DNA from: Roseomonas haemaphysalidis
GTDB taxonomy: Bacteria; Pseudomonadota; Alphaproteobacteria; Acetobacterales; Acetobacteraceae
DNA: 64,000 nt
NCBI RefSeq assembly: GCF_017355405.1
Contig: NZ_CP061177.1
Span: 930,001 to 994,000 of the forward strand
Reading direction: 5' to 3'
This document shows positions 1 to 64,000 of the stretch, in pieces (position 1 is the stretch's first letter; each line of letters starts with the position of its first letter). Position numbers and translations under genes: made by a program. The notes below the pieces were generated by a model, which saw only the letters and a program-made list of their open reading frames with translations, was not told the DNA's origin and made no database searches.

Positions 1-80
1 GCCGCCGCCAGCCGCAGCGAGCCGGTGCGCGCCACCTCGTCCACGTAGCGCCAGACGCGCATGTGCCGCAGCGGATGCAT
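1..80 (-). CDS. LysR-family transcriptional regulator, N-terminal fragment
   Basis: The reverse strand from position 80 reads MHPLRHMRVWRYVDEVARTG and continues SLRLAA to the window edge. This resembles the first helix of LysR-type winged-HTH domains (RVFRYVDEVARTGSIRRAA-like). Only about 26 residues are visible, so the effector domain cannot be seen. The start may be the ATG at 80 or the in-frame ATG at 62. The gene is divergent from the binding-protein gene at 189, a usual arrangement for a LysR regulator and its target; regulation of that gene is inference. Confidence 0.55.
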   Translation of the reverse strand, partial: MHPLRHMRVWRYVDEVARTGSLRLAA

Positions 81-188
81 GGGATGTCCCGTGTCGGTTC
101 CGGCAACAGGCTTGCGCCAAAACGGCAATGGAAGGCAACACTTCGCGCCGCCTAGCCTCTGCCCCGGACAGACCGAGGGACACGACGC

Positions 189-1205
189 ATGGATCGCCGG
201 GCCTTTCTTCTCGCGGGCGCGCTGCTGGCCGCGCCCCATATCGCCGCCGCGCAGGCGCCCACGCGCATCCGCATGGTGCTGAACTGGAAGTACCAGGGGC
301 CGCAGGGCTGGTTCTTCCTGGCCAAGGCGCGTGGCTTCGACCGGGAGGAAGGTATCGACCTGGTGCTGGACCAGGGCGAGGGCTCGGCCGCGCCCGTCAC
401 CCAGGTCGCCGCCGGCGCCTATGACGCCGGCTTCGGGGACATGAACGCGCTGATCCGCTTCGCCGCCCGCCAGCCGCAGGCGGCGCCGGTGGCGGTGATG
501 ATGCTCTACAACGTGCCGCCCTTCTGCATCGCCGTGAAACAGGACAGCCCGATCCGCGCGCCGAAGGACCTGGAGGGCCGCACCCTGGGCGGCCCCGCCA
601 ATGACGGCGCGCTGATGCTGTTCCCCGCCTTCGCCCAGGCCGCCGGCATCGACGCGGCCAAGGTGGCCATCAGCACCATGCAGCCCAGCCTGCGCGAGCA
701 GATGCTGTTCCGCGGCCAGATGGACGGCGCCTTCGGCTACATCAACACCATCCGCTTCAGCGCCATGGGCGCGGGGCTGGACGCCAACGCCCTGCGCTAC
801 ATCCGCTATGCCGACCACGGCATCGACCTCTACTCCAACACCATCCTCGTTTCCCGCACCCTGGCGACGCAGAACCCGGAGGCCGTGCGCGCCCTGCTGC
901 GCACCATCAACCGCGGCCTGAAGGCAGCCCTGGCCGAGCGCGACGCGGCGGTGGCCGCCGTCCTGGCCCGTGAATCCCTGCTGGACGCCCGCGTGGAACG
1001 CGCCCGCTTCGACGCCACGGTGGCCGACGAGATGAGCGGCGCCGAGATCGCCCGCATCGGCCTGGGCGATATCGACGAGGCCCGCATGCAGCGCGCCATC
1101 GCGACCCTGGTGCAGGCGGATGCGCTGCCCCGCGCGCCAGGGGTTGGCGAGGTGTTCGACCGGAGTTTCCTGCCACCCCTGGCCGAGCGGCTGACGCGGC
1201 TTTGA
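189..1205 (+). CDS. ABC transporter substrate-binding protein, NMT1/THI5-like
   Basis: This is a 338-residue exported binding protein. The N-terminus has two arginines followed by a hydrophobic stretch and an AAAQA cleavage site (residues about 1-23), a Sec or weak Tat-like signal. The mature part begins IRMVLNWKYQGPQGWFFLAKARGFDREEGID, written here in two pieces: IRMVLNWKYQGPQG then WFFLAKARGF; this is the typical start of the NMT1/THI5-like family, which binds pyrimidine precursors, nitrogenous aromatics or sulfonates. GAGGGA precedes the ATG by about eight bases. No permease or ATPase gene follows, so they may lie to the left or elsewhere. The ligand cannot be read from the sequence. The amidohydrolase downstream makes a cyclic ureide or pyrimidine-like substrate conceivable. 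Confidence 0.85.
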   Translation: MDRRAFLLAGALLAAPHIAAAQAPTRIRMVLNWKYQGPQGWFFLAKARGFDREEGIDLVLDQGEGSAAPVTQVAAGAYDAGFGDMNALIRFAARQPQAAPVAVMMLYNVPPFCIAVKQDSPIRAPKDLEGRTLGGPANDGALMLFPAFAQAAGIDAAKVAISTMQPSLREQMLFRGQMDGAFGYINTIRFSAMGAGLDANALRYIRYADHGIDLYSNTILVSRTLATQNPEAVRALLRTINRGLKAALAERDAAVAAVLARESLLDARVERARFDATVADEMSGAEIARIGLGDIDEARMQRAIATLVQADALPRAPGVGEVFDRSFLPPLAERLTRL

Positions 1206-1216
1206 GAACAGAAAGG

Positions 1217-1253
1217 CTGGGGGAAAGAATTCCCCCAGACCCCCATCTTTTTT
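1217..1253 (+). terminator. Family-1 hairpin with T tract after the binding-protein gene
   Basis: CTGGGGGAA and TTCCCCCAG form a perfect 9-bp stem around AGAA (1217-1238). The tail ACCCCCATC and six T follow. It starts 11 bases after the stop codon and looks like an intrinsic terminator. The same hairpin-plus-tail recurs elsewhere in the window. Confidence 0.7.
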
Positions 1254-1284
1254 CTCTCAGTTGGCGCCGGGTTGAACCCTCAGT

Positions 1285-1309
1285 CGCCGGAGGTCGATGA
1301 CCTCCGGCG
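1285..1309. repeat. Perfect 11-bp inverted repeat between two family-1 hairpins
   Basis: CGCCGGAGGTC and GACCTCCGGCG are separated by GAT. It lies midway in the gap between the binding-protein gene and the SDR gene, between the two outward-placed family-1 hairpins. It could be an RNA stem-loop or an operator; nothing decides which. Confidence 0.5.
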
Positions 1310-1363
1310 CGCCCAGCCGTCCTGAAGCGTCGACCCCACCACAGCCACCACCGAAAACTCGCA

Positions 1364-1401
1364 AAAAGAAGATGGGGGTTTGGGGGAATTCATTCCCCCA
1401 A
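1364..1401 (-). repeat. Family-1 hairpin in reverse orientation
   Basis: TTGGGGGAAT and ATTCCCCCAA (1380-1401) form a 10-bp stem. On the reverse strand it is followed by ACCCCCATCTTC and five T, so it mirrors the hairpin at 1217. No leftward gene ends here; it lies just upstream of a rightward gene. It would terminate antisense transcription or be one end of a composite repeat. Confidence 0.6.
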
Positions 1402-1431
1402 CCTTCTCCACCCCCGAGGGAAGCACCCGCT

Positions 1432-2211
1432 ATGGACCTGAAGCTCCGAAACAAATCCGTGCTCATCACCGGCCCCGCCAAGGGCATGGGCGCCGCCATC
1501 ACCCTGGCTTTCGCGCGGGAGGGATGCCGCCTGGTGCTGGTCGGCCGCGATGTCGCTGCCATCGAGCCCGTGGCGGAGCAGGCGCGGGCGCTGGGGGTGG
1601 AGGCCGCGGTGCTGCGCTGTGACCTGACGGACACGGCGGCGGTGGAGGCCACCGTGGCCCAGGCCGGCACCGTGGACGTGCTGGTCAACGTGGCTGGCGG
1701 TTCGGGGCCGATCGGCAAGACCGGGTGGGAGACGACGCGGGACGAGTTCGACGAGATCGTCACGCTGAACATGGCGGGCTGCTTCAACACCATGCGCGCC
1801 GTGCTGCCGGGGATGATCGCGCGGGGTGGCGGCAAGGTGGTGAATGTGGGGGGGACGTTCGGCATGCGCGGGCGGGCGGGGCGGATGGCCTATTCCGCCA
1901 GCAAGTGGGGGCTGCGCGGCATCACCAAGTCCTTCGCGCTGGAGGCGGGGCCGCACAACGTCAACGTCAACTGCGTGGCGCCCGGCATGGTGGACGGGCC
2001 ACGCTTCCGCACCAAGGTGGTGCCGGAGATGGCGGCGCGGCTCGGCATCTCGGAGGAGGCCGCGGCTGAGAGGCACGCGGCGGACTACGCGCTGCGGCGC
2101 ATCACGGTGGACGAGGACGTGGCGAATGCCTGCCTGTTCCTCGCCTCCGACGTGTCCCGCCAGATCACCGGCACGGATTTGCCGGTGGATGGCGGCTGGG
2201 CGATGCTGTGA
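1432..2211 (+). CDS. SDR-family oxidoreductase
   Basis: This 259-residue protein is a classical short-chain dehydrogenase/reductase. It has the nucleotide-binding motif TGPAKGMG at residues 13-20, NVAG at 86-89, Asn113 and the active-site pair Tyr154/Lys158 (YSASK). The usual catalytic Ser position (13 residues before Tyr) reads Gly141, with Thr142 next, so the catalytic set looks atypical. The chosen start follows CGAGGG; a longer in-frame start at 1297 would translate the intergenic hairpin and is rejected. The amidohydrolase start lies 11 bases after the stop, so the two are probably one operon. Substrate unknown. Confidence 0.85.
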   Translation: MDLKLRNKSVLITGPAKGMGAAITLAFAREGCRLVLVGRDVAAIEPVAEQARALGVEAAVLRCDLTDTAAVEATVAQAGTVDVLVNVAGGSGPIGKTGWETTRDEFDEIVTLNMAGCFNTMRAVLPGMIARGGGKVVNVGGTFGMRGRAGRMAYSASKWGLRGITKSFALEAGPHNVNVNCVAPGMVDGPRFRTKVVPEMAARLGISEEAAAERHAADYALRRITVDEDVANACLFLASDVSRQITGTDLPVDGGWAML

Positions 2212-2222
2212 GGGAGAAGACG

Positions 2223-3632
2223 ATGCAAGCCGACCTGTTGATTGCCGGTGGCACTCTGGCCACCGAGGATGCCGTGTTTCCCGCTGATATCGCCATCAAC
2301 GATGGCAAGGTGCTGGCCGTCGGCGCGCCCGGCTCGCTGGGCGCTGCGCGGGAGGTGCTGGATGCCACGGGGTTGCATGTGCTGCCCGGCGCGATCGACG
2401 CGCATGTGCATTTCCGCGAGCCCGGCTACACTCACAAGGAGGACTGGGACACCGGCACCGCCGCCGCCGCCATGGGCGGCGTGACCACGGTGTTCGAGAT
2501 GCCCAACACCATCCCGCCCACCTCGACGCCCGAGGGGCTGCGCGCCAAGCTGGAGGCGGCGTCCAAGGCACGCGTCGACTTCGGCATCTATGGCCTGCTG
2601 GCCGAGGACAACCTGCAGCACATCGCCGCCCTGGTGGAAGGCGGCGTCGCGGCCTTCAAGCTGTATATGGGCAATACCTTCGGCAACATCCCCTCGCCGT
2701 CGACGGGCGGGATGCTGGAAGGCTTCGAGGTGGTGGCCAAGCACGGGCTGCGCATCTCGCTGCATGCCGAGACCGCCTCGATCATGGCGCTGCGGCAGCA
2801 GCGGCTGGAGGCGGCGGGGCGGCGTGACCCGCTGGCGCATCTCGCCTCCCGCCCCGCCATCGTGGCCAGCGAGGCGGTGTCCCGCGCCGCGCTGCTGGCG
2901 GAATGGACCGGCGCGCGCATCCACATCCTGCACATCTCCTCCGGCGACGAGCTGCGGCCGCTGCGCGAGGCCAAGGCGCGCGGCGTCGACATTACCGGCG
3001 AAACCTGCCCGCATTACCTCTTGTTCGACGAGCACGCCTATTCCGAGGTCGGCCCCGTCATCCGCGTCAACCCGCCGGTGCGCGAGAAGCATCACCAGGA
3101 GGCGCTCTGGGCCGGGCTGGCGGACGGCACCATCGACATGATCGCCACCGACCACGCGCCGCACGACCCGGAGGAGAAGACCCGCGCCAACATCTGGCAG
3201 GTCGATTGCGGCTTCCCCGGCGTCGAGACGCAGATGCCGCTGATGCTGACCCAGGTGGCGCAGGGCCGGCTGTCGCTGACCGACTACGTGCGGCTCTCGG
3301 CCGGCGCCCCCGCCCGCGCCTTCGGCCTGTTCCCGCGCAAGGGCGCGCTGGTGCCGGGGGCGGATGCCGACATCGCCGTGGTGGATCTGGCGGCGCGCGA
3401 CAGCATCCGCGCTGCTGGCCTGCATTCCCGCGCCAAGGTCACGCCCTTCGAGGGCATGGCGGTCCAGGGCATCCCCCGCCACACCCTGGTGCGCGGCCGC
3501 TTCGTGATGCGCGACCGCAGGCTGGTGGAGGGCACCGGGGGCTGGGGCCAGTCCGTCCGCCGCGTCCAGGCCATGCCGGCGCCCGCGCCGCGCAACCTGG
3601 ACCAGACGACGGAAACCATCACGGCGCGGTGA
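2223..3632 (+). CDS. Dihydroorotase/allantoinase-family cyclic amidohydrolase
   Basis: This 469-residue zinc amidohydrolase carries all expected metal ligands: His61 and His63 in DAHVHFREPG, Lys146 (the residue normally carboxylated) in AFKLYMGNT, His181 in SLHAET, His237 in HILHISS, and Asp310 in ATDHAPHD. It also has the CPHYLLFDE motif. Enzymes of this group open cyclic amides such as dihydroorotate, allantoin or hydantoins. Length and motifs fit the allantoinase/hydantoinase-like branch rather than the short PyrC type, but the substrate is not certain. Start chosen at 2223 because GGGAGAAG precedes it; a GTG at 2208 overlaps the SDR stop. It probably forms an operon with the SDR. Confidence 0.85.
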   Translation: MQADLLIAGGTLATEDAVFPADIAINDGKVLAVGAPGSLGAAREVLDATGLHVLPGAIDAHVHFREPGYTHKEDWDTGTAAAAMGGVTTVFEMPNTIPPTSTPEGLRAKLEAASKARVDFGIYGLLAEDNLQHIAALVEGGVAAFKLYMGNTFGNIPSPSTGGMLEGFEVVAKHGLRISLHAETASIMALRQQRLEAAGRRDPLAHLASRPAIVASEAVSRAALLAEWTGARIHILHISSGDELRPLREAKARGVDITGETCPHYLLFDEHAYSEVGPVIRVNPPVREKHHQEALWAGLADGTIDMIATDHAPHDPEEKTRANIWQVDCGFPGVETQMPLMLTQVAQGRLSLTDYVRLSAGAPARAFGLFPRKGALVPGADADIAVVDLAARDSIRAAGLHSRAKVTPFEGMAVQGIPRHTLVRGRFVMRDRRLVEGTGGWGQSVRRVQAMPAPAPRNLDQTTETITAR

Positions 3633-3638
3633 CAAAGA

Positions 3639-3678
3639 AAGGCCGGGGGGAATTCTTTCCCCGGCCTTGCCGCCTTTT
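3639..3678 (+). terminator. Family-1 terminator hairpin after the amidohydrolase gene
   Basis: AAGGCCGGGG and CCCCGGCCTT form a 10-bp stem (3639-3668), followed by five T at 3674-3678. It begins seven bases after the stop codon. It is a solitary half-element without the opposing partner. Confidence 0.7.
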
Positions 3679-3738
3679 TGGGGCAGCCAACCCACCGCGT
3701 CGCCCCACATAATGGCTTCCCCGGGAAGGAGAGGCGGC

Positions 3739-4317
3739 ATGCAGCGCTACAACGGCTTGGCACAGGCCCTGCACTGGATCACCGCCGCGGCACTGTGCTT
3801 TCTGCTGCCCTTTGTCTGGGTGGCGGAGAATTTCCCGCCCGGCGAGGTGCGGACCTTCTGGTACCTGCTGCACGAATCCATGGGCATCTCGGTCTTCCTG
3901 CTGGTGCTGCTGCGCCTGACCTGGCGCTGGCGCCATGCCGCGCCGCCACACCACCCCGGCGTCAGCCGCGTGCAGAACGCCTTCGCCAGCGTGAACCACG
4001 CATTGCTTTACGCCGTGCTGCTGGTCATGCCCGTGACCGGCTACCTGATGGCCGGCAACGGCCAGGGCGTGCCGTTCTTCCGGGTTGTCACGCTGCCGGG
4101 CTTCGCCCGGAACGACGCCCTGGGCGTGGCGGCGAACACCATCCATGTGTGGGGGCAGTTCGCGGTTTATACGCTGATCATCCTGCACGTGGCGGCCACG
4201 GTCTGGCACGTCGCGGTGCGGCGGGACGGGCTGCTGGACCGCATGCTGCCGGAACAGCGCATCCAGGGCACGCGCGGCCAGGGGGCGCTGCCCCCTGGAC
4301 CCCCGCTGGGGGGATAG
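3739..4317 (+). CDS. Cytochrome b561-family di-heme membrane protein
   Basis: This 192-residue, four-helix membrane protein belongs to the bacterial cytochrome b561 family, which moves electrons between quinone and periplasmic partners. Candidate heme ligands are His12 (ALHWITA), His45 (LHESMG), His87 (VNHALLY), with His136 and His150 nearby in the last helix. The start follows AAGGAGAG at good spacing. The last dozen residues (GQGALPPGPPLGG) are translated from the family-2 repeat, and the TAG stop sits in the loop of its second hairpin, so this tail is unlikely to be functional. No partner gene is adjacent. Confidence 0.88.
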   Translation: MQRYNGLAQALHWITAAALCFLLPFVWVAENFPPGEVRTFWYLLHESMGISVFLLVLLRLTWRWRHAAPPHHPGVSRVQNAFASVNHALLYAVLLVMPVTGYLMAGNGQGVPFFRVVTLPGFARNDALGVAANTIHVWGQFAVYTLIILHVAATVWHVAVRRDGLLDRMLPEQRIQGTRGQGALPPGPPLGG

Positions 4318-4328
4318 GATCCCCCCAG
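4278..4328 (+). terminator. Family-2 double hairpin, copy A, overlapping the b561 stop
   Basis: Hairpin 1 is CCAGGGGGC/GCCCCCTGG (4278-4298) and hairpin 2 is CTGGGGGGAT/ATCCCCCCAG (4306-4328), followed by the conserved tail GGCCCCGCCATC. The cytochrome stop codon (4315-4317) lies in hairpin 2. Orientation matches the plus-strand gene. Confidence 0.7.
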
Positions 4329-4357
4329 GCCCCGCCATCGGTTTGGCGCTTCCTGCT

Positions 4358-4396
4358 CCGCAGCGCCGCGCTGCGGAAAGCGGAGATATTTTTATC
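4358..4396. repeat. Central dyads between the two family-2 copies
   Basis: CCGCAGCGC/GCGCTGCGG (4358-4376, one-base spacer) is followed by the AT-rich dyad GATA-TTTT-TATC (4385-4396). They lie midway between copies A and B in the convergent gap. Confidence 0.45.
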
Positions 4397-4456
4397 AAGG
4401 TTCGTGCCGGCACCACGCCGCGGCCATCAGCCCTGCATTCTTTCTGATGCCGGGGC

Positions 4457-4507
4457 CTGGGGTGGTTCAACCACCCCAGCGGGGGTCCAGGGGGCGGCGC
4501 CCCCTGG
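4457..4507 (-). terminator. Family-2 double hairpin, copy B, after the acyl-CoA synthetase
   Basis: Read on the minus strand, hairpin 1 is CCAGGGGGC/GCCCCCTGG (4487-4507), then ACCCCCG, then hairpin 2 CTGGGGTGGTT/AACCACCCCAG (4457-4479), then the tail GGCCCCGGCATCAGAAAG. It lies 12 bases past the synthetase stop codon. Confidence 0.7.
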
Positions 4508-4519
4508 CGGCGCCACCCA

Positions 4520-6130
4520 TCAGCCCCGTGCCGCTTCCCGCAGCTTGGCCTTCTGCAGCTTGCCGGTGGAGGTCTTGGGCACTTCCCCGAAGACCACGCG
4601 CTTGGGCACCTTGAACCGCGCCAGGCGGCCGCGCACGAAGTCCAGCAGCTCGGCCTCCGTGGCGTCCGCGTCGGGGCGCAGTTCCACGAATGCGCAGGGC
4701 ACCTCGCCCCACTTGTCGTCCGGCACCGCGATCACGGCGGCCACCGCCACGGCGGGGTGGCGGTACAGCGCGTCCTCCACCTCGATGGAGCTGATGTTCT
4801 CGCCGCCCGAGATGATGATGTCCTTGGCGCGGTCGCGCACCTGCATGGAGCCGTCCGGGTGCTTCACGCCCAGGTCGCCGGTGCGGAACCAGCCGCCGGA
4901 AAAGGCCTTGGCGGTGGCGGGCAGGTCCTTCAGGTAGCCCTTGGCGACCATGTTGCCGCGCATCACCACCTCGCCCATCGTGGTGCCGTCGGCTGGCACG
5001 GGGGTGTCGCCGGGGCCGAACACGTCCAGTGCTTCCAGCGTCACGTAGCGCTGGCCCTGGCGGGCCATCAGCGCGGCGCGGGCGGGGCCGTCCAGGGCGT
5101 CGTCCTCGGGCTTCCATTCATTGACCACGGCGGGGCCGTAGCATTCGGTCAGCCCGTAGATGTGCACCACCTGCACGCCGGCCTCGGCCGCCTTGGCCAG
5201 CACCGCCTCGGGCGGCGGGGCGCCGGCCACCATGAAGCGCAGCGGGGCGGCCAGCGCCGGGCGGCCTGGCATGTCCAGCAGGGTGGCGAGCACGATGGGC
5301 GCGCCGCACATGTGGGTCACGCGGTGGGCGGCGATGGCTTCCCACATGGCGGGGCCGCGCACCGCCCGCAGGCAGACATGCGTGCCCGACAGCGCGGCCA
5401 CCACCCAGGGAAAGCACCAGCCGTTGCAATGGAACATCGGCAGCGTCCACAGGTAGGTCGGCGGGCCGGCCATCTGGCAGGCCAGGATGTCGCCGATCGC
5501 CGAGAGATGCGCGCCGCGGTGGTGGTACACCACGCCCTTGGGCCGCCCGGTGGTGCCGGAAGTGTAGTTCAGCGCGATGGCGTCCCACTCGTCCGCCGGC
5601 AGCGGCCAGGCGAAGTCGGCGTCGCCGGACGCCAGCAGCGCCTCGTAGTCCTCGCCGCCCAGCGTGTGGGGGAAGGGCGCCTCGGGGTCGTCCACCTCGA
5701 TCACCGGCGGCCTGACGGTGCAAAGCGCGAGGGCCGCGCCCAGCAGCGGCGCCAGCTCGCGGTCCACGATCACCAGCTTGGCTTCGCCGTGGTCGAGGAT
5801 GTAGGCGATGGTCTCGGCATCCAGCCGCGTGTTGATGGCGCCGAGCACCGCGCCCGACATCGGCACGCCGGTGTGGCATTCCACCATGGCCGGCGTGTTG
5901 GGCAGCAGCACCGCCACCGTGTCCCCCCGCCCGATGCCGCGCCGGGCCAGCGCCGAGGCCAGCCGCACGCAGCGGTCCCGGTGCTCGCGCCAGGTGAAGC
6001 GCTGCGCGCCGTGGATCACCGCCACGCGGTCCGGAAAGGCCGCCGCGCTGCGCTCGGTGAACAGGGTGGGGGTCAGCGGCACGTGGTTGGCCGGCATGCG
6101 GGGCAAGGCGTCGAAGTCCCGGGCGGCCAT
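4520..6130 (-). CDS. AMP-forming acyl-CoA synthetase
   Basis: This 536-residue member of the ANL (acyl-adenylate-forming) superfamily activates a carboxylic acid to its CoA thioester through an acyl-AMP. Motif A3 reads NYTSGTTGRPKGVVYHHRGA, the central motif YGLTECYGP is present, and the C-terminal hinge is WFRTGDLGV...RAKDIIISGGENIS, with the catalytic Lys near the C-terminus in KTSTGKLQK. It resembles the medium-chain/methylthiopropionate-CoA ligase branch, but chain specificity cannot be decided. AAGGGCAG precedes the ATG. It is a single-gene unit, separated by 133 bases from the BLUF gene upstream on the same strand. Confidence 0.9.
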   Translation of the reverse strand: MAARDFDALPRMPANHVPLTPTLFTERSAAAFPDRVAVIHGAQRFTWREHRDRCVRLASALARRGIGRGDTVAVLLPNTPAMVECHTGVPMSGAVLGAINTRLDAETIAYILDHGEAKLVIVDRELAPLLGAALALCTVRPPVIEVDDPEAPFPHTLGGEDYEALLASGDADFAWPLPADEWDAIALNYTSGTTGRPKGVVYHHRGAHLSAIGDILACQMAGPPTYLWTLPMFHCNGWCFPWVVAALSGTHVCLRAVRGPAMWEAIAAHRVTHMCGAPIVLATLLDMPGRPALAAPLRFMVAGAPPPEAVLAKAAEAGVQVVHIYGLTECYGPAVVNEWKPEDDALDGPARAALMARQGQRYVTLEALDVFGPGDTPVPADGTTMGEVVMRGNMVAKGYLKDLPATAKAFSGGWFRTGDLGVKHPDGSMQVRDRAKDIIISGGENISSIEVEDALYRHPAVAVAAVIAVPDDKWGEVPCAFVELRPDADATEAELLDFVRGRLARFKVPKRVVFGEVPKTSTGKLQKAKLREAARG

Positions 6131-6263
6131 CAGCGCTGCCCTTGGTCAGGATGCGGCATGCTTGTCGTTCTCCCTTGTGGTCCCGCCGCGGGGCGGCGCG
6201 CTTTAGGGAAACTGTGTCACGCCTGCGCGCCGGTGCGCCAGCCCTCCAGGCCGCGGCGCCGGT

Positions 6264-6698
6264 TCAAAGGCCGGCCGCCTCCTCCTCCAGCACCAGACGG
6301 TGCAGGGTGGCGAACAATGCGTCGCCGGCCATGCGGGACGGATCAAAGCCGCTGTCCCGCGCGATGCCGCCGAAGCGCCCGGCATCCGCCCGGTCACCGC
6401 CCACAAAGGCCATGGACCATGTCTCAAAGGCCCGGCCCTCCACCGCGCCGAAGCCGAGCAGGGACACGTCGCCATGCCGCTCGTCCTGCTGGATGCGCTC
6501 GAAGGTGTGCTCCACGGCGGCGCGGGGGCCTTCCAGCACCTGGGCGAAGCAGCCGGCGTTGAACATCAGCGCGCCGGACACGCCGGCATGGGCGTTGTTG
6601 CGCCGGCTGGCGGCCAGGATGTCGCGCAGCGCGTCGTCCAGCGACCCCCGCACGTGGTTGCGGCTGTAGTAGACGAGGCGGTGGACCGGGTGGCTCAT
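6264..6698 (-). CDS. BLUF-domain blue-light sensor protein
   Basis: This 144-residue protein is essentially a stand-alone BLUF domain, a flavin-binding blue-light sensor. Aligned by eye with AppA, the flavin-contacting residues are all present: Tyr10 (VYYSRN), Asn35 (SRRNNA), Gln53 (CFAQVLEGPR), and Trp94/Met96 (FETWSM). A C-terminal extension of about 45 residues is predicted helical and has no recognised domain. Its ATG overlaps the stop of the GGDEF-EAL gene in an ATGA, so it is translated from the same message and is probably a partner or regulator of that enzyme. Confidence 0.88.
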   Translation of the reverse strand: MSHPVHRLVYYSRNHVRGSLDDALRDILAASRRNNAHAGVSGALMFNAGCFAQVLEGPRAAVEHTFERIQQDERHGDVSLLGFGAVEGRAFETWSMAFVGGDRADAGRFGGIARDSGFDPSRMAGDALFATLHRLVLEEEAAGL

Positions 6699-8395
6699 GC
6701 GATGCTTTCTGCGGGTTCGAGGGGGTGGGACGCCTGCCGGGCCAGGGCCCCCGCGTCTGCCGCGGGCATCGGCCGGCCGGTGAGGTAGCCCTGCACGGCA
6801 TCGCAGCCCGCGCCCTGGATGCGCGACAGCTGCTGCGGCGTTTCCACCCCCTCCGCCACCGTGCGCATGCCCAGGCTGGCGCCCAGTGCCGCGACGGCGC
6901 GGATGATGGCGCCCGCCTCGGCATCGGCATCGGCGCCGCGCACAAAGGACTGGTCGATCTTGATCTTGTCGAAGGGAAACTTGCGCAGGTAGCTGAGCGA
7001 GGAATAGCCGGTGCCGAAATCGTCCATCGAGATGCGCACGCCCATGCCGCGCAGCGCGTGCAGCGCTTCCAGCACCGGGGCGCTGCTGTCCATCAACGCG
7101 CCTTCCGTGATCTCCAGCTCCAGCCGCGACGGCTCCAGCCCGGACGCCGCGAGCGCCGCGCCGACCACGGCCACCAGCCGATTGCCGCGGAACTGCACCG
7201 GGGAGATGTTCACCGCGATGGACAGTGGCGCCGGCCAGCCCGCCGCCTGCAGGCAGGCCGTCCGCAGCACCCATTCGCCGATCGGCGCGATCAGGCCGAT
7301 CTCCTCCGCCAGCGGAATGAACTCGGCCGGGGACACGGGGCCCCGCACCGGGTCGCGCCAGCGCAGCAGCGCCTCGAACCCCAGCAACCGGCTGGACGGC
7401 AGGTCCACCTGCGGCTGGTAGGCGAGGTCGAACTGCTTGAGCGCGACCGCCCGCCGCAGGTCGATCTCCAGCTGCCGGCGCGCCTGCATGGCGACGTCCA
7501 TGCTGTCCTGAAAGAACCGGAAGGTGCCGCGCCCCTCGGCCTTGGCGCGGTACAGGGCCATGTCGGCGCGCTGCAGCAGGATGTCCGGCTCCGCCGCGTC
7601 GTCCGGCGCGCGCGCGATGCCGATGCTGGCGCCGATGTTGACGGCATGGCCGAGCACCACGTAGGTGCGGCCCAGCAGGTCCACCAGCCGGGTGGCCAGC
7701 GCCTCGGCCGCCCCGGGCTGGCCGGGGCGGGACTGCAGCACCACGAACTCGTCGCCGCCCAGCCGCGCCACCAGGTCGGTGCCGCGCGTGGCGTTGCGCA
7801 GCCGCTCGGCCACCTTCACCAGCAGCGCGTCCCCCACCGCGTGGCCCAGCGTGTCGTTCACTTCCTTGAAGCGGTCGAGGTCCAGGCTGATGACGGACAG
7901 CGGCACCGCGCCCGCCATGCCGGGGCCGAGCTGGCGGGACAACTCCGCCTGCAGGCCGCGGCGGTTGGTCAGCCCGGTGAGCGGGTCGCGCGCCGCCAGC
8001 TCCGCGTCGTGTACGTAGCCGGTGACATCGAACAGGGTGATCACGGCGCCGCCGCAGGGCAGCGGCTGGCAGCGGCTGTCCAGCACCTGCCCGCCCGGCA
8101 GGCCCAGGCGGCTTGGCGCCCCGGGCGTGCCCGCGCCGGCCGCCGCGGCGACGGCGCTGCCGCCGGAAGCCCCGCTCAGGCCGAACAAGCTGCGCAGGTC
8201 GAGCCCGACCGGCTGGATCGGCGCGAAGAACGCCACCGCCTGCGGGTTGGCGAGCGCGACCCGCCCGCCGCCGTCCAGCACCAGCACCCCGGCGCCCAGC
8301 CCGTCCAGCGCGTCGGCCAAGCCGGGCCGGTGGGGTGGCGGCGGGTCGTTGTCGCGGGGGTGCATCGTGCTGCCTGTCGGAATGCTGGACGCCAT
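6695..8395 (-). CDS. GGDEF-EAL cyclic-di-GMP turnover protein
   Basis: This 566-residue protein has a PAS-like N-terminal segment (about residues 25-75, GVLVLDGGGRVALANPQAVA), then a GGDEF domain with an intact GGDEF motif, then an EAL domain with EALLRW and the lobe motif DDFGTGYSSLSYLRK. Both catalytic signatures look intact, so it could make and break cyclic-di-GMP. No transmembrane helix is evident, so it is probably cytoplasmic. A second ATG at 8365, with AGG spaced seven bases upstream, is an alternative start. It is coupled to the BLUF gene by a four-base overlap, which suggests blue-light control of cyclic-di-GMP. Confidence 0.9.
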   Translation of the reverse strand: MASSIPTGSTMHPRDNDPPPPHRPGLADALDGLGAGVLVLDGGGRVALANPQAVAFFAPIQPVGLDLRSLFGLSGASGGSAVAAAAGAGTPGAPSRLGLPGGQVLDSRCQPLPCGGAVITLFDVTGYVHDAELAARDPLTGLTNRRGLQAELSRQLGPGMAGAVPLSVISLDLDRFKEVNDTLGHAVGDALLVKVAERLRNATRGTDLVARLGGDEFVVLQSRPGQPGAAEALATRLVDLLGRTYVVLGHAVNIGASIGIARAPDDAAEPDILLQRADMALYRAKAEGRGTFRFFQDSMDVAMQARRQLEIDLRRAVALKQFDLAYQPQVDLPSSRLLGFEALLRWRDPVRGPVSPAEFIPLAEEIGLIAPIGEWVLRTACLQAAGWPAPLSIAVNISPVQFRGNRLVAVVGAALAASGLEPSRLELEITEGALMDSSAPVLEALHALRGMGVRISMDDFGTGYSSLSYLRKFPFDKIKIDQSFVRGADADAEAGAIIRAVAALGASLGMRTVAEGVETPQQLSRIQGAGCDAVQGYLTGRPMPAADAGALARQASHPLEPAESIA

Positions 8396-8434
8396 TCTCG
8401 GCCGGCAATGGTGAAGATTCCGTGGATGCCGGGC

Positions 8435-9343
8435 TCAGCCGGCATCCGGCCCGGCGGGCGCGAACACGCTGACGCAGCCTGGCAACAGCCGGAACATCGC
8501 CGGCGTCATGGTGGTCAGCTCGCCATCGGTGTTCACCGGCATGGGCCGCTTGGTCGCCACCGCGCAGGACTGGGCGGGAAAGGCGCGCACGTCCTTCCAG
8601 TGCCGGTGCGTGCCGCGTCGCAGCGCCGGCAGCAGCGCCAGCAGCCGCCACCAGTGGTCCACCTCCAGGCTGTAGACGTCGAGCTTGCCGTCATCCGGCG
8701 AGGCATGGTCGGCCACCGTCATGCCGCCGCCATAGTGACGGCCGTTGCCGACCGAGAGCTGGATGCTGCGGATCTTGCGCACCCGCCCCTCCTGCGTGAT
8801 CCAGGCGGTGAAGGGCCGCAGGCGCCGCAGCAGGCGGAAGGCGGCGATGGCGTATCCCAGCCGGCCCCAGCGCCGCTTGGCCTCGGCCGTCAGCTCCTGC
8901 GCCAGCTCGGCGCTGAAGCCGATGCTGGCGACGTTGAAGAACGGAATGCCATTGACGGTGCCGAGGTCGATCCGCCGCGTATGCCCGGCCGCGATCACCC
9001 GCGCCGCCGCCGCCAGGTCCGGCCCGATGCCCAGGCTGCGCGCTAGGTCGTTGGCGGTGCCGAGCGGCAGGATGCCGAAGGGCAGGCCGGTGCGCAGCAG
9101 GGCGGGTGCCGCGGCGTTCAGCGTGCCGTCGCCGCCGCCCAGCACCACGGCCGAGAAGCGCTCGGCCGCGCGCGACAGAATGGCGTCGGCCGGCATCTGG
9201 CCGGGCGGGCCGGCATGCTCCACCACCTCGGCGCCGCTGGCGCGCAGGATCTCGATGGCCGGGGCCAGCGCGGCGGTGCCGTTGCGCGCGCGGGGGTTGG
9301 CCAGCAGCAGGAACCTTTGGGCGGGGGCGGTGGGCAGGGGCAT
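8435..9343 (-). CDS. Diacylglycerol kinase-family lipid kinase (YegS-like)
   Basis: This 302-residue protein has the DAGK catalytic fold: ANPRARNGTA near the N-terminus, GGGDGTLN as the nucleotide-binding loop, and PLGTANDLARSLGI. The family phosphorylates lipid or sphingoid hydroxyls. The ATG at 9343 is chosen because GGAGAC lies just upstream; a longer frame up to 9406 has no such site. It is divergent from a PAP2 phosphatase gene, an arrangement in which a lipid kinase and a lipid phosphatase share a 113-base intergenic region. It stands 39 bases downstream of the GGDEF-EAL start on the same strand. Confidence 0.87.
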   Translation of the reverse strand: MPLPTAPAQRFLLLANPRARNGTAALAPAIEILRASGAEVVEHAGPPGQMPADAILSRAAERFSAVVLGGGDGTLNAAAPALLRTGLPFGILPLGTANDLARSLGIGPDLAAAARVIAAGHTRRIDLGTVNGIPFFNVASIGFSAELAQELTAEAKRRWGRLGYAIAAFRLLRRLRPFTAWITQEGRVRKIRSIQLSVGNGRHYGGGMTVADHASPDDGKLDVYSLEVDHWWRLLALLPALRRGTHRHWKDVRAFPAQSCAVATKRPMPVNTDGELTTMTPAMFRLLPGCVSVFAPAGPDAG

Positions 9344-9456
9344 GTCTCCGGCGGCCACGCGGCAACGCGCCAAAGCCCCCGGGGATGCGGCAACCCGATG
9401 CGGCAACCACGGGCGTGGCTCTTGCGCTAGAAACGGATCGGGCGGGAGACAGGGTC

Positions 9457-10242
9457 ATGGCATCCATTGGCGCGCGGTTGCGGGAGCTGGCGCCGGCCGG
9501 CCACCGCCGCTGGCGGGAATTCAACTGGTCGCAGTTCGTGGTGCTGGCGGCGGTCTGCGTCTGCGCCGGCGGCCTGTTCGCCTTTGCGCGCATCATGGAC
9601 GAGGTGGCGGAAGGCGAGACGCACGGCTTCGACCAGGCCATCCTGCTGGCGCTGCGCAACCCGGCCGACCGCGCCGACCCGATCGGGCCGCTGTGGCTGG
9701 AGATCATGATGCGGGACTACACCTCGCTCGGCAGCCACGCGGTGCTGGGGCTGATGGGGGTGCTGGCCTTCGGCTACCTGATGCTGGTGCGCAAGCACCT
9801 GTCCGCCGGCATGCTGGTCGTGTCCTTTGCCGGCGGCATGGCGTTGAACAGCCTGCTGAAGTTCGGCTTCGCCCGGCCGCGGCCGGACCTGGTGGCCCAT
9901 CTGGTGGAAGTGCACACCGCCAGCTTTCCCAGCGGCCACGCCATGCTGTCCGCGGTCTGCTACCTGACGCTGGGGGCGCTGCTGGCGGGCGTCGCGCCCG
10001 CCCGGCGGTACAAGACCTACATCCTGGCCACCGCCATTGGCCTGACGCTGCTGGTGGGGGCGAGCCGCATCTACCTCGGCGTGCACTGGCCGACGGACGT
10101 GCTGGCGGGCTGGTGCCTGGGCGCGGCCTGGGCGATGGCCTGCTGGCTGGTGGTGCGGGGCGGGGTGCTGTGGATGCAGCGGCGGGCGGACCGGGCGGGG
10201 GCAGGCCAGGGGGTGCCGCCCCCTGGACCCCCGCCGGGGTGA
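9457..10242 (+). CDS. PAP2-family membrane phosphatase
   Basis: This 261-residue, roughly six-helix membrane protein has the full phosphatidic acid phosphatase type 2 triad: KFGFARPRP (about 135-143), PSGH (158-161) and SRIYLGVHWPTD (203-214), with His161 and His210 as catalytic residues. It probably removes phosphate from lipid phosphates or undecaprenyl pyrophosphate at the outer face. GGGAGA lies eight bases before the ATG. The final residues GQGVPPPGPPPG are encoded by the family-2 repeat and the stop codon lies in its second hairpin, as for cytochrome b561. Pairing with the divergent lipid kinase suggests phospholipid remodelling; this is inference. Confidence 0.9.
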   Translation: MASIGARLRELAPAGHRRWREFNWSQFVVLAAVCVCAGGLFAFARIMDEVAEGETHGFDQAILLALRNPADRADPIGPLWLEIMMRDYTSLGSHAVLGLMGVLAFGYLMLVRKHLSAGMLVVSFAGGMALNSLLKFGFARPRPDLVAHLVEVHTASFPSGHAMLSAVCYLTLGALLAGVAPARRYKTYILATAIGLTLLVGASRIYLGVHWPTDVLAGWCLGAAWAMACWLVVRGGVLWMQRRADRAGAGQGVPPPGPPPG

Positions 10243-10254
10243 CAGCGCCACCCC
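10206..10254 (+). terminator. Family-2 double hairpin, copy C, overlapping the PAP2 stop
   Basis: Hairpin 1 is CCAGGGGG/CCCCCTGG (10206-10226). Hairpin 2 is weaker, GGGGTG/CACCCC (10236-10254), and contains the TGA stop (10240-10242). The tail GCCATC follows. Confidence 0.6.
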
Positions 10255-10323
10255 CGCCATCCACCTTCGCGCCCCACCCCGAGGGTCGATGCCCCCGGGG
10301 ACAGAGGGTCGAGCGTGGGTGAA

Positions 10324-10335
10324 TTTTTACAAAAA
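10324..10335. repeat. Central AT-rich dyad TTTTT-AC-AAAAA
   Basis: A perfect AT dyad in very GC-rich DNA, between family-2 copies C and D. Similar dyads sit between the other convergent copies. Confidence 0.45.
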
Positions 10336-10398
10336 GGACCCGCTGCAATCAGACGTCCGCCTCGGCCGGAAAGCCCGCATGCTTCCCCATGGCGGGGT

Positions 10399-10455
10399 CT
10401 GGGGGGACACTGTCCCCCCAGCGGGGAAGTCCAGAAGGGGCAGAGCCCCTTCTGG
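10399..10455 (-). terminator. Family-2 double hairpin, copy D, after the alpha/beta hydrolase
   Basis: On the minus strand, hairpin 1 is CCAGAAGGGGC/GCCCCTTCTGG (10431-10455) and hairpin 2 is CTGGGGGGACA/TGTCCCCCCAG (10399-10421), then the tail ACCCCGCCAT. Hairpin 1 differs in sequence from other copies but keeps a compensated stem, which supports selection on pairing. Confidence 0.7.
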
Positions 10456-10460
10456 CCCCC

Positions 10461-11249
10461 TCAACCGTCGAGAAACTCCAGCAGCGCCTCCGCCACCTCC
10501 CCCGGCACCACCACATGCGCGTTGTGCCCGCCATAGGGCAGCACCCGCAGCGCCGCCTCCGGGATGGCGCCCGCCAGTTCCTCCGAGCATTCCAGCGGCG
10601 TGCTCATGTCGTCCGCGACGCCCAGCACCAGGGTGGGGGCGGCGATGCGGCCCAGGCTGTTGCGCCGGTCGTGCCGCAGGCAGGCTTCCATCCGGGCGAC
10701 CATGGTTTCCGTGCCCGGAAAGGCGGCGATGGCGGCGGGCAGGCCGGCGGCCAGGGCGGCGTCGTGTTGCACGATCCAGCGCGGCGGGTAAATGCCGATG
10801 GGGCCGGTGCGCAGGAATTCCTCGACGCCAAGGCCCAGTAGCATCTGCCGCCGCATGGTCATGACGCGGGCGAAATAGGCGTCGGGCCCGGCCCAACTCG
10901 CGTAAAGCACCAGCCGGTCCACGCGGGCCGGATGATCGGCCGCCAGCGCCTGCGCCACGGCGCCGCCCAGCGAATGGCCGACGACGTGGGCACGCTCCAG
11001 GCCCAGGTGGTCCATCAGCCCCAGCACGTCCCGGGCGATCTGGTCGACCGAGAAGGCGCCGTCCCAGCGGCTGCTGCCGCCGAGGCCGCGATGGTCGTGG
11101 GTGATGACGCGGAACCGCCGCGCGAGGGCCGGCACCACCGCCTGCCAGGGCTGCGCCAGCCCGTTGAGGCCGGACACCAGCAGCAGCGGCGGCCCGGCAC
11201 CGGCCTCCTGGTAGTGCAGGTCGCCCCAGTCCAGGGGTGCGGCGGGCAT
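10461..11249 (-). CDS. Alpha/beta-fold hydrolase
   Basis: This 262-residue hydrolase has the nucleophile elbow GHSLGG with Ser93, an acid in VADD (Asp213/214) and His242 in YGGHNAH. The oxyanion region HDHRGLGGSS is typical of the RutD/3-oxoadipate enol-lactonase group. It has no signal peptide, so it is cytoplasmic. The start lies three bases after the stop of the upstream binding-protein gene, so the two are one transcription unit. The substrate is not identifiable; linkage to a solute-binding protein suggests hydrolysis of an imported compound. Confidence 0.85.
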   Translation of the reverse strand: MPAAPLDWGDLHYQEAGAGPPLLLVSGLNGLAQPWQAVVPALARRFRVITHDHRGLGGSSRWDGAFSVDQIARDVLGLMDHLGLERAHVVGHSLGGAVAQALAADHPARVDRLVLYASWAGPDAYFARVMTMRRQMLLGLGVEEFLRTGPIGIYPPRWIVQHDAALAAGLPAAIAAFPGTETMVARMEACLRHDRRNSLGRIAAPTLVLGVADDMSTPLECSEELAGAIPEAALRVLPYGGHNAHVVVPGEVAEALLEFLDG

Positions 11250-11252
11250 GCG

Positions 11253-12083
11253 TCAGCGCGCCTGGATCAGCGCGGCGGCGGAGTTCCGCTCCAGCCCGAA
11301 CTTCGCCAGCGCGGTGGCGTAGCTGCCGTCGGCCACCGCCGCCTGCAGCGCCTGGGTCACCGCCTGGCGCAGCACGGTGGCGGATTTCGGAAAGGAGATG
11401 ACGATGAGCTGCTCTGTCAGCGGCGCGCCGATCATGGCGTAGACGCCGGGCTCCTGGCTCATGGTGTAGGGCACGGATTCGCTGCTTTGCACGGTGGCGT
11501 CCACGCGGCCCTGGCGCAGCTGCAGCCGGGCGGCGGGGGTGCCGTCGGCTTCCTGCACCTCGATCGCGGGGCGGCCGGCGGGCAGGCAGTGCTCGGTGCT
11601 CCAGCGGCGCATGGCGGCGTCAAAGCGGTTGCGGCGATTGGCGCTGACCTTCAGGCCGCACAGGTCCAGCGGCGTGGCGATGGGGGCGTGGCTGCTCAGC
11701 GTATAGGGCTGCATGCCGGTGGTCAGGTAGGGCAGGTAGTCCAGCCGGTCGGCGGCTTCCGGCGCGTCCAGCATGCTGAAGGCGAGGTCGACGCGGCCGG
11801 TCGCCAGCGAGTTCACCGCGGATTCATAGGAGGTATCCTGCCAGGCGAGGCCGAGGCCGAGGCGGCGCGCGATGTCGGTGGCGAGGTCGACGTCGACACC
11901 GGTGAGCGTGTTGGTTTCGGGCACCTTGTAGGCCATCGGCGGAAAGGCGGCAAACAGCGCGATGGTCAGCGTCTTGCGGGCCGCGATCTCGGGCGGCAAC
12001 GGCGGGGACCCGGTTTGCGCGGCGGCGGGCAGGGCGGCGAGACAGCAAAGCAGGCCGGCGGCGAGGAAGCAGCGGGGTGTCAT
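11253..12083 (-). CDS. Extracellular solute-binding protein family 3
   Basis: This 276-residue protein has a signal peptide (LAAGLLCCLAALPAAAQ, about residues 6-23) followed by the SBP_bac_3 fold: LTIALFAAFPPMAYK, then GVDVDLATDIARRLG and GRVDLAFSMLDAPEAA. This family delivers polar amino acids or similar small acids to ABC permeases, none of which is adjacent. The ATG at 12083 is chosen because it places the signal peptide at the N-terminus; a longer frame to 12131 adds a charged leader. It is the first gene of a two-gene unit with the alpha/beta hydrolase. Confidence 0.85.
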   Translation of the reverse strand: MTPRCFLAAGLLCCLAALPAAAQTGSPPLPPEIAARKTLTIALFAAFPPMAYKVPETNTLTGVDVDLATDIARRLGLGLAWQDTSYESAVNSLATGRVDLAFSMLDAPEAADRLDYLPYLTTGMQPYTLSSHAPIATPLDLCGLKVSANRRNRFDAAMRRWSTEHCLPAGRPAIEVQEADGTPAARLQLRQGRVDATVQSSESVPYTMSQEPGVYAMIGAPLTEQLIVISFPKSATVLRQAVTQALQAAVADGSYATALAKFGLERNSAAALIQAR

Positions 12084-12305
12084 GGCGGTGGTCCTGGGCT
12101 GGCGGTGACGGACCAAGCAAGCGTGGCGCAACAGCTTGCCCCGCCGCTACGCCTGCCGGTCACTGCTGCCGGCAGAAAACGACCAAGTTTCAGGCAAGGC
12201 ATAACGGCAGCCTCTTGTTGCCCACGATTTCTGATAACAGAACGGCCTGAGTGCCTCATCGCTGAGCGAGACGCCCCACGCTTGGCAGGGCCGGTCATCA
12301 GCGGT

Positions 12306-12315
12306 ATGGTAGTAT
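12306..12315 (+). promoter_or_regulatory. Candidate GntR operator half (ATGGTAGTAT)
   Basis: ATGGTAG followed by TAT lies 46 bases before the gntR start. The same ATGGTAGNAT string occurs within a perfect palindrome in the divergent idonate dehydrogenase/MFS promoter at 20738. It is AT-richer than its surroundings. The rest of the 278-base divergent gap (12084-12361) shows no clear promoter. Confidence 0.35.
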
Positions 12316-12361
12316 CCCAACAGGCCGGAACCACCCGCCAGCTGCCCGGGAGCCCAAGCCC

Positions 12362-13093
12362 ATGACCCCCTTGCAGGACATCCTGGCGCCGCTCGACGCC
12401 GGGGAACAGAATGGCCCCGTCGGGCTCGCCATCGCGCTGCTGCTGCGCGAGCACATCATCACCAACCGCCTGTCGCCCGGGCAGGCCCTGCCGGAAAGCG
12501 AGGTCGCCAGCCTGCTCGGCGTCAGCCGCCAGCCAGTGCGCGAGGCGCTGATCCGCCTGTCGGAAGGCGGGCTGGTGCGCATCCTGCCGCAGCGGGGCAC
12601 GCTGGTCACGCGCATCTCGCGCCAGGCGGTGGAAGGCGGGCGCTTTGTGCGCGACGCGGTGGAGCGCGCGGTGGTGCGCGAAGCCGCGAAACGCGCCCCG
12701 CCCGGCGCCACCGACGCCATGCACCGGCTGATCGACGCGCAGCAGGCCGCCCTGGTCGCCGAGGACCACGCCGGCTTTCTGCGGCTGGACGACGCGCTGC
12801 ACGCCGCCTTCGCCGCCGCCATGGGCCGGCCCGGCGCCTGGGCGGCGCTGGGCGACGTCAAGCTGCAGATGGACCGCGTGCGCTACCTCAGCATTCCCGA
12901 CGCGACGCCCGCGGCGCTGCTGGTGGCGCAGCACCGCGCCATCGTGGATGCCATCGCCGCCGGCGATGCCGACGGGGCGGAGGCGGCCATGCGCACGCAC
13001 CTGTCCGAGGTGCTGTCCGCCCTGCCGAAGCTGACGGAACGCTTTCCCGACCATTTCGAAAAGGCCGCGCCATGTTCACCGCCCCCCGCCTGA
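12362..13093 (+). CDS. GntR-family regulator with FCD-type ligand domain
   Basis: This 243-residue regulator has an N-terminal winged HTH (residues about 20-85, LPESEVASLLGVSRQPVREA) and a helical C-terminal FCD domain with the usual acidic and His metal-site residues (VERAVVREAA, LDDALHAAF, QHRAIVDAI). The FadR/UxuR subfamily commonly senses uronates or other sugar acids. GGGAG precedes the start. The next gene, uxuB, begins 22 bases inside its 3' end, so regulator and enzymes are co-transcribed. It is the likely local repressor of the uronate genes, and possibly of the genes at 20 kb. Confidence 0.88.
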   Translation: MTPLQDILAPLDAGEQNGPVGLAIALLLREHIITNRLSPGQALPESEVASLLGVSRQPVREALIRLSEGGLVRILPQRGTLVTRISRQAVEGGRFVRDAVERAVVREAAKRAPPGATDAMHRLIDAQQAALVAEDHAGFLRLDDALHAAFAAAMGRPGAWAALGDVKLQMDRVRYLSIPDATPAALLVAQHRAIVDAIAAGDADGAEAAMRTHLSEVLSALPKLTERFPDHFEKAAPCSPPPA

Positions 13094-14550
13094 GCGCGGC
13101 GCTGCTGCCGGCATTGCCCGGCGCCGTCCGCCGCCCCGGCTATGACCGCGCGGCGCTGCGGACCGGCATCGTGCATCTCGGCCTCGGCGCCTTTCACCGC
13201 GCGCACCAGGCCGTCTACACCGAGGACCGGCTGGAGGCGGGGGAGCGTGACTGGGCCATCAGCGGGCTCAGCCTTCGCTCGCCCGCGGTGCGAAACGCGC
13301 TGGCGCCGCAGGATGGGCTCTACACCGTGCTGACCCGCGCGCCGGGCGGCGACGAGGCGCGCATCGTCGGCAGCGTGACGGAAGCGCTGACGGTGCCGGA
13401 GCAGCCGGAGCTGGCGCTGCGCCGGATGGCCGCGCCCGCCACGCGCATCATCGGCCTGACGGTGACGGAAAAGGCCTATTGCCGCGACGCGGGCGGCGCG
13501 CTGGACGAGGCGCACCCCGACATCCGCGCCGATCTCACGGGCGAAGGCTTTCCGCGCAGCGTGCCGGGCCTGCTGGCCGCGGCGCTTCGCGCACGGGCCG
13601 ACAGCGGCGCCGGCGCGGTGACGCTGATGACCTGCGACAACCTGCCGGACAACGGCGGCACGCTGGCCCGCGTGCTGGCGCGCTTCGTGGCGCTGCGCGA
13701 CCCGGGGCTGGCGGGCTGGATGGCCGACCACGTCCGCTGTCCCGCCACCATGGTGGACCGCATCGTGCCCGCCACCACGGAGGCCGAGCGCGAGGCCGTC
13801 GTAGCGCTGGGCTACGCCGACGCCTGGCCGGTGGTGGCCGAGCCGTTTTCCCAATGGGTGGTGGAGGACCGCTTCGCCGCCGGCCGGCCGCGCTGGGAGG
13901 AAGCGGGCGCGCTGCTGGTGGCGGAGGTGCAGGCCTTTGAGCTGATGAAGCTGCGCTGCCTGAACGGCGCGCATTCCTCGCTGGCCTATCTCGGTGCCCT
14001 CGCCGGCATTGCCACGGTGAGCGAGGCGATGGCCGAGCCGCTGCTGGCCGCCTTTCTGCAACGCCTTTGGACGCGGGACATCCTGCCCACCCTGCCGCCG
14101 GTGCCGGGCATCGACCTGCCGGGCTACACCGCAGAGCTGGAAGAGCGCTTCCGCAATCCCGCCATCCGGCACCGGCTGCTGCAGATCGCCATGGACGGCT
14201 CGCAGAAGCTGCCGCAGCGCCTGCTGCGCCCGGCCGCCGAGCGGCTGGCGCAGGGCGCGGTGCCGCGCGCCATCGCCGTCGCCGTCGCCGCCTGGATGGG
14301 TTTTCTGCTGGGCGGGGACGAGGCGGGCGGCAGCCACGTGATCGACGACCCGATGGGCGCGAGGCTGGCCGACGTGGCCCGCGCCGCCGGGCGGGATGCC
14401 GATGCGCTGTCCGCCGCGCTGTTCGCGCTGCCGGAGATCTTCGAGCCCGCGCTGGCCACGCATGCGGGCTTCCGCGCCGCCGTGCGCGACAGCCTGGCGC
14501 TGCTGCTGCGCGACGGGGTGCGCCCCGCGCTGCGCGCCGCGCTCGCCTGA
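13072..14550 (+). CDS. uxuB: Mannitol dehydrogenase-family protein, probable fructuronate reductase
   Basis: This 492-residue polyol dehydrogenase has the N-terminal NAD-binding motif IVHLGLGAFHRAHQAVY and the catalytic segment VTEKAYCRD, plus ELMKLRCLNGAHSSLAYLG, the conserved active-site Lys/Asn/His helix. Its length suits fructuronate reductase (UxuB), which interconverts D-fructuronate and D-mannonate. The uxuA gene follows 27 bases downstream, which supports that assignment over mannitol dehydrogenase. The ATG overlaps the gntR 3' end and is preceded by AAGG. Confidence 0.88.
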   Translation: MFTAPRLSAALLPALPGAVRRPGYDRAALRTGIVHLGLGAFHRAHQAVYTEDRLEAGERDWAISGLSLRSPAVRNALAPQDGLYTVLTRAPGGDEARIVGSVTEALTVPEQPELALRRMAAPATRIIGLTVTEKAYCRDAGGALDEAHPDIRADLTGEGFPRSVPGLLAAALRARADSGAGAVTLMTCDNLPDNGGTLARVLARFVALRDPGLAGWMADHVRCPATMVDRIVPATTEAEREAVVALGYADAWPVVAEPFSQWVVEDRFAAGRPRWEEAGALLVAEVQAFELMKLRCLNGAHSSLAYLGALAGIATVSEAMAEPLLAAFLQRLWTRDILPTLPPVPGIDLPGYTAELEERFRNPAIRHRLLQIAMDGSQKLPQRLLRPAAERLAQGAVPRAIAVAVAAWMGFLLGGDEAGGSHVIDDPMGARLADVARAAGRDADALSAALFALPEIFEPALATHAGFRAAVRDSLALLLRDGVRPALRAALA

Positions 14551-14577
14551 ACCACAACACCTGAGGAGACGCACAAG

Positions 14578-15783
14578 ATGGAACAGACCTGGCGCTGGTT
14601 CGGCCCCGATGACAGCGTGACGCTGGCGCATGTGAAGCAGGCCGGCGCGACCGGCGTGGTGTCCGCGCTGCACCACATGAACCAGGGCCGCGCCTGGCCC
14701 GAGGACGAGGTGCTGAAGCGCAAGAAGCTCATCGAGGATGCCGGGCTGCGCTGGTCCGTGGTCGAAAGCATCGCGGTGCACGAGGACCTCAAGACCCGCA
14801 CGGGCGACTTCAAGAACCTGATCGAGCAGTACAAGGGCTCCATCCGCGCCGTGGCCCGCGCCGGTGTGAAGACCATCTGCTACAACTTCATGGCGATCAC
14901 CGACTGGACGCGCACCGACCTGCACTACAAGCTGCCCTCCGGCGGCCTGGCGCTGCGCTTCGACTGGACCGACGTCGCCACCTACGACCTGCACATCCTC
15001 AAGCGCCCCGGCGCCGAGGCCGACCACCCCGAGGCGCGGCGCCGCGCCGCCGCGGCGCGCTTCGCCGCCATGTCGGAAAGCGACCAGTCCAACCTCGAGA
15101 AGCTGATGATCGACTGGCTGCCGGCGCGCGAGTTCGTCTACGACCGCGCCGGCTTCCAGAAGCTGCTCGACGTTTACAAGGACATCGGCGAGGACGGTCT
15201 GCGCGCCAACATGATCGCCTTTGTCCGCGAGGTGTCCGAGACGGCGGCGGAGGAAGGCGCGCGGCTGTGCATCCACCCCGACGACCCGTCCTTCCCGATC
15301 TTCGGCATGCCGCGCGTCATGTCCACCGCCGCCGACGCCCGCGCGCTGATGGAGGCGGTGCCCGAGCCCGCCAGCGGCCTGACCTATTGCACCGGCGCCT
15401 TCGGCAGCAACCGCGCCAACGACATGGTGGCGATGGCCCGCGAGTTCGGCCCGCGCATCCACTTCGCGCACCTGCGCAACGTGACGATCGAGGAGGACGG
15501 CTCCTTCTTCGAGGCCGACCACCTGGACGGCAGCACCGACATGGTCGGCTGCGTCGCCGCCCTGATGGCCGAGGAGGACCGCCGCCGCGCCGAAGGCCGC
15601 GCGGATGCCGAGATCCCGATGCGCCCCGACCACGGCCACCTGCTGGTGGACGACATCGAGAGCGTGAAGAACGGCGTGAAGGTGAACCCCGGCTATTCCT
15701 GCATCGGCAGGCTGAAGGGGCTGGCGGAGCTGCGCGGCGTGATGCGCACGGTGGAAGCCTTCCGCGGCGGCCGCCTGGACTGA
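14578..15783 (+). CDS. uxuA: Mannonate dehydratase
   Basis: This 401-residue protein opens with TWRWFGPDDSVTLAHVKQAG and continues VVSALHHMNQGRAWPEDEV, the characteristic UxuA start. LCIHPDDPSFPIFGMPRV and GAFGSNRANDM carry conserved metal-binding and substrate residues, and MRPDHGHLL a late conserved His motif. The enzyme dehydrates D-mannonate to 2-keto-3-deoxygluconate in hexuronate degradation. GAGGAGA lies eight bases upstream of the ATG. With UxuB and the GntR regulator it makes a compact glucuronate/mannonate operon; no isomerase (UxaC) or KDG kinase is present in the window. Confidence 0.94.
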   Translation: MEQTWRWFGPDDSVTLAHVKQAGATGVVSALHHMNQGRAWPEDEVLKRKKLIEDAGLRWSVVESIAVHEDLKTRTGDFKNLIEQYKGSIRAVARAGVKTICYNFMAITDWTRTDLHYKLPSGGLALRFDWTDVATYDLHILKRPGAEADHPEARRRAAAARFAAMSESDQSNLEKLMIDWLPAREFVYDRAGFQKLLDVYKDIGEDGLRANMIAFVREVSETAAEEGARLCIHPDDPSFPIFGMPRVMSTAADARALMEAVPEPASGLTYCTGAFGSNRANDMVAMAREFGPRIHFAHLRNVTIEEDGSFFEADHLDGSTDMVGCVAALMAEEDRRRAEGRADAEIPMRPDHGHLLVDDIESVKNGVKVNPGYSCIGRLKGLAELRGVMRTVEAFRGGRLD

Positions 15784-15815
15784 AGCCCCGGGCCTGGCGG
15801 CGGCGTTAAGCCGCC

Positions 15816-16532
15816 ATGGCCCCCTTCCGCATCGGCACCGCCGGCTGGAGCATCCCCGCGCAGCACGCGGCGGCGTTCCCCGCCGGCGGCAGCCACCTCG
15901 CCCGCTACGGCGCGCGGCTGCCGGTGGTGGAGATCAATTCCTCCTTCTACCGCCCGCACCGGCCCGCCACCTATGCGCGCTGGGCGGCGACGGTGCCGGA
16001 GGAGTTCCGCTTCGCCGTGAAGCTGCCCAAGGAGATCACCCACGTCCTGCGCCTGGCGGGCGCGGAAGCGCCTTTGGCGCGCTTCCTGGACGAGGTCGCC
16101 CTGCTGGGCCCGAAGCTCGGCCCGCTGCTGCTGCAACTGCCGCCGGGCCTGGGCTTCGATGCCGCGCTGATCGGCGATTTCCTTGACCTCCTGCGCGCCC
16201 GTTTCAGCGGCCCGCTGGTTTGCGAGCCGCGTCACGCAAGCTGGTTCGACGGCGCCGCCGACGCGCTGCTGGCCGGGCGCGGCATCCCGCGTGTCGCGGC
16301 CGATCCGCCGCCCGCGCCAGGGGCCGCGCGGCCCGGCGGCTGGCCGGGGCTGCGCTACTGGCGATTGCATGGCTCGCCGCGGATGTATTATTCGCCCTAT
16401 GCGGCGGAGCGGCTGCAGCGCCTCGCCGCCTTGCTGCGTGACGACCCCGCCGAGCACTGGGTGATCTTCGACAACACCGCCGAGGGCGCCGCCTGGGCGG
16501 ATGCGCTGGCGCTGCTGTTTCTCACGCGCTGA
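15816..16532 (+). CDS. DUF72-family protein
   Basis: This 238-residue protein matches DUF72 (YecE-like, TIM-barrel fold): FRIGTAGWSIP at the start, then VEINSSFYRPHRPATYARWA, FAVKLPKEITH, and the late motif LRYWRLHGSPRMYYSPY. No catalytic function is established for the family. It begins 32 bases after uxuA on the same strand and could be co-transcribed. Its last 11 bases overlap the 3' end of the convergent LysR gene. Confidence 0.88.
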   Translation: MAPFRIGTAGWSIPAQHAAAFPAGGSHLARYGARLPVVEINSSFYRPHRPATYARWAATVPEEFRFAVKLPKEITHVLRLAGAEAPLARFLDEVALLGPKLGPLLLQLPPGLGFDAALIGDFLDLLRARFSGPLVCEPRHASWFDGAADALLAGRGIPRVAADPPPAPGAARPGGWPGLRYWRLHGSPRMYYSPYAAERLQRLAALLRDDPAEHWVIFDNTAEGAAWADALALLFLTR

Positions 16533-17415
16533 CCATCCGCCGCTCCAGCAGGTCCAGCAACGCCCGCGCCGCCGGCCCCGGCTCGGCGCCGCGCTTCAGC
16601 ACCACGCCGGTCGCGCGGTCGATGCGCGGCTCGCCGAGCGGGCGGGCCACCAGCACCGGGTGCGGCCCGCGCGGCAGCGCCAGGCGCGGCACCACGGCGA
16701 CGCCGAGCCCCGCCTCCACCAGCCCGAGGCTGGTGGACAGGTGCTCCGCCTCGTAGCGCCAGTTGGGCTGGATGCCGCGCGGCAGCAGCGCGCGGTCCAG
16801 GATCAGCCGGTTGCCGGAGCGGCGGGACACGCCGACCAGCACCTCGTCCGCCAGATCCTCCCAGCGCAGCCCGCGCTTGCGCGCCAGCGGGTGGTCCCGC
16901 CGGCAGGCCAGCACGAAGGGGTCGCGGCGCAGCGCGCGGAACTCCACCTCCGGGTGCACCGCGCCTTCCATGCCGATGCCGAACTCGACGCCGCCGCCGG
17001 CCACCGCATCCGTCACGCCGTCGGCCGAAAGGTCCATCACCCGCACCCGCACATGCGGAAAGCGGCGGGCGAAATCGGCCAGCGTGGCGGGCAGGAAGTA
17101 GTAGGCGGCGGTGGGGATGCAGGCGATCGTCACCAGCCCGCGCCTGCGCGCGGCCGTTTCGCGGATGCCGAGCAGGCTTTCCTCCAGCTCGTCCAGCAGG
17201 CGGCGCGCGCGGGGCAGGAACTCGCGCCCCGTCTGCGTCAGCGTCACGCGCCGGGTGGTGCGCGTCAGCAGCGCGATGCCCAGTTCCTCCTCCAGCGAGG
17301 ACAGGCGGCGGGAGATGGCGGGCAGCGACAGGTGCAGCACCTCCATCGCGCGCGTCAGGCTTTGCGCCTCGGCGACGGCGACGAAGGCGCGGAGCTGGTC
17401 AAGGTCGATCGCCAT
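16522..17415 (-). CDS. LysR-family transcriptional regulator
   Basis: This 297-residue regulator has the N-terminal HTH AFVAVAEAQSLTRAMEVLHLSLPAISRRL and the LysR substrate-binding domain. (Segments: AFVAVAEAQSLTRA, LHLSLPAISRRLSSLE.) It is divergent from the galD-like gene, with 105 bases between start codons, so it is the probable activator of the tautomerase and Bug-protein genes. The stop overlaps the DUF72 gene tail-to-tail by 11 bases, so no terminator lies between them. Confidence 0.9.
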   Translation of the reverse strand: MAIDLDQLRAFVAVAEAQSLTRAMEVLHLSLPAISRRLSSLEEELGIALLTRTTRRVTLTQTGREFLPRARRLLDELEESLLGIRETAARRRGLVTIACIPTAAYYFLPATLADFARRFPHVRVRVMDLSADGVTDAVAGGGVEFGIGMEGAVHPEVEFRALRRDPFVLACRRDHPLARKRGLRWEDLADEVLVGVSRRSGNRLILDRALLPRGIQPNWRYEAEHLSTSLGLVEAGLGVAVVPRLALPRGPHPVLVARPLGEPRIDRATGVVLKRGAEPGPAARALLDLLERRMVSA

Positions 17416-17422
17416 GTGGGTC

Positions 17423-17440
17423 TTCTGCCAAACGCAAGAA
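17423..17440. promoter_or_regulatory. Candidate LysR box in the divergent promoter
   Basis: TTCT and AGAA flank ten bases, giving a short dyad of the T-N11-A type eight bases upstream of the lysR start. The arms are only four bases, so this is weak evidence. Confidence 0.25.
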
Positions 17441-17520
17441 TACTGCCGATCTTTGCACTTAATGTATGGGTGGTTCCAGCGCACAAGGGCCGCAACGGTT
17501 CGAGAACCCTGGAAACGCCC

Positions 17521-18600
17521 ATGCAAACCCGTATTCCCTGCGTGCTGATGCGCGGCGGCACCAGCCGTGGCCCGTATTTCCTGGCCGCCCACCTGCCGGC
17601 CGAGCCGGCGGCGCGCGACGCCGTGCTGCTGGCCGCCATGGGTTCCCCGCACCCGTTGCAGATCGACGGCATCGGCGGCGGCAGCACGCTGACCAGCAAG
17701 GTGGCCATTGTCGGCCCCTCGGCCGAGGCCGGGGTGGACGTGGAATACCTGTTCGCCCAGGTCTCGGTGGATGCCGGCGTGGTCGACACCAAGCCCAACT
17801 GCGGCAACATGCTGGCCGGCGTCGGCCCCTTCGCCATCGAGGCCGGGCTGGTGACGCCGACCCACCCCGAAACGCTGGTGCGCATCCGCAACCGCAACAC
17901 CGGCGCGCTGGTCGAGGCCGTGGTGCAGACGCCCGGCGGCCAGGTGACCTACGAGGGCGATGCCAGCATCCCCGGCGTGCCCGGCACCGCCGCCCCCATC
18001 GCGCTGCGCTTCCGCGATGTCGCCGGCAGCAAGACCGGCGCGCTGTTCCCCACCGGGCAGCGGACCGAGTGGATCGACGGCACCGAGGTCACGCTGATCG
18101 ACGGCGCCATGCCGATGATGCTGATCGCGGCGGCCAGCCTCGGCACCGATGCCAACCTGCCGCCGGCGGCCATCGAGGCGGATCTCGCGCTGCTGGCGCG
18201 GATCGAGGCGCTGCGCCTGGAAGCCGGCCGCCGCATGGGGCTCGGCGACGTGTCCGCCAGCGTCATTCCCAAGCCGGCGCTGGTCGGCCCGGGCACGGAT
18301 GGCGCCACGCTGACCGCGCGCTACCTGACGCCCCACGTGGTGCACCGCGCCATGGCGGTGACCGGCGGCATCACGCTGGCCGTCGCCGCGCGGCTGCCGG
18401 GCACCGTGGCCTCGCCCCTGGCCAGCGGCACCGGCGATGCGCGCATCGCCCACCCCGCCGGGCAGCTGGAGATCGGCCTTTCCCTGGACGGCGAGACGGT
18501 GCGCTGGGCCAGCGTGCTGCGCACCGCCCGCCGCATCTTCGAAGGGCATCTGCTGGTGCGGGCGGATACCGGCATGGCGCTGCCGCTCGCCGCCGAATAG
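17521..18600 (+). CDS. galD: PrpF/4-oxalomesaconate tautomerase-family protein
   Basis: This 359-residue protein belongs to the PrpF family of double-bond isomerases with a diaminopimelate-epimerase-like fold. Features are IPCVLMRGGTSRGPYFLA, DGIGGGSTLTSKVAIVG, and DTKPNCGNMLAGVGPFAIEAG (given in parts: DTKPNCGNML, AGVGPFAIEAG) with the family Cys. The length and the RGGTSRGPYF start fit GalD of gallate degradation, which isomerises 4-oxalomesaconate. A PrpF-type aconitate isomerase is possible, and no other gallate genes are seen. The ATG at 17521 follows GGAAAC. It is divergent from LysR and followed 33 bases later by a Bug protein. Confidence 0.75.
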   Translation: MQTRIPCVLMRGGTSRGPYFLAAHLPAEPAARDAVLLAAMGSPHPLQIDGIGGGSTLTSKVAIVGPSAEAGVDVEYLFAQVSVDAGVVDTKPNCGNMLAGVGPFAIEAGLVTPTHPETLVRIRNRNTGALVEAVVQTPGGQVTYEGDASIPGVPGTAAPIALRFRDVAGSKTGALFPTGQRTEWIDGTEVTLIDGAMPMMLIAAASLGTDANLPPAAIEADLALLARIEALRLEAGRRMGLGDVSASVIPKPALVGPGTDGATLTARYLTPHVVHRAMAVTGGITLAVAARLPGTVASPLASGTGDARIAHPAGQLEIGLSLDGETVRWASVLRTARRIFEGHLLVRADTGMALPLAAE

Positions 18601-18633
18601 CCTTCCGACAAGAATCAACGAGGAAATGCCGTC

Positions 18634-19611
18634 ATGAACCGTCGTCACCTGCTGCAGATGCTGGCTGCCGCGCCGCTCGCCACGCTGCCCGCCATCGCCC
18701 GCGCGCAGGACAGCTGGCCGCAGCGGCCCCTGCGCCTGCTGGTCGCCTACGCTCCGGGCGGCGGCACCGACAACGTCGCCCGCGTGCTGGCCGCCCGCCT
18801 GCAGGCGGTGCTGGGGCAGCCGGTGGTGGTGGAAAACAAGCCCGGCGCCGGCGGCAACCTGGCCACGGAGGCCGCCGCCTCGGCCCGCCCCGACGGCTAC
18901 ACGCTGCTGATGGGCAATCAGGGGCCGATGACGGTCAACCAGTCGCTGTTTCCCAACATGCGGGTGGACCCGCTGAAGGCGCTGGAGCCGGTGGCGCTGG
19001 TGGCGGACGCGCCGCTGGTGGCCGTGGTCGGCCCCGGCAGCAAGGCCCCCGACCTGAAGGCCCTGCTGGACGAGGCCCGCGCCGCCAAGGGCAACTTCAG
19101 CTATGCCTCGGCTTCCAACGGCTCGGCCAGCCACCTGGCGGCGGCGCTGATGTTCCAGACCGCCGGCATCGAGGCGACGCACCTGCCGTTCCGCGGCGCG
19201 GGCCCGGCGCTGAACGACGTGGTGGCCGGCCACATCCCCTTCATGATCACGACGCTGCCCTCTGTCGCGGGCCTGATCTCGGGCGATCTGGTGCGGGCGC
19301 TGGCCGTGACCGGCAACAGCCGCATCGCGGCCCTGCCGGAGGTGCCGACCGTCGCCGAGGCGGCGCTGCCCGGCTACAACGCTTCCGCCTGGTACGGCAT
19401 CCTGACGCCCAAGGGCACGCCCGCCGCCATCCGCGACCGGCTGCAGGTCGCCATCTCCGACAGCCTGACGACGCCGGACGTGGAAAAGCGCCTGAGCGAG
19501 GAAGGCGCCGTGCCGTCCAAGATGGGCGGCGCCGCCTTTGGCGAGTTCATGAACACCGAGCGCGCCCGCTGGGCCAAGCTGGTGAAGGACGCCGGGATCA
19601 CGGTGGACTGA
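18634..19611 (+). CDS. Bug-family (TctC-like) tripartite transporter binding protein
   Basis: This 325-residue exported protein has a signal peptide ending near AIARAQD (residue 25). The Bug fold follows: WPQRPLRLLVAYAPGGGTDN, QPVVVENKPGAGGNLA, HLPFRGAGPALNDVVAGH and YGILTPKGTPAAI. Bug proteins bind carboxylates for tripartite tricarboxylate transporters; no TctA/TctB membrane genes are nearby, which is common for such orphans. GAGGAAA precedes the start. Coupling to a PrpF-family tautomerase suggests a tricarboxylic or dicarboxylic ligand. Confidence 0.92.
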   Translation: MNRRHLLQMLAAAPLATLPAIARAQDSWPQRPLRLLVAYAPGGGTDNVARVLAARLQAVLGQPVVVENKPGAGGNLATEAAASARPDGYTLLMGNQGPMTVNQSLFPNMRVDPLKALEPVALVADAPLVAVVGPGSKAPDLKALLDEARAAKGNFSYASASNGSASHLAAALMFQTAGIEATHLPFRGAGPALNDVVAGHIPFMITTLPSVAGLISGDLVRALAVTGNSRIAALPEVPTVAEAALPGYNASAWYGILTPKGTPAAIRDRLQVAISDSLTTPDVEKRLSEEGAVPSKMGGAAFGEFMNTERARWAKLVKDAGITVD

Positions 19612-19618
19612 GCACCGC

Positions 19619-19654
19619 CAGGGCGGGGGGGAGCGCAGGACCGCCCCCCCCCTG
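19619..19654. terminator. G/C-rich hairpin between convergent genes
   Basis: CAGGG-C-GGGGGGG pairs with CCCCCCC-C-CCCTG with one mismatch and a 12-base loop. It occupies the 52-base gap between the Bug gene and the convergent dehydrogenase and could stop both transcripts. There is no T tract. Confidence 0.45.
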
Positions 19655-19663
19655 CCGCAGGCC

Positions 19664-20701
19664 TTAGAAGGCGATCACCACCTTCAGGTGCTTTTCCCGA
19701 TCTCGCGCCGCCGCGAAGGCCTCGCTCGCCTGCTCGATCGGAAAGCGGCCGGTCAGCAGGGGCCGGATGTCGATCAGGCGCTTTTCCAGGCAGGTCACCG
19801 CGTCGCCGAACACGTCGCCGAAGCGGAAGGCGCCGCGCAGGTCGATCTCGCGCGCCATGATGCGGTTGGCCATCACCGGCGTTTCGCCGCCGGGCAGCGA
19901 GCCGACCTGCACGACGATGCCGCCCGCCCGCACCGCCATCAGCGCCGCGTTCAGCCCGGCGGACGCGCCGGACGCCTCGAACACCACGTCATAGCCGCCC
20001 ATCGCCCCGGCGGCGTCGAGCAGCGCGCCGGTGCCGGCGCCGACGTTGAAGGTCTCGTCCGCGCCCATGCGGCGGGCGGCGGCGAGGGGGGCGTCCATCA
20101 TGTCCGTCATCGCGAGAAAGGCGGCGCCGCCGCGGCGGGCGGCCAGCATGACCAGCTGGCCGATCGGGCCGGCGCCGGTGACCAGCACGCGGCGGCCCAT
20201 CAGGTTGCCGGCGCGGGCGGCGGCATGCAGCGCCACGGACAACGGCTCGGCGAAGGCCATCTCCTCGAAGGGCAGGCTGTCGGACACGGGGAAGCACTGG
20301 GTGTCGCGCACGGTGGCATGCTCGGCGAAGCCGCCCTGCATGTGCGGGAACTTGCTGGCCGAGCCCATGAAGAAGACGTTCTCGCAAAGGTTCGGCCGGC
20401 CTTCGCGGCAGCGCGGACAATGGCCGCAGTTGCGCCCGGGGTTGACGCAAACGCGCTGGCCCGGGCGCACGCGGGATACCTCGGCGCCGGTTTCGGCCAC
20501 TTCGCCGGAGAACTCATGGCCGGGCACCAGCGGCTCGCGGATCACGAAGTCGCCGATGCGGCCGTGGAAGAAGTAATGCAGGTCCGACCCGCAGATGCCG
20601 CCGGCGCGCACGCGCAGGCGCACGTCGTGCGGGCCGAGAGGGGCTTCCGGGCGGTCCTCGATCCGCAGATCCCGGGCCGCGTGCAGGACACAGGCGCGCA
20701 T
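19664..20701 (-). CDS. Zinc-dependent dehydrogenase, L-idonate 5-dehydrogenase-like
   Basis: This 346-residue MDR-family alcohol dehydrogenase has catalytic zinc ligands Cys37, His62 and Glu63 (GICGSDLHYF, PGHEFSGEV). The four structural zinc Cys at 92, 95, 98 and 106 lie in NCGHCPRCREGRPNLCEN. The Rossmann motif is GAGPIGQLV. DLHYFFHGRIGDF is characteristic of L-idonate/sorbitol dehydrogenases, so oxidation of a sugar acid or polyol is likely. The start at 20701 follows GGAGGAG at good spacing. It is divergent from an MFS sugar-acid transporter across a 173-base region with a palindromic operator candidate. Confidence 0.87.
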   Translation of the reverse strand: MRACVLHAARDLRIEDRPEAPLGPHDVRLRVRAGGICGSDLHYFFHGRIGDFVIREPLVPGHEFSGEVAETGAEVSRVRPGQRVCVNPGRNCGHCPRCREGRPNLCENVFFMGSASKFPHMQGGFAEHATVRDTQCFPVSDSLPFEEMAFAEPLSVALHAAARAGNLMGRRVLVTGAGPIGQLVMLAARRGGAAFLAMTDMMDAPLAAARRMGADETFNVGAGTGALLDAAGAMGGYDVVFEASGASAGLNAALMAVRAGGIVVQVGSLPGGETPVMANRIMAREIDLRGAFRFGDVFGDAVTCLEKRLIDIRPLLTGRFPIEQASEAFAAARDREKHLKVVIAF

Positions 20702-20732
20702 GGTGGGTTTCTCCTCCGCAGTCATTGACATG

Positions 20733-20747
20733 CTACCATGGTAGAAT
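20733..20747. promoter_or_regulatory. Palindromic operator candidate CTACCATGGTAG
   Basis: A perfect 12-bp palindrome (20733-20744) extends to ATGGTAGAAT and lies in the divergent promoter of the dehydrogenase and MFS genes. ATGGTAGNAT also occurs before gntR at 12306, so one GntR-type regulator may bind both. The dyad form suits FadR-subfamily regulators. Confidence 0.5.
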
Positions 20748-20874
20748 GCACCTTGGCTTCCAACAAAGGAACCCCGGGGCACCGGCGGGCCGCTCACTGG
20801 AAGGAACCGCCGCCCGAGGGCGGCTGCCGTCCGGCGACCGCACCCCCGCGCCCCGTGGCGGGGAGCAGGGCGGC

Positions 20875-22131
20875 ATGTTCAGCAAACGACGGCGACTGGT
20901 GATCTTCCTGCTGTTTCTGGCAGGCATCATCAACTACATGGACCGCAGCGCGCTTTCCATCGCGGCGCCCGCGGTTTCAGCCGACCTGGGGCTGACGCCC
21001 GCGCAGATGGGGCTGGTCTTCAGCAGCTTCTTCTTCGGCTACGCCATCTTCAACTTCATCGGCGGCTACATGGCGGACCGCGCCGGGCCGCACCGCATCT
21101 TCTCGCTGTCCATGGCGGTGTGGTCGGCCTTCTGCGCCTTCACCGGCATGGCGGCGGGCTTCGTGTCCATGCTGCTGATCCGCATCGGCTTCGGCGTGGG
21201 CGAGGGGCCGTTCTCCTCCACCGCCAACAAGATGGTCAGCAACTGGTTTCCGCGCCGCGAGGCGGGTTCCGCCATCGGCGTGGCCAATGCCGGCACGCCG
21301 CTCGGCGGCGCCATCGCCGGCCCGCTGGTCGGCTACTGCGTGGTGCAGTTCGGCTGGCGCGTGTCCTTCTTCGTGGTCGCGGCCATCGGCTTCGTGTGGC
21401 TGGTCTTCTGGTTCTTTCTGGCCAGCAACGACCCCCAAACCGACCCGCGCGTGACGCCCGCCGAGCGCGCCGAGATCGCGGGCGACCGCCCGGCCCCCGT
21501 GGTGCGCGGCAGCGACGGCGCGGGCCTCGGCACCTACCTGAAGAACCCGGTGGTGCTGGCCACCGCCTTCGCCTTCTTCGGCTACAACTACATCCTGTTC
21601 TTCTTTCTGACCTGGTTCCCTTCCTACCTGACCAATGCCCGCGGTCTCAGCCTGCATGACATGAGCCTGGTCACGGTGATCCCCTGGATCCTGGGCTGCG
21701 TCGGCCTGCTGTGTAGCGGCTTTCTGACCGACCTCATCTACCGCCGCACCGGCAACGCCCTGTTTTCCCGCAAGATCGTGCTGACCACGAGCCTTGGCGT
21801 CGCCGCCGTCGCCATCATCCTGGCCGGCTTCATGACCACCGCCACCAGCGCCGTCGCCCTGGTCGCCATCACGGTCTTCGCGCTGTACCTGACGGGCGCC
21901 ATCTACTGGGCCATCGTGCAGGATGTGGTGCCAAGCCACTACGTGGGCGGCGTCGGCGGCTTCGTGCACGGGCTCGCCAACACCGCCGGCATCATCGGTC
22001 CGGCGGTCACGGGCTTCATCGTGCAGGGCACCGGGTCCTTTACCTCGGCCTTTATCCTGGCGGGCGGCATCGCCGTGCTGGGGGTGGTCGCGGTGCTGGT
22101 CTTCGTGCGCGCGCCGCGCGAGGCGCACTGA
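20875..22131 (+). CDS. MFS transporter, sugar-acid (anion:cation symporter) type
   Basis: This 418-residue, 12-helix transporter begins RLVIFLLFLAGIINYMDRSA, the signature of the ACS family (galactonate, glucarate and hexuronate importers). The loop 2-3 motif is GGYMADRAGPHRIFS and GFGVGEGPFSSTANKMVSNW follows in helix 4. The start at 20875 follows GGGGAGCAGGG; longer frames reach into the promoter region. It probably imports a sugar acid for the idonate-type dehydrogenase or for the uronate enzymes. Confidence 0.9.
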   Translation: MFSKRRRLVIFLLFLAGIINYMDRSALSIAAPAVSADLGLTPAQMGLVFSSFFFGYAIFNFIGGYMADRAGPHRIFSLSMAVWSAFCAFTGMAAGFVSMLLIRIGFGVGEGPFSSTANKMVSNWFPRREAGSAIGVANAGTPLGGAIAGPLVGYCVVQFGWRVSFFVVAAIGFVWLVFWFFLASNDPQTDPRVTPAERAEIAGDRPAPVVRGSDGAGLGTYLKNPVVLATAFAFFGYNYILFFFLTWFPSYLTNARGLSLHDMSLVTVIPWILGCVGLLCSGFLTDLIYRRTGNALFSRKIVLTTSLGVAAVAIILAGFMTTATSAVALVAITVFALYLTGAIYWAIVQDVVPSHYVGGVGGFVHGLANTAGIIGPAVTGFIVQGTGSFTSAFILAGGIAVLGVVAVLVFVRAPREAH

Positions 22132-22141
22132 GGGGGGCGGT

Positions 22142-22190
22142 CCAGGGGGCGCTGCCCCCTGGGCCGCCGTCGGGGTGGTTGAACCACCCC
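22142..22190 (+). terminator. Family-2 double hairpin, copy E, after the MFS gene
   Basis: Hairpin 1 CCAGGGGGC/GCCCCCTGG (22142-22162), hairpin 2 GGGGTGGTT/AACCACCCC (22172-22190), then the tail GGCCCCGACATTTG and five T. It starts 11 bases after the stop codon. Confidence 0.7.
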
Positions 22191-22265
22191 AGGCCCCGAC
22201 ATTTGTTTTTGCTCGCCGCCCCGGGAGCGTGGGTTCCCGGCGAGTGAGAACTCCGCGTGGACAGC

Positions 22266-22281
22266 TCTACTTTTTTGTAGA
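22266..22281. repeat. Central AT-rich dyad TCTAC-T6-GTAGA
   Basis: A 5-bp stem with a six-T loop between family-2 copies E and F, comparable to the dyads at 4385 and 10324. Confidence 0.4.
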
Positions 22282-22327
22282 ACCCTCGGCGCATCGCTCA
22301 GGCTTTGATGCCCCAGATGCGGGGTTC

Positions 22328-22346
22328 GGGGCGGCTCAGCCACCCC
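22328..22346 (-). terminator. Family-2 element, reduced copy F, after the hydroxyacid dehydrogenase
   Basis: Only hairpin 2 is clear: GGGG-T-GGCT and AGCC-G-CCCC on the minus strand, with one mismatch, followed by AACCCCGCATC. Hairpin 1 is reduced to CCAGAAG near the stop. Confidence 0.5.
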
Positions 22347-22358
22347 TTCTGGCTTGCT

Positions 22359-23333
22359 TCACCGCAGCCGAAACGCCGCCTCCGCGTTCAGCGCCCCTTC
22401 CGGCATCCGCCCGGCCGCCAGGGCTTCCACCTGCCGCACCGTGTCCATCGCCTGGTGCTCCGTCGCTTCCACCGTCAGCCCGCCCACATGCGGCGTGGCG
22501 ATCACGTCCGCGCGCCGGGCCAGGCGGGGGCTCGGCATCTGGTCCGGGGCGGAGCCGACATCCAGCGCGGCGCCGGAAAGGTGGCGGGCGTCCAGCGCCG
22601 CTTCCAGCGCCGCCTCGTCCACCAGCTCGCCGCGCGACAGATTGAGAAAGAAGCCGCCGGGCCGCATGGCGGCAAAGGCCGCCGCGTCCATCATGCCCGC
22701 CGTGCCGGGCGTGGACAGCGCGAGCAGGACCACGAAATCCGCGCGCGCCAGCAGCCCGGGCAGCGAAACGGGCTCGGCCTCGGGGCCGGGGGCGGCGTGG
22801 GGGTCGTGGGCCAGCACGGTCATGCCCAGCGCGCCGGCCAGCACGGCCAGCCGTCGGGCGATGCGGCCATAGCCCACCAGCCCCAGCACGGCGCCGCGCA
22901 GCTGGCGGCCCTGGCGCGGGGTCGCGGCCTCGCCCCGGCGCTGCGCCACCACGGCGTCGGAGATGCCGCGGGCGAGGTCCAGCATCTGCCCCAGCGCCAG
23001 CTCCGCCACCGCGTCCGTGAAGCCGGGGGTGGCGTGGGTGACCAGGATGCCCTGGGCGGAGGCGGCGGCGATGTCCACCGTGCTGACATCCACGGCGCAG
23101 CGCAGAAAGGCGCGCAGGTCGGGCGCGGCGGCGAAGAGCTCGGCGGTGCCGGGAGTGGCGCGGTGGGCGATGATCGCCTGGCAGCCGGCCGCGGCCTCCG
23201 CCAGGGCGGCGCCGGACAGCACGGCGTCGCCCCGGTGGCGCACCACCTCGGCGTGCCGGCGCAGCGCCGCCAGGGCGCGGTCGCCGAAATAACGGGGGAA
23301 GGCGTCGTCGGTGTGGCTGAGGAAGACCTTCAT
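22359..23333 (-). CDS. D-2-hydroxyacid dehydrogenase-family protein
   Basis: This 324-residue protein is an NAD(P)-dependent D-2-hydroxyacid dehydrogenase of the phosphoglycerate/glyoxylate reductase superfamily. The Rossmann loop reads GLVGYGRIARRLA (152-164). Catalytic Arg234 (NLSRGELVDE) and His282 (TPHVGG) are present. The usual Glu, expected 29 residues after the Arg, falls at Pro263, and the segment is DVGSAPDQMP with Asp264 adjacent, so the acid may be substituted. The ATG at 23333 was chosen since homologues start at MKVFLSH. It diverges from mntR with 68 bases between starts. The exact substrate is unknown. Confidence 0.87.
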   Translation of the reverse strand: MKVFLSHTDDAFPRYFGDRALAALRRHAEVVRHRGDAVLSGAALAEAAAGCQAIIAHRATPGTAELFAAAPDLRAFLRCAVDVSTVDIAAASAQGILVTHATPGFTDAVAELALGQMLDLARGISDAVVAQRRGEAATPRQGRQLRGAVLGLVGYGRIARRLAVLAGALGMTVLAHDPHAAPGPEAEPVSLPGLLARADFVVLLALSTPGTAGMMDAAAFAAMRPGGFFLNLSRGELVDEAALEAALDARHLSGAALDVGSAPDQMPSPRLARRADVIATPHVGGLTVEATEHQAMDTVRQVEALAAGRMPEGALNAEAAFRLR

Positions 23334-23401
23334 GGCGGTATAGGCCCGGCACCCGCGCCAAGGTTGCTTCACCCTGGCCCCTGCGGCATCTTGCCGCGCC
23401 C

Positions 23402-23863
23402 ATGACCAGCCCGACGCAGGACCCCGGCGACGGCCAGCCGATGGCCGAATCGCATTCCGAGGAAGCGCAGCATGCCGCGCGCCATGCTTCCGCGCGCGCC
23501 GGCCGGGCCTCGGCCGTGCTGGAAGACTACGTGGAGCTGATCGACGACCTGCTGCGCGCGGATGGCGAGGCGCGGCCAACCGACCTGGCGCGGCGCATGG
23601 GCGTGGCGCACGCCACCGCCATCAAGGCGATCGCGCGCCTGAAGGCGCTGGGGCTGGCGCATTCCCGCCCGTATCGCGGCGTGTTCCTGACCGAGGAAGG
23701 CCAGGCCCTGGCCTGCAAGGTGCGCGCCCGCCACCGCGTGGTGGTGGACCTGCTGATGGCGGTGGGCGTGCCGCCGGAGGTGGCGGAAAGCGATGCCGAG
23801 GGGCTGGAGCATCACGTCAGCGACGCCACGCTGGAAGCTTTCGCGGCGTTCCTGAAGCGGTGA
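23402..23863 (+). CDS. mntR: Manganese-responsive regulator MntR
   Basis: This 153-residue DtxR/MntR-family repressor has the N-terminal winged HTH (YVELIDDLLRADGEARPTDL, RRMGVAHATAIKAIARLKAL) and the metal-binding dimerisation part with the family's ligands: Glu in LTEEG, His in ARHRVVVDLL, and DAEGLEHHVSDATLEAF at the C-terminus. It lacks the SH3-like domain of DtxR, as enterobacterial MntR does. It would repress Mn2+ import genes when manganese is high; none lie nearby. The start might also be the ATG at 23441. Confidence 0.92.
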   Translation: MTSPTQDPGDGQPMAESHSEEAQHAARHASARAGRASAVLEDYVELIDDLLRADGEARPTDLARRMGVAHATAIKAIARLKALGLAHSRPYRGVFLTEEGQALACKVRARHRVVVDLLMAVGVPPEVAESDAEGLEHHVSDATLEAFAAFLKR

Positions 23864-23869
23864 ACAAGG

Positions 23870-23966
23870 CCGGGGGAAAGAAATCCCCCCGGACCGCCGC
23901 CACGGCCGATCGCGCACATAGACCAGAAAAAAGATGGGGGCCTTGGGGGAATCCATTCCCCCCCAA
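23870..23966. repeat. Family-1 composite element between mntR and the aldehyde dehydrogenase
   Basis: The left hairpin CCGGGGG/CCCCCGG (23870-23892) lies seven bases after mntR. The right one, TTGGGGGAAT/ATTCCCCCCCAA (23943-23966), is inverted and on the minus strand is followed by GGCCCCCATC and six T. Here both genes converge, so both halves can act as terminators. Confidence 0.65.
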
Positions 23967-23975
23967 CCTTTCCCT

Positions 23976-25556
23976 TTATTTCTGCCCCAGCACCCCATCC
24001 ACCCGCCGCGCCAGCCCCAGCGGATTGCCGTCGCGCAGCGCTTCCGGCAGCAGCGCCTGGGGAAAGTCCTGGTAGCAGACCGGCCGCAGAAAACGGTCGA
24101 TCGCCAGGCTGCCGACGGAGGTGGTGCGGCTGTCCGAGGTGGAGGGCCAAGGGCCGCCATGCACCATGGCATGCCCGACCTCGACGCCCGTCGGGTAGCC
24201 GTTGACCAGGATGCGGCCGACCTTGCGCTCCAGCACCGGCACCAGCTGCCGGGCGGCTTCCAGGTCCTCGGGCTCCATCTGGATGGTGGCGGTCAGCTGG
24301 CCTTCCAGCTCATGCGCCAGGCGCAGCATGGTCTCGGCGTCCGGGCAGCGCACCACCAGGGAGGAAGCGCCGAACACCTCGTCCAGCAGGGTCTCGTCTT
24401 CCGCGAAATGGGCGGCGGTGGTGCTGAACAGCGCGGCGCGGCCCTGAAAGGGGCCGGGGCCGTCGATGCCCTCGGCGATGGTCTGCACCCGGTTATTGGA
24501 GGACAGGCGGGACACGCCTTCCACATAGGCGGCGTGGATGCCGGGCGTCAGCATGGTCTGGGCGCCGGCGGCGCGCAGCGCGGTGCCGGCGGATGCCAGG
24601 AAGCCGTCGAGATCCGCGCCCTCCACCGCCAGCACGAGGCCGGGATTGGTGCAGAACTGGCCGGCGCCCATGGTCAGCGAGCCGACAAAGCCCTTGCCCA
24701 TGGCGTCGGCGCGCTTGGCCAGGGCGGCGGGCAGCAGGAACACGGGGTTGATGCTGCTCATCTCGGCATAAACCGGGATCGGCTGCGGCCGGCCCTGCGC
24801 GATCTTGATCAGCGCCGTGCCGCCGGCGCGCGAGCCGGTGAAGCCCACCGCCTGGATGCGCGGGTCCGCCACCAGCGCGCCGCCGACCTTGGAGCCGGAG
24901 CCGAACAGCAGCGAGAACACGCCTTCCGGCAGGCCGCATTTGGCCACGGCGGACTGGATGGCGCGGCCCACCAGCTCGGACGTGCCGGGATGCGCCGAAT
25001 GCGCCTTGACCACCACCGGGCAGCCGGCGGCCAGTGCCGAGGCGGTGTCGCCGCCGCCCACGGAAAAGGCCAGCGGAAAGTTGGAAGCGCCGAACACCGC
25101 CACGGGCCCGAGCGCGACGTGCTGCTGGCGCAGGTCGGAACGCGGCAAAGGCTGGCGGTCCGGCTGCGCCGGGTCGATGCGCGCCTGCAGAAAGCCGCCG
25201 TCGCGCAGCACGCCGGCGAAGAGCCGCAGCTGGCCGACGGTGCGGCCGCGCTCGCCCTCGATGCGGCCGCGGGGCAGGCCGCTTTCGGCGCAGGCACGGG
25301 CGATCAGCTCGTCGCCGATGTCGAGGATCGCCTGGGCGCAGGCTTCCAGAAAGGCGGCGCGGTCTTCCAGGCTGGTGTGGCGATAGGTTTCGAAGGCGGC
25401 CTCGGCCAGGGCGCAGGCGCGTTCCACCTCGGCGGCACCGCCGCCGCCGAAGGCGGGGTCGAGCGTGCTGCCGGTGGCGGGGTCGGTGGCGTGGATCTCG
25501 CCCTCGCGGCCCCGCAACGCGGTTGCGCCGATCAGCATCTCGCCGGTCACGGTCAT
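23976..25556 (-). CDS. NADP-type aldehyde dehydrogenase, probable 2,5-dioxovalerate dehydrogenase
   Basis: This 526-residue aldehyde dehydrogenase has the cofactor segment [20 protein letters not shown], the general-base region [15 protein letters not shown] and the nucleophile Cys in [11 protein letters not shown]. The [17 protein letters not shown] and AEMSSINP signatures are those of alpha-ketoglutarate semialdehyde (2,5-dioxovalerate) dehydrogenases, the last step in oxidative pentose, hexarate or hydroxyproline breakdown. The ATG at 25556 is preferred because GAGGGAG is then eight bases away; the ATG at 25562 is too close to it. It fits the sugar-acid theme of the region. Confidence 0.9.
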
Positions 25557-25641
25557 GGACATGTCTCCCTCGGGCCCGGTGTGGTTCGGGCGATTGCCCG
25601 CATGATCGGCGGCCGAAGGGGCGGGCGCAAGCAGGGCGGTG

Positions 25642-26469
25642 CTATCCGCCCCGGGGCGCGGGCAGGGCGGCGGCCTCGAAACACGGCGTCACCAGCAGGT
25701 GCGGCATCGCCAGGGCGGCGATGGCGGCGAACAGGGGGCGGATGCCGGTCTGGTCCGCCGGCAGCAGCCACAGGCCGATGGCGGCGGCCAGGGCCACCGC
25801 CAGCAGCAGCACCGGCCCGGTGGCCCGCAGGTATCCGGTCAGGCTGCGGCATCCCAGCATGGCCTGCCGCGCGGCGGTCTGCGGCAAGGCATGCAGCACC
25901 AGAAAGCCGACGGAAAAGCCAACCAGCGGCGGCAGCGCCAGCAGGGCCACGACGCCGCCAAGGAGGCGTGGGTCGCGGCGCCGCCACGCCAGCCCCAGCA
26001 GCACCGCCCCCGAAACGCCGCCGGCGGCGCCCAGCATGGCGGCCAGGGGCGCCCAGGCGCCGGACGGCCCGCCGGCCGCCGCCAGCACCGCCGTGTATTG
26101 CGGCAGGTGAAGGGCGGCGGGCAGGGCGATCATGGCGATGCCGCGCGCGGCCTGCTCCCACACAGGATGCCCCGGCGCATCCTCCAGGGCGAAGTGCAGG
26201 GCGGAGGCCGCCATGAACAAGGGCAGCGCCATGGCTGGCCGCCAGGCCCACCACAGCAGGCAGGCGCCCAGCACCAGCAGATAGGCGGCAACAAAGCCAG
26301 GCCGGCGCGCGGGCGGAACGATGGCCAGGTCGCTGGCGCCGTGCGCCATGCCGACAATGCCGATGGCGACAATGGCGAAGGCCAGCTGCAGGGCGGGCGG
26401 CGCACATGCCGCGGCAGCGCTGGCGGCGGCCAGGCCGCCCAGCGCCAGCGGCCGGGCGTGGCGGGTCAT
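25642..26469 (-). CDS. blh: Brp/Blh-family beta-carotene 15,15'-dioxygenase
   Basis: This 275-residue, about eight-helix membrane protein matches the Brp/Blh family, which cleaves beta-carotene into two retinals. The four histidines expected to hold the iron are His43 (GMAHGASD), His92 (LHFALED), His193 (VLHALPQ) and His257 (AMPHLLV). Its ATG overlaps the stop of the rhodopsin gene in an ATGA, so the two are translationally coupled. The function follows directly: it supplies the rhodopsin chromophore. No carotenoid biosynthesis genes are in the window. There is no conserved hairpin in the 85 bases between it and the aldehyde dehydrogenase. Confidence 0.9.
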
Positions 26470-27176
26470 GCCCGCCGGCGGCCGGACCCGTCCGGCGCGC
26501 GCAGCGCCGTGTGGAGGTTGGCGGCGGCGTAAAAGGCGTAGACGACCTTGGCCACCACATCCAGCACCAGGATCACCCAGACCGAGGTGGGGTCGCTGAC
26601 CATCCGCAGGCCTTCCGGCCCGACCAGAAACACGATCGGGTACAGGAACCAGATGACGGTGAGAAAGGACAGGTTTTTGAGATAGGCCCGGCCCAGCGCC
26701 GTGCTGTGCTCGCGCGCCATGGCGAGCAGCGGCACCCACAGCAGGTACAGGACGCCGGCAAAGGCGGCACAGGACCATAGGTACCAGACCCATTTGCCGG
26801 AAGCGCTGGGCGACAGCGCCGAAACCAGCCCCGCCACGATCATCAGCACGTCGAGCACGATGATGGCCACCAGAAAGCCGCCGATCTCCCCGGTCCGGCC
26901 ACGCTCGTGAAAGGCCAGCAGCACCAGCCCCGACAACAGGATCGGCGTGGTCACCGACCAGTCGGCATAGCGCGCGAGATACACGGCGGCGCCATCCTGC
27001 AGCAGCGTGCCGAAGCCGAAGGCCATGGCGAGATAAGCCGTCGCCGCGATGAACGGGACGCTGCTGTGCAGCAGAACATGGTGGCGTGCCGGCGGCCTGC
27101 GCTCGCCGGTCGCGTAAATCGCGAGCGATGCCAGCGACATGATCGAGAAGCCGATCAGAAAAGCCGTCCTGTCCAT
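26466..27176 (-). CDS. Microbial rhodopsin, DTG-type proton pump with helix-B histidine
   Basis: This 236-residue, seven-helix type-1 rhodopsin has the retinal Lys210 in VLDVVAKVVYAF, with Asp206 as second counter-ion. Helix C reads ARYADWSVTTPILLSG: Arg69, Asp72 (primary acceptor, bacteriorhodopsin D85), Thr76 (T89), and Gly83 where bacteriorhodopsin has the proton donor D96. Helix B has His37 (LLHSSVP) aligned with T46. Leu80 at the spectral-tuning site (bacteriorhodopsin L93) predicts green absorption. Proteobacterial pumps with Gly at the donor site and a unique helix-B His have been described as efficient outward proton pumps (Harris and co-workers, 2015, from memory). AGGACC weakly precedes the ATG. 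Confidence 0.93.
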   Translation of the reverse strand: MDRTAFLIGFSIMSLASLAIYATGERRPPARHHVLLHSSVPFIAATAYLAMAFGFGTLLQDGAAVYLARYADWSVTTPILLSGLVLLAFHERGRTGEIGGFLVAIIVLDVLMIVAGLVSALSPSASGKWVWYLWSCAAFAGVLYLLWVPLLAMAREHSTALGRAYLKNLSFLTVIWFLYPIVFLVGPEGLRMVSDPTSVWVILVLDVVAKVVYAFYAAANLHTALRAPDGSGRRRA

Positions 27177-27308
27177 GGGTGCGGTCCTGTTCGCGATGCG
27201 GCCCAAGGCGAGCCTGCCGCGACAACGTGGCCCGGCGCGGCACAGCACGGCGATGAAAGGAATTTCATGTGCCCGGCATCCGGACGTCACGTGAGGATGC
27301 GCGGGGGG

Positions 27309-27785
27309 TCAGCCGCCGGGGGGCGCCGCGGCGGCGTGCAGCAGCCGTTCGCGCAGCTGGTCGATCTCGTTCCGCAGCCGCTCCAGCGCGGCGAGGTCGA
27401 GGCCCGATGCATCCAGCACGCAGGCCGGGATGGTGGCGGCCTTGAGCTGCAGCGCCCGCCCCTGCGGGGTCAGGCGCAGCCGCACCTGCCGCTCGTCCCG
27501 CGGGTCACGCGTGCGGGTCAGGTGGCCGAGCGCTTCCAGCCGCTTGAGCAGCGGGGTCAGGGTGCTGCTTTCCAACAGCAACTGCTGGCCGACCTGGCTG
27601 ACGGTGCGGTCGTCCGCCGCCCACAGCACCACCATCACCAGATATTGCGGATAGGTCAGCCCCACCGCATCCAGCAGCGGCTTGTAGATGCGGTTGAACG
27701 CGTGGCTGGCCGAATACAGGGAAAAGCACAGGAACTGGTCCAGGGCGGGCGGCGACACAGGGGGCGTGCGGGGGGACTTTGCCAT
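27309..27785 (-). CDS. ohrR: MarR-family regulator, OhrR-like
   Basis: This 158-residue MarR protein has the redox-sensing Cys20 in LDQFLCFSLYSASHAF, the hallmark of OhrR, followed by the winged HTH (TVSQVGQQLLLESSTLTPLL) and the wing TRTRDPRDERQVRLRLT. Organic peroxides oxidise the Cys and release DNA. It is divergent from ohr across 122 bases that hold an inverted repeat. It lies 132 bases upstream of the rhodopsin gene on the same strand, so read-through into the rhodopsin operon is possible. Confidence 0.9.
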   Translation of the reverse strand: MAKSPRTPPVSPPALDQFLCFSLYSASHAFNRIYKPLLDAVGLTYPQYLVMVVLWAADDRTVSQVGQQLLLESSTLTPLLKRLEALGHLTRTRDPRDERQVRLRLTPQGRALQLKAATIPACVLDASGLDLAALERLRNEIDQLRERLLHAAAAPPGG

Positions 27786-27798
27786 GCCGGATAATAAA

Positions 27799-27862
27799 TC
27801 GTGCGCGATGGGATTGCCAGCGATTGACGCCACCGGAGCGAGGCTATAAACATCGCACACGA
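27799..27862. promoter_or_regulatory. Inverted repeat and promoter elements in the ohrR-ohr gap
   Basis: TCGTGCGCGAT (27799-27809) and ATCGCACACGA (27852-27862) are inverted copies matching at 10 of 11 positions. Between them TTGACG (27824) and TATAAA (27845) may form the ohr promoter, though the 15-base spacer is short. The sites could bind OhrR and bracket the promoter. Confidence 0.4.
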
Positions 27863-27907
27863 CATGATCGCAGCCGATGTTTTAGCTGCCAACCGGGAGA
27901 CAGTCAG

Positions 27908-28336
27908 ATGACCGTTGACGTGAAGTACACGACGACCGCGACCGCGACGGGTGGCCGCGACGGCCGCGCCACCACCAAGGACGGCGCGCTGGACGTGAAG
28001 CTGGGCGTGCCCAAGGAGATGGGCGGCAACGGCCAGGGCAACAATCCGGAGCAGCTGTTCGCGGCCGGCTACTCGGCCTGCTTTCTGGGTGCCATCAAGG
28101 CCGTGGCGGCCAGCGACAAGACCGGCCCCAAGGTGCCGCAGGACGCGACGGTGACGGCGACGGTGGGCATTGGCCCGCGCTCGGAAGGCGGCTTCGGCAT
28201 CACCGCGGCGCTGGACGTGGCGCTGCCCGGGCTGGACCGCGCGCAGGCCCAGGCGCTGGTCGACAAGGCCCACCAGGTGTGCCCGTATTCCAACGCCACC
28301 CGCAACAACGTCGACGTGCAGATCACCCTCGTCTGA
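27908..28336 (+). CDS. ohr: Organic hydroperoxide resistance protein Ohr
   Basis: This 142-residue OsmC/Ohr-family peroxidase has both reactive cysteines: Cys58 in GYSACFLGA and Cys125 in HQVCPYSNATRNN. Arg20 (GGRDGRA) and Glu48 (NNPEQLF) complete the active site. The C-terminal motif CPYSNATRNNVDV distinguishes Ohr from OsmC. It reduces organic peroxides using lipoylated proteins. The start is the ATG following GAGACAGTCAG. Its neighbour OhrR is the expected regulator. Confidence 0.94.
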   Translation: MTVDVKYTTTATATGGRDGRATTKDGALDVKLGVPKEMGGNGQGNNPEQLFAAGYSACFLGAIKAVAASDKTGPKVPQDATVTATVGIGPRSEGGFGITAALDVALPGLDRAQAQALVDKAHQVCPYSNATRNNVDVQITLV

Positions 28337-28389
28337 CGCAGCGGCGCCGCTCAATCCAGCTGGATGTCGAGCGGCCCCGCGACCGCCTG

Positions 28390-28407
28390 CGGGAACCGTG
28401 TTTCCCG
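28390..28407. terminator. Short hairpin between convergent ohr and response-regulator genes
   Basis: CGGGAA and TTCCCG form a 6-bp stem with a six-base loop. It lies in the 89-base convergent gap, with a further AGCGGCGCCGCT palindrome near 28341. Neither has a T tract, so terminator function is uncertain. Confidence 0.35.
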
Positions 28408-28425
28408 CCGGCGGTGCCCCGTGCC

Positions 28426-29169
28426 TCAGGCACCCGGAAATCCCACGAACACGTAGCCGATGCCGCGCACCGTGCGGATGCAGCCATCCACCCGCTCGTC
28501 GCCCAGCTTGCGGCGCAGCACCACGATGGCATTGTCGACCGAGCGATCGCCGAACCGCCAGGGGCGGCCAAAGGCGAGCCGGGACAGGTCCTCGCGCGAC
28601 ACGGGCTGGCTTTGGGCGCGGACCAGCGCCTGCATCAGCTCGAACTCCGCCGTGGTCAGGTGGATCGGCTGCCCGTTCGGGCGGAACAGGTTGCGCGTCG
28701 CCACCGCGAAGCGCCAGCCGGGCGGCTCGGCTTCCGCTTCCGCCGGGCGGCGCAGCCGGGCGCGCAGCCAGGCCACCACTTCCCGCCCCGACACGGGCTT
28801 GACCAGAAAGTCGTCGGCGCCGGTTTCCAGCCCCAGCACGCGGTCCACCTCGCTGCGGTTGCCGGTGACGATGATGATGATCGCCTTGGTCGCCGCCCGC
28901 AGCTGCGCCAGGCGCGACACGGTGTCCACCTTGCCCAGGTGCTGGTCCAACAGGATCGCTTCCGGCTGAGCCTCGGCCAGCAGTGCTTCCAGCCCCGCCC
29001 AGTCGTAGCTGGTGCGGATGCGGAAGCCGTAGCGCCCGACCACGTCGGACAGCTCGTCCGCCCATTCGCGCTGGTCATCGACCACGTAAACCAAGGGCTC
29101 GACGGCGCGGGCGCCGCCATCCTGCGCCGTGTCCGCGATGCGGGCTGCGCCCTGCTGCTCCGCTTGCAT
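28426..29169 (-). CDS. OmpR-type response regulator
   Basis: This 247-residue protein has a receiver domain (residues about 26-140) with the acidic pair Asp31/Asp32, phosphoacceptor Asp75 (AILLDQHLG) and the Lys of LVKPVSG. A C-terminal winged-helix DNA-binding domain follows (LTTAEFELMQALVRAQ, SVDNAIVVLRRKLGD, IRTVRGIGYVF). The sensor kinase gene lies 11 bases upstream on the same strand. The first 20 residues are a polar extension. The target genes are unknown. Confidence 0.92.
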   Translation of the reverse strand: MQAEQQGAARIADTAQDGGARAVEPLVYVVDDQREWADELSDVVGRYGFRIRTSYDWAGLEALLAEAQPEAILLDQHLGKVDTVSRLAQLRAATKAIIIIVTGNRSEVDRVLGLETGADDFLVKPVSGREVVAWLRARLRRPAEAEAEPPGWRFAVATRNLFRPNGQPIHLTTAEFELMQALVRAQSQPVSREDLSRLAFGRPWRFGDRSVDNAIVVLRRKLGDERVDGCIRTVRGIGYVFVGFPGA

Positions 29170-29180
29170 GCATGTGCCTT

Positions 29181-31289
29181 TCAGGATTGGCCGCCAGGGG
29201 GCTGCGTCGCATCCTCTGCCGTGCTAGCCCCGGGCGGGCCGGCGGTCGGCAGGCGGATGGTGAAGACGGCGCCGTGCTCCGCGTTCTCGCCGGTGATCTC
29301 GCCGCCGAAGGAACGGATGATGCCGTGGCAGATGGACAGGCCGAGCCCCATGCCCTGTCCCGGCCCCTTGGTGGTGAAGAACGGCTCGAACAACCGGGCC
29401 ATCGCCTCGGGCGGCAGGCCGCGTCCGCTGTCGGCCACCTGCAGCGCCACCCGGCCGTCGTCCAGCGCCTGGGCGCGGATGGTCAGGCTGCGCTGGTTGT
29501 CGGGCATGCGCAGCAGGGCATCGCGCGCGTTCAGCAACAGGTTCATCACCACCTGCTCCAGCATCACCGGATTGGCGGCCACCGGCGGCAGGCGGTGCGG
29601 CACCAGCACCTCCACCGCCACGCCGCCGCGGTCCAGCGCGCTGGAACACAGCAGCAGCGCGCTTTCGACCACGCAGGCGAGGTTCACCGCCTCGGTCTTG
29701 CCCTCGTCGCTGCGGCCGAACATCCGCAGGTGCTCCACCAGCCCCTGTGCCCGCCGCGTCTGCTCCAGAATGCGGCCGAGCTTGGCGGCCATCACCGGCG
29801 CTGCGCCGGCACCCATCGTTTCATGCGCGTCCAGCCCGTTCTCGGCCGCCAGCATCATCACGCCGATCGGCTGCGTCATCTCATGCGCCAGCGAGGAGGC
29901 CATGCGGCTCAGCGTCGCCAGCTTGATGCTGGCCAGCGTCTGCGCCTGCAGCATCCGCTCGCCCGAGATGTCCGCCAGGTAGCCCATCACGTCGGCGCCG
30001 CCATGCTGCCCGACGGCGACGATGCGGGCCTGCTCGCGCAGCCACACCGTGCGGCCATCGCCGTGGCGGAGGCGGTATTCGATGCTGGATTCGCCGTCGC
30101 GGTACAGCGTGTCCAGGTGCTGCGCCAGCGCCGGCGCGTCGGCCGGGTGCACGCGGTCGCGCCAGGCGCCTGGCGGCGCGATGTCCGCCCAGCGCAGCCC
30201 GGTCATGCGCTCGACGTTCTCGCTGACGTAGGTCAGGGACAACGACCGGTCGGCGAAGATCTCGGCGCGGTACAGCGTCGCCGGCAAGGCATCCAGCATG
30301 TCCTTGATGCTGCCCAGCGCGCGGTCGCGCACCGCGTCGGTTTCAAACGCGTGGCGCGCTTCCATCTGCCGCAGCCGGCGGTCCAGCCAACCCAGCAGCA
30401 GCAGGGTCACCACCAGTTGCAGCCCGGCCAGCACGGCGCCGATCACCAGCATGTGCCGGCGCAGCCAGTCCTGGCCCCGGGTTTCCAGCAGCACATCGGC
30501 CCCACCGAAGGACAGCGGCGTCATCAGGCGCAGGCCGAGCGGCGCGTCGGGCGAGGGGGTCGCGGCATCGGCTTCCGGCAGCGCGGCGTTGCGTTGCAAC
30601 AACCGCGCGCTGTCGCCCGCGATCGCCACCAGCGCACCATCCGCCAGACGCAGGGCCACGAAGCCCGGCTCGCCGCGCAGCGCATCGCTCAGCGTGGCGG
30701 GGCGCAGGGTTCCCACGTAGAGGCCATCGCTCGCGCGGTCCGCGCCGCCCGGCAGGCGGCCGGCCAGCAACAGCCGGTCCCGGTGCCACAGCAGGCCGGG
30801 CAGCGTGGCGACGCGCAGCGCCGCGTCCGGCACATCAACCGGCTGGCCCACGGACAGCGTCCGCCGGCCGGACGCATCCAGCATCTGCAATCCGTCGAAA
30901 TCCGAGGCCGGGCCGATCAGCGCGTTGCGCAGGCCGGCTTCCAGCGCGGCATGCCCGGATGGCCGCGCGTCGCCCGCCTGCAACTGCACCAGCAGCGCAC
31001 CGACATTGGCGGCGCGGCGTTGCGCGTCCACCAGGGCCTCCTGCAACCGGGTGGCGATGCGGGCGGCCTCGATCTGCTGGCCGACATCGTCCTGCTGGCG
31101 GCTCCATTGCAGCGCGATGCCCGTCCAGATCGCCGCCGCCAGCAACAGGCTGCCGCCGACCACCATGACATGCGGCCAGAACCGCCTGCCATGGGTCGCC
31201 CGAAGCCCGGTGGCGCCTGAACCCTGTTCCCGCATGGATGATGCATCATGCCGCTGTTCGGCACCCTGCGCCGCTGCTGGCTTTATCAT
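29181..31289 (-). CDS. Membrane sensor histidine kinase with PAS domain
   Basis: This roughly 702-residue kinase has two transmembrane segments (FWPHVMVVGGSLLLAAAIW and MLVIGAVLAGLQLVVTLLLL in part) flanking a periplasmic sensor of about 220 residues. A PAS domain (YVSENVERMTGLRWADI) is followed by the phosphoacceptor helix SSLAHEMTQPIGVMM with its His, then N box (LLLNARDAL), G1 (VADSGRGLP), F (FEPFFTTK) and G2 (GMGLGLSI). The start at 31289 has AGGGA six bases upstream; the ATG at 31235 has none. It is co-transcribed with the response regulator. The stimulus is unknown. Confidence 0.88.
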   Translation of the reverse strand: MIKPAAAQGAEQRHDASSMREQGSGATGLRATHGRRFWPHVMVVGGSLLLAAAIWTGIALQWSRQQDDVGQQIEAARIATRLQEALVDAQRRAANVGALLVQLQAGDARPSGHAALEAGLRNALIGPASDFDGLQMLDASGRRTLSVGQPVDVPDAALRVATLPGLLWHRDRLLLAGRLPGGADRASDGLYVGTLRPATLSDALRGEPGFVALRLADGALVAIAGDSARLLQRNAALPEADAATPSPDAPLGLRLMTPLSFGGADVLLETRGQDWLRRHMLVIGAVLAGLQLVVTLLLLGWLDRRLRQMEARHAFETDAVRDRALGSIKDMLDALPATLYRAEIFADRSLSLTYVSENVERMTGLRWADIAPPGAWRDRVHPADAPALAQHLDTLYRDGESSIEYRLRHGDGRTVWLREQARIVAVGQHGGADVMGYLADISGERMLQAQTLASIKLATLSRMASSLAHEMTQPIGVMMLAAENGLDAHETMGAGAAPVMAAKLGRILEQTRRAQGLVEHLRMFGRSDEGKTEAVNLACVVESALLLCSSALDRGGVAVEVLVPHRLPPVAANPVMLEQVVMNLLLNARDALLRMPDNQRSLTIRAQALDDGRVALQVADSGRGLPPEAMARLFEPFFTTKGPGQGMGLGLSICHGIIRSFGGEITGENAEHGAVFTIRLPTAGPPGASTAEDATQPPGGQS

Positions 31290-31730
31290 CTCCGATCCCT
31301 GGTCTTGAAACGCCAGACTGACCTGTGCGGTCCGCGAATTGTGGCACCGGGCGCAAGACGGGCGCAACCGGCGCCCCGGCCGGGACACACCGCCACCCGG
31401 GCATGGCCACCACCGCCATGGCATGCTGCGCGGCGGCCCTGATCCGCGACGCCGAGAATGCTCCACGGCAGTTCCGCAGTGATAATCGACAAAGCATCAA
31501 AGGAAAACGTTTTACTTCCGATATGGCGCCCGGTTCCGTCCATGCGCTGCGGCAACGGTCCCGATCCCTACATAACCCGACAATTCCACGACAGAAATTT
31601 GCGATCCCGTCCGACATTCCGACAATTCGCGGTCATTCGGGACTGTCGCGCCGCCCGACCGGCCAGCCATCCTGCCGCCACCGAAAACGCGGCGCCGCCG
31701 CTTGCTATATCTTCGCGAAGGACCGTCTCC
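31290..31730. other. 441-base intergenic region, no gene found
   Basis: This divergent gap between the kinase and the Xre gene is less GC-rich from about 31470 on. It contains the palindrome AAAACGTTTT (31504-31513) and a TATATC (31706-31711) just before the Xre start that could be a -10 element. No convincing ORF or RNA fold was recognised. Confidence 0.4.
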
Positions 31731-32063
31731 ATGGCCGACGATTCGGCGAGCATCGTGATGCCGGGCGCATCTCTGGTCGACACGCATGTCGCCCGCCAGC
31801 TGCGGCGGCTGCGGGTGGCGCGAAACGTCACGCAAACCCAGCTGGCCGCCGGCCTTGGCGTGTCCACCCAGCTGATCCACAAATACGAGGTCAGCCGCAC
31901 GCGCATCAGCCCGGGGCGGCTGTATCTCTGCGCCCGGCTGCTGAACGTGCCGGTCAGCTATTTCTTTGATACGCTGCACACGGCGGGGGGGCCGTCGCCC
32001 TTGCCGCCGCGCCGCCCGGCCCGCGCCGATGACTGGATCACCACCGCCGCCGGCCACGACTGA
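31731..32063 (+). CDS. Xre-family helix-turn-helix regulator
   Basis: This 110-residue protein carries one HTH_3 domain (residues about 22-76): RQLRRLRVARNVTQTQLAAG then LGVSTQLIHKYEVSRTRIS, ending with the YFFDTL segment common in alphaproteobacterial Xre proteins. The tail is Pro/Arg-rich. The ATG follows GAAGGA. Its targets are not evident. It converges on the VOC gene with 15 bases between stops. Confidence 0.87.
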   Translation: MADDSASIVMPGASLVDTHVARQLRRLRVARNVTQTQLAAGLGVSTQLIHKYEVSRTRISPGRLYLCARLLNVPVSYFFDTLHTAGGPSPLPPRRPARADDWITTAAGHD

Positions 32064-32078
32064 GGCGCCGCGCGAACG

Positions 32079-32471
32079 CTACGCCGCGCGGCGTTCCAGC
32101 AGCTCCAGCACCACCCCGTCCGGCCCTTCCAGAAAGGCCATCCGCACGCCGGGCCGCACCTGCTGCGCTTCGGTGATGATGCGCGTGCCGCGGGCACGGT
32201 GGGCGGCCATCGCGGCATCGAGGTCATCCACCGTGAGCCCGAGATGCTCGATGCCGACGAACGGCATGGCGGCAGGGGCGCGGGCGGTGTCGGCCGGCAC
32301 GTCCTCGATGAACAGGTTCAGGCCGCCGAGGTCGAGGATCACGCGCAGCCGGTCGCGCACCGTCATCCGCGCGGTTTCCTTCGCGCCCATCGCCTCCACG
32401 TAGAAGCTGGCGGCGGCGGCGGCGTCGAGGCTGCGCAGGTGCAGGTGGTCGCAGCGATAGGCGATGGTCAT
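32079..32471 (-). CDS. VOC-family (glyoxalase/bleomycin resistance) protein
   Basis: This 130-residue protein has the paired beta-alpha-beta-beta-beta modules of the vicinal oxygen chelate fold. Candidate metal ligands are His9 or His11 (CDHLHLRS), His in GIEHLGLTV, and Glu in GVVLELLE near the C-terminus. Members include glyoxalases, dioxygenases and resistance proteins; the substrate cannot be told. It is divergent from the MCP-like gene at 32605, with a 133-base gap. Confidence 0.85.
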   Translation of the reverse strand: MTIAYRCDHLHLRSLDAAAAASFYVEAMGAKETARMTVRDRLRVILDLGGLNLFIEDVPADTARAPAAMPFVGIEHLGLTVDDLDAAMAAHRARGTRIITEAQQVRPGVRMAFLEGPDGVVLELLERRAA

Positions 32472-32604
32472 GCGGCAGGGTCCTTTCCCGGAAGGCCGCC
32501 AGCGTCGCCGCCCGGATGGGCGCGGTCAATGCGTGGCACCTGGTGAGGAATCGTGAACCTTGGGCGGTGCAGGATGCCGCGCCACGCCTGGAGAGTTCGC
32601 CGCC

Positions 32605-34293
32605 ATGACCCCGCCCGCCGGCCTGACCGCCATCGCCCAAGACCTGCGCCTTGCCCATGCGCCACTGGAAGCGGATTTCAGCGCCGCCGGCCGCCAGCTG
32701 GAACGCGCGGCCGGGTCGCTGGGCGGGCTTGGCCGCTGCTTCGAGGCGCTGGAGGACCAGCTGCGCGGCCCGCAGCTGCACGGCGCCATCGAACAATTGC
32801 AGCAGGCTTCCGGGCAGGTGCGCGGCATCGACGCCGTGCTGCGCGCCGAACGGCAGGCGCTGGAGCACATGGGCGGCCAGCTCGGCGCCATCGGGGCGGC
32901 GCTGGGGCGGCTGGACGGCACGGTGCGCGCGGTCGGCATGCTGACCGTCTCGGCCAAGGTCTGTGCCTCCGGCCTGGCCGAAACGCGCGAGGATTTTTCC
33001 GCCTTCACCAGCGAGATCGCCCGGCTGTTCGACCTGTCGCGCCGCAGCCTGGAAGGCTTCCAGCACGCCGTGCTGCGGCTGCAGGAGGAGGTGCGCGGCG
33101 GGCTGGCGCGGCAGGACGGCTTCGCGCGCACGCAGGCCGACGCGCTGCAGGGCATTCCAGGCTGGCTGGCCGACAGCGTCGCCGCCGTGGACCGCCGCCT
33201 GCAGGCGGGGGCCGAGGCCTCGGCCGAGGTGCGGCTGCGCTCGGCGGCCATCGCGCGGCGGGTGGCGGAATCCGTGATGGCGCTGCAGATCGCCGACACC
33301 ACGCGCCAGCGCGTGGAGCATGTGGAACACGCGGTTTCCGCACTGGCCGGGCACAACATGCCGGCGGCACCGGCCGACGCGGCGCTGGTGCTGGCGCAGG
33401 TCTGCCACCTGCAATCCGCCCTGCTGCAGGACGCGGCGCGCAACCACGCGCAGCAGGGCGAGCGCGCGGACGCGGCGCTGCGCGGCATGGCCGCCGACGC
33501 GCGCGCCATCTGCCAGCTGGGCGCCGAGGCCTATGGCGCCGGTGAACGGCGTGGCAGCCTGCTGGGCCCGCTGGAAGCCACCGTGCGCCAGGCCCTGGCG
33601 CTGCTGCGCGAATTCCGCGTGGCGCAGGCGGAGGTGGACACGATGTCGCGCGGCATCGCCTCCGCCGTGGCGCAGCTGGTGCGCCACATCGCGACGGTGC
33701 GCGGGCTGGAAACCGACCTGCGGCTGATGAGCCTGAACATGACGCTGAAGTCCGGCCGGCTGCACGATGCCGGCCGCACGCTGCACACCATCGCGCGCGA
33801 GCTGCGTTCCTGCGCCGACCAGACCACCCAGATCGTGGCGCAGATCGCGGACGACCTGACCAGCGTGACCGCCCTGGCGCAGGACCGCGCCAGCCGTGGC
33901 CGCAGCGCCGAGGAAGCGGCGCTGGACCAGCTCGACCAGCTGATCGGCGGCGCCATGGAGCGGCTGGAAGACACAGGCCGACAGATCGGCTTGGCGCTGG
34001 CGACGCTGGAAGACGAGGGCGGCGGCGCGGCCACGGCGCTGGCCGCCGCTGCGGCGGCCCTGACGGCCACCGATCTGCCGGGCACGCTGCGCGACGCCGC
34101 CCGCCGCCTGCTGGAGCTGGCCGGCGGCCCGCCGCCGGACGAGGCGACGCTGGAACGCATCCGCCCGCTGCTGCCGGCCGGTGCCAGCTACACCATGGAC
34201 AGCGAGCGCCAGGTGCAGGCGCGCCTGGGCGGCGGCGGTGGCGGCCCGGCCGCGCCGGTGGCGAGCGAGGAGCTGGAGGACATCCTGTTCTGA
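32605..34293 (+). CDS. Soluble divergent MCP-like coiled-coil protein
   Basis: This 562-residue protein has no transmembrane segment and is almost all long Ala/Leu/Gln-rich helix. Residues about 374-408, LMSLNMTLKSGRLHDAG then RTLHTIARELRSCADQTT, align in spacing with the chemoreceptor tip [17 protein letters not shown] and [15 protein letters not shown]. However, the highly conserved E-A-A-R-A-G-E core is replaced by K-S-G-R-L-H-D. It ends in an acidic, hydrophobic tail, ELEDILF. GGAGAG precedes the ATG. It converges on cheB, so it may be an accessory of the che cluster. Function unproven. Confidence 0.7.
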   Translation: MTPPAGLTAIAQDLRLAHAPLEADFSAAGRQLERAAGSLGGLGRCFEALEDQLRGPQLHGAIEQLQQASGQVRGIDAVLRAERQALEHMGGQLGAIGAALGRLDGTVRAVGMLTVSAKVCASGLAETREDFSAFTSEIARLFDLSRRSLEGFQHAVLRLQEEVRGGLARQDGFARTQADALQGIPGWLADSVAAVDRRLQAGAEASAEVRLRSAAIARRVAESVMALQIADTTRQRVEHVEHAVSALAGHNMPAAPADAALVLAQVCHLQSALLQDAARNHAQQGERADAALRGMAADARAICQLGAEAYGAGERRGSLLGPLEATVRQALALLREFRVAQAEVDTMSRGIASAVAQLVRHIATVRGLETDLRLMSLNMTLKSGRLHDAGRTLHTIARELRSCADQTTQIVAQIADDLTSVTALAQDRASRGRSAEEAALDQLDQLIGGAMERLEDTGRQIGLALATLEDEGGGAATALAAAAAALTATDLPGTLRDAARRLLELAGGPPPDEATLERIRPLLPAGASYTMDSERQVQARLGGGGGGPAAPVASEELEDILF

Positions 34294-34300
34294 GGGGAAG

Positions 34301-34339
34301 AAGGGTCAGGGGAATGAATTCCCCCTGACCCTTCTTTTT
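34301..34339 (+). terminator. Family-1 terminator after the MCP-like gene
   Basis: AAGGGTCAGGGG and CCCCTGACCCTT form a perfect 12-bp stem (34301-34333) with a nine-base loop, followed by CTTTTTC. It starts seven bases after the stop. This is the strongest intrinsic terminator in the window. Confidence 0.85.
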
Positions 34340-34407
34340 CTGTCCGTTGGCCGATCGGATATGGCGGCGCTTGGTCTTCAGCCGAAAGCGTCAGTGGATA
34401 GATGAGG

Positions 34408-35493
34408 TTAGTGGGCTTTGCCGCACAGGATCTCGGACGCCAGAGATTCCAGCGGCAGCACGCGTTCCACGGCGCCGGCGGCGATTGCTTCCTTGGGCAT
34501 GCCGAACACCACCGAGGTCGCCTCGTCCTGCGCCACGGTATGGGCACCGGCGCGGCGCATCTCCAGCAGGCCGCGCGCGCCGTCGTCGCCCATGCCGGTC
34601 ATGATGATGCCCGTCGCGTTGCCACCGGCGCATTGCGCGGCGGAGCGGAACAGCACGTCCACCGAGGGCCGGTGGCGCGCCACCAGCGGGCCGTCCTTGA
34701 CTTCCACGTGGTAGCGCGCGCCGGAACGGCGCAGCAGCGTGTGCCGCGCCCCGGGGGCGATCAGCACGCGGCCGCGCAGCACCGTGTCGCCATCTGCAGC
34801 CTCCTTGACCTCCACGGCGCAGAGGCCGTTCAGCCGGTGCGCGAAGGCGGCGGTGAAGCGCTCCGGCATGTGCTGCACGACGACGATGCCCGGGCTGTCG
34901 GCGGGCAGGGCCTGCAACACCTCGCGCAGCGCCTCGGTGCCGCCGGTGGAGGCGCCGATGCAGACCACCGACTCCGTGGTGCGCGCCATGGCGTGCCGCC
35001 CGCTGGGCGGCGGCAGCACGGCGTCTGCGGTCAGCTTCTTCTCGACGGCGCGGATCTCGCCGCCGCGCGGCCGGGCCCCGCGGTTCAGCCGGGCGCGGGC
35101 GGCACCCTTGATGGTGTCGCAGATGGTGACGCGCGCTTCCAGCAGCCCCTGCCGCGTATCGAGCTTCGGCTTCAGCAGGATGTCCACGGCGCCGGCTTCC
35201 AACGCCTGCATCAGCGTTTCCGAGCGCGCTTCCACCAGCGAGGAGCACATCACCACCGGGATGGGGCGCTGCGCCATGATCTTGCGCAGAAAGGTGATGC
35301 CGTCCATGCGCGGCATTTCCACATCCAGCGTGATGACGTCGGGCACTTCCTGCTGGATGCGCTTGGCGGCGACAAAGGGGTCGGACGCAGCACCCAGCAC
35401 CTCGATCTCCGGGTCGGACGCCAGGATGTCGGTCAAGGTCTGCCGCACCACGGCGGAATCATCGACCACCAGGACGCGGATCTTGCCGGGCAT
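34408..35493 (-). CDS. cheB: Chemotaxis response regulator methylesterase CheB
   Basis: This 361-residue protein has a receiver domain with Asp11/Asp12 and phosphoacceptor Asp57 ([13 protein letters not shown]), a linker of about 50 residues, and the methylesterase domain. The catalytic Ser ([11 protein letters not shown]), His ([10 protein letters not shown]) and Asp ([11 protein letters not shown]) are present. It removes methyl groups from chemoreceptors when phosphorylated by CheA. It is the last gene of the minus-strand che operon, one base after the cheR stop. Confidence 0.95.
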
Positions 35494-35494
35494 G

Positions 35495-36352
35495 TCAGGT
35501 CCTGCGGAACACGGTGGCGGCGACGGCTTCCACCGGCAGGCCGAAGCCGGCCAGGGATTCCGAATGGCCGAGAAACAGGAAGCCGCCCGGGCGCAGCTGC
35601 GCGCAAACCCGTTCCAGCACCGCCTGCTGCGTTGGCTTGTCGAAGTAGATGAGGACATTGCGGCAGAAGGCGATGTCCATCGTGGTATCCAGCCGATACG
35701 CGCCGTCCATCAGGTTCAGGCGGCGAAAGCGCACGAACTGCCGCAACTCCGGCGCCACCCGCACCAGGCCCGACGACTCGCCACGCCCGCGCCGCAGGTA
35801 GCGCCCGCGCATGGCGGGCGGCACGGGGGCCGCCATCTCTTCCGGGTAGATGCCGAGCAGGGCGGTTTCCAGAACGCGGCTGGAAATGTCGGTGCCCAGG
35901 ATGGAAGGCGTGAAGCGCCCCCGCGCGGTGGCCACGGCATCCAGTACCATGGCCAGGGTATAGGCCTCGGCACCGGTGGAGGCGGCGACGCTCCAGGCAT
36001 TGAGCACCGGCACGCGGCCCGCCGGCGCGTCCCGCAACAACTCGGGCACCACCTGCTCGGCCAGAATGCGGAAATGCTCCGGCTCCCGGAAGAACTCGGT
36101 CTTGTTGGTGGTGACGGCGTCGATCAGCGCCACCACCTCCTCCGCCATGCCATCCCGCTCGAACAGAAAGGCGCAGTAGTCGCGCAGGTCGTCGCAGCCG
36201 GTGGCGGCCACGCGCTTGCGCAGCCGGCCTTCCAGCATGGTGCGCTTGGTGGGCGGCATCTTGATGCCGCTGTGCTCCTCGATGAACCGGGCGAGGCGCA
36301 GGAAGTCGGCGTCCCGCAGCCGGTCCAGACGGTCGGCCATGTCCTGCTGCAT
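35495..36352 (-). CDS. cheR: Chemoreceptor methyltransferase CheR
   Basis: This 285-residue protein has the CheR N-terminal helical domain ([20 protein letters not shown]) and the SAM-binding catalytic domain ([43 protein letters not shown]). It methylates receptor glutamates. Its start codon lies at the edge of the repeat that ends the upstream receptor gene, four bases after that gene's stop. The receptors end in a pentapeptide that could dock it. Confidence 0.95.
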
Positions 36353-37253
36353 GGCGTCAGAACCGTTCGAAATCGTTGTCGCGGCTGTCGGGGCCGGCGG
36401 ACATGTCGAGGGTGGCGCCGGTGGTGGCGGCGGGGCGCGGCCTGGGGCGGGCGGGGGCGGCGGCGACGGGGCGCTTGGCCAGGCCGCGCGCGGCCACCTG
36501 GGCGCGCTGCGCCGGCTGCGCCGCCGGCACGGTCCGCACCGCCTCCACCGCCACGCCGCGCGCTTCCGTGCGGAAGTAGGCGATGCTGGATTGCAGCTGC
36601 TCCGCCTGCGCCGCCAGCTCCTCCGACGTCGCCGACATCTGCTCGGACGCCGAGGCGTTCTGCTGCGTCACCTTGTCCAGCTGCTGGATCGCCTGGTTCA
36701 CCTGCTCGCCGCCGATGTCCTGCTCGCGGCACGCCGCGCTGATCTCTTCCACCAGCTCCGCCGTGCGCTTGATGTCGGGCACCAGCCGCGCCAGCATGCC
36801 GCCCGCTTCCTGCGCCACCTTGACCGACTGGAACGACAGCCCGCTGATCTCGCTCGCCGCCGTTTGGCTGCGCTCGGCCAGCTTGCGCACCTCGGAGGCG
36901 ACCACGGCGAAGCCCTTGCCATGCTCGCCGGCGCGCGCCGCCTCGACGGCCGCGTTCAAGGCCAGCAGGTCGGTCTGGCGGGCGATCTCCTGCACGATGG
37001 TGATCTTCTCGGCGATGGTCTGCATGGCCTGCACCGCGCGGCCCACGGCCTCGCCGCTGTTCTGCGCGTCGGTGGCGGACTGGCGGGCGATCTTCTCGGT
37101 TTGCGCGGCGTTGTCGGCGGTCTGCTTGATGTTGGCCGCCATCTGCTCCATCGAGGCGGAAGCCTCCTCGGTGGACGAGGCCTGCTCCGTCGCCCCCTGC
37201 GACAGCTCCTCCGCCGAGGCCGACAACTCCTGGCTGCCCGACGACACGTTGTC
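36349..37253. repeat. Direct repeat, copy A (chemoreceptor signalling half)
   Basis: This roughly 904-bp segment matches 38866-39770 with five base differences, seen by direct comparison. It spans the signalling domain, the stop codon and the ATG of the following gene (cheR here). Homology ends sharply after ACGACACGTTGTC. Only one difference changes an amino acid. Confidence 0.92.
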
Positions 37254-38369
37254 CGCAGCCTGCAGCGCATCGCCCACCACGCCGCGCAGGCGGCCGATCA
37301 TCTCGTTGATCTGCTGCATCAGCTGGCCGATCTCGTCGCTGCTGCGAACGGTGCCGGTGCGGGTCAGGTCGCCGCCCGCGACCGCCTGGGTCAGCGACAC
37401 CGCCTGGCCAAGCCCGCGGCTGATGCTGAGCGACAGCCACAGAGCGATGCCGGCGCCCGACAGCGTGGACAGCAGCAGCGCCACCATCAGAATGGTCCCG
37501 GCGCGCTCGGCATCCTGCGTCGCGGTGTCGCGCGCTTCCTGCATGCGGGCCTGCGCCATGGCGTTGTAGGCCGCGATCTGGCCGTCGATCTCGGCCCGTG
37601 CCTGGCGGGCACCACCGATCGACAGGTCGATGGCGGTGATGACGCCACCTTCGCGGACCACTTCCACGGCGCGGCTCATCAGCTCAAACCAGCGCTCCAG
37701 CGGCGGCAAGGCGGGTTCCAGCCCGGCGGTGCCGCGCAGCCCGTCCCGCTGCTCGCGCACCGCCGCCAGGCCCGCGCTCATCCGACGGACATTGCCGGCC
37801 AGCTTGTCCTGGGTGGTGCTGAGGAGCGCGTCCTTGACGGCGACATCCACCAGCAGCATCGCTTCGCTCAGCGGGGCCGCGGCCGACAGCCGCGCCAGGG
37901 CGGCGCGCGCATCCCGCAGCGCCGGCCGGGCCTCGTCCACCAGCAGCTGGCCGCGCACGGTGGAATTCTGCAACGCGCCCGTCCGCACCTGGTCCTGCAG
38001 CGGCATGTAGCGTTCCAGCATCATCTGCAGGGTGTCGAGCAGCCGCCGCGCCTCGGGGTCGGAGATCGCCTGCAGGTTGCTCAGCGCCTGCAACGCGGCG
38101 CGGCGCTTTTCCACCAGCAGGTTCGCCTGCGCCTCGATCGGCCCGGCGTCGGACAGCAGGATGGCGTTCTTTTCCGCCTGCACGCTTTCCAGCAGGTTGA
38201 TGCGCAGCTCGCTGGCCAGCCGCGCCTGCTGCGCCCGGGTGGTGGCGAAGTCCTGGATGGTCGCCTGCAGGGACTGCTGGTTGCGCCATGCGACGCCGCC
38301 GGCGGCCAGCGACAGCAGGATCACCAGGCCGAAGCCGCCCGCCAGCTTGAGTTTGACCGAGACATTCAT
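36357..38369 (-). CDS. Methyl-accepting chemotaxis protein (receptor A)
   Basis: This 670-residue transmembrane receptor has an N-terminal membrane helix ([16 protein letters not shown]), a long helical periplasmic sensor, a second membrane helix near residue 300 ([19 protein letters not shown]), a HAMP domain, and the signalling hairpin with the tip [19 protein letters not shown]. It ends DFERF, which fits the CheR/CheB-docking pentapeptide pattern x-aromatic-x-x-aromatic. The last 298 residues differ from receptor B by one residue (Asn for Ser). The sensor differs from that of receptor B, so different ligands are likely. Confidence 0.93.
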
Positions 38370-38413
38370 GGAGCCAGATCCGTTTTGGAAGAGAGGGTGG
38401 CCGACGGGCCGGT

Positions 38414-38869
38414 TCAGAAGCTCAACTCGCCGGCGGCGAACAGCCGCCCGACGTCAAGCAGCAGCACGAAGTCCTCGCCCTGCCGGCCGACGCCGAGCAG
38501 GTGATCGGACCGCCAGGGCGCGCCGAGGTCCGGCGGCGGCGCGATGTCGCCGCCGCCCAGCGCCGTGACCTCGAACACGCGGTCCACCATCAACCCGACC
38601 ACCCGGCCACCGCCGATGTCGAGCACCAGGATGCGGGTGTGCTCGGTGGTCCCGGCGTCCGGCATGCCGAGGCAGGCGCGCAGGTCCATCACCGGCACGT
38701 TGCGGCCGCGCACGTCGATCAGTCCGAGCACCCGGGCCGGTGCCTCGGGCAGCCGCGTGATGCGGCGGCTGTCCAGGATCTCCAGCACGGCGGAAACGGG
38801 GATGGCGAAGATGTCGCCATCCAGGCCAAGGGTCACAAAGGGCCCGCCAGGAGCAGGGGCGTCTGGCAT
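38414..38869 (-). CDS. cheW: Chemotaxis coupling protein CheW (first)
   Basis: This 151-residue protein is a single CheW domain: [20 protein letters not shown], then [17 protein letters not shown] with the conserved Arg, and [14 protein letters not shown]. It bridges receptors to CheA. It lies between the two receptor genes. Its start codon is part of the repeated DNA that also ends receptor B. A second CheW is encoded at 40699. Confidence 0.94.
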
Positions 38870-39770
38870 GGCGTCAGAACCGTTCGAAGTCGCTGTCGCG
38901 GCTGTCGGGGCCGGCGGACATGTCGAGGGTGGCGCCGGTGGTGGCGGCGGGGCGCGGCCTGGGGCGGGCGGGGGCGGCGGCGACGGGGCGCTTGGCCAGG
39001 CCGCGCGCGGCCACCTGGGCGCGCTGCGCCGGCTGCGCCGCCGGCACGGTCCGCACCGCCTCCACCGCCACGCCGCGCGCTTCCGTGCGGAAGTAGGCGA
39101 TGCTGGATTGCAGCTGCTCCGCCTGCGCCGCCAGCTCCTCCGACGTCGCCGACATCTGCTCGGACGCCGAGGCGTTCTGCTGCGTCACCTTGTCCAGCTG
39201 CTGGATCGCCTGGTTCACCTGCTCGCCGCCGATGTCCTGCTCGCGGCACGCCGCGCTGATCTCCTCCACCAGCTCCGCCGTGCGCTTGATGTCGGGCACC
39301 AGCCGCGCCAGCATGCCGCCCGCTTCCTGCGCCACCTTGACCGACTGGAACGACAGCCCGCTGATCTCGCTCGCCGCCGTCTGGCTGCGCTCGGCCAGCT
39401 TGCGCACCTCGGAGGCGACCACGGCGAAGCCCTTGCCATGCTCGCCGGCGCGCGCCGCCTCGACGGCCGCGTTCAGGGCCAGCAGGTCGGTCTGGCGGGC
39501 GATCTCCTGCACGATGGTGATCTTCTCGGCGATGGTCTGCATGGCCTGCACCGCGCGGCCCACGGCCTCGCCGCTGTTCTGCGCGTCGGTGGCGGACTGG
39601 CGGGCGATCTTCTCGGTTTGCGCGGCGTTGTCGGCGGTCTGCTTGATGTTGGCCGCCATCTGCTCCATCGAGGCGGAAGCCTCCTCGGTGGACGAGGCCT
39701 GCTCCGTCGCCCCCTGCGACAGCTCCTCCGCCGAGGCCGACAACTCCTGGCTGCCCGACGACACGTTGTC
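38866..39770. repeat. Direct repeat, copy B (chemoreceptor signalling half)
   Basis: Partner of the repeat at 36349-37253, offset 2517 bases in the same orientation. At its left end it carries the start codon of cheW. Recombination between copies would fuse receptor B directly to cheR and delete cheW and the receptor A sensor. Confidence 0.92.
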
Positions 39771-40685
39771 TGCGGCCGCCACGGCCTCCTGCACCACCGC
39801 GCGCAGCTTTTCCAGCATCTGCCTGAGCGCGATGCCCAGCCGGTCACGCTCGGACTGCGGCTGCACCGCCACCGTCAGGTCGCCGCCGGCGATGGCATCC
39901 GCCGCCAGGGCCATCTGGCGCAGGTTGCCGGTCATGTTGTTCAGCGCCACCACGAGGTCGCGGATCTCATCGTTGCTGCGCACCTCGATGCTTTGGTCTA
40001 GATCGCCTTGCGCGACGCTGCCGGCGAGGCCGACGGCCTTGGTCAGGCCACGGCTGATGCCGAGCGAGATCACCAGGCCGGCGCCGACCGCCACCAGCAG
40101 CGCCACCAGCATGGTGGCCAGCAGCATGATCTTGGCTTCGCCGTAGCGCTCGGTCAGGCCGGCGCGGGTTTCGGCGAGCCGGGTCTGGTTCAGCTCGATC
40201 AGCGCCTGGAGATGCGTCTGTGCCTGCCGGGTCAGCTGCCGCAGCTCGTTGGTGGACAAGGCCACGGCCCGCGCGGTTTCCCCGCCCTGGACCAGTTGCC
40301 GCACGCGGTCCTGCAGGGCCAGGTACTGCGCCCAGCTGGCATCGAACTCGCCGATCATCCGGCGGCCCTGGTCGCTTGCCAAACGGAACAACTGGTCGCG
40401 CGTGGTTAGCACGCTGGCGCGCTGCTCCAGCAGCTGGCTTTCGGCCACCGCCGCCGCTTCCGGGGTCGTGGCCAGCAGCAGGTTCTTTTCCGCGCGCACC
40501 ACCATCAGCATGGCGGTGAAGGTGTCGCGCGCGATCTGCACCCGCTGCACGGGGCCCTCCATCGCGCTTTCCACCCGCTCGTTGAAAGCGGACAGCTGCT
40601 GGGTGCCGATGAAGGCCGTCCCCGCCGTCAGCAGGATGACGAGGCCAAAGGCGGCGGCCAGCTTGGCCTTGATGGTGAATCGCAT
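38874..40685 (-). CDS. Methyl-accepting chemotaxis protein (receptor B)
   Basis: This 603-residue receptor has an N-terminal membrane helix ([19 protein letters not shown]), a four-helix-bundle-like periplasmic sensor of about 150 residues ([16 protein letters not shown]), a second membrane helix ([20 protein letters not shown]), HAMP, and the signalling domain shared with receptor A, ending DSDFERF. The ATG at 40685 follows AGGAGCAG; the longer frame to 40775 is rejected. It is followed four bases later by cheW. Confidence 0.93.
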
Positions 40686-40698
40686 GGTCTGCTCCTGC

Positions 40699-41187
40699 TC
40701 AGGCGGCGGGGATGGGCAGCGCGTCGGCCGCGCGCGGCTGCGCGAAGATCGGCCCGGGGTCGAGCACGACGACAAAGTCGTCGCCCAGCTGGCCGATGCA
40801 GCGGACGTATTCGGGGCGGCAGCGCAGGCCGAAGCGCGGCGTCTGGGTCATGCCGACCAGGGCGATGTCGCGCACCTCGTGCACCTTGTCGGCCTGCACC
40901 GCGACGGTGACGGGCTCATCCTCCAGCGGCACCTCCAGCACGATCACGCGGGTGTCGATGGTGGTGTCGCTCGGTGCCAGGCCCAGCTTCAGCCGCAGGT
41001 CGGCCAGCGGCACGATGCGGCCACGCACGTTGATCAGCCGGTCCAGAAAAGCCGGCGCATTGGGCACCAGCGTGCTGGGGCCGGGGTCCAGGATTTCCCG
41101 CACGTGGCGGGTTTCCAGCGCGAAACGCTCGCCTTGCAGGTCGATGGTCACGACGCGCAGCGTCGGCGTGATGTCGGGCGTGCTCAT
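40699..41187 (-). CDS. cheW: Chemotaxis coupling protein CheW (second)
   Basis: This 162-residue protein is a CheW domain ([54 protein letters not shown]). It is only distantly similar to the other CheW, so the two are not a recent duplication. It lies ten bases after cheA and 13 before receptor B in the operon. Confidence 0.94.
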
Positions 41188-41197
41188 GCTGCGCTCC

Positions 41198-43147
41198 TCA
41201 GGCCGCGGCCATCAGCCGTTCCTCGTGCGCCTGCCCGAAGGCGACGAGGGGGGCGATGTCCAAGATCAGCGCGACGCTGCCGTCGCCCAGGATGGTGGCG
41301 CCGGAAAACATCTCGACCTCCGCATGCAGCCGCGACAGCGACTTGATCACCGTCTGGTGGTCGCCGATCACCTGGTCCACCACCAGCCCGACCCGCTGGT
41401 CGCCGGCCGAGACGATCACGGCCTTCTTCAGCTTCTCGGGGTCGCGCGGCGTGGCGAAGACCTCGTTCAGCCGGAGAAACGGGATCAGGCTGCCGCGCAG
41501 GTTCAGGAAGTTGCAGCGCGCGCCACCGGCTTCCGCGTCCGCATCCAGCTCGACGCATTCCTCGACGGCGGTGAGCGGGATCACGTAGCGGCCCTCGCCC
41601 ACGCGCACCAGCAGGCCGTCGATGATCGCCAGCGTCAGCGGCAGGCACAGCGTCACCTCCGTGCCGGCGCCAGGGGAGCTGCTGACCTCGATGGAGCCGC
41701 GCAGCCCCTCGATGGTGCGCTTGACCACGTCCATGCCAACGCCGCGCCCCGACAGGTTGGTGACCGCGGCGGCGGTGGAGAAGCCCGGCTCGAAGATCAG
41801 CTGGAACACCTCCTGGTCGGTCATCGGCTGGTCGGGCGCCACCAGCCCGCGCTCCTCGGCGCGGGCGCGGATGCGGGCGCGGTCCAGCCCGCGCCCGTCC
41901 TCGCGGATGGACACGCGCACCTGCGCGCCGGCATGGCGGGCGGAAAGCAGCAGCCGGCCGCGCCGGGGCTTGTCGCCACGCTCCTCCGGCCGCTCCAGTC
42001 CGTGGTCCAGCGCGTTGCGGATCAGGTGCACCAGCGGGTCGTTCAGCCGCTCGATGACGGTCTTGTCGAGCTCCGTTTCCTCGCCCTGCATCACCAGCTC
42101 GACTTCCTTGCCGAGGTCGCGGCACAGGTCGTGCACCAGCCGGCGGAAGCGGCCGAACAGCTGGCCGATCGGCACGGTGCGGATGCCCATGGTGGTGTCG
42201 CGCAGTTCCAGCGCCAGGCGCTCGATCTCCTCCGCCACCGCGCGCAGCTGCATGTCGTGGCTGCCGCCCGCCACCTGCCGCAGCCGCGATTGGGCGATCA
42301 CCAGCTCGCCCACCCGGTCCATCAGCTCGTCCAGCTTGTTGGCGGGCACGCGCACGCTGTCGGCCGCGGGGGCGGGCTTGGCGGCGGGCGCGGCGCCGGC
42401 GGATGGCGGCGGCACGGCCATGGCGGCGGCGGGCGGCGCTTCCACGGGCGCGGCACCCAGCGGCTCCAGCGTCAGCGTCATGTCGTCGATCACGAACATG
42501 AACACGTCCTCGACGGCCGCGCGGGGGCAGGGGGCGTCCAGCTCCACCTGCCAGCCGATATGGCAGTCGGTCGGCTCCAGCTCCTCCAGCGGCGGCACGT
42601 CGCCGGCCAGCGCGGATACGCGCGCGGGGCCGAGGGCCCGCAACTCGTCCAGCAGCAGCAGCGGGTTGGTGCCCATGGCCATGGCATCGCGCGGCAGGCG
42701 GATGCCGATCCTCCAGCCCCGGGCAGCATCGTCCGCCGCGGCAGCCGCGGCCACGGCGGCGGATGCCCCGCCACCGCCCTGCACGATGGCGCGAAAGCCG
42801 TCCAGGATCGCGCTCTGCGTCGCGGCATCGGCCTGGTCCGGCCGGTCCAGCAGGATGCGCAGCTGATCCTTGGCCGACAGCGCCAGGGCCACCAGCTCGC
42901 TGCTCGCCGCCAGCTTGCCCTTGCGCACCTCGTCGAAGGCATTTTCCACATGATGCGTGAAGGCGGCCACGGCATCGAAGCCGAACATGGCGCCCGAGCC
43001 CTTGATGGTGTGCAGGGCGCGAAAGGCGCTGTCGATCAGCTCCATGTCGCCTTGCCGGTGCTCCAGGTCCAGCAGCGCCTGTTCCAGCTGCTCCAGCAGT
43101 TCCTGCGATTCCTGGCGGAACGTCTCGACAGGGTCGGGCGCGCCCAT
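41198..43147 (-). CDS. cheA: Chemotaxis histidine kinase CheA
   Basis: This 649-residue kinase has the HPt domain with phosphoacceptor His46 (FRALHTIKGSGAMFGF), a P2-like segment (about 140-245), the P3 dimerisation helices (ANKLDELMDRVGELVIAQSR), the P4 ATP-binding domain (HLIRNALDHGLERPEER, GRGLDRARI, GRGVGMDVVKRTIEGL) and the P5 CheW-like regulatory domain (VGEGRYVIPLTAVEECV). All catalytic boxes are intact. It follows cheY with a one-base overlap. Confidence 0.96.
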   Translation of the reverse strand: MGAPDPVETFRQESQELLEQLEQALLDLEHRQGDMELIDSAFRALHTIKGSGAMFGFDAVAAFTHHVENAFDEVRKGKLAASSELVALALSAKDQLRILLDRPDQADAATQSAILDGFRAIVQGGGGASAAVAAAAAADDAARGWRIGIRLPRDAMAMGTNPLLLLDELRALGPARVSALAGDVPPLEELEPTDCHIGWQVELDAPCPRAAVEDVFMFVIDDMTLTLEPLGAAPVEAPPAAAMAVPPPSAGAAPAAKPAPAADSVRVPANKLDELMDRVGELVIAQSRLRQVAGGSHDMQLRAVAEEIERLALELRDTTMGIRTVPIGQLFGRFRRLVHDLCRDLGKEVELVMQGEETELDKTVIERLNDPLVHLIRNALDHGLERPEERGDKPRRGRLLLSARHAGAQVRVSIREDGRGLDRARIRARAEERGLVAPDQPMTDQEVFQLIFEPGFSTAAAVTNLSGRGVGMDVVKRTIEGLRGSIEVSSSPGAGTEVTLCLPLTLAIIDGLLVRVGEGRYVIPLTAVEECVELDADAEAGGARCNFLNLRGSLIPFLRLNEVFATPRDPEKLKKAVIVSAGDQRVGLVVDQVIGDHQTVIKSLSRLHAEVEMFSGATILGDGSVALILDIAPLVAFGQAHEERLMAAA

Positions 43148-43512
43148 CAGCCCAGCACCTTGCGCACCACCGCCAGCAGCTGCTCCGGCTGGAACGGCTT
43201 GGTGATCCAGCCGGTGGCGCCGGCCGCCTTGGCCTGCGCCTTGATGCCAGCATCGGATTCCGTGGTCAGAAACAGGATGGGCACGCCGCGATAGGCCGGC
43301 AGCTTGCGAAGTTCCGTGATCAGGCCGAGACCGTTCATGCGCGGCATGTTCAGGTCGGTCACCACCATGTCCACGGCGCGGGCATTGGCCTTGGCCAGCC
43401 CGTCCACCCCGTCCTCGGCCTCCACCACCGCGAAGCCGGCGCCGGACAGCGTCATGCGCACCATCTGGCGCAGGCTGGCGGAATCATCGACGGTCAGAAT
43501 GGTCTTGCTCAC
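43147..43512 (-). CDS. cheY: Single-domain response regulator CheY
   Basis: This 121-residue receiver has Asp9/Asp10, phosphoacceptor Asp53 (VVTDLNMPRMNG), Thr83 or Thr84 (FLTTES) and Lys105 (TKPFQ). It starts with GTG, which overlaps the STAS gene stop as GTGA and has GAGG upstream. CheZ, CheC and CheD genes are not seen in the operon, so dephosphorylation must rely on autohydrolysis or on genes elsewhere. Confidence 0.93.
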   Translation of the reverse strand: MSKTILTVDDSASLRQMVRMTLSGAGFAVVEAEDGVDGLAKANARAVDMVVTDLNMPRMNGLGLITELRKLPAYRGVPILFLTTESDAGIKAQAKAAGATGWITKPFQPEQLLAVVRKVLG

Positions 43513-43841
43513 GACGTGGCCTCGCCTTGCATCCAGTGGGAGAAGCCCGCCGCGTCGGCGACGGGGGGAAAGCCGGCGCGTTGCAGCGCGGCGCACAGGG
43601 CCGGGGCGGGCTCGCCGCGCAGGACCACCGGCTTGCCGCCGCGCCGCGCGCTGCGGCCGGCGGACAGCAGGGTCTGGACGGTGGAAAGATCGGCCTCGGT
43701 CACGCCGCCGCAGTCGATCTCCAGCCGGTCATGCGACTGCACGGCCTGCAGCAGCCGGGCCCGCAGATCCTCGGCCTGCCGTAGCAGCAGCGGACCTTGC
43801 AGCAGCAGGCAGGAATCTTCCGCGGCACATTCATCGCGCAT
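43509..43841 (-). CDS. STAS-domain protein at the head of the che operon
   Basis: This 110-residue protein has a STAS-like fold: LEIDCGGVTEADLSTVQTLL with the usual region around the phosphorylatable Ser, then GRSARRGGKPVVLRGEP. Such proteins precede cheY-cheA in several alphaproteobacterial and other che operons; their role is poorly defined. The ATG at 43841 is chosen because upstream codons encode a basic leader without homology. It is the first gene of a nine-gene operon. The 259 bases before it are divergent with no clear promoter. Confidence 0.8.
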   Translation of the reverse strand: MRDECAAEDSCLLLQGPLLLRQAEDLRARLLQAVQSHDRLEIDCGGVTEADLSTVQTLLSAGRSARRGGKPVVLRGEPAPALCAALQRAGFPPVADAAGFSHWMQGEATS

Positions 43842-44100
43842 CGCCGATCGGCCCTCCGTCACGGGCCACGCGGCCCCCTGCGCCCGTCTTAGGGTGCGGG
43901 GGTAAATTTCCGATGTATCGACGGGGCGCGGCGGCTGACGGAGCGCGAAAGTTTCCCGCCGCCGTGGCTTTTTTTGCGGGCGGCATGGCCGGCACAAGGC
44001 GTTGGGGCAAAGCGCCCCCGGGCCTCACCCCTGCCTTGTCGACCCCTTGGCCATGCCAGGCGGCGGCGATGCCGGACGCGGAAAGAAGGGCTGGGCGCCC

Positions 44101-46110
44101 TTACGCGTCACGATCCGTGCGCGTTCGCGGCCGCGCCGGCCCCGCATAGGGGTCGATCGCCGTCTGCGCGCCGTCGCCCGTCGCGGCGAACACGCGGCAA
44201 TCCTCGCACAGGTCGAGCAGCGCCAGCCGTACCGGGTCGGCGAACATCCAGTGGCCGCTGGCCGACAGCTTGCGCTTCACCCGGTCGATGGCGCTGCGGG
44301 TGCCGAACAGCTTGTGGCATTGCGGGCATTCGGCCGGCGCTTCCTGCCGCAGCACGACGCGCTGCCCGGCTTCCGGCAGCAGGCTGATGCGCGGCTCCAG
44401 CGTGATCACCTTTTCCGGGCAGGTGGCGGCGCAAAGGCCGCATTGCACGCAGGCATCTTCCAGGAAGGACAGCTCCGGGCGGTCCGGGTTCGCGGCAAAG
44501 GCGCCTGTCGGGCAGACGGTGGTGCAGGACAGGCACAGCGTGCAGCCATCCGCCACCAGCGCCGCGCCGAAGCCGGCGGCGGGCGGCAGCGGGATGATGG
44601 CGGCGGGCGTTTCCAGCGCGCCGCGCAGCGCGGCCAGCGCGGCCTTCAGCATCTCGCGCGGGGTGCCGAGGGGCAGGAAGTCGGCGTCGCGCGGCAATGC
44701 CACGCCAGGGGGCGCGGCGCGCAGCGCGTCCAGCATCGCGAAGGGGTCATCCTGCTCGATCGCGTCCGGCACGGCCTGCAGGCCGAGGCCCCCCAGCAGC
44801 GCGGCGGCGGTGTCCAGGTTGCGCAGCACGCCTTCCGCGCCGTGCGGCCGGCGGGCGGGCAACAGCACGCGCACGCGGCCGGCGCCCCAGGCATAGGGCG
44901 CGACCAGGGTGGCCAGGTCCAGCGCGCTGGCCTCGCCCACCCGCAGCGGCAGCACGTCGGCCGGCAGGCCGGGGCCGTGGCGGGACAGCGCATCGAACAT
45001 CGCCTCCCCCGCCTCGCCGTGCAGCAGCAGGGTGGGGGCGGTGCCGCCGGCGGCGTGGAATGCGCGCAGCAGCACGCGGGCGCGGCGCAGCAGCGCGTCC
45101 GGCGGCGGCAGGGCGTAGGTGGCGGCGCCGGTGGGGCAGACGGCGGCGCAGGCGCCGCAGCCGGCGCAGATCTCGGCGCTGATCGCCACGCTGTCCCGGT
45201 GCCCGGGCGCGGCGGGGGTGATAGCGCCGGTGGGGCACAGGTCCAGGCAGCGGGTGCAGCCGGTGCGGCGGTTGCGCGAATGGGCGCAAAGCCCGGCGTC
45301 AAAGGTCACGAAGCGCGGCTTGTCGAACTGCCCGACCAGCGCCTCGGCGTCGCGCGCCAGGCGGGCGACGGCGGCGGCATCCCCCGGGTCGGCCCGCAGG
45401 TAGCCGAGCCGGACCTCATGTGCCGGAAACAGCGGCGGGCCGCCCGTCAGGTCCAGGATCATGTCGCAGCGGCTTTGCGCCCCGTCCTGACCGCGCCCCC
45501 AGCGATAGGCGCCGCGCGAGGAGGGGGCGGCCGCCGCGTAGCCATCGATGGTGACGGCGAAGTGGCCCAGCCAGCCGGTGGCCGCGCGCGCCCGGCCGCG
45601 CAGCACGGGAAAGGTGCCGGTGGCCAGCGGCTCCACCTCTTCCGCGCCGGTCAGCAGCACGGTCAGGTCCAGGCTGGATTGCAGCGTGGCGGCCAGCCCG
45701 AGCGCCGCCGCGTCACGCCCCAGCACCAGCGTGACGCCTTCGCTGGACAGGGGCACCAGCGGCGTGGCGGGCATGGGGACGCCGGCGGCGGCCAGCAGCG
45801 CGGCCATCTTGGGCCCGGCCCTGTCGCCCTGGTCGGACCAGCCGGCCTGCTCGCGCACGTTCACGAAGTCCAACGCGCCGCGGTGGCCTGCGGCCTCGGC
45901 CTCCTGGCGGAACAGCGGCGCTTCCTGCGTGCAGCCCACGGTCACCGCGTCCTCGCCCAGCGCGGCCAGGAAACGGTCGAGCTGCGAGCGGCAGAGTTGC
46001 TCGCCGGTGCGCAGGCGGCCGCCGCAGCCGCGCGTGAGGGCGGCCTCGTCCAGCACCATGGTATCCTCGCAGGAACAGGCGAAGACGGTGCGGGGGCGCG
46101 TGCTGTCCAT
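44101..46110 (-). CDS. Multi-cluster 4Fe-4S ferredoxin-type protein
   Basis: This 669-residue soluble protein holds four Cys-rich clusters: CTRCLDLCPTG, CAGCGACAAVCPTG, CTLCLSCTTVCPTG and CVQCGLCAATCPEK, plus CPQC and CEDC near the C-terminus and CSCED near the start. It matches the large 4Fe-4S protein that usually accompanies DUF3305/DUF3306 and a molybdopterin formate dehydrogenase-like enzyme. It probably handles electrons or helps assemble that enzyme; this is inference. The ATG at 46110 has AAGGA seven bases upstream. It is divergent from the genes starting at 46200. Confidence 0.85.
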   Translation of the reverse strand: MDSTRPRTVFACSCEDTMVLDEAALTRGCGGRLRTGEQLCRSQLDRFLAALGEDAVTVGCTQEAPLFRQEAEAAGHRGALDFVNVREQAGWSDQGDRAGPKMAALLAAAGVPMPATPLVPLSSEGVTLVLGRDAAALGLAATLQSSLDLTVLLTGAEEVEPLATGTFPVLRGRARAATGWLGHFAVTIDGYAAAAPSSRGAYRWGRGQDGAQSRCDMILDLTGGPPLFPAHEVRLGYLRADPGDAAAVARLARDAEALVGQFDKPRFVTFDAGLCAHSRNRRTGCTRCLDLCPTGAITPAAPGHRDSVAISAEICAGCGACAAVCPTGAATYALPPPDALLRRARVLLRAFHAAGGTAPTLLLHGEAGEAMFDALSRHGPGLPADVLPLRVGEASALDLATLVAPYAWGAGRVRVLLPARRPHGAEGVLRNLDTAAALLGGLGLQAVPDAIEQDDPFAMLDALRAAPPGVALPRDADFLPLGTPREMLKAALAALRGALETPAAIIPLPPAAGFGAALVADGCTLCLSCTTVCPTGAFAANPDRPELSFLEDACVQCGLCAATCPEKVITLEPRISLLPEAGQRVVLRQEAPAECPQCHKLFGTRSAIDRVKRKLSASGHWMFADPVRLALLDLCEDCRVFAATGDGAQTAIDPYAGPARPRTRTDRDA

Positions 46111-46156
46111 CAATCAATCCTTCGGCCGGTCGGTGGCAAGGCCCGGCCTCAGCGCC

Positions 46157-46162
46157 TAATAT
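46157..46162 (+). promoter_or_regulatory. Candidate -10 element TAATAT
   Basis: TAATAT lies 38 bases before the chosen start of the ligase-family gene in otherwise GC-rich DNA. No clear -35 is seen. Its presence argues against the in-frame ATG at 46161 as the start. Confidence 0.35.
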
Positions 46163-46199
46163 GCTGCCGGTGGACACACGCACAAAGACCCCGGCCAAC

Positions 46200-46889
46200 A
46201 TGAGTGCCACCGCGCCCGCGCAGGGCCTGCCGCCGCTGCCCAGCCTGTTCGCGCCCCACGCCCTGCCCGCGGGCGCCGACGCGATGGTCGAGGCCGCGCG
46301 CATGGCCCCCATGCTCGGCGCCGGCACGCTGGCCTGGGTGGATGCGCCCGACAGCGTGCAGGCCGCCGTGGTGCTGGAACCCGAGCTGCCGCTCGCCGCC
46401 GCCCGCGTGGCGCTGCTGGCCGCCGCCACGGCCGCCGTGGATGCCCTGGTGGTGCTGGGTCCGCCGGAAATCCCCATGGCGCTGCGCTGGCCCGCCACCG
46501 TGCTGGTCAATGGCGGCACGGTAGGGCAGGCCCTGCTGGCCACGCCCCCCGGCACGGCCGAGACCGCGGTGCCGGACTGGATGGTCGCGGGCATCCGGCT
46601 GGACATGCACGGCCACGCCGCCGAGCCCGGCCTGTTCCCCGACCGCACCGCCCTGGCCGAGGAAGGCTTCGCCGAGGTCCCGGTGCCGGAGCTGGTGGCC
46701 GCCTGGGCGCGACACCTGATGGCGGGCCTCGCCGAATGGCAGGAGGAAGGCTTCTTCCGGCTGTCGGAACGCGTGCTGGAACGGCTGGAGGACGCGCAGG
46801 GCGCGGCGCTGGACCCGCTGGATGGCAGCCTGCTGCTGCCCGGTGGGCGGCGCTTTTCCGTGATGACGGACAGAAAGGCCGGGGAATGA
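46200..46889 (+). CDS. Biotin/lipoate-protein ligase-family protein (DUF4444 type)
   Basis: This 229-residue protein resembles the alphaproteobacterial biotin/lipoate ligase-like family: LPPLPSLFAPHALPAGADA, GAGTLAWVDAPDSVQAAVVL, LEPELPLAAARVALLAAAT and a C-terminal DGSLLLPGGR segment. A true biotin-ligase GRGR loop is not evident, so ligase activity is doubtful. The stop codon TGA lies inside the family-1 hairpin that follows. It heads a plus-strand set with DUF6505, DUF6352, DUF3305 and DUF3306. Start uncertain: 46161 is also possible. Confidence 0.72.
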   Translation: MSATAPAQGLPPLPSLFAPHALPAGADAMVEAARMAPMLGAGTLAWVDAPDSVQAAVVLEPELPLAAARVALLAAATAAVDALVVLGPPEIPMALRWPATVLVNGGTVGQALLATPPGTAETAVPDWMVAGIRLDMHGHAAEPGLFPDRTALAEEGFAEVPVPELVAAWARHLMAGLAEWQEEGFFRLSERVLERLEDAQGAALDPLDGSLLLPGGRRFSVMTDRKAGE

Positions 46890-47024
46890 ATTCCCCGGAC
46901 CCTTTCTTTCTTTTTGGCCGTTTCCGGTCACGCCCGTGGTGCGGCCGGGCTTCCGGCGCGACGGCAACGCATGTGTCAGGCAGGCAGAAAAAAGGTGGGG
47001 GTCCGGGGGAGTTCTCTTCCCCGG
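46879..47024. repeat. Family-1 composite element between ligase-like and DUF6505 genes
   Basis: The left hairpin CCGGGGAAT/ATTCCCCGG (46879-46898) includes the upstream stop codon and leads into ACCCTTTCTTTC and five T. The right hairpin CCGGGG/CCCCGG (47003-47024) is inverted and preceded by AAAAAAGGTGGGGGT. Both flanking genes run rightward, so the right half has no gene to terminate. The spacer has TTTCCGGTCACGCC, nearly repeated in the element at 48636. Confidence 0.65.
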
Positions 47025-47049
47025 CCTTTTCCGCGCCCGGAGTGCACGC

Positions 47050-47598
47050 ATGAAGCTCCCCCGCACCCTGCGCCTCGACCCGTCCGACACGGTGGTCTTC
47101 GGCCAGGCCGCGCCGCCCGGCGAATGGGCGGTGCCCGGCGGCTTCGCCTTCTGGGACGACGACCTCGCGGCGTTGAGCGGCCAGCGGCGGCAGGCCTTCC
47201 GCGCCGGCTTTCTGGGCCTCGGCAGCTTCGGCTGGTCGACGCTGGTGGAAGTGGCGGAAGCCAGCGCCGCTGAGCGCGAAGCGGCCGTCGCCCGGCTGGC
47301 CGCGCATATTCGCGCGGCCTATGGCGCGCCGGACGAGGCCAGCGCCCGCGCGGCGGCGGAGGACGAGCTCGGCTTCGCGGAATCGCTGTGCGACCACCCG
47401 CCCGGCACCGTGCTGGCCCTGGCGCGCAGCGTGGTGGATGGCCGTGTCTCGGAGCAGTTCCGCACGTTGCACCGGCGCGAGGCGCCGCACCGCGACTTCG
47501 GCAGCCTGCCGGTCTTCGGCATCGTCGAGGTTGAGGATGACGAGGCGCCGGACCACATGCCCGATCTGACCAGAATGGGCCCCGGAGCAGACCGATGA
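47050..47598 (+). CDS. DUF6505-family protein
   Basis: This 182-residue protein opens LPRTLRLDPSDTVVFGQAAP and has WAVPGGFAFWDDD and GFLGLGSFGWSTLVEVAEA. I recognise it as the small conserved protein of alphaproteobacteria now called DUF6505, encoded beside DUF6352 and DUF3305; this is from memory. No catalytic motif is apparent. Its TGA overlaps the next ATG as ATGA, so it is coupled to DUF6352. Confidence 0.72.
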   Translation: MKLPRTLRLDPSDTVVFGQAAPPGEWAVPGGFAFWDDDLAALSGQRRQAFRAGFLGLGSFGWSTLVEVAEASAAEREAAVARLAAHIRAAYGAPDEASARAAAEDELGFAESLCDHPPGTVLALARSVVDGRVSEQFRTLHRREAPHRDFGSLPVFGIVEVEDDEAPDHMPDLTRMGPGADR

Positions 47599-48617
47599 CC
47601 GACTTCTGGATCGCCTCCGGCCACCACCTGTGCGACCGCGACGCGGCGGGCCGGCTGCTGCCGACGCCCGACCTGTGGCGCGCCTTTCTGGCCCGCCCCG
47701 AGCTGCGCCCGCCGCCCGAGGCCTGCAACGCCGAGCGCGCGCTGCACGCCAGCCTGCTGCGCGACCCGTTGCGGGCGGTGTCCGGCGCCAGCCTCGCCGC
47801 GTTGGCCGATCCGGACGCGGCGGAGAACTGGCAGGTCTTCCTGCGCTTCCGCGACCGCGTGGCGGCGCAGCCGACGCTGGAAGCGGCCTGGATCGATTTC
47901 TTTCGCGGCGACGTGCGCGGCGTGCCGCCCCTGTTCCTGCAGATGCTGACGCAGCTGGTGTGCCGCGCGGCGCTGGACGGCGTGACCGACGCCTATGTGC
48001 TGCGCGCCGCCGAATGCCTGTTCCGCCCGCAGCGCGCCGCCATCCACCAGGGTGCCCTGCTGCTGGCCGACGAGGAGACGGTGGACCTGCGCGCCCGCGA
48101 CGGCGACCTGGGCGCGCTGGGCCAGTTGCTGACCGAGGCCGGCGCCGCGCCGCGCGCGGTGGAGCTGGACGTGCTGGCCTCGCCCGACGTCGCCGCCTAT
48201 GCCGCGCGCGCCGACGCGCATGACCTGGCGCTGGACATCGCGCAGAACCGCCCCGGCCAGCATGCCCTGGCCCGCGCGCTGGAACGCTTCATCGAACACG
48301 TGCTGGGCGAGCGCACCGCCATCCGCCCCGCCGCCGTGATCGAGGACCCGGACTGGTCCTGGCATGTGGGGCTGGACACGGAAGCCACGGCCATCGCCAA
48401 CGACCTGTGGCACGGCAAGGACGTGGCGCAGGCGCGGCTGGCGCGCATCGTCTGGCTGGGCGTGCTGGATTTCGCCGAAGCCAGCCGCGTGCTGCCCCGC
48501 GCCGCCGGCCGGCCGGTGTATCTGGCGCTGGCGATGGACACCGCCCAGCGGCTGCGCCTGAAGCCGCAGAACTTGCTGGCCGGGTTGCCGCTGCTGGCGG
48601 CGGAGGCGGCATCGTGA
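47595..48617 (+). CDS. DUF6352-family protein
   Basis: This 340-residue protein starts DFWIASGHHLCDRDAAGRLL and contains the acidic and aromatic stretch ENWQVFLRFRDRVAAQ, FLQMLTQLVCRAALDG and DWSWHVGLDTEATAIANDLW (in order). It fits DUF6352, a family of unknown function linked to molybdoenzyme accessory loci. It may act like a TorD-type chaperone since it is helical and of similar placement, but this is a guess. It is translationally coupled to DUF6505 upstream. Confidence 0.75.
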   Translation: MTDFWIASGHHLCDRDAAGRLLPTPDLWRAFLARPELRPPPEACNAERALHASLLRDPLRAVSGASLAALADPDAAENWQVFLRFRDRVAAQPTLEAAWIDFFRGDVRGVPPLFLQMLTQLVCRAALDGVTDAYVLRAAECLFRPQRAAIHQGALLLADEETVDLRARDGDLGALGQLLTEAGAAPRAVELDVLASPDVAAYAARADAHDLALDIAQNRPGQHALARALERFIEHVLGERTAIRPAAVIEDPDWSWHVGLDTEATAIANDLWHGKDVAQARLARIVWLGVLDFAEASRVLPRAAGRPVYLALAMDTAQRLRLKPQNLLAGLPLLAAEAAS

Positions 48618-48635
48618 CGCGCGTGAAGCAAAAGG

Positions 48636-48786
48636 CCGGGGAAGGAATTCCCCGGACCCCATCGTCTTTTTGTTTCGCTTCCGGTCGCGCCGCTGGGCCG
48701 CGTCCGTGTCAGACCGCCGCATGCCACGGCCGCACCCTGAATCAGACAGAAAAAAGCAGGGGTTTCAGGGGAATTCATTCCCCTGA
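48636..48786. repeat. Family-1 composite element between DUF6352 and DUF3305 genes
   Basis: Left hairpin CCGGGGAA/TTCCCCGG (48636-48655) then ACCCCATCGTC and five T. Right hairpin TCAGGGGAAT/ATTCCCCTGA (48765-48786), inverted, preceded by AAAAAAGCAGGGGT. The flanking genes are co-directional. The right half is nearly identical to the one at 54232. Confidence 0.65.
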
Positions 48787-48807
48787 CCTTTTCCCCCGGC
48801 CCGCCGC

Positions 48808-49329
48808 ATGAGCGACGCCTTCGGCACCCCCGACACGCTGCGCATCGGCCTCGCCGTCGTGGCCGAGCGCCGCCCCGCCACCAGCCCCTGGGCCGACTGG
48901 GTGTGGCGCGTGGTGGACGTGATCGAGCATGCGCCCGACACCCCGCCCTGGACCGTGCTACGGCAGGAGCCGTCGCGCACGCTGTTCCTGGCCGGCCATG
49001 CCGTGCTGTCGCTGCACCCGACCGATACGGACAACTACCGCCAGAACCTTCACAGCGACGACCCGCGCGTCTGGGTGGTGCTGCGCGATGCGCCGGGCGA
49101 GCCGGGCATGGCGCTGCATCTGGTGACGCTGGACCCGGGCGAGGCACATCTCTACGCCGATGTCGGCAACGACACGCTGGAAAGCCTGCCGCTGCCCGCG
49201 TTCCTGATGGGCCCCGCACAGCGTTTCGTGGCCACCCACCACAAGGAACGCAGCTTCCACAAGCGCCGGCGCGACCGCGCGGACCCCGAGGCCCTGGCCC
49301 GCCGCCGCCCCGGAGACGACGACGCGTGA
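48808..49329 (+). CDS. DUF3305-family protein
   Basis: This 173-residue protein reads LRIGLAVVAERRPATSPWAD, then LHPTDTDNYRQNLHSDDPRV, FLMGPAQRFVATHHKE and a basic C-terminus, matching DUF3305. The family is found next to DUF3306 and a formate dehydrogenase-like molybdoenzyme; its biochemical role is unknown. It is coupled to DUF3306 through a GTGA overlap. Confidence 0.82.
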   Translation: MSDAFGTPDTLRIGLAVVAERRPATSPWADWVWRVVDVIEHAPDTPPWTVLRQEPSRTLFLAGHAVLSLHPTDTDNYRQNLHSDDPRVWVVLRDAPGEPGMALHLVTLDPGEAHLYADVGNDTLESLPLPAFLMGPAQRFVATHHKERSFHKRRRDRADPEALARRRPGDDDA

Positions 49330-49952
49330 GCGGCTTTCTGGGCCGCTGGTCCCGCCGCAAGCGGGGCGAGGATCTTTCGGAACCCGGTGCCGCTCCGCCG
49401 GTGCCGGAAGCGGCGCCCGCGCCATCGCCGCCGGAGCCGGCCTTCGACCCGGACAGCCTGCCGGCGCTGGACAGCCTGGGCGCCGGGTCCGACCTGTCCG
49501 CCTTTCTGCACCCCAAGGTCCCGGAACTGCTGCGGCAGGCGGCGCTGCGGCGCGTTTGGGCAGCCGACCCCGGCATCCGCGACTTTGTCGGCCCGGCCGA
49601 CTATGCCTGGGACTTTAACGCCCCCGATGGTGTGCCGGGCTTCGCGCTGCAGGTGGGCGGCGACCTCCGCAAGCTGCTGGCCCAGGCGATCGGCGAGGTG
49701 ACGGCGCCCGAAACCACAGCCGAAGCCGTGCCCGAGGACACCCCCGTGGTGGCGCCGCCCTCCAGCCCCGTGCGGTTGGCGGAGCCGGCCCCGCCCGGGA
49801 TCGCGGCCGAGGAGGAGCCGGAGCCGCCGCCCTTGCGGGAGCGGCGGCATGGCGGAGCCCTGCCGGTGCCGGGTGGCGAAACAACGGGCGAGGAGCCGCG
49901 CGTGGCCGGGCGCGACGATCCTGGGCGCGAACAGCAAGGCCGCCAGGGCTGA
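49326..49952 (+). CDS. DUF3306-family protein
   Basis: This 208-residue protein starts with GTG and reads SGFLGRWSRRKRGEDLSE, then a Pro/Ala-rich linker, SLGAGSDLSAFLHPKVPELL and RQAALRRVWAADPGIRDFVG, the DUF3306 signature. The C-terminal half is low-complexity Pro/Glu. The partner DUF3305 lies immediately upstream. No molybdopterin enzyme gene follows within the window. Confidence 0.82.
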   Translation: MSGFLGRWSRRKRGEDLSEPGAAPPVPEAAPAPSPPEPAFDPDSLPALDSLGAGSDLSAFLHPKVPELLRQAALRRVWAADPGIRDFVGPADYAWDFNAPDGVPGFALQVGGDLRKLLAQAIGEVTAPETTAEAVPEDTPVVAPPSSPVRLAEPAPPGIAAEEEPEPPPLRERRHGGALPVPGGETTGEEPRVAGRDDPGREQQGRQG

Positions 49953-50002
49953 CCCTGGCGGCCTGATAGCCGTCGCCGCACCCGTCCGGCGGGTCAGGCC
50001 GT

Positions 50003-50920
50003 TCAGTCGTAGGCGACGCGGCCCTTGGGCGCGCCCGCCTTGCCGCCGAGATAGCCGCACAGCGCCGCCAGGATCAGCACCACGAAGCTGATCAGCGCAG
50101 CGCGGGACACCACCTCGGCCGCCGTCTGTGCCGCCTGGGCCGCCTGGTCGCGCAACCGCTGCGCCGCGGCGCGGTACTGCTGCTCATATTGCGTGATCTG
50201 CGTGCGGGCCTCGTCCACCGGGATGGACCGAGCACGGGCCAGCGCCTGCGCCGCGCGCTCGCGGGCCTGCTGCTGGTCGGCGGCATCGCCGGTCAGCAGC
50301 GAACGGACGGCGGAAATGGCGCTGTCGCGCAGTTCGGCCGGGTCCTGGCCGCCGGTGGTTTCGCGCAGCTGCTGCTCGATGCCCGCGAAGGGGTTGGCCT
50401 GCTGCGCCAGCGCGGGGGCCGCGCCTTGCACCGCCGAGCCGGCACCCTGCGCCACGCCGCCCAACACGTTGGTCACGCCGTTCAGCGCGCCGCCCACCAG
50501 CCCGCTGACGGCGCCCGACAGCATGAACAGCACGACCAGCGTCGTGGTGGCCCAGGTGGCCAGCCCGTGCAGGCCGCCGGTGCCGCCGGCCGGCTGCGCC
50601 GACAGGCGACCGGCCACCCAGCCGCCGGCAAAGGCGGCGATCAGCCCGGACACGCCGTACCAGGCGGCGGCGGCGATCGACAGCGTGCTGGCGTTGGGGC
50701 TTTGCCCGGTGGCCGGGTCCAGCGTGGCGACGCCGATGCCGATGCCCAGTAGGCTCAGCGCCGCCTGGACGACCAGCGCGATGGCGACGCCGGCCAGGAT
50801 GGCGCCCCAGGACATGCGCCGGAGGCCACGCTCCATCCCGCCATAAGGGGTGGCGTAGGCCGCGCCCGGGGCGGGCTGGGCCAAGCTTGGGTGAGCATGG
50901 GGGGTCGTGTAATCGCTCAC
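50003..50920 (-). CDS. PhnA-like multi-pass membrane protein of unknown function
   Basis: This 305-residue protein has three membrane segments in the first half (ISWGAILAGVAIALVVQAAL-like at about 37-60, ASTLSIAAAAWYGVSGLIAA, ATTTLVVLFMLSGAVSGLVG). A helical, Gln/Ala-rich coiled-coil stretch follows (about 205-270), then a final membrane helix near the C-terminus (ISFVVLILAALCGYLGG). The GTG start at 50920 follows AGGAGA. Similar proteins are often labelled PhnA-like without functional evidence. The 50-base gap to the convergent DUF3306 gene shows no hairpin repeat. Confidence 0.75.
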   Translation of the reverse strand: MSDYTTPHAHPSLAQPAPGAAYATPYGGMERGLRRMSWGAILAGVAIALVVQAALSLLGIGIGVATLDPATGQSPNASTLSIAAAAWYGVSGLIAAFAGGWVAGRLSAQPAGGTGGLHGLATWATTTLVVLFMLSGAVSGLVGGALNGVTNVLGGVAQGAGSAVQGAAPALAQQANPFAGIEQQLRETTGGQDPAELRDSAISAVRSLLTGDAADQQQARERAAQALARARSIPVDEARTQITQYEQQYRAAAQRLRDQAAQAAQTAAEVVSRAALISFVVLILAALCGYLGGKAGAPKGRVAYD

Positions 50921-51029
50921 GTCGCGTCTCCTGCCCGTGTGACCGGTGCCTTTGCCCTGGACGGGGCGGAAGCGCCGTCCACTGCGTGTCGCAACGCCGG
51001 GAAACAGGAAAAGTGGCAGGTGCCGGCGG

Positions 51030-52106
51030 CTATCCGGCGTCCGGCGCGGGGTTGTTGCGTGGCTGCAACACGTACAGCGTCGCGCGTTCCTGCATCGGGC
51101 CGGCGGCATGGGCGGCGGCCTCGCCCCATCCCCAGAACAGGTCGGCCCGCGCCGGGCCACGGATGGCGCCGCCGGTATCCTGCGCCAGCACCAGCCGGCG
51201 CAGCGGGGCGCCGCTGCGCGGGTCGCGCGCCACCACCCAGACGGGGCTGCCCAGCGGGATCTCGGCCCGGTCCACGGCGATGGAGCGCAGCGGCGTCAGG
51301 GGCACGCCCTGCGCGCCCGTGGGGCCCTGGTCCGGCCGGGCGGGGACGTCGCGGAAAAACACATAGGACGGGTTTCGGTCCATCATCGCCCGCGCCCGGT
51401 CCGGGCCGGCGGCGGCGAGCCAGGCGCGGATGGACTGCATGGACACCTCGGCGCGCGGAATGGCGCCCTCGTCGGCCAGCAGGCGGCCGATCGGCACGTA
51501 GGGCCGGCCGTTCTGCCCGTCATAGCCGACGCGGCGCACGCCGCCATCCGGCAGCACCACCCGGCCCGAACCCTGGATCTGCAGAAAGAAGCGGTCCACC
51601 GGGTCCGCCAGGAACAGCAGGGCGCTGCCATCGCCGGCCTCGATCGCGGCACGGTCGGGGTAGGGCCGCAGGCGGCCGCCTTCCACCCGCCCGGCGGTGC
51701 GGCGGCCCTTCAGGTCGGGCGCGAAGGCGCTCAGGTCGACCTCCACCAGGTCGGCGGGCCGGCGGTGCAGCGGCACGGAATAGTCGGGGGAGGCGGTGGC
51801 GGCGCCGCGCAGCTCCGGCTCGTAGTAGCCGGTCATCAGACCCTCGCCGGCGGGGCGCAGGGTGAAGTTGCGTTCAAAGAAGTCGCGGGCGGCGGCATGG
51901 TCGCCCGGCGGCAGGGCCGCCGCCTCGGCGCACAGGGCCGCGGTCTGCACCGGGGTCCGCTTTCCGCAGCCGGACAGGTAGGCGGGAATGGCCTCGGCCA
52001 GGGCGTCCTCCCCCCAGCCGGGCAACTCGGCCACCCGGCGCGGCTCGGGCGGCGTGCAGGCCGCCAGCCCCAGCAGGGCGGCGGCCGCGACGGCGAGGCG
52101 CAGCAA
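51030..52106 (-). CDS. mltA: Membrane-bound lytic murein transglycosylase A
   Basis: This 358-residue lipoprotein has a signal with lipobox LLGLAAC (Cys17). The MltA domain includes LMTGYYEPELRGA, FLQIQGSGRVVLPDG, and the C-terminal 3D-type motif LAQDTGGAIRGPARADLFWG with the catalytic Asp. It cleaves peptidoglycan glycan strands to 1,6-anhydro products at the outer membrane. The frame starts with TTG, which puts the signal peptide exactly at the N-terminus. It is four bases from the Tim44-like stop, so they are one operon, as is common in alphaproteobacteria. Confidence 0.92.
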   Translation of the reverse strand: MLRLAVAAAALLGLAACTPPEPRRVAELPGWGEDALAEAIPAYLSGCGKRTPVQTAALCAEAAALPPGDHAAARDFFERNFTLRPAGEGLMTGYYEPELRGAATASPDYSVPLHRRPADLVEVDLSAFAPDLKGRRTAGRVEGGRLRPYPDRAAIEAGDGSALLFLADPVDRFFLQIQGSGRVVLPDGGVRRVGYDGQNGRPYVPIGRLLADEGAIPRAEVSMQSIRAWLAAAGPDRARAMMDRNPSYVFFRDVPARPDQGPTGAQGVPLTPLRSIAVDRAEIPLGSPVWVVARDPRSGAPLRRLVLAQDTGGAIRGPARADLFWGWGEAAAHAAGPMQERATLYVLQPRNNPAPDAG

Positions 52107-52109
52107 GCG

Positions 52110-52766
52110 TTACGCCGCGCCGGTGCTGACCAGCTTCCAGACGGGCTCGCCGCTGCGCAGGTCGCGCTGGAAGGTCCACAGGTCGGTGATCTCGGTGACG
52201 CCGTCATGGCCCGAGGCCACGCTGCCATCCGCCGCCGTGGTGATGTTGATCTGGTCGGACACGATGCGCACCGTGATCTCGGCCACCGTGCCGCGCAGGT
52301 CGGCGGCCTCGATCACCATGTCCTGCACGTTGCGGATTTCGGTGCGCTGGCGCTCGCCCGCCGTTTCGCGCGCCACGATGGCGCCCTCGAAGCCGGCATA
52401 GGTGTCGTCCGACAAGAGGTTGCGCAGCGTCGCGCGGTCGCCGTTGGCGAACGCCTCGACGATCATGCGGAACGCGCCCTCGGCCCCGCCCAGGAACAAC
52501 GCGGGGTCGAAGCTGCCGTCCTGCGCGCGGATGCGGGCCAGCCCCTGTCCGGCCGGGGTGCGGGCATCCGGCACGCCGCGCGCCGGGACCGCCGGCACGG
52601 CGTCCGGGACCGCCTGCGGACCGGGACGCACGGCTTCGGCGGGCCCCTGTGCCTGCGGCGTCCGCTCAAAACCCTGGCGACGGCCGAGCACGCTCCGCAG
52701 CCGAAGCACCAGGAACGCCGCGATCATCGCGAACAGGATCAGTTCGACTGGAAAGCCGCCAGACAT
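52110..52766 (-). CDS. Tim44/TimA-family membrane-anchored protein
   Basis: This 218-residue protein has one N-terminal membrane helix (FPVELILFAMIAAFLVLRL), a Pro-rich linker (about 35-75) and a C-terminal Tim44-like domain (FRMIVEAFANGDRATLRNLL then DMVIEAADLRGTVAEITVR). Bacterial members are anchored in the inner membrane; their role is thought to concern envelope protein handling. GAGGAGAA precedes the ATG at 52766. It sits upstream of mltA. secB, usually its divergent neighbour, is here separated by a phosphatase gene. Confidence 0.9.
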   Translation of the reverse strand: MSGGFPVELILFAMIAAFLVLRLRSVLGRRQGFERTPQAQGPAEAVRPGPQAVPDAVPAVPARGVPDARTPAGQGLARIRAQDGSFDPALFLGGAEGAFRMIVEAFANGDRATLRNLLSDDTYAGFEGAIVARETAGERQRTEIRNVQDMVIEAADLRGTVAEITVRIVSDQINITTAADGSVASGHDGVTEITDLWTFQRDLRSGEPVWKLVSTGAA

Positions 52767-52893
52767 TGCATTCTCCTCATGTGGCGTCACTTAGGGTGCG
52801 CCTGTCACGGCCGCAACGCCCGGCGGGGCCGATTCGCCACCAGCCCGGTGGAATCGCGCCGCCCGGCCGCGGCGCCCCAGCGAAAGTTCCCCC

Positions 52894-53463
52894 ATGATCC
52901 TGCTGCGCCACGGCCAAAGCGAGTTCAACCTGCACTTCACCGCCACCCGCCGGGACCCCGGCATCGAGGACCCCAAGCTGACCGAGCTGGGCCACCGGCA
53001 GGCGGAAGCGGCGGCCGAGGCGCTGCTGGCCGAGGCCGGGCCCGGCGGCATCCGCCGCATTCTGGCCAGCCCCTATACCCGCGCCATGCAGACGGCGGCC
53101 CCGCTGGCCCGTCGGCTCGGGCTGCCGGTCACCATCCAGCCCCTGGTGCGCGAGCGCTTCGCCTTCGCCTGCGACATCGGCACGCCGCGCAGCCGGCTGG
53201 CGCTGGACTGGCCGGACCACGAGCTGGCCCATATCGACGAGGTCTGGTGGCCCGCCGCCGAGGAGCCCGCCGACCAGGTGGAAGCCCGCGCCGCCCTGTT
53301 CCGCGGAGAGATGTCGGCGCTGGAGGACTGGGCGCAGACGGTGGTGATCACCCACTGGGGGTTCATCATGTCCATGACGGGGCAGTCCATCGGCAACGGC
53401 GAATGGCTGCGCGTGGACCCCACCGCGCCGCCGCCGGCGGTCATCAGCTGGAAGCACGGCTGA
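52894..53463 (+). CDS. Histidine phosphatase-family protein
   Basis: This 189-residue protein has the phosphoglycerate mutase-like RHGQSEFN motif (residues 5-12) with the phosphohistidine, ILASPYTRAMQTA, and the second His in VVITHWGFIMSM. The acid Glu is expected in LVRERFAFACD. It is a small cytoplasmic phosphatase of unknown substrate. It lies between the Tim44-like gene and secB, interrupting an otherwise common alphaproteobacterial neighbourhood. Confidence 0.88.
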   Translation: MILLRHGQSEFNLHFTATRRDPGIEDPKLTELGHRQAEAAAEALLAEAGPGGIRRILASPYTRAMQTAAPLARRLGLPVTIQPLVRERFAFACDIGTPRSRLALDWPDHELAHIDEVWWPAAEEPADQVEARAALFRGEMSALEDWAQTVVITHWGFIMSMTGQSIGNGEWLRVDPTAPPPAVISWKHG

Positions 53464-53543
53464 GGGCCGGTCGCTCCTGACAGCCGCCCCCCGGCGTGCT
53501 ACCCCGCGCGCCTGATCGCCGCACACCCCGCGAGGCCCAGCCC

Positions 53544-54053
53544 ATGTCCGACACCACCCCGCCCGTCCCCAACGGCGCCGCCGCCCCCCAGCCCGGCCAG
53601 CCCCAGGGCCCGCTGCTGCTGAACCTGCAATACACCAAGGACCTGTCCTTCGAGGTGCCGGGCGCGCCGGAGATCTTCACCACGCTGCGCGAGCAGCCGC
53701 GCATCGACCTGCAGCTCGACGTGCAGGCCCGCGCCCTGCAGGACGGCGGCAATGTCTTCGAGGTGTCGCTGAACATCCGCGCCGACGCCCAGGCGCACGG
53801 CCAGACCGCTTTTATCGCCGAACTGGTCTATTGCGGCATCTTCACCGTCAACGTGGAGCCGCAGATGGTGGAGCCGCTGCTGCTGGTGGAATGCCCGCGC
53901 CTGCTGTTCCCCTTTGCCCGCAACATCCTGGCGGACGTGACGCGCGACGGTGGCTTCCCGCCCGTGCTGCTGACGCCGATCGACTTCGTGGCCCTGTGGC
54001 AAAGCCGCCGCGGCGGCCAGCAGGGCGCGGCCGCGCCGGTCGCCGACGCCTGA
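53544..54053 (+). CDS. secB: Protein-export chaperone SecB
   Basis: This 169-residue chaperone has the SecB core: LLNLQYTKDLSFEVPGAPEI, IDLQLDVQARAL, FIAELVYCGIFTVNV, and the C-terminal VECPRLLFPFARNILADVTR with GGFPPVLLTPIDF. It keeps preproteins unfolded for SecA. The start at 53544 removes a basic leader encoded from 53496. A variable N-terminal Pro/Ala-rich stretch of about 25 residues is typical of alphaproteobacteria. Confidence 0.96.
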   Translation: MSDTTPPVPNGAAAPQPGQPQGPLLLNLQYTKDLSFEVPGAPEIFTTLREQPRIDLQLDVQARALQDGGNVFEVSLNIRADAQAHGQTAFIAELVYCGIFTVNVEPQMVEPLLLVECPRLLFPFARNILADVTRDGGFPPVLLTPIDFVALWQSRRGGQQGAAAPVADA

Positions 54054-54081
54054 AAGCCTCCCCCGCCGACGACGTTGAAGG

Positions 54082-54253
54082 TCGGGGAATGAATTCCCCG
54101 AACCCTTTCCTTTTCCTGTCTGTTCTCGGGATGGGCGCTGGACGGCGCCGCCGCTATGAGCCGGCTTTCCAAGTGAAAGACCGCCCGTTCCATTCCGCCT
54201 GACCGAAAGCGGATAGAAAAAAGAAGGGGCTTCAGGGGAATTCATTCCCCTGA
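54082..54253. repeat. Family-1 composite element between secB and murJ
   Basis: Left hairpin TCGGGGAAT/ATTCCCCGA (54082-54101) followed by ACCCTTTCCTTTTCC. Right hairpin TCAGGGGAAT/ATTCCCCTGA (54232-54253), inverted, preceded by AAAAAAGAAGGGGC. Flanking genes are co-directional. It fills most of the 269-base gap. Confidence 0.65.
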
Positions 54254-54322
54254 CCTTCCGGTCCCCACCTGCGCCACGCTTCCCGCTTTACATCCCCGGC
54301 CCTGCACGGCACACGGCCCCGC

Positions 54323-55864
54323 ATGTTCCGCAACATCGTCACCATCGGCGGCTGGACCTTCGCCAGCCGCATCCTCGGCTTCGCGCGGGACATGCTGATC
54401 GCAGCCTTTCTCGGCGCCGGGCCCGTGGCGGACGCCTTTTTCCTGGCGCTGCGGCTGCCCAACATGTTTCGCCGCCTGTTCGGCGAAGGCGCCTTCAACG
54501 CCGCCTTCGTGCCCGCCTTCACCGCCGCCCTGACGCTGGACGGCCCCGCCAAGGCGCGCCTGCTGGCCGAACGGATGGCGACGCTGATGACGCTGTGGCT
54601 GTCGCTGCTGGTGGTCATGGGCATGGTGTTCATGCCACAGCTGATGTCCGTGCTGACGCCAGGCCTGCTGGACGAGCCGTTCCGCTTCGAGCTGGTGGTG
54701 GAGCTGTCGCGCATCACCTTCCCCTACCTGCTGTTCATCTGCCTGACCGCGCTGGTGTCCGGCGTGCTGAACGCGGCCGACAAGTTCGCCCTCGCCGCCG
54801 GGGCACCGCTGCTGTTCAACCTGTGCGCCATCGTTTCGCTGTTCGCGCTGACGCCGTTTGTCGCCACGCCCGCCCACGCGCTGGCCTGGGGCACCATGGC
54901 GTCCGGCGTCATGCAGCTGGCCGTGGTGGTGTGGGCCGCGCACAAGGCGGGGCTGGGCTTCCGGCTGATCTCCTTTCCCAAGCTGACCGAGGACACGCGG
55001 CAGGTGATCCGCCGCATGGTGCCCGGCGTGCTGGGGGCGAGCGTGACGCAGCTGAACCTGGCGGTGGACATGTTCATCGCCTCCTGGCTGCCGGCCGGCG
55101 CCATCTCCTACCTGAACTACGCCGACCGCCTGGCGCAGCTGCCGCTCGGCGTGGTGGGCGCGGCCATGAGCACGGCGCTGCTGCCGGTGCTGTCGCGCCA
55201 GCTGCGCGGCGGCAAGGCGCTGTCCGCCCACCGCTCCATCAACCGCGGCATCGAGCTGTCGCTGGCGCTGACCCTGCCCGCCGCCGTGGCGCTGATCGTC
55301 ACCGCGCAGCCCATGCTGACCGTGCTGTTCCAGCGCGGCGAATTCACCGCCGACAAGGTGGCCGCCACCGCGCCCGCCCTGGCCGCCTACGCGCTGGGCC
55401 TGCCGGCCTATGTGCTGATCAAGTCCCTCGCCCCCGGCTTCTTCGCGCGGGGGGATACGGGAACGCCGGTCAAGATCGGCATCGCCACGGTGGCCTTCAA
55501 CCTGTGCCTCAACCTGGTGCTGACGCCGCAACTGCAGCACGTGGGCATCGCGCTGGCCACCGCGCTGTCGTCCTGGGCCAATGCCGGGCTGCTGGCCTTG
55601 ATCCTATCCCGCCGCGGCCATTGGGTGGCGGACCGCGCGCTGCGCCGCAACGCCTGGCGCCTGCTGGCCGCCGCCCTTGCCATGGGCGCCGTGCTGTGGG
55701 GGCTGGACCAGATCCTGTTCCCGGCCGCCGGGCTGTGGCGATTCGTGGCGCTGGGCGTGCTGGTGGCGGTGGGGATCGCCTCCTACTTCGGCGCCACCCT
55801 GGCGCTGGGGGCCTTCGACCTGCGGGAATTCCTGCGCAAGCGGAAGCGCCGCGCGGTGGCGTGA
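54323..55864 (+). CDS. murJ: Lipid II flippase MurJ
   Basis: This 513-residue, 14-helix protein of the MOP exporter superfamily begins with the MurJ motif GGWTFASRILGFARDMLIAA, continues FLALRLPNMFRRLFGEGAFN and FVPAFTAAL, and has the conserved Arg residues of the central cavity. It flips lipid II across the inner membrane for peptidoglycan synthesis. It probably has its own promoter because the composite hairpin element separates it from secB. Confidence 0.95.
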   Translation: MFRNIVTIGGWTFASRILGFARDMLIAAFLGAGPVADAFFLALRLPNMFRRLFGEGAFNAAFVPAFTAALTLDGPAKARLLAERMATLMTLWLSLLVVMGMVFMPQLMSVLTPGLLDEPFRFELVVELSRITFPYLLFICLTALVSGVLNAADKFALAAGAPLLFNLCAIVSLFALTPFVATPAHALAWGTMASGVMQLAVVVWAAHKAGLGFRLISFPKLTEDTRQVIRRMVPGVLGASVTQLNLAVDMFIASWLPAGAISYLNYADRLAQLPLGVVGAAMSTALLPVLSRQLRGGKALSAHRSINRGIELSLALTLPAAVALIVTAQPMLTVLFQRGEFTADKVAATAPALAAYALGLPAYVLIKSLAPGFFARGDTGTPVKIGIATVAFNLCLNLVLTPQLQHVGIALATALSSWANAGLLALILSRRGHWVADRALRRNAWRLLAAALAMGAVLWGLDQILFPAAGLWRFVALGVLVAVGIASYFGATLALGAFDLREFLRKRKRRAVA

Positions 55865-55871
55865 CGAAGAC

Positions 55872-55898
55872 CGCGGGCGCTGCCCCCAGACCCCGCCA
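55872..55898 (+). terminator. Family-2 element, degenerate copy G, after murJ
   Basis: Only GGCGCTGCCCCC of hairpin 1 and the tail AGACCCCGCCATCAGAAAG remain; hairpin 2 is missing. Orientation still matches murJ. It is recognised mainly by the conserved tail. Confidence 0.4.
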
Positions 55899-56025
55899 TC
55901 AGAAAGCATCGGAGCGAAAAGACCGATCCGGACGCTGACCGCAGGCGGGATTGTTCAGAAATATTCGCGTGTCACGGCCTGCATCGATCCCCGGCAAGCC
56001 CCGCATCACTTTCTGCTGCCGGGGT

Positions 56026-56073
56026 CCGGGGTGGCTCAGCCACCCCGGCTGGGTCCAGGGGCGGCGCCCCTGG
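56026..56073 (-). terminator. Family-2 double hairpin, copy H, after the methyltransferase
   Basis: On the minus strand: hairpin 1 CCAGGGGC/GCCCCTGG (56055-56073), hairpin 2 CCGGGGTGGCT/AGCCACCCCGG (56026-56048), then ACCCCGGCAGCAGAAAG. It starts seven bases after the stop codon. Confidence 0.7.
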
Positions 56074-56079
56074 CCCGCG

Positions 56080-56739
56080 CTAGCCCAGCACGCGATACAC
56101 CGTCACCTCGCGCACGTCCCGGTCCTCCAGCTCCCGCGTCACCGGCACGGGAAAGCGCTGCACGGCTTCCAGCCCCTGCTTGGGCAGGTAGGCCCGCCCC
56201 GGGTCGGCCAGCAGGACGGTCGCGCCCGCGGCGGCCATGCGGCGCAGCCAGGGCATGATGTGGCCGGTCATCGGCGCCTCGTAGCAGACGTCCCCGGCCA
56301 GCACGGTGTCCCAGCGGCAGGCGCTGCCCACCACGTCGCCGTCCGGCGTCGCGACGGCCACCCCGTTGTGGCGGGCGTTGAGGCGCGTCGCGGCCAGGGC
56401 CAGGGGGTCGATCTCGGCGGCCTCGGCGAAGGCGGCGCCGGCCCGCATCGCGGCGATGGCGGCCAGCCCGCCGCCGGCGGCGAAGTCCAGCACCCGGTGG
56501 CCGCGCACCGCCACGGTGCCGTCCAGCATCAGCCGGGCCAGCGCCTGGCTGCCGGGCCAGGCAAAGGCCCAGAAGGGCGGCTCGATGTCGCGCTGCGCCA
56601 GCCAGTCCTCGGTGGCCTGCCAGATCGGGGTGATCTCGGTGGCGAGGTAGAGCTCCACCTCCGGCACCAGGGCGGGGCGGGCCAGGGCGGTGTGGGCGGC
56701 GATAAAGGCTTCGGGGTCCAGCAGGGCGGGGCCGGTCAC
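56080..56739 (-). CDS. Class I SAM-dependent methyltransferase (ETFB/Nnt1-like)
   Basis: This 219-residue protein has the SAM-binding loop VLDFAAGGGLAAIAAMRAGA, the acidic end of strand 2 in AAEIDPLALAATRLNARHNG, and TVLAGDVCYEAPM, resembling the lysine methyltransferase group that modifies electron transfer flavoprotein beta or related targets. PPFWAFAWPGSQALAR near residue 55 is typical of that group. It starts with GTG overlapping the ubiA stop (GTGA), so it is coupled to ubiA. The target is not known. Confidence 0.82.
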   Translation of the reverse strand: MTGPALLDPEAFIAAHTALARPALVPEVELYLATEITPIWQATEDWLAQRDIEPPFWAFAWPGSQALARLMLDGTVAVRGHRVLDFAAGGGLAAIAAMRAGAAFAEAAEIDPLALAATRLNARHNGVAVATPDGDVVGSACRWDTVLAGDVCYEAPMTGHIMPWLRRMAAAGATVLLADPGRAYLPKQGLEAVQRFPVPVTRELEDRDVREVTVYRVLG

Positions 56740-57668
56740 AGGCGGCCGGCCAGAAAGGCGAGGGCGATCAGCAGGCCGGTTTGCCGGTTGCTTTGGAACA
56801 GCCGGAGGCAAAGGGGCGCGTCGTGGATGTCGAGCCGCGCCACCTGCCAGGCGAGGTGGGCGGCCGGCACCAGCAGGGCGGGCCAGAACCAGGGGCCGCT
56901 GCCGCCGAGCCACCCCGCCAGCGCCAGCAGCGCCACCACGCCACCGTAGCAGGCGACCAGAAAGGGGCGGGTGCGCTCGCCCAGTGTCAGCGCGGAGGAA
57001 CGGATGCCGACCATGGCATCGTCCTCGCGGTCCTGGTGGGCGTAGATGGTGTCGTAGCCCAGGATCCACAGAAAGGCGGCGGCGTAGAGGGCGAAGGCGG
57101 CGCCGTCCAGCCGGCCGGTGGCGGCCGCGTATCCCATCAGCGCGGCCCAGGAGAAGGTGAGGCCCAGCACCGCCTGCGGCCAGTCCGTCACGCGCTTGGC
57201 GGCCGGGTACAAGGCCACCGGCAGCAGCGACAGCACGCCAAGGCCGATGGACAGGAGGTTGAGGCTGAGCAGGATGGCCAGCCCGAGCGCCAGCAGCAGC
57301 ACCAGAAAGGCGGTAGCCCGCTTGGCCGAGACGGCACCGGACGCCAGCGGCCGCGCGGCGGTGCGGCTGACCAGCTTGTCCAGGTCGCGGTCCCACAGGT
57401 CGTTCACGATGCAGCCGGCACCGCGCATGATGGCCGCCCCCAGCCCGAACAGCAGCGCCAGCCACAGCCCGCTGCCCCAGCCCGGCGCCGCCAGCGCGAA
57501 GGCCCAGAGCCCGGGCAGCAGCAGCAGCCAGATGCCGATCGGCCGGTCCAGCCGCATCAGCAGCGCATAGGCTTGCCAGCCCCGGGGCAGATGCGCCACC
57601 CAGCCCTGGGCGCGGATGTCGGTATGCGGCACCGCGCCGCCTGTTCCTGTGGAGCCGCCCATGTCCAT
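56736..57668 (-). CDS. ubiA: 4-hydroxybenzoate polyprenyltransferase UbiA
   Basis: This roughly 310-residue, eight- or nine-helix prenyltransferase has both Asp-rich motifs: GCIVNDLWDRDLDKLVSRTA and YDTIYAHQDREDDAMVG, with RLDRPIGIWLLLLPGLWA at the start. It attaches the polyprenyl tail in ubiquinone synthesis. The ATG codons at 57668 and 57662 overlap the divergent rsmE start at 57661; a GTG at 57632 would avoid this. Followed by a methyltransferase gene. Confidence 0.93.
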   Translation of the reverse strand: MDMGGSTGTGGAVPHTDIRAQGWVAHLPRGWQAYALLMRLDRPIGIWLLLLPGLWAFALAAPGWGSGLWLALLFGLGAAIMRGAGCIVNDLWDRDLDKLVSRTAARPLASGAVSAKRATAFLVLLLALGLAILLSLNLLSIGLGVLSLLPVALYPAAKRVTDWPQAVLGLTFSWAALMGYAAATGRLDGAAFALYAAAFLWILGYDTIYAHQDREDDAMVGIRSSALTLGERTRPFLVACYGGVVALLALAGWLGGSGPWFWPALLVPAAHLAWQVARLDIHDAPLCLRLFQSNRQTGLLIALAFLAGRL

Positions 57669-58386
57669 CCCCCGCCTGTTCGTCGAAGCCGATCTCGCGC
57701 TGGGGGAGGATGTGCCCGCTTTGCCCGGCCAGGGCCACTACCTGGGGCAGGTGATGCGCAAGGGAGAGGGCGATGCGGTGCTGCTGTTCAACGGACGCCA
57801 TGGCGAATGGCGCGCCCGCATCGGCACGCTGCGCAAGGACAAGGCGACCCTGGTGCCGGAGTCGCAGTCGCGCCCGCAGGCCGCCGGCCCCGACATCCGC
57901 CTGCTGTTGGCCCCCCTGAAGCGGGATGCCATGGAGTGGGTGGTGGAAAAGGCGACCGAACTCGGCGTGGCCTCCATCCACCCCGTGCTGACGGCGCGCG
58001 GCGTGGTGGGCCGGGTGAACGAGCAGCGGCTGGCCGCCATCGCGCGCGAGGCGGCGGAGCAGTGCGAGCGGCTGGACCTGCCGCGCATCGCGCCGGCGCT
58101 GGACCTGCACCGGGCGCTGGATGCCTGGGACGGCACGCCGATCCTGCTGGGGCATGAGCGCGGCGCGGCCCCATCTTTGGCGCAGCGGGTGGCCGGCCGC
58201 GCGCCACCGCTGGCCCTGCTGATCGGCCCCGAGGGCGGCTTCGCGCCAGAGGAACTCCAAGCCCTGGCGCGGCGTTCCTGTGTCTCCTCTGTCGCCCTTG
58301 GCCCGCGCATCCTGCGGGCCGAGACGGCGGCGGTCGCGGGGCTCGCCGTCCTCCAGGCCATGGCGGGCGACTGGACCGTGGCCTGA
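57661..58386 (+). CDS. rsmE: 16S rRNA (uracil-1498-N3)-methyltransferase RsmE
   Basis: This 241-residue SPOUT enzyme has the N-terminal PUA-like part (RLFVEADLALGEDVPAL), VVEKATELGVASIHPVLTAR, and the knot motif LIGPEGGFAPEEL with GPRILRAETAAVAGLAVLQA. It methylates U1498 of 16S rRNA. GTGGAG lies before the ATG. Its start lies within or next to the divergent ubiA start. Confidence 0.94.
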   Translation: MSIPRLFVEADLALGEDVPALPGQGHYLGQVMRKGEGDAVLLFNGRHGEWRARIGTLRKDKATLVPESQSRPQAAGPDIRLLLAPLKRDAMEWVVEKATELGVASIHPVLTARGVVGRVNEQRLAAIAREAAEQCERLDLPRIAPALDLHRALDAWDGTPILLGHERGAAPSLAQRVAGRAPPLALLIGPEGGFAPEELQALARRSCVSSVALGPRILRAETAAVAGLAVLQAMAGDWTVA

Positions 58387-58456
58387 TCATGCGGCAAACC
58401 CCGTTTCCAAGACGGGCTTTCCCGGCCCACGCTGAAACGGATCGCAGGTTCCCAGA

Positions 58457-59815
58457 ATGTCCAATCCCGGCGAGGCCGATCTCACGCCGATCACCGACCG
58501 GCGGCAGCTCGCCGCGTGGTTCGATCAGGGCTCCAAGCCCCGCTCCGAATGGGGCATCGGCACGGAGCACGAGAAATTCGGTTTCTATCACGACGACCAC
58601 CGGGCGCCGCCCTATGACCCGGGCGCGCCGCGCGCTGGCGGCATCCGGCAGCTGCTGGAAGGCTTCCAGCCCAAGGGCTGGGCGCCGATCCTGGATGCCG
58701 GCAACCCGATCGGCCTGACGCGAAGCAAGGCCAGCATCAGCCTGGAGCCCGGCGGGCAGTTCGAGCTGTCCGGCGCGCCGCTGGCCGACCTGCACGCCGG
58801 CTGGGCGGAGCTGCAGAACCACCTGGAGGAAACCCGCGCCGTGGCGGGGCCGCTCGGCATGGGCTTCGCGCCGCTGGGCTTCCACCCGCTGGCCCGACGC
58901 GACGACATGCCCTGGATGCCCAAGGGCCGCTACATGATCATGCGCAACTACATGCCGCGCGTCGGCCGCATGGGGCTCGACATGATGCTGCGCACCTGCA
59001 CCGTGCAGGTGAACCTCGACTTCGGCAGCGAGGCGGACATGGTGAGCAAGCTGCGCGTCAGCTTGGCGCTGCAACCCGTCGCCACCGCGCTCTTCGCCAA
59101 CTCGCCCTTTCTGGAAGGCAAGCCCAACGGGCTGCGCACGCTGCGCGGCCGCGTCTGGACCGAAACCGACCCCGACCGCACCGGCATCCCCGCCGTGGCC
59201 TTCGAGCAGGGCTTCGGCTTCGAGCGCTTCGTCGACTACGTGCTCGACGTGCCCATGTATTTCATCATGCGCGACGGCCGCTGGATCGACTGCGCCGGCG
59301 CCTCGTTCCGCGACTTCATGGCCAAGGGCCTGCCCGCCCAGCCCGGCGTTTCCGCCACCATGGGCGACTGGGCCGACCACGTGACCACGGTCTTCACCGA
59401 CGTGCGGCTCAAGCGCTTCCTGGAGATGCGCGGCGCGGACGCCGGCAGCCCCGAGATGCTGCATGCCCTGCCCGCCTTCTGGACCGGCCTGCTCTACGAC
59501 CCCGCGGCGCTCGCCGCCGCCGGCGCCCTGGTGCGCGACTGGCCGGTGGCCGAGATGCAGGCGCTGCGCGTGGCCGTGCCCGAAGGCGGCCTGACCACCC
59601 CCTTCGGGGGCCGCACGGTGCGCGAGGTGGCGGCCGACGCGGTCGCCATCGCCCGCGACGGTTTAAAGGCGCGCGGCCTGGGCGAGGAGGTGTACCTGGC
59701 GCCGCTGGAGGAGATCGTCGCCACCGGCGAAACCCAGGCGGACAAGTGGCTGCGGCTGTTCCACGGCGAATGGCGGGGGGACGTGTCCCGCATCTTCGCG
59801 GCGGCGGCGATCTGA
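58457..59815 (+). CDS. gshA: Glutamate-cysteine ligase (plant/alphaproteobacterial type)
   Basis: This 452-residue protein has EWGIGTEHEKFGFYHDDHRA with the metal-binding Glu, GNPIGLTRSKASISLEPGGQ with FELSGAP, MMLRTCTVQVNLDFGSEADM and VWTETDPDRTGI. These are hallmarks of the GCS2/plant-type glutamate-cysteine ligase that starts glutathione synthesis. No gshB is adjacent. It lies 70 bases after rsmE on the same strand and is followed by a family-2 terminator. Confidence 0.93.
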   Translation: MSNPGEADLTPITDRRQLAAWFDQGSKPRSEWGIGTEHEKFGFYHDDHRAPPYDPGAPRAGGIRQLLEGFQPKGWAPILDAGNPIGLTRSKASISLEPGGQFELSGAPLADLHAGWAELQNHLEETRAVAGPLGMGFAPLGFHPLARRDDMPWMPKGRYMIMRNYMPRVGRMGLDMMLRTCTVQVNLDFGSEADMVSKLRVSLALQPVATALFANSPFLEGKPNGLRTLRGRVWTETDPDRTGIPAVAFEQGFGFERFVDYVLDVPMYFIMRDGRWIDCAGASFRDFMAKGLPAQPGVSATMGDWADHVTTVFTDVRLKRFLEMRGADAGSPEMLHALPAFWTGLLYDPAALAAAGALVRDWPVAEMQALRVAVPEGGLTTPFGGRTVREVAADAVAIARDGLKARGLGEEVYLAPLEEIVATGETQADKWLRLFHGEWRGDVSRIFAAAAI

Positions 59816-59823
59816 GGCGTCGG

Positions 59824-59874
59824 CCAGGGGGCGCCGCCCCCTGGACCCCCGCTGGGGGGACAGTGTCCCCCCAG
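59824..59874 (+). terminator. Family-2 double hairpin, copy I, after gshA
   Basis: Hairpin 1 CCAGGGGGC/GCCCCCTGG (59824-59844), hairpin 2 CTGGGGGGACA/TGTCCCCCCAG (59852-59874), tail ACCCCGCCATCTG and five T. The gap to copy J also has the dyad GGGAT/ATCCC (59943-59962). Confidence 0.75.
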
Positions 59875-60018
59875 ACCCCGCCATCTGTTTTTCCGCATCG
59901 CGCCAGGGGTTTTCGATCCCCCGCGACCGACGATCTGCCTTTGGGATCATCATGAAAATCCCGCCCGCGGCTCTGGCTTCCTGTGGATAGCAGACAACAC
60001 GCTTTCTGATGCCGGGGT

Positions 60019-60066
60019 CCGGGGTGGCTCAGCCACCCCGGCGGGGTCCAGGGGCAGCGCCCCTGG
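60019..60066 (-). terminator. Family-2 double hairpin, copy J, after azlD
   Basis: On the minus strand: hairpin 1 CCAGGGGC/GCCCCTGG (60048-60066), hairpin 2 CCGGGGTGGCT/AGCCACCCCGG (60019-60041), then ACCCCGGCATCAGAAAG. It is nearly identical to copy H. Confidence 0.72.
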
Positions 60067-60081
60067 CGGCGCCCCGCCCCG

Positions 60082-60402
60082 TCACCCCCCGATGAACGGC
60101 CGCAGCAGCGCCACCGCCGCCACCCCCACGATGATCGACAACCCCAGGTTCCCGGTCTTCCACTGTGTCGCCACCACGGCGAGCGCCGCCAGCCACGAGG
60201 CCGGCCCTAGTCGCGACAGGGCCAGCGCCACGTAGGCGGCGAAGAGTGGCCCCGGGATGTTGCGCAGCATGGCGTCCAGAAAGGGCGGCGGCCGCACCAC
60301 GCGCAGGATGGCGTAACCGCCGACGCGGCACAGAAAGGTCACCACGGCCATGACCAGGATGGCCAGCAGCACGTCGGTGCGCAGCAATGCCTCGGGCGTC
60401 AC
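60082..60402 (-). CDS. azlD: AzlD-family branched-chain amino acid exporter subunit
   Basis: This 106-residue, three- or four-helix membrane protein has the AzlD pattern TFLCRVGGYAILR, FLDAMLRNIPGPLFAAYVAL and a C-terminal VGVAAVALLRPF. With AzlC it forms an exporter for branched-chain or related amino acids. The GTG start overlaps the azlC stop as GTGA, which supports a two-subunit complex. Confidence 0.9.
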   Translation of the reverse strand: MTPEALLRTDVLLAILVMAVVTFLCRVGGYAILRVVRPPPFLDAMLRNIPGPLFAAYVALALSRLGPASWLAALAVVATQWKTGNLGLSIIVGVAAVALLRPFIGG

Positions 60403-61118
60403 GCGCGGCGCTCCTGCCAGGCGGCCAGCGCGGCGCCGGACAGGGCGCCGCCCAGCAGCGGCACCGGCTGCGGCAGGCCGAGGCGGGCGGCGGCCAAGGC
60501 CACGCCGGCGGCCAGCAGCCAGGGCCACAGCTCGCGCCGGCCACGCCACAGTGGCACCAGCAGGGCGCAGAAGGTGGCGGTGGCGGCGAAAAACAGCGGG
60601 CTGCCCGCCGGCAGCCGCACCAGCCCGCCGAACACGTGGCCCAGCGTCGCGACCAGCACCCAGGCGAGCCACAGCACCACGCCGATGCCCAGCAGAAAGC
60701 CGCCGTCCCGCGCGCCCCCGCGCATGTCGGCCACGCCGAGCGCGAAGGAATGGTCCACGATGGTGCCGGCCGCCAGCCAGCGCCGCCAGCCGCGCATGCG
60801 GTCCAGCACCGGCGCCAGCGCGGCGCCCATCGGCACCATCCGCACGTTCACGGCGAAGGTGGCGAGGGCGGCGGCCAGCAATGGCGCCGGGTCGGCCCAG
60901 AGCTGCATGGTCAATAGCTGGGCGGTGCCGGCATACACCGCGGCGGACATCAGCAGCGTCTCGAACAGCGTGAGGCCCTGGCCCTGGGACACCACGCCCA
61001 CCACCAGCCCGAAGGGGGCGAGGCCGAGCATCAGCGGCAGGGCCGCGCGCAGCCCGCGCCGGAAGCCGGTCATGCTGAAGCCGTCGGGCGGCTTCAGGGG
61101 GTCGGGCGGCTCATCCAC
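60399..61118 (-). CDS. azlC: AzlC-family branched-chain amino acid exporter subunit
   Basis: This 239-residue membrane protein has the AzlC/YgaZ signature: LPLMLGLAPFGLVVGVVSQG, SAAVYAGTAQLLTMQLW and NVRMVPMGAALAPVLDRMRG, then DHSFALGVADMRGG. It is the main subunit of the amino acid exporter with AzlD. Its start lies eight bases inside the recX 3' end, so the three genes are probably transcribed together. Confidence 0.92.
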   Translation of the reverse strand: MDEPPDPLKPPDGFSMTGFRRGLRAALPLMLGLAPFGLVVGVVSQGQGLTLFETLLMSAAVYAGTAQLLTMQLWADPAPLLAAALATFAVNVRMVPMGAALAPVLDRMRGWRRWLAAGTIVDHSFALGVADMRGGARDGGFLLGIGVVLWLAWVLVATLGHVFGGLVRLPAGSPLFFAATATFCALLVPLWRGRRELWPWLLAAGVALAAARLGLPQPVPLLGGALSGAALAAWQERRA

Positions 61119-61728
61119 GGCGGGCGGCCAGCAGGCGGTCGGTGGCTTCCTCGGGGTCGAGGTCCAGCGCGCGCTCGGCCAGATCGCGGGAAAAGCCGGC
61201 GCGGGCCAGGGCGGCCAGGGCCTTGAGGCGGGCCTCGGGGGTGGGCGGGTGCCCGGCCGCGAAGGGGCCGGCGCGGCGGCGCTTCAGGTGGCCCAGCGCG
61301 GCGTTCAGCTCGTCCACCTCCTCCAGCAGCGCGCCGGCGGTGCCGCCGTCGACGCCCTTGGCCGCCAGGTGGGCCGCGATGGCGCGGCGCGACCGGCCGG
61401 ATTGCGCCAGCCGGCGGGTGCGGGCGGCGGCGAAGGCCTCGTCGTCCACGGCGCCGACGCTGGCCAGCGCGCGCGCGACCTCGGCGGCGGCGGCGCGGCC
61501 GGCGCTGGCCAGCGGGGCGATGGTCTCGGCCAGCTGGCCTTCGCCCTCGGCCCGGCGGGCCCAGCGGTCCACGCGGCGCTCCAGCACGCGGCGCAACCCG
61601 GCCTCGGTGGTGCCGAAGCGGGCGAGATGCGCCAAAGCAGCCTCCCGCAGCCGGGACGCATCGGGCGGCTTGCCGGCGGGAATGTCCCGCCGGGGGCGGG
61701 AAGGCTTGCGGCCCGGTGGGGTGTCCAT
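61111..61728 (-). CDS. recX: RecX-family regulatory protein
   Basis: This 205-residue, Arg-rich helical protein has the RecX three-helix repeats: LREAALAHLARFGTTEAGLR, DDEAFAAARTRRLAQSGRSR and a third repeat ALARAGFSRDLAERALD. RecX binds and restrains RecA filaments. recA is not in the window. The first 22 residues are a basic Pro-rich extension. Confidence 0.88.
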   Translation of the reverse strand: MDTPPGRKPSRPRRDIPAGKPPDASRLREAALAHLARFGTTEAGLRRVLERRVDRWARRAEGEGQLAETIAPLASAGRAAAAEVARALASVGAVDDEAFAAARTRRLAQSGRSRRAIAAHLAAKGVDGGTAGALLEEVDELNAALGHLKRRRAGPFAAGHPPTPEARLKALAALARAGFSRDLAERALDLDPEEATDRLLAARRG

Positions 61729-61796
61729 GATGGCAGGCAGTTTGCCACGGGGGCGGGGGGCGGGAAAGCGGGGGCCGCCGGGTTCTGGACGATCTA

Positions 61797-61804
61797 TTCT
61801 AGAA
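61797..61804. promoter_or_regulatory. Palindrome TTCTAGAA upstream of the TetR gene
   Basis: TTCTAGAA lies 16 bases before the tetR ATG in the recX-tetR divergent gap, embedded in TATTC TAGAACG TGTATTCC where TATTC occurs twice. It may be an autoregulatory TetR operator. It is short, so chance cannot be excluded. Confidence 0.35.
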
Positions 61805-61820
61805 CGTGTATTCCATTTGC

Positions 61821-62423
61821 ATGGTCAGAACCGCCCGCTTCGCCGCCGGCCACTTCGTGGACGCCGCCACCGCCCTGGTGTCCGAGGGCGGCCCCGGCGC
61901 CGCGACCCTGCAGGCCATCGCCCGCCGCGTCGGCGCGCCCACCGGCTCGATCTATCATCGCTTCGAATCGCGCTCCGCCATCCTCGCCGCCGCCTGGAAC
62001 GCCGGCTACGGCGCGCTGGCGGCGGTGCTGGTGCCGCTGCTGCGGGCCGGCCGGCCGCGCGAGGCCGCGCTGGCGTTGTTGCCCTGGGTGGCCGAGGACG
62101 GGCACCGCGCCCGCTTCGTGCTGTTGCACGAGCCCGTCGCCTTGTTCGAGGACGCGCCGCCGCCCGAGGCGCTGCGCCGGGAGATGGAGCGGCTGGAAGA
62201 GGACATGGACCAGGCCTTCCGCGCCTGCGTCGCCCGTTGCGGCGACGGTGCCGTGCGGGACGAGGACCTCGCCCGCGCGCGCTTTCTGATCTTCGACGCG
62301 CCCATCGCCATTCTGCGCCCGCACCTGCTGCCGGGCGCCGCCGTGCCCGCCTTCGCGGGGCAGATGATCGCGGAACTGCATGCCGGGGTTCCCCTGGCCG
62401 GCGCCGGCCGGCAGGCGGCCTGA
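61821..62423 (+). CDS. TetR-family transcriptional regulator
   Basis: This 200-residue regulator has the TetR HTH: AATALVSEGGPGAATLQAIA, RRVGAPTGSIYHRFESRSAI, followed by a variable helical ligand domain. The ATG at 61821 is preferred over a GTG at 61806. It lies 21 bases before the methionine aminopeptidase gene on the same strand. The ligand is unknown. Confidence 0.9.
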   Translation: MVRTARFAAGHFVDAATALVSEGGPGAATLQAIARRVGAPTGSIYHRFESRSAILAAAWNAGYGALAAVLVPLLRAGRPREAALALLPWVAEDGHRARFVLLHEPVALFEDAPPPEALRREMERLEEDMDQAFRACVARCGDGAVRDEDLARARFLIFDAPIAILRPHLLPGAAVPAFAGQMIAELHAGVPLAGAGRQAA

Positions 62424-62444
62424 CGCTTCTTCTTCGGAACAGCC

Positions 62445-63245
62445 ATGAACGACACCAGGGCCGAACGCCGCATCACCCTGCACGCGCCGGAGGATTTCGC
62501 CGGCATGCGGGCGGCCGGGCGGCTGGCCGCCGCCACGCTCGACATGATCACGGCGCAGGTGCGGGCGGGCACCACCACGGCGGAGCTCGACCGCCTGTGC
62601 CACGCCTTTATCCTGCGGCAGGGCGGCGTGCCGGCCTCGCTGGGCTACCGCGGCTACGCGCATGCCACCTGCATCTCGCTCAACCACGTGGTTTGCCACG
62701 GCATCCCCGGGGGGCGGGTGCTGGCGGAAGGCGACATCCTGAACATCGACCTCGCGGTGATCCTGGACGGCTGGCACGGCGACAGCAGCCGCATGTATGC
62801 GGTCGGCCGCATCGGCACCCGCGCGGCGCGGCTGATCGCGGTGGCGCATGAGGCGATGATGCGCGGCATCGCGGCGGTGCGCCCGGGCGCGACGCTGGGC
62901 GACATCGGCTTCGCCATGCAGAGCCATGTGGAGGCCGCGCGCTTCGCCATGGTGCGGGACTTCTGCGGCCACGGCCTCGGACGCCGCTATCACGATGCGC
63001 CGGACGTGCTGAACCATGGCCAGCCGGGCCAGGGCCGCCGGCTGAGCGCCGGGATGTTCCTGACCATCGAGCCCATGGTGAACGCGGGCCGCGCGGAGGT
63101 GAAGGTGCTGGCCGACGGCTGGACCGCCGTCAGCCGCGACCGCAGCCTGTCCGCGCAGTTCGAGCACAGCATCGGCGTGACGGCGGAAGGCTGCGAGATC
63201 TTCACCCTGTCCCCCGCCGGGCTGTCCGGCCTGCCTGGCGGCTAG
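62445..63245 (+). CDS. map: Type I methionine aminopeptidase
   Basis: This 266-residue pita-bread enzyme has the five metal ligands of the family: Asp in NIDLAVILDGWHGDSSRMY (two), His in FCGHGLGRRYHDAPDV, Glu in FLTIEPMVN, and Glu in SAQFEHSIGVT. It removes the initiator Met from nascent proteins. Because it lies next to a TetR gene and away from ribosomal genes, it may be a second copy. The stop overlaps the convergent dsbD-like stop. Confidence 0.93.
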   Translation: MNDTRAERRITLHAPEDFAGMRAAGRLAAATLDMITAQVRAGTTTAELDRLCHAFILRQGGVPASLGYRGYAHATCISLNHVVCHGIPGGRVLAEGDILNIDLAVILDGWHGDSSRMYAVGRIGTRAARLIAVAHEAMMRGIAAVRPGATLGDIGFAMQSHVEAARFAMVRDFCGHGLGRRYHDAPDVLNHGQPGQGRRLSAGMFLTIEPMVNAGRAEVKVLADGWTAVSRDRSLSAQFEHSIGVTAEGCEIFTLSPAGLSGLPGG

Positions 63246-64000
63246 CCGTCGAGCGCCCGCAGCAGGATCGATTCGGTCAGCACCTGCGGCAGCACCACGG
63301 GCGCGCCGCCCCCCGCGGGGTAGAGCAGGTACAGCGGAACGCCTTCCCGCCCGTGCTCGCGCAGCAGGTTGCCGATGGCCGCGCCGCCGCGCGTCCAGTC
63401 GCCGGTCAGGGCCAGCACGTTGCGGCGGGCAAAGGCCGCCCGCACGACCTCGGTATCCAGCGCCACCCGCTCGTTGACCTTGCAGGTGATGCACCAGGCG
63501 GCGGTGAGGTTGACGAAGACCGGGCGGTTCTCCGCCCGGCCGGCGGCGACCCGCTCGGCCGACCAGGCCTCTTCCCCGGTGCGGGCGGCGGCGGCGGCGC
63601 TGCCGGCGGGCGGGGTGTCGCGCAGCAGGGCGGGCAGCAGCGCGGCGGCGCCCAGCAGCGCCAGGCCGCCGGCAAGGCGCCCCAGCCAGCGGCCCCGGCC
63701 GCGCGACAGCTGCGCGAGGCCCAGGGCCCAGGCCGCGAAGCCCACCGCCAGCCCGCCGGCCAGCGCCGCCGCCAGCGCGCCCGGCCCGGCCAGCTGCGCC
63801 AAGACCCACAGCAGCCACAGCGCGGCGCCGTACATGGGAAAGGCCAGCGCCTGCTTCAGCCGCTCCATCCAGGCGCCGGGGCGGGGCAGGCGGCGCGCCA
63901 GCCCGGGCAGCAGCGCCAGCACGCCATAGGGCGCCGCCATGCCCAGCCCCATGGCGCCGAACACCGCCAGGGTGGCGGCCGGCGGCATGGCCAGCGCGGC
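63242..64000 (-). CDS. DsbD/ScsB-like thiol:disulfide interchange protein, C-terminal part
   Basis: The frame runs off the right edge of the window; 253 residues are visible. It has several membrane segments (LAVFGAMGLGMAAPYGVLAL, AFPMYGAALWLLWVLAQ, AALLPALLRD) and a C-terminal thioredoxin-like domain with the redox motif WCITC in NLTAAWCITCKVNER. DsbD-type proteins carry electrons from cytoplasmic thioredoxin to periplasmic thiol partners. The N-terminal part lies outside the window. It ends tail-to-tail with map, overlapping by four bases. Confidence 0.88.
   Translation of the reverse strand, partial: AALAMPPAATLAVFGAMGLGMAAPYGVLALLPGLARRLPRPGAWMERLKQALAFPMYGAALWLLWVLAQLAGPGALAAALAGGLAVGFAAWALGLAQLSRGRGRWLGRLAGGLALLGAAALLPALLRDTPPAGSAAAAARTGEEAWSAERVAAGRAENRPVFVNLTAAWCITCKVNERVALDTEVVRAAFARRNVLALTGDWTRGGAAIGNLLREHGREGVPLYLLYPAGGGAPVVLPQVLTESILLRALDG

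Follow-up and report, generated by a model that had tools for sequence, protein, structure and literature searches.

The 64,000-nucleotide stretch of Roseomonas haemaphysalidis DNA analysed here (the window) encodes a rhodopsin and a carotene-cleaving enzyme, Blh, that very probably form a laterally acquired mirror-proteorhodopsin module, in which light-driven outward proton pumping would depend on retinal that Blh forms from the cell's own carotene. By its sequence, the window rhodopsin is a further member of a known, published kind of pump, the DTG group now called "mirror proteorhodopsins". Two results are new here. The module is inserted at a site in this genome and is absent from relatives, and the Blh enzymes linked to mirror rhodopsins carry a Gln/Gly pattern that points to an unexpected change across the whole clade.

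The rhodopsin gene lies at 26466..27176 on the minus strand (ATG at 27176, stop codon at 26466-26468) and encodes a mirror-type (DTG) rhodopsin of 236 amino acids. The protein matched PF01036 (Bac_rhodopsin) with 153.6 bits against a cut-off of 24.6 (E = 7e-45), with no second Pfam family, and it was the only rhodopsin match in the genome (4.9 Mb, 8 contigs). We aligned the rhodopsin with bacteriorhodopsin (BR) and GPR using MAFFT. When the two reference sequences were compared with those in the PDB, BR was identical and GPR differed at two positions (residues 2-249). In the alignment, His37 (codon 27066-27068) fell on Thr46 of BR, Asp72 (26961-26963) on Asp85, Thr76 on Thr89, Leu80 on Leu93, Gly83 (26928-26930) on Asp96, Tyr132 on Trp138, Asp206 on Asp212, and Lys210 (26547-26549) on Lys216, with all of these codons on the minus strand. 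These results confirm every residue named in an earlier, sequence-only reading of this DNA (Lys210, Asp206, Asp72, Thr76, Gly83, and His37), including the placement of His37 at the Thr46 site and of Gly83 at the Asp96 site. Antenna-binding pumps have Gly at the site equivalent to Trp138 of BR. Tyr132 occupies that site in the window rhodopsin, so no antenna opening is expected and an antenna carotenoid was rejected. Dual phototrophy was also rejected because the genome gave no match to Photo_RC (photosynthetic reaction centre).

The top phmmer match of the rhodopsin was SpaR of Sphingomonas paucimobilis (8ANQ; 368 bits), with 76.0% identity over 229 columns; the 8ANQ sequence matches the S. 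paucimobilis protein encoded at locus L029 without a difference over 230 residues. In the available text of PMC10154332, the source of the SpaR data given here and below, mirror proteorhodopsins are a clade with a DTG, DTS, or DTT triad, His32/His33, and His37 at the Thr46 site of BR; the clade takes in the DTG pumps of Harris 2015, and Ser121 and Ser199 occur in the vast majority of its members. The window rhodopsin has the DTG triad (Asp72, Thr76, and Gly83), His37, and both His32 and His33 on the cytoplasmic side, together with Glu91. Thus, equivalents of SpaR His32, His33, His37, Glu92, Asp73, Thr77, Asp207, and Lys211 are all found in the window, and SpaR is likewise followed by a Blh gene with an HxxxQ motif (L029). 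The two rhodopsins differ in that Ser84 and Ser121 of SpaR are replaced by Gly83 and Ala120; Ser199 is conserved as Ser198. Ala at the Ser121 site occurs in 5 of the 39 mirror rows, the window among them, and Ser in the other 34. The donor site is Gly in 28 rows, Ser in 10, and Thr in 1. The pumps PspR and PaR (Harris 2015, as described in PMC10154332) share the DTG triad and the helix-B His with the window. SpaR absorbs at 540 nm (PMC10154332) and Leu80 aligns with Leu105 of GPR, both of which support the guess of the sequence-only reading that green light is used.

A tree of 64 rhodopsins placed 40 mirror rows, including the window, on one side of a branch with a support of 100/100, and the window rhodopsin is monophyletic with SpaR on this branch. 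The support was 90/97 when BR and GPR were included, in a run whose bootstrap had not settled. L072, L073, L075, and L078 (partial frames), as well as L076 and L048, were dropped from the rhodopsin alignment; L074 was left out of the trees and residue counts; and upstream residues were trimmed from five rows. These results bear out the proposed membership of the group with a Gly donor site and a helix-B His. 7W74, which we take to be PspR, is 54.1% identical to the window rhodopsin and differs from it in having Gly at the positions of SpaR His32 and Glu92. The helix-B His had been called unique to the Gly-donor proton pumps. It is present in 39 of 39 mirror rows, but it is also present in all 24 counted non-mirror rhodopsins (23 from the host's bacterial family and one from Methylobacterium), of which 10 have Gly at the donor site, and therefore the His is not a mark of mirror pumps alone. 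At this site, L074, which is more distant within the family and has an acidic donor, carries Thr, as does BR, and GPR has Ser. In our alignment, the mirror clade is set apart by His at SpaR position 32 and Glu or Asp at SpaR position 92, neither of which occurs in any of the 24 non-mirror rhodopsins.

MpR, which belongs to a second DTG/DTS clade, has been reported as a Na+/Li+ pump (cited in PMC10154332), so the ion cannot be read from the triad alone. It is nevertheless highly improbable that the window rhodopsin is such a Na+/Li+ pump. The reading can draw on the report on MpR and on the helix-B His that is common to the 24 non-mirror rhodopsins, Gly-donor members included, but the window lies in the mirror clade at 100/100 in a tree from which MpR itself is absent, and it has the His and Glu at SpaR positions 32 and 92 that the 24 others lack. 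Furthermore, most MpR-like DTG/DTS proteins have carboxylates at SpaR positions 30, 31, and 33 (PMC10154332), whereas the window rhodopsin has Ala30, Arg31, and His33.

For a proton pump, the mechanism can be modelled on SpaR, from which we infer the transport, the pH range, the cavity, and the zinc sensitivity of the window rhodopsin. The mirror type, as represented by SpaR, pumps protons outward at acid pH only, below about pH 6.5, and is inhibited by zinc (PMC10154332). In the window rhodopsin, retinal would be bound at Lys210 and isomerised by green light. The proton of the Schiff base would pass to Asp72 and leave outward past Arg69 and Glu188/Asp195, and the Schiff base would be reprotonated from the cytoplasm via an open polar cavity lined by His32, His33, and Glu91. 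His37, opposite Gly83, would serve as a gate and possibly as the last donor. The net result would be outward proton pumping, strongest at acid pH. The light-driven energy supplement proposed from the sequence is conditional for the same reason, because SpaR pumps only at acid pH.

The sequence-only reading also had His37 replace the carboxylic donor, which we treat as a proposal. His37 of SpaR has been proposed as the proton donor, and M decay in SpaR is nearly pH independent at pH 4.6-6.0, which suggests an internal donor with a pK estimated at 5.8 (PMC10154332). On the other side, M decay is pH dependent at higher pH, and SpaR mutants with Ala or Tyr at position 37 keep some pumping and those with Lys, Arg, or Asn much of it, up to near-normal levels, whereas Phe and Leu block it (PMC10154332). 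The mutants make a gate role as likely as a donor role. That His37 is a hydrated gate only, with reprotonation directly from the cytoplasm through the cavity, falls somewhat short of an even chance.

The blh gene is located at 25642..26469 on the minus strand (ATG at 26469) and encodes 275 amino acids of the beta-carotene 15,15'-dioxygenase family in an HxxxQ variant. The protein matched PF15461 (BCD) with 72.3 bits against a cut-off of 28 (E = 6.3e-20), again as the sole Pfam family, and scored 90.4 bits with NCBIfam TIGR03753, below the cut-off of 95.25. The rhodopsin stop codon and the blh start codon overlap in ATGA at 26466..26469 (minus strand). The junction reads GGGC-ATGA-CCC; therefore, blh starts within the rhodopsin stop, as had been noted from the sequence, and Blh would probably be translated by coupling. 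A genome scan gave 36 related loci from Sphingomonas, Stakelama, Pantoea, Erwinia, and one record labelled Arthrobacter, 35 with a mirror rhodopsin and one (L048) with a remnant. A Blh match follows downstream on the same strand in 36 of 36 loci, and a 4-base overlap is found in 30 of the 35 named loci (L013-L047) when starts are chosen mechanically. The tight coupling of the two genes is thus supported.

Some of the loci depart from the common form. In Sphingomonas sp. PAMC 26621 (L024 5711-6525), a broken Blh frame lies behind a full-length rhodopsin, and for L034 the search upstream of the Blh match yielded no start codon. L048 5001-5891 (Sphingomonas rubra) is a second, decayed copy with 29 rhodopsin residues and Blh in two pieces. 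L031 (Arthrobacter sp. TPD3018) carries a Sphingomonas-type mirror module, for which mislabelling or contamination is likely. L137 and L138, from the same phylum and another class, have rhodopsins about 40% identical to that of the window, with an HxxxH Blh.

We compared the window Blh with the marine 66A03 Blh, in which four His are reported as metal-binding and essential: Ala at His21, His78, His188, or His192 leaves <5% of the activity (Kim 2009, as given in the available text of PMC9227343). Placed by motif and spacing, these residues correspond to His43, His92, His193 (codon 25891-25893, minus strand), and position 197 of the window Blh. The two proteins share the family by profile and three of the four listed His (His43, His92, and His193) by motif; they differ in that the second His of HxxxH is Gln197 in the window (25879-25881, minus strand) and in that the first two His are 49 residues apart, as against 57 in 66A03. 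A spacing of 49 was found in the four mirror-type Blhs measured. Among 11 HxxxH Blhs measured, the spacing of 57 was found in 6 (range 55-62), and the spacing of 4 between positions 188 and 192 was found in all 11.

To define the distribution of the variant, Blhs from 79 sources were surveyed and counted as mirror-linked where the rhodopsin shared 50% identity or more with SpaR or 7W74. Position 197 was Gln in 38 of 38 readable mirror-linked Blhs and His in 27 of 27 other readable Blhs. The unreadable Blhs were those of two mirror loci, L024 (broken frame) and L041 (contig end), and of three others, L048, L063, and L065; nine sources lacked a Blh within the stretch examined; and L143 and L144 (weak matches under the cut-off) and L140 (the window again) were left out. 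The 38 include near-duplicates (L142 of L035, L130 of L027, and L129, close to L018 and L026), and without L142 the counts are 37 Gln and 27 His. Gln is likewise present in the Blh of L141, where the rhodopsin shares 80% identity with 7W74, and the second Blh piece of L024 reads HALPQ in another frame. In the Blh alignment and tree, from which L142 and the five unreadable rows were left out, position 188, five residues before His193, was occupied by Gly in every one of the 37 mirror rows and by Tyr in all 27 others. Four His (His43, His92, His193, and His257) were invariant in all 37 mirror rows, and the HxxxH Blhs share five invariant His. One branch separates the Gln and His sets (SH-aLRT 98, by a quick method with long branches flagged), so the variant seems to have arisen once, long ago, and to have been inherited since, rather than to have arisen many times independently. 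The AlphaFold model of the window Blh, built with 18 aligned sequences, is all-helical with a pLDDT of 93.2, and both His193 and Gln197 lie in helix 181-204.

We infer that the Gln197 Blh is active and that the four invariant His, with His257 as a ligand, suffice to hold the iron. The chances are about even that mirror rhodopsins are accompanied by a retinal-forming Blh class of their own, in which the metal site has been rebuilt (HxxxQ, Tyr to Gly, and a shorter first gap); either the reported ligand set would be wrong, with His257 a true ligand, or the product, rate, or regulation would be altered. Two sequence searches of the PDB gave no match to Brp/Blh enzymes. No published description of the Gln variant was found among the titles and abstract openings of the papers listed, where few subscription papers are covered, and the words blh, dioxygenase, carotene, and operon are absent from the main text of the SpaR paper (PMC10154332).

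A carotenoid cluster was detected by profile search at G000:C1:1045990-1055389, about 52-61 kb to the right of the window. It contains crtI (TIGR02734) and crtY (TIGR01789), both above the cut-off; crtB, which is above the cut-off for PF00494 and below that of the best NCBIfam phytoene synthase model; and a crtE-like polyprenyl synthase (PF00348) that lies below the cut-offs of the FPP and GGPP synthase models. A CrtW-like ketolase (model below cut-off) and a glycosyltransferase are also present. L012:6343-6861 gave no profile match of note and is, judging by its motifs, presumably CrtZ. The carotene pathway expected in the genome was thereby found, and crtY exceeds the cut-off in 4 of 17 genomes of the genus. 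No RPE65-type cleavage enzyme was found in the genome by a search that found one in 2 of 14 controls; therefore, of the two enzyme families covered, only Blh provides a recognised retinal-former. Blh would cleave beta-carotene supplied by the crt genes to retinal. The earlier claim that retinal is made on the spot does not follow as a matter of course for the window Blh, because one of the four His reported as essential is missing. This missing His and the score below the TIGR03753 cut-off count against the module reading, as does Ala120 of the rhodopsin at the Ser121 site. It is unlikely that mirror-linked Blhs have lost retinal formation, with retinal coming from another source, or that they have another substrate or product. 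The Gln and Gly in all readable mirror-linked Blhs, the broken frame of L024, and the missing start of L034 fit such a loss, but the four other His are invariant, the helical model is confident, a Blh match stands beside the rhodopsin in every related locus, and the genome yielded no RPE65-type enzyme.

In regards to the origin of the retinal-forming module, a comparison with two genomes of the same genus (G016 and G007) defined an inserted segment at 25573..28434 that contains blh, the rhodopsin gene, ohrR, and ohr. The ALDH and response-regulator/kinase genes are about 100 and 150 bp apart in these two genomes, and 2.86 kb lies between them in the window. The empty site was found in 2 of the 9 relatives fetched around ALDH; the other seven had no regulator/kinase match in the stretch. 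Both empty-site relatives have crtY. The rhodopsin occurs in 1 of 17 genomes of the genus. A rhodopsin match was obtained in 28 of 397 genomes of the host's family, the next best being 45% identical, and no mirror rhodopsin was found in the 396 other genomes, which speaks against Sphingomonadaceae as the host's family. The hosts given for mirror proteorhodopsins are only Sphingomonas, Pantoea, and Pseudomonas (PMC10154332, available text), a list outside which the host of the window apparently falls. Vertical inheritance with loss by the relatives, instead of acquisition, is improbable in view of the empty sites and of this distribution. Base composition is ambiguous on the point: the GC3 values of the rhodopsin gene (0.87) and blh (0.90) are close to those of five neighbours (0.89-0.94), as vertical descent would have it, but the total GC of the rhodopsin gene (0.664) is below that of the window (0.723), with blh at 0.762. 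AU tests rejected neither alternative placement. In the first, with the window separated from all 39 other mirror rows, the score exceeded that of the free quick tree by 5.56 log units (p-AU 0.633); in the second, the window was grouped with 35 core mirror rows to the exclusion of the four most divergent ones (p = 0.482). The window may thus lie within or at the base of the mirror clade, and a basal place would suit vertical descent.

The acquired segment carries two further genes. An ohrR-like MarR regulator (27309..27785, minus strand) lies 132 bp upstream of the rhodopsin gene on the same strand; co-transcription may put light pumping under peroxide control. The ohr gene (OsmC family; 27908..28336, plus strand) is divergent from ohrR. 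Positions 27890-28383 of the window are 98.6% identical to G000:C1:466763-467257, and this tract runs past ohr into the apparent tail of a neighbour at the other locus, so the window ohr looks like a duplicate. A conserved link between ohrR and rhodopsin was rejected: none of these two genes and ALDH was matched in any of the 36 related loci, and the neighbourhood is therefore not shared with them. Terminal repeats that would mark a mobile element were looked for at the ends of the insert, and none was seen among the repeats listed (the best 20 of 21 direct families and the best 25 of 28 inverted pairs). Viral carriage found no support in IMG/VR, which gave no relative of the rhodopsin and none of a SAR11-type Blh. 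Three mirror modules are on named plasmids (one from Sphingomonas and two from Pantoea), which makes plasmids a possible vehicle for these modules.

Other parts of the window also resemble plasmid DNA. Positions 34470-43510 (approximate limits) are similar to plasmid DNA of Azospirillum, Shinella, and Methylobacterium, annotated as chemotaxis genes in Methylobacterium, and Azospirillum and Methylobacterium rank first among the plasmid matches of positions 28300-53000. The top-ranked plasmid match of positions 1-25000 was Pseudoroseomonas cervicalis (80.4% over 3 kb). The ALDH gene has an 84.8% match in another record, and many further records match shorter parts of positions 1-25000, four of them at 90% or more. 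These matches point only weakly to a Roseomonas-like member of the Acetobacteraceae. A 16S search gave no match in the assembly, where the same search succeeded in 9 of 14 controls.

The insertion shows a mirror module arriving in a lineage some members of which have lycopene cyclase and lack the module. If the reading of Blh is true, the module would have two linked departures from textbook chemistry, a pump that lacks a carboxylic donor and a carotene cleaver that lacks a His held to be essential, and the Blh variant would make the question of which His hold the metal in Brp/Blh enzymes directly testable.
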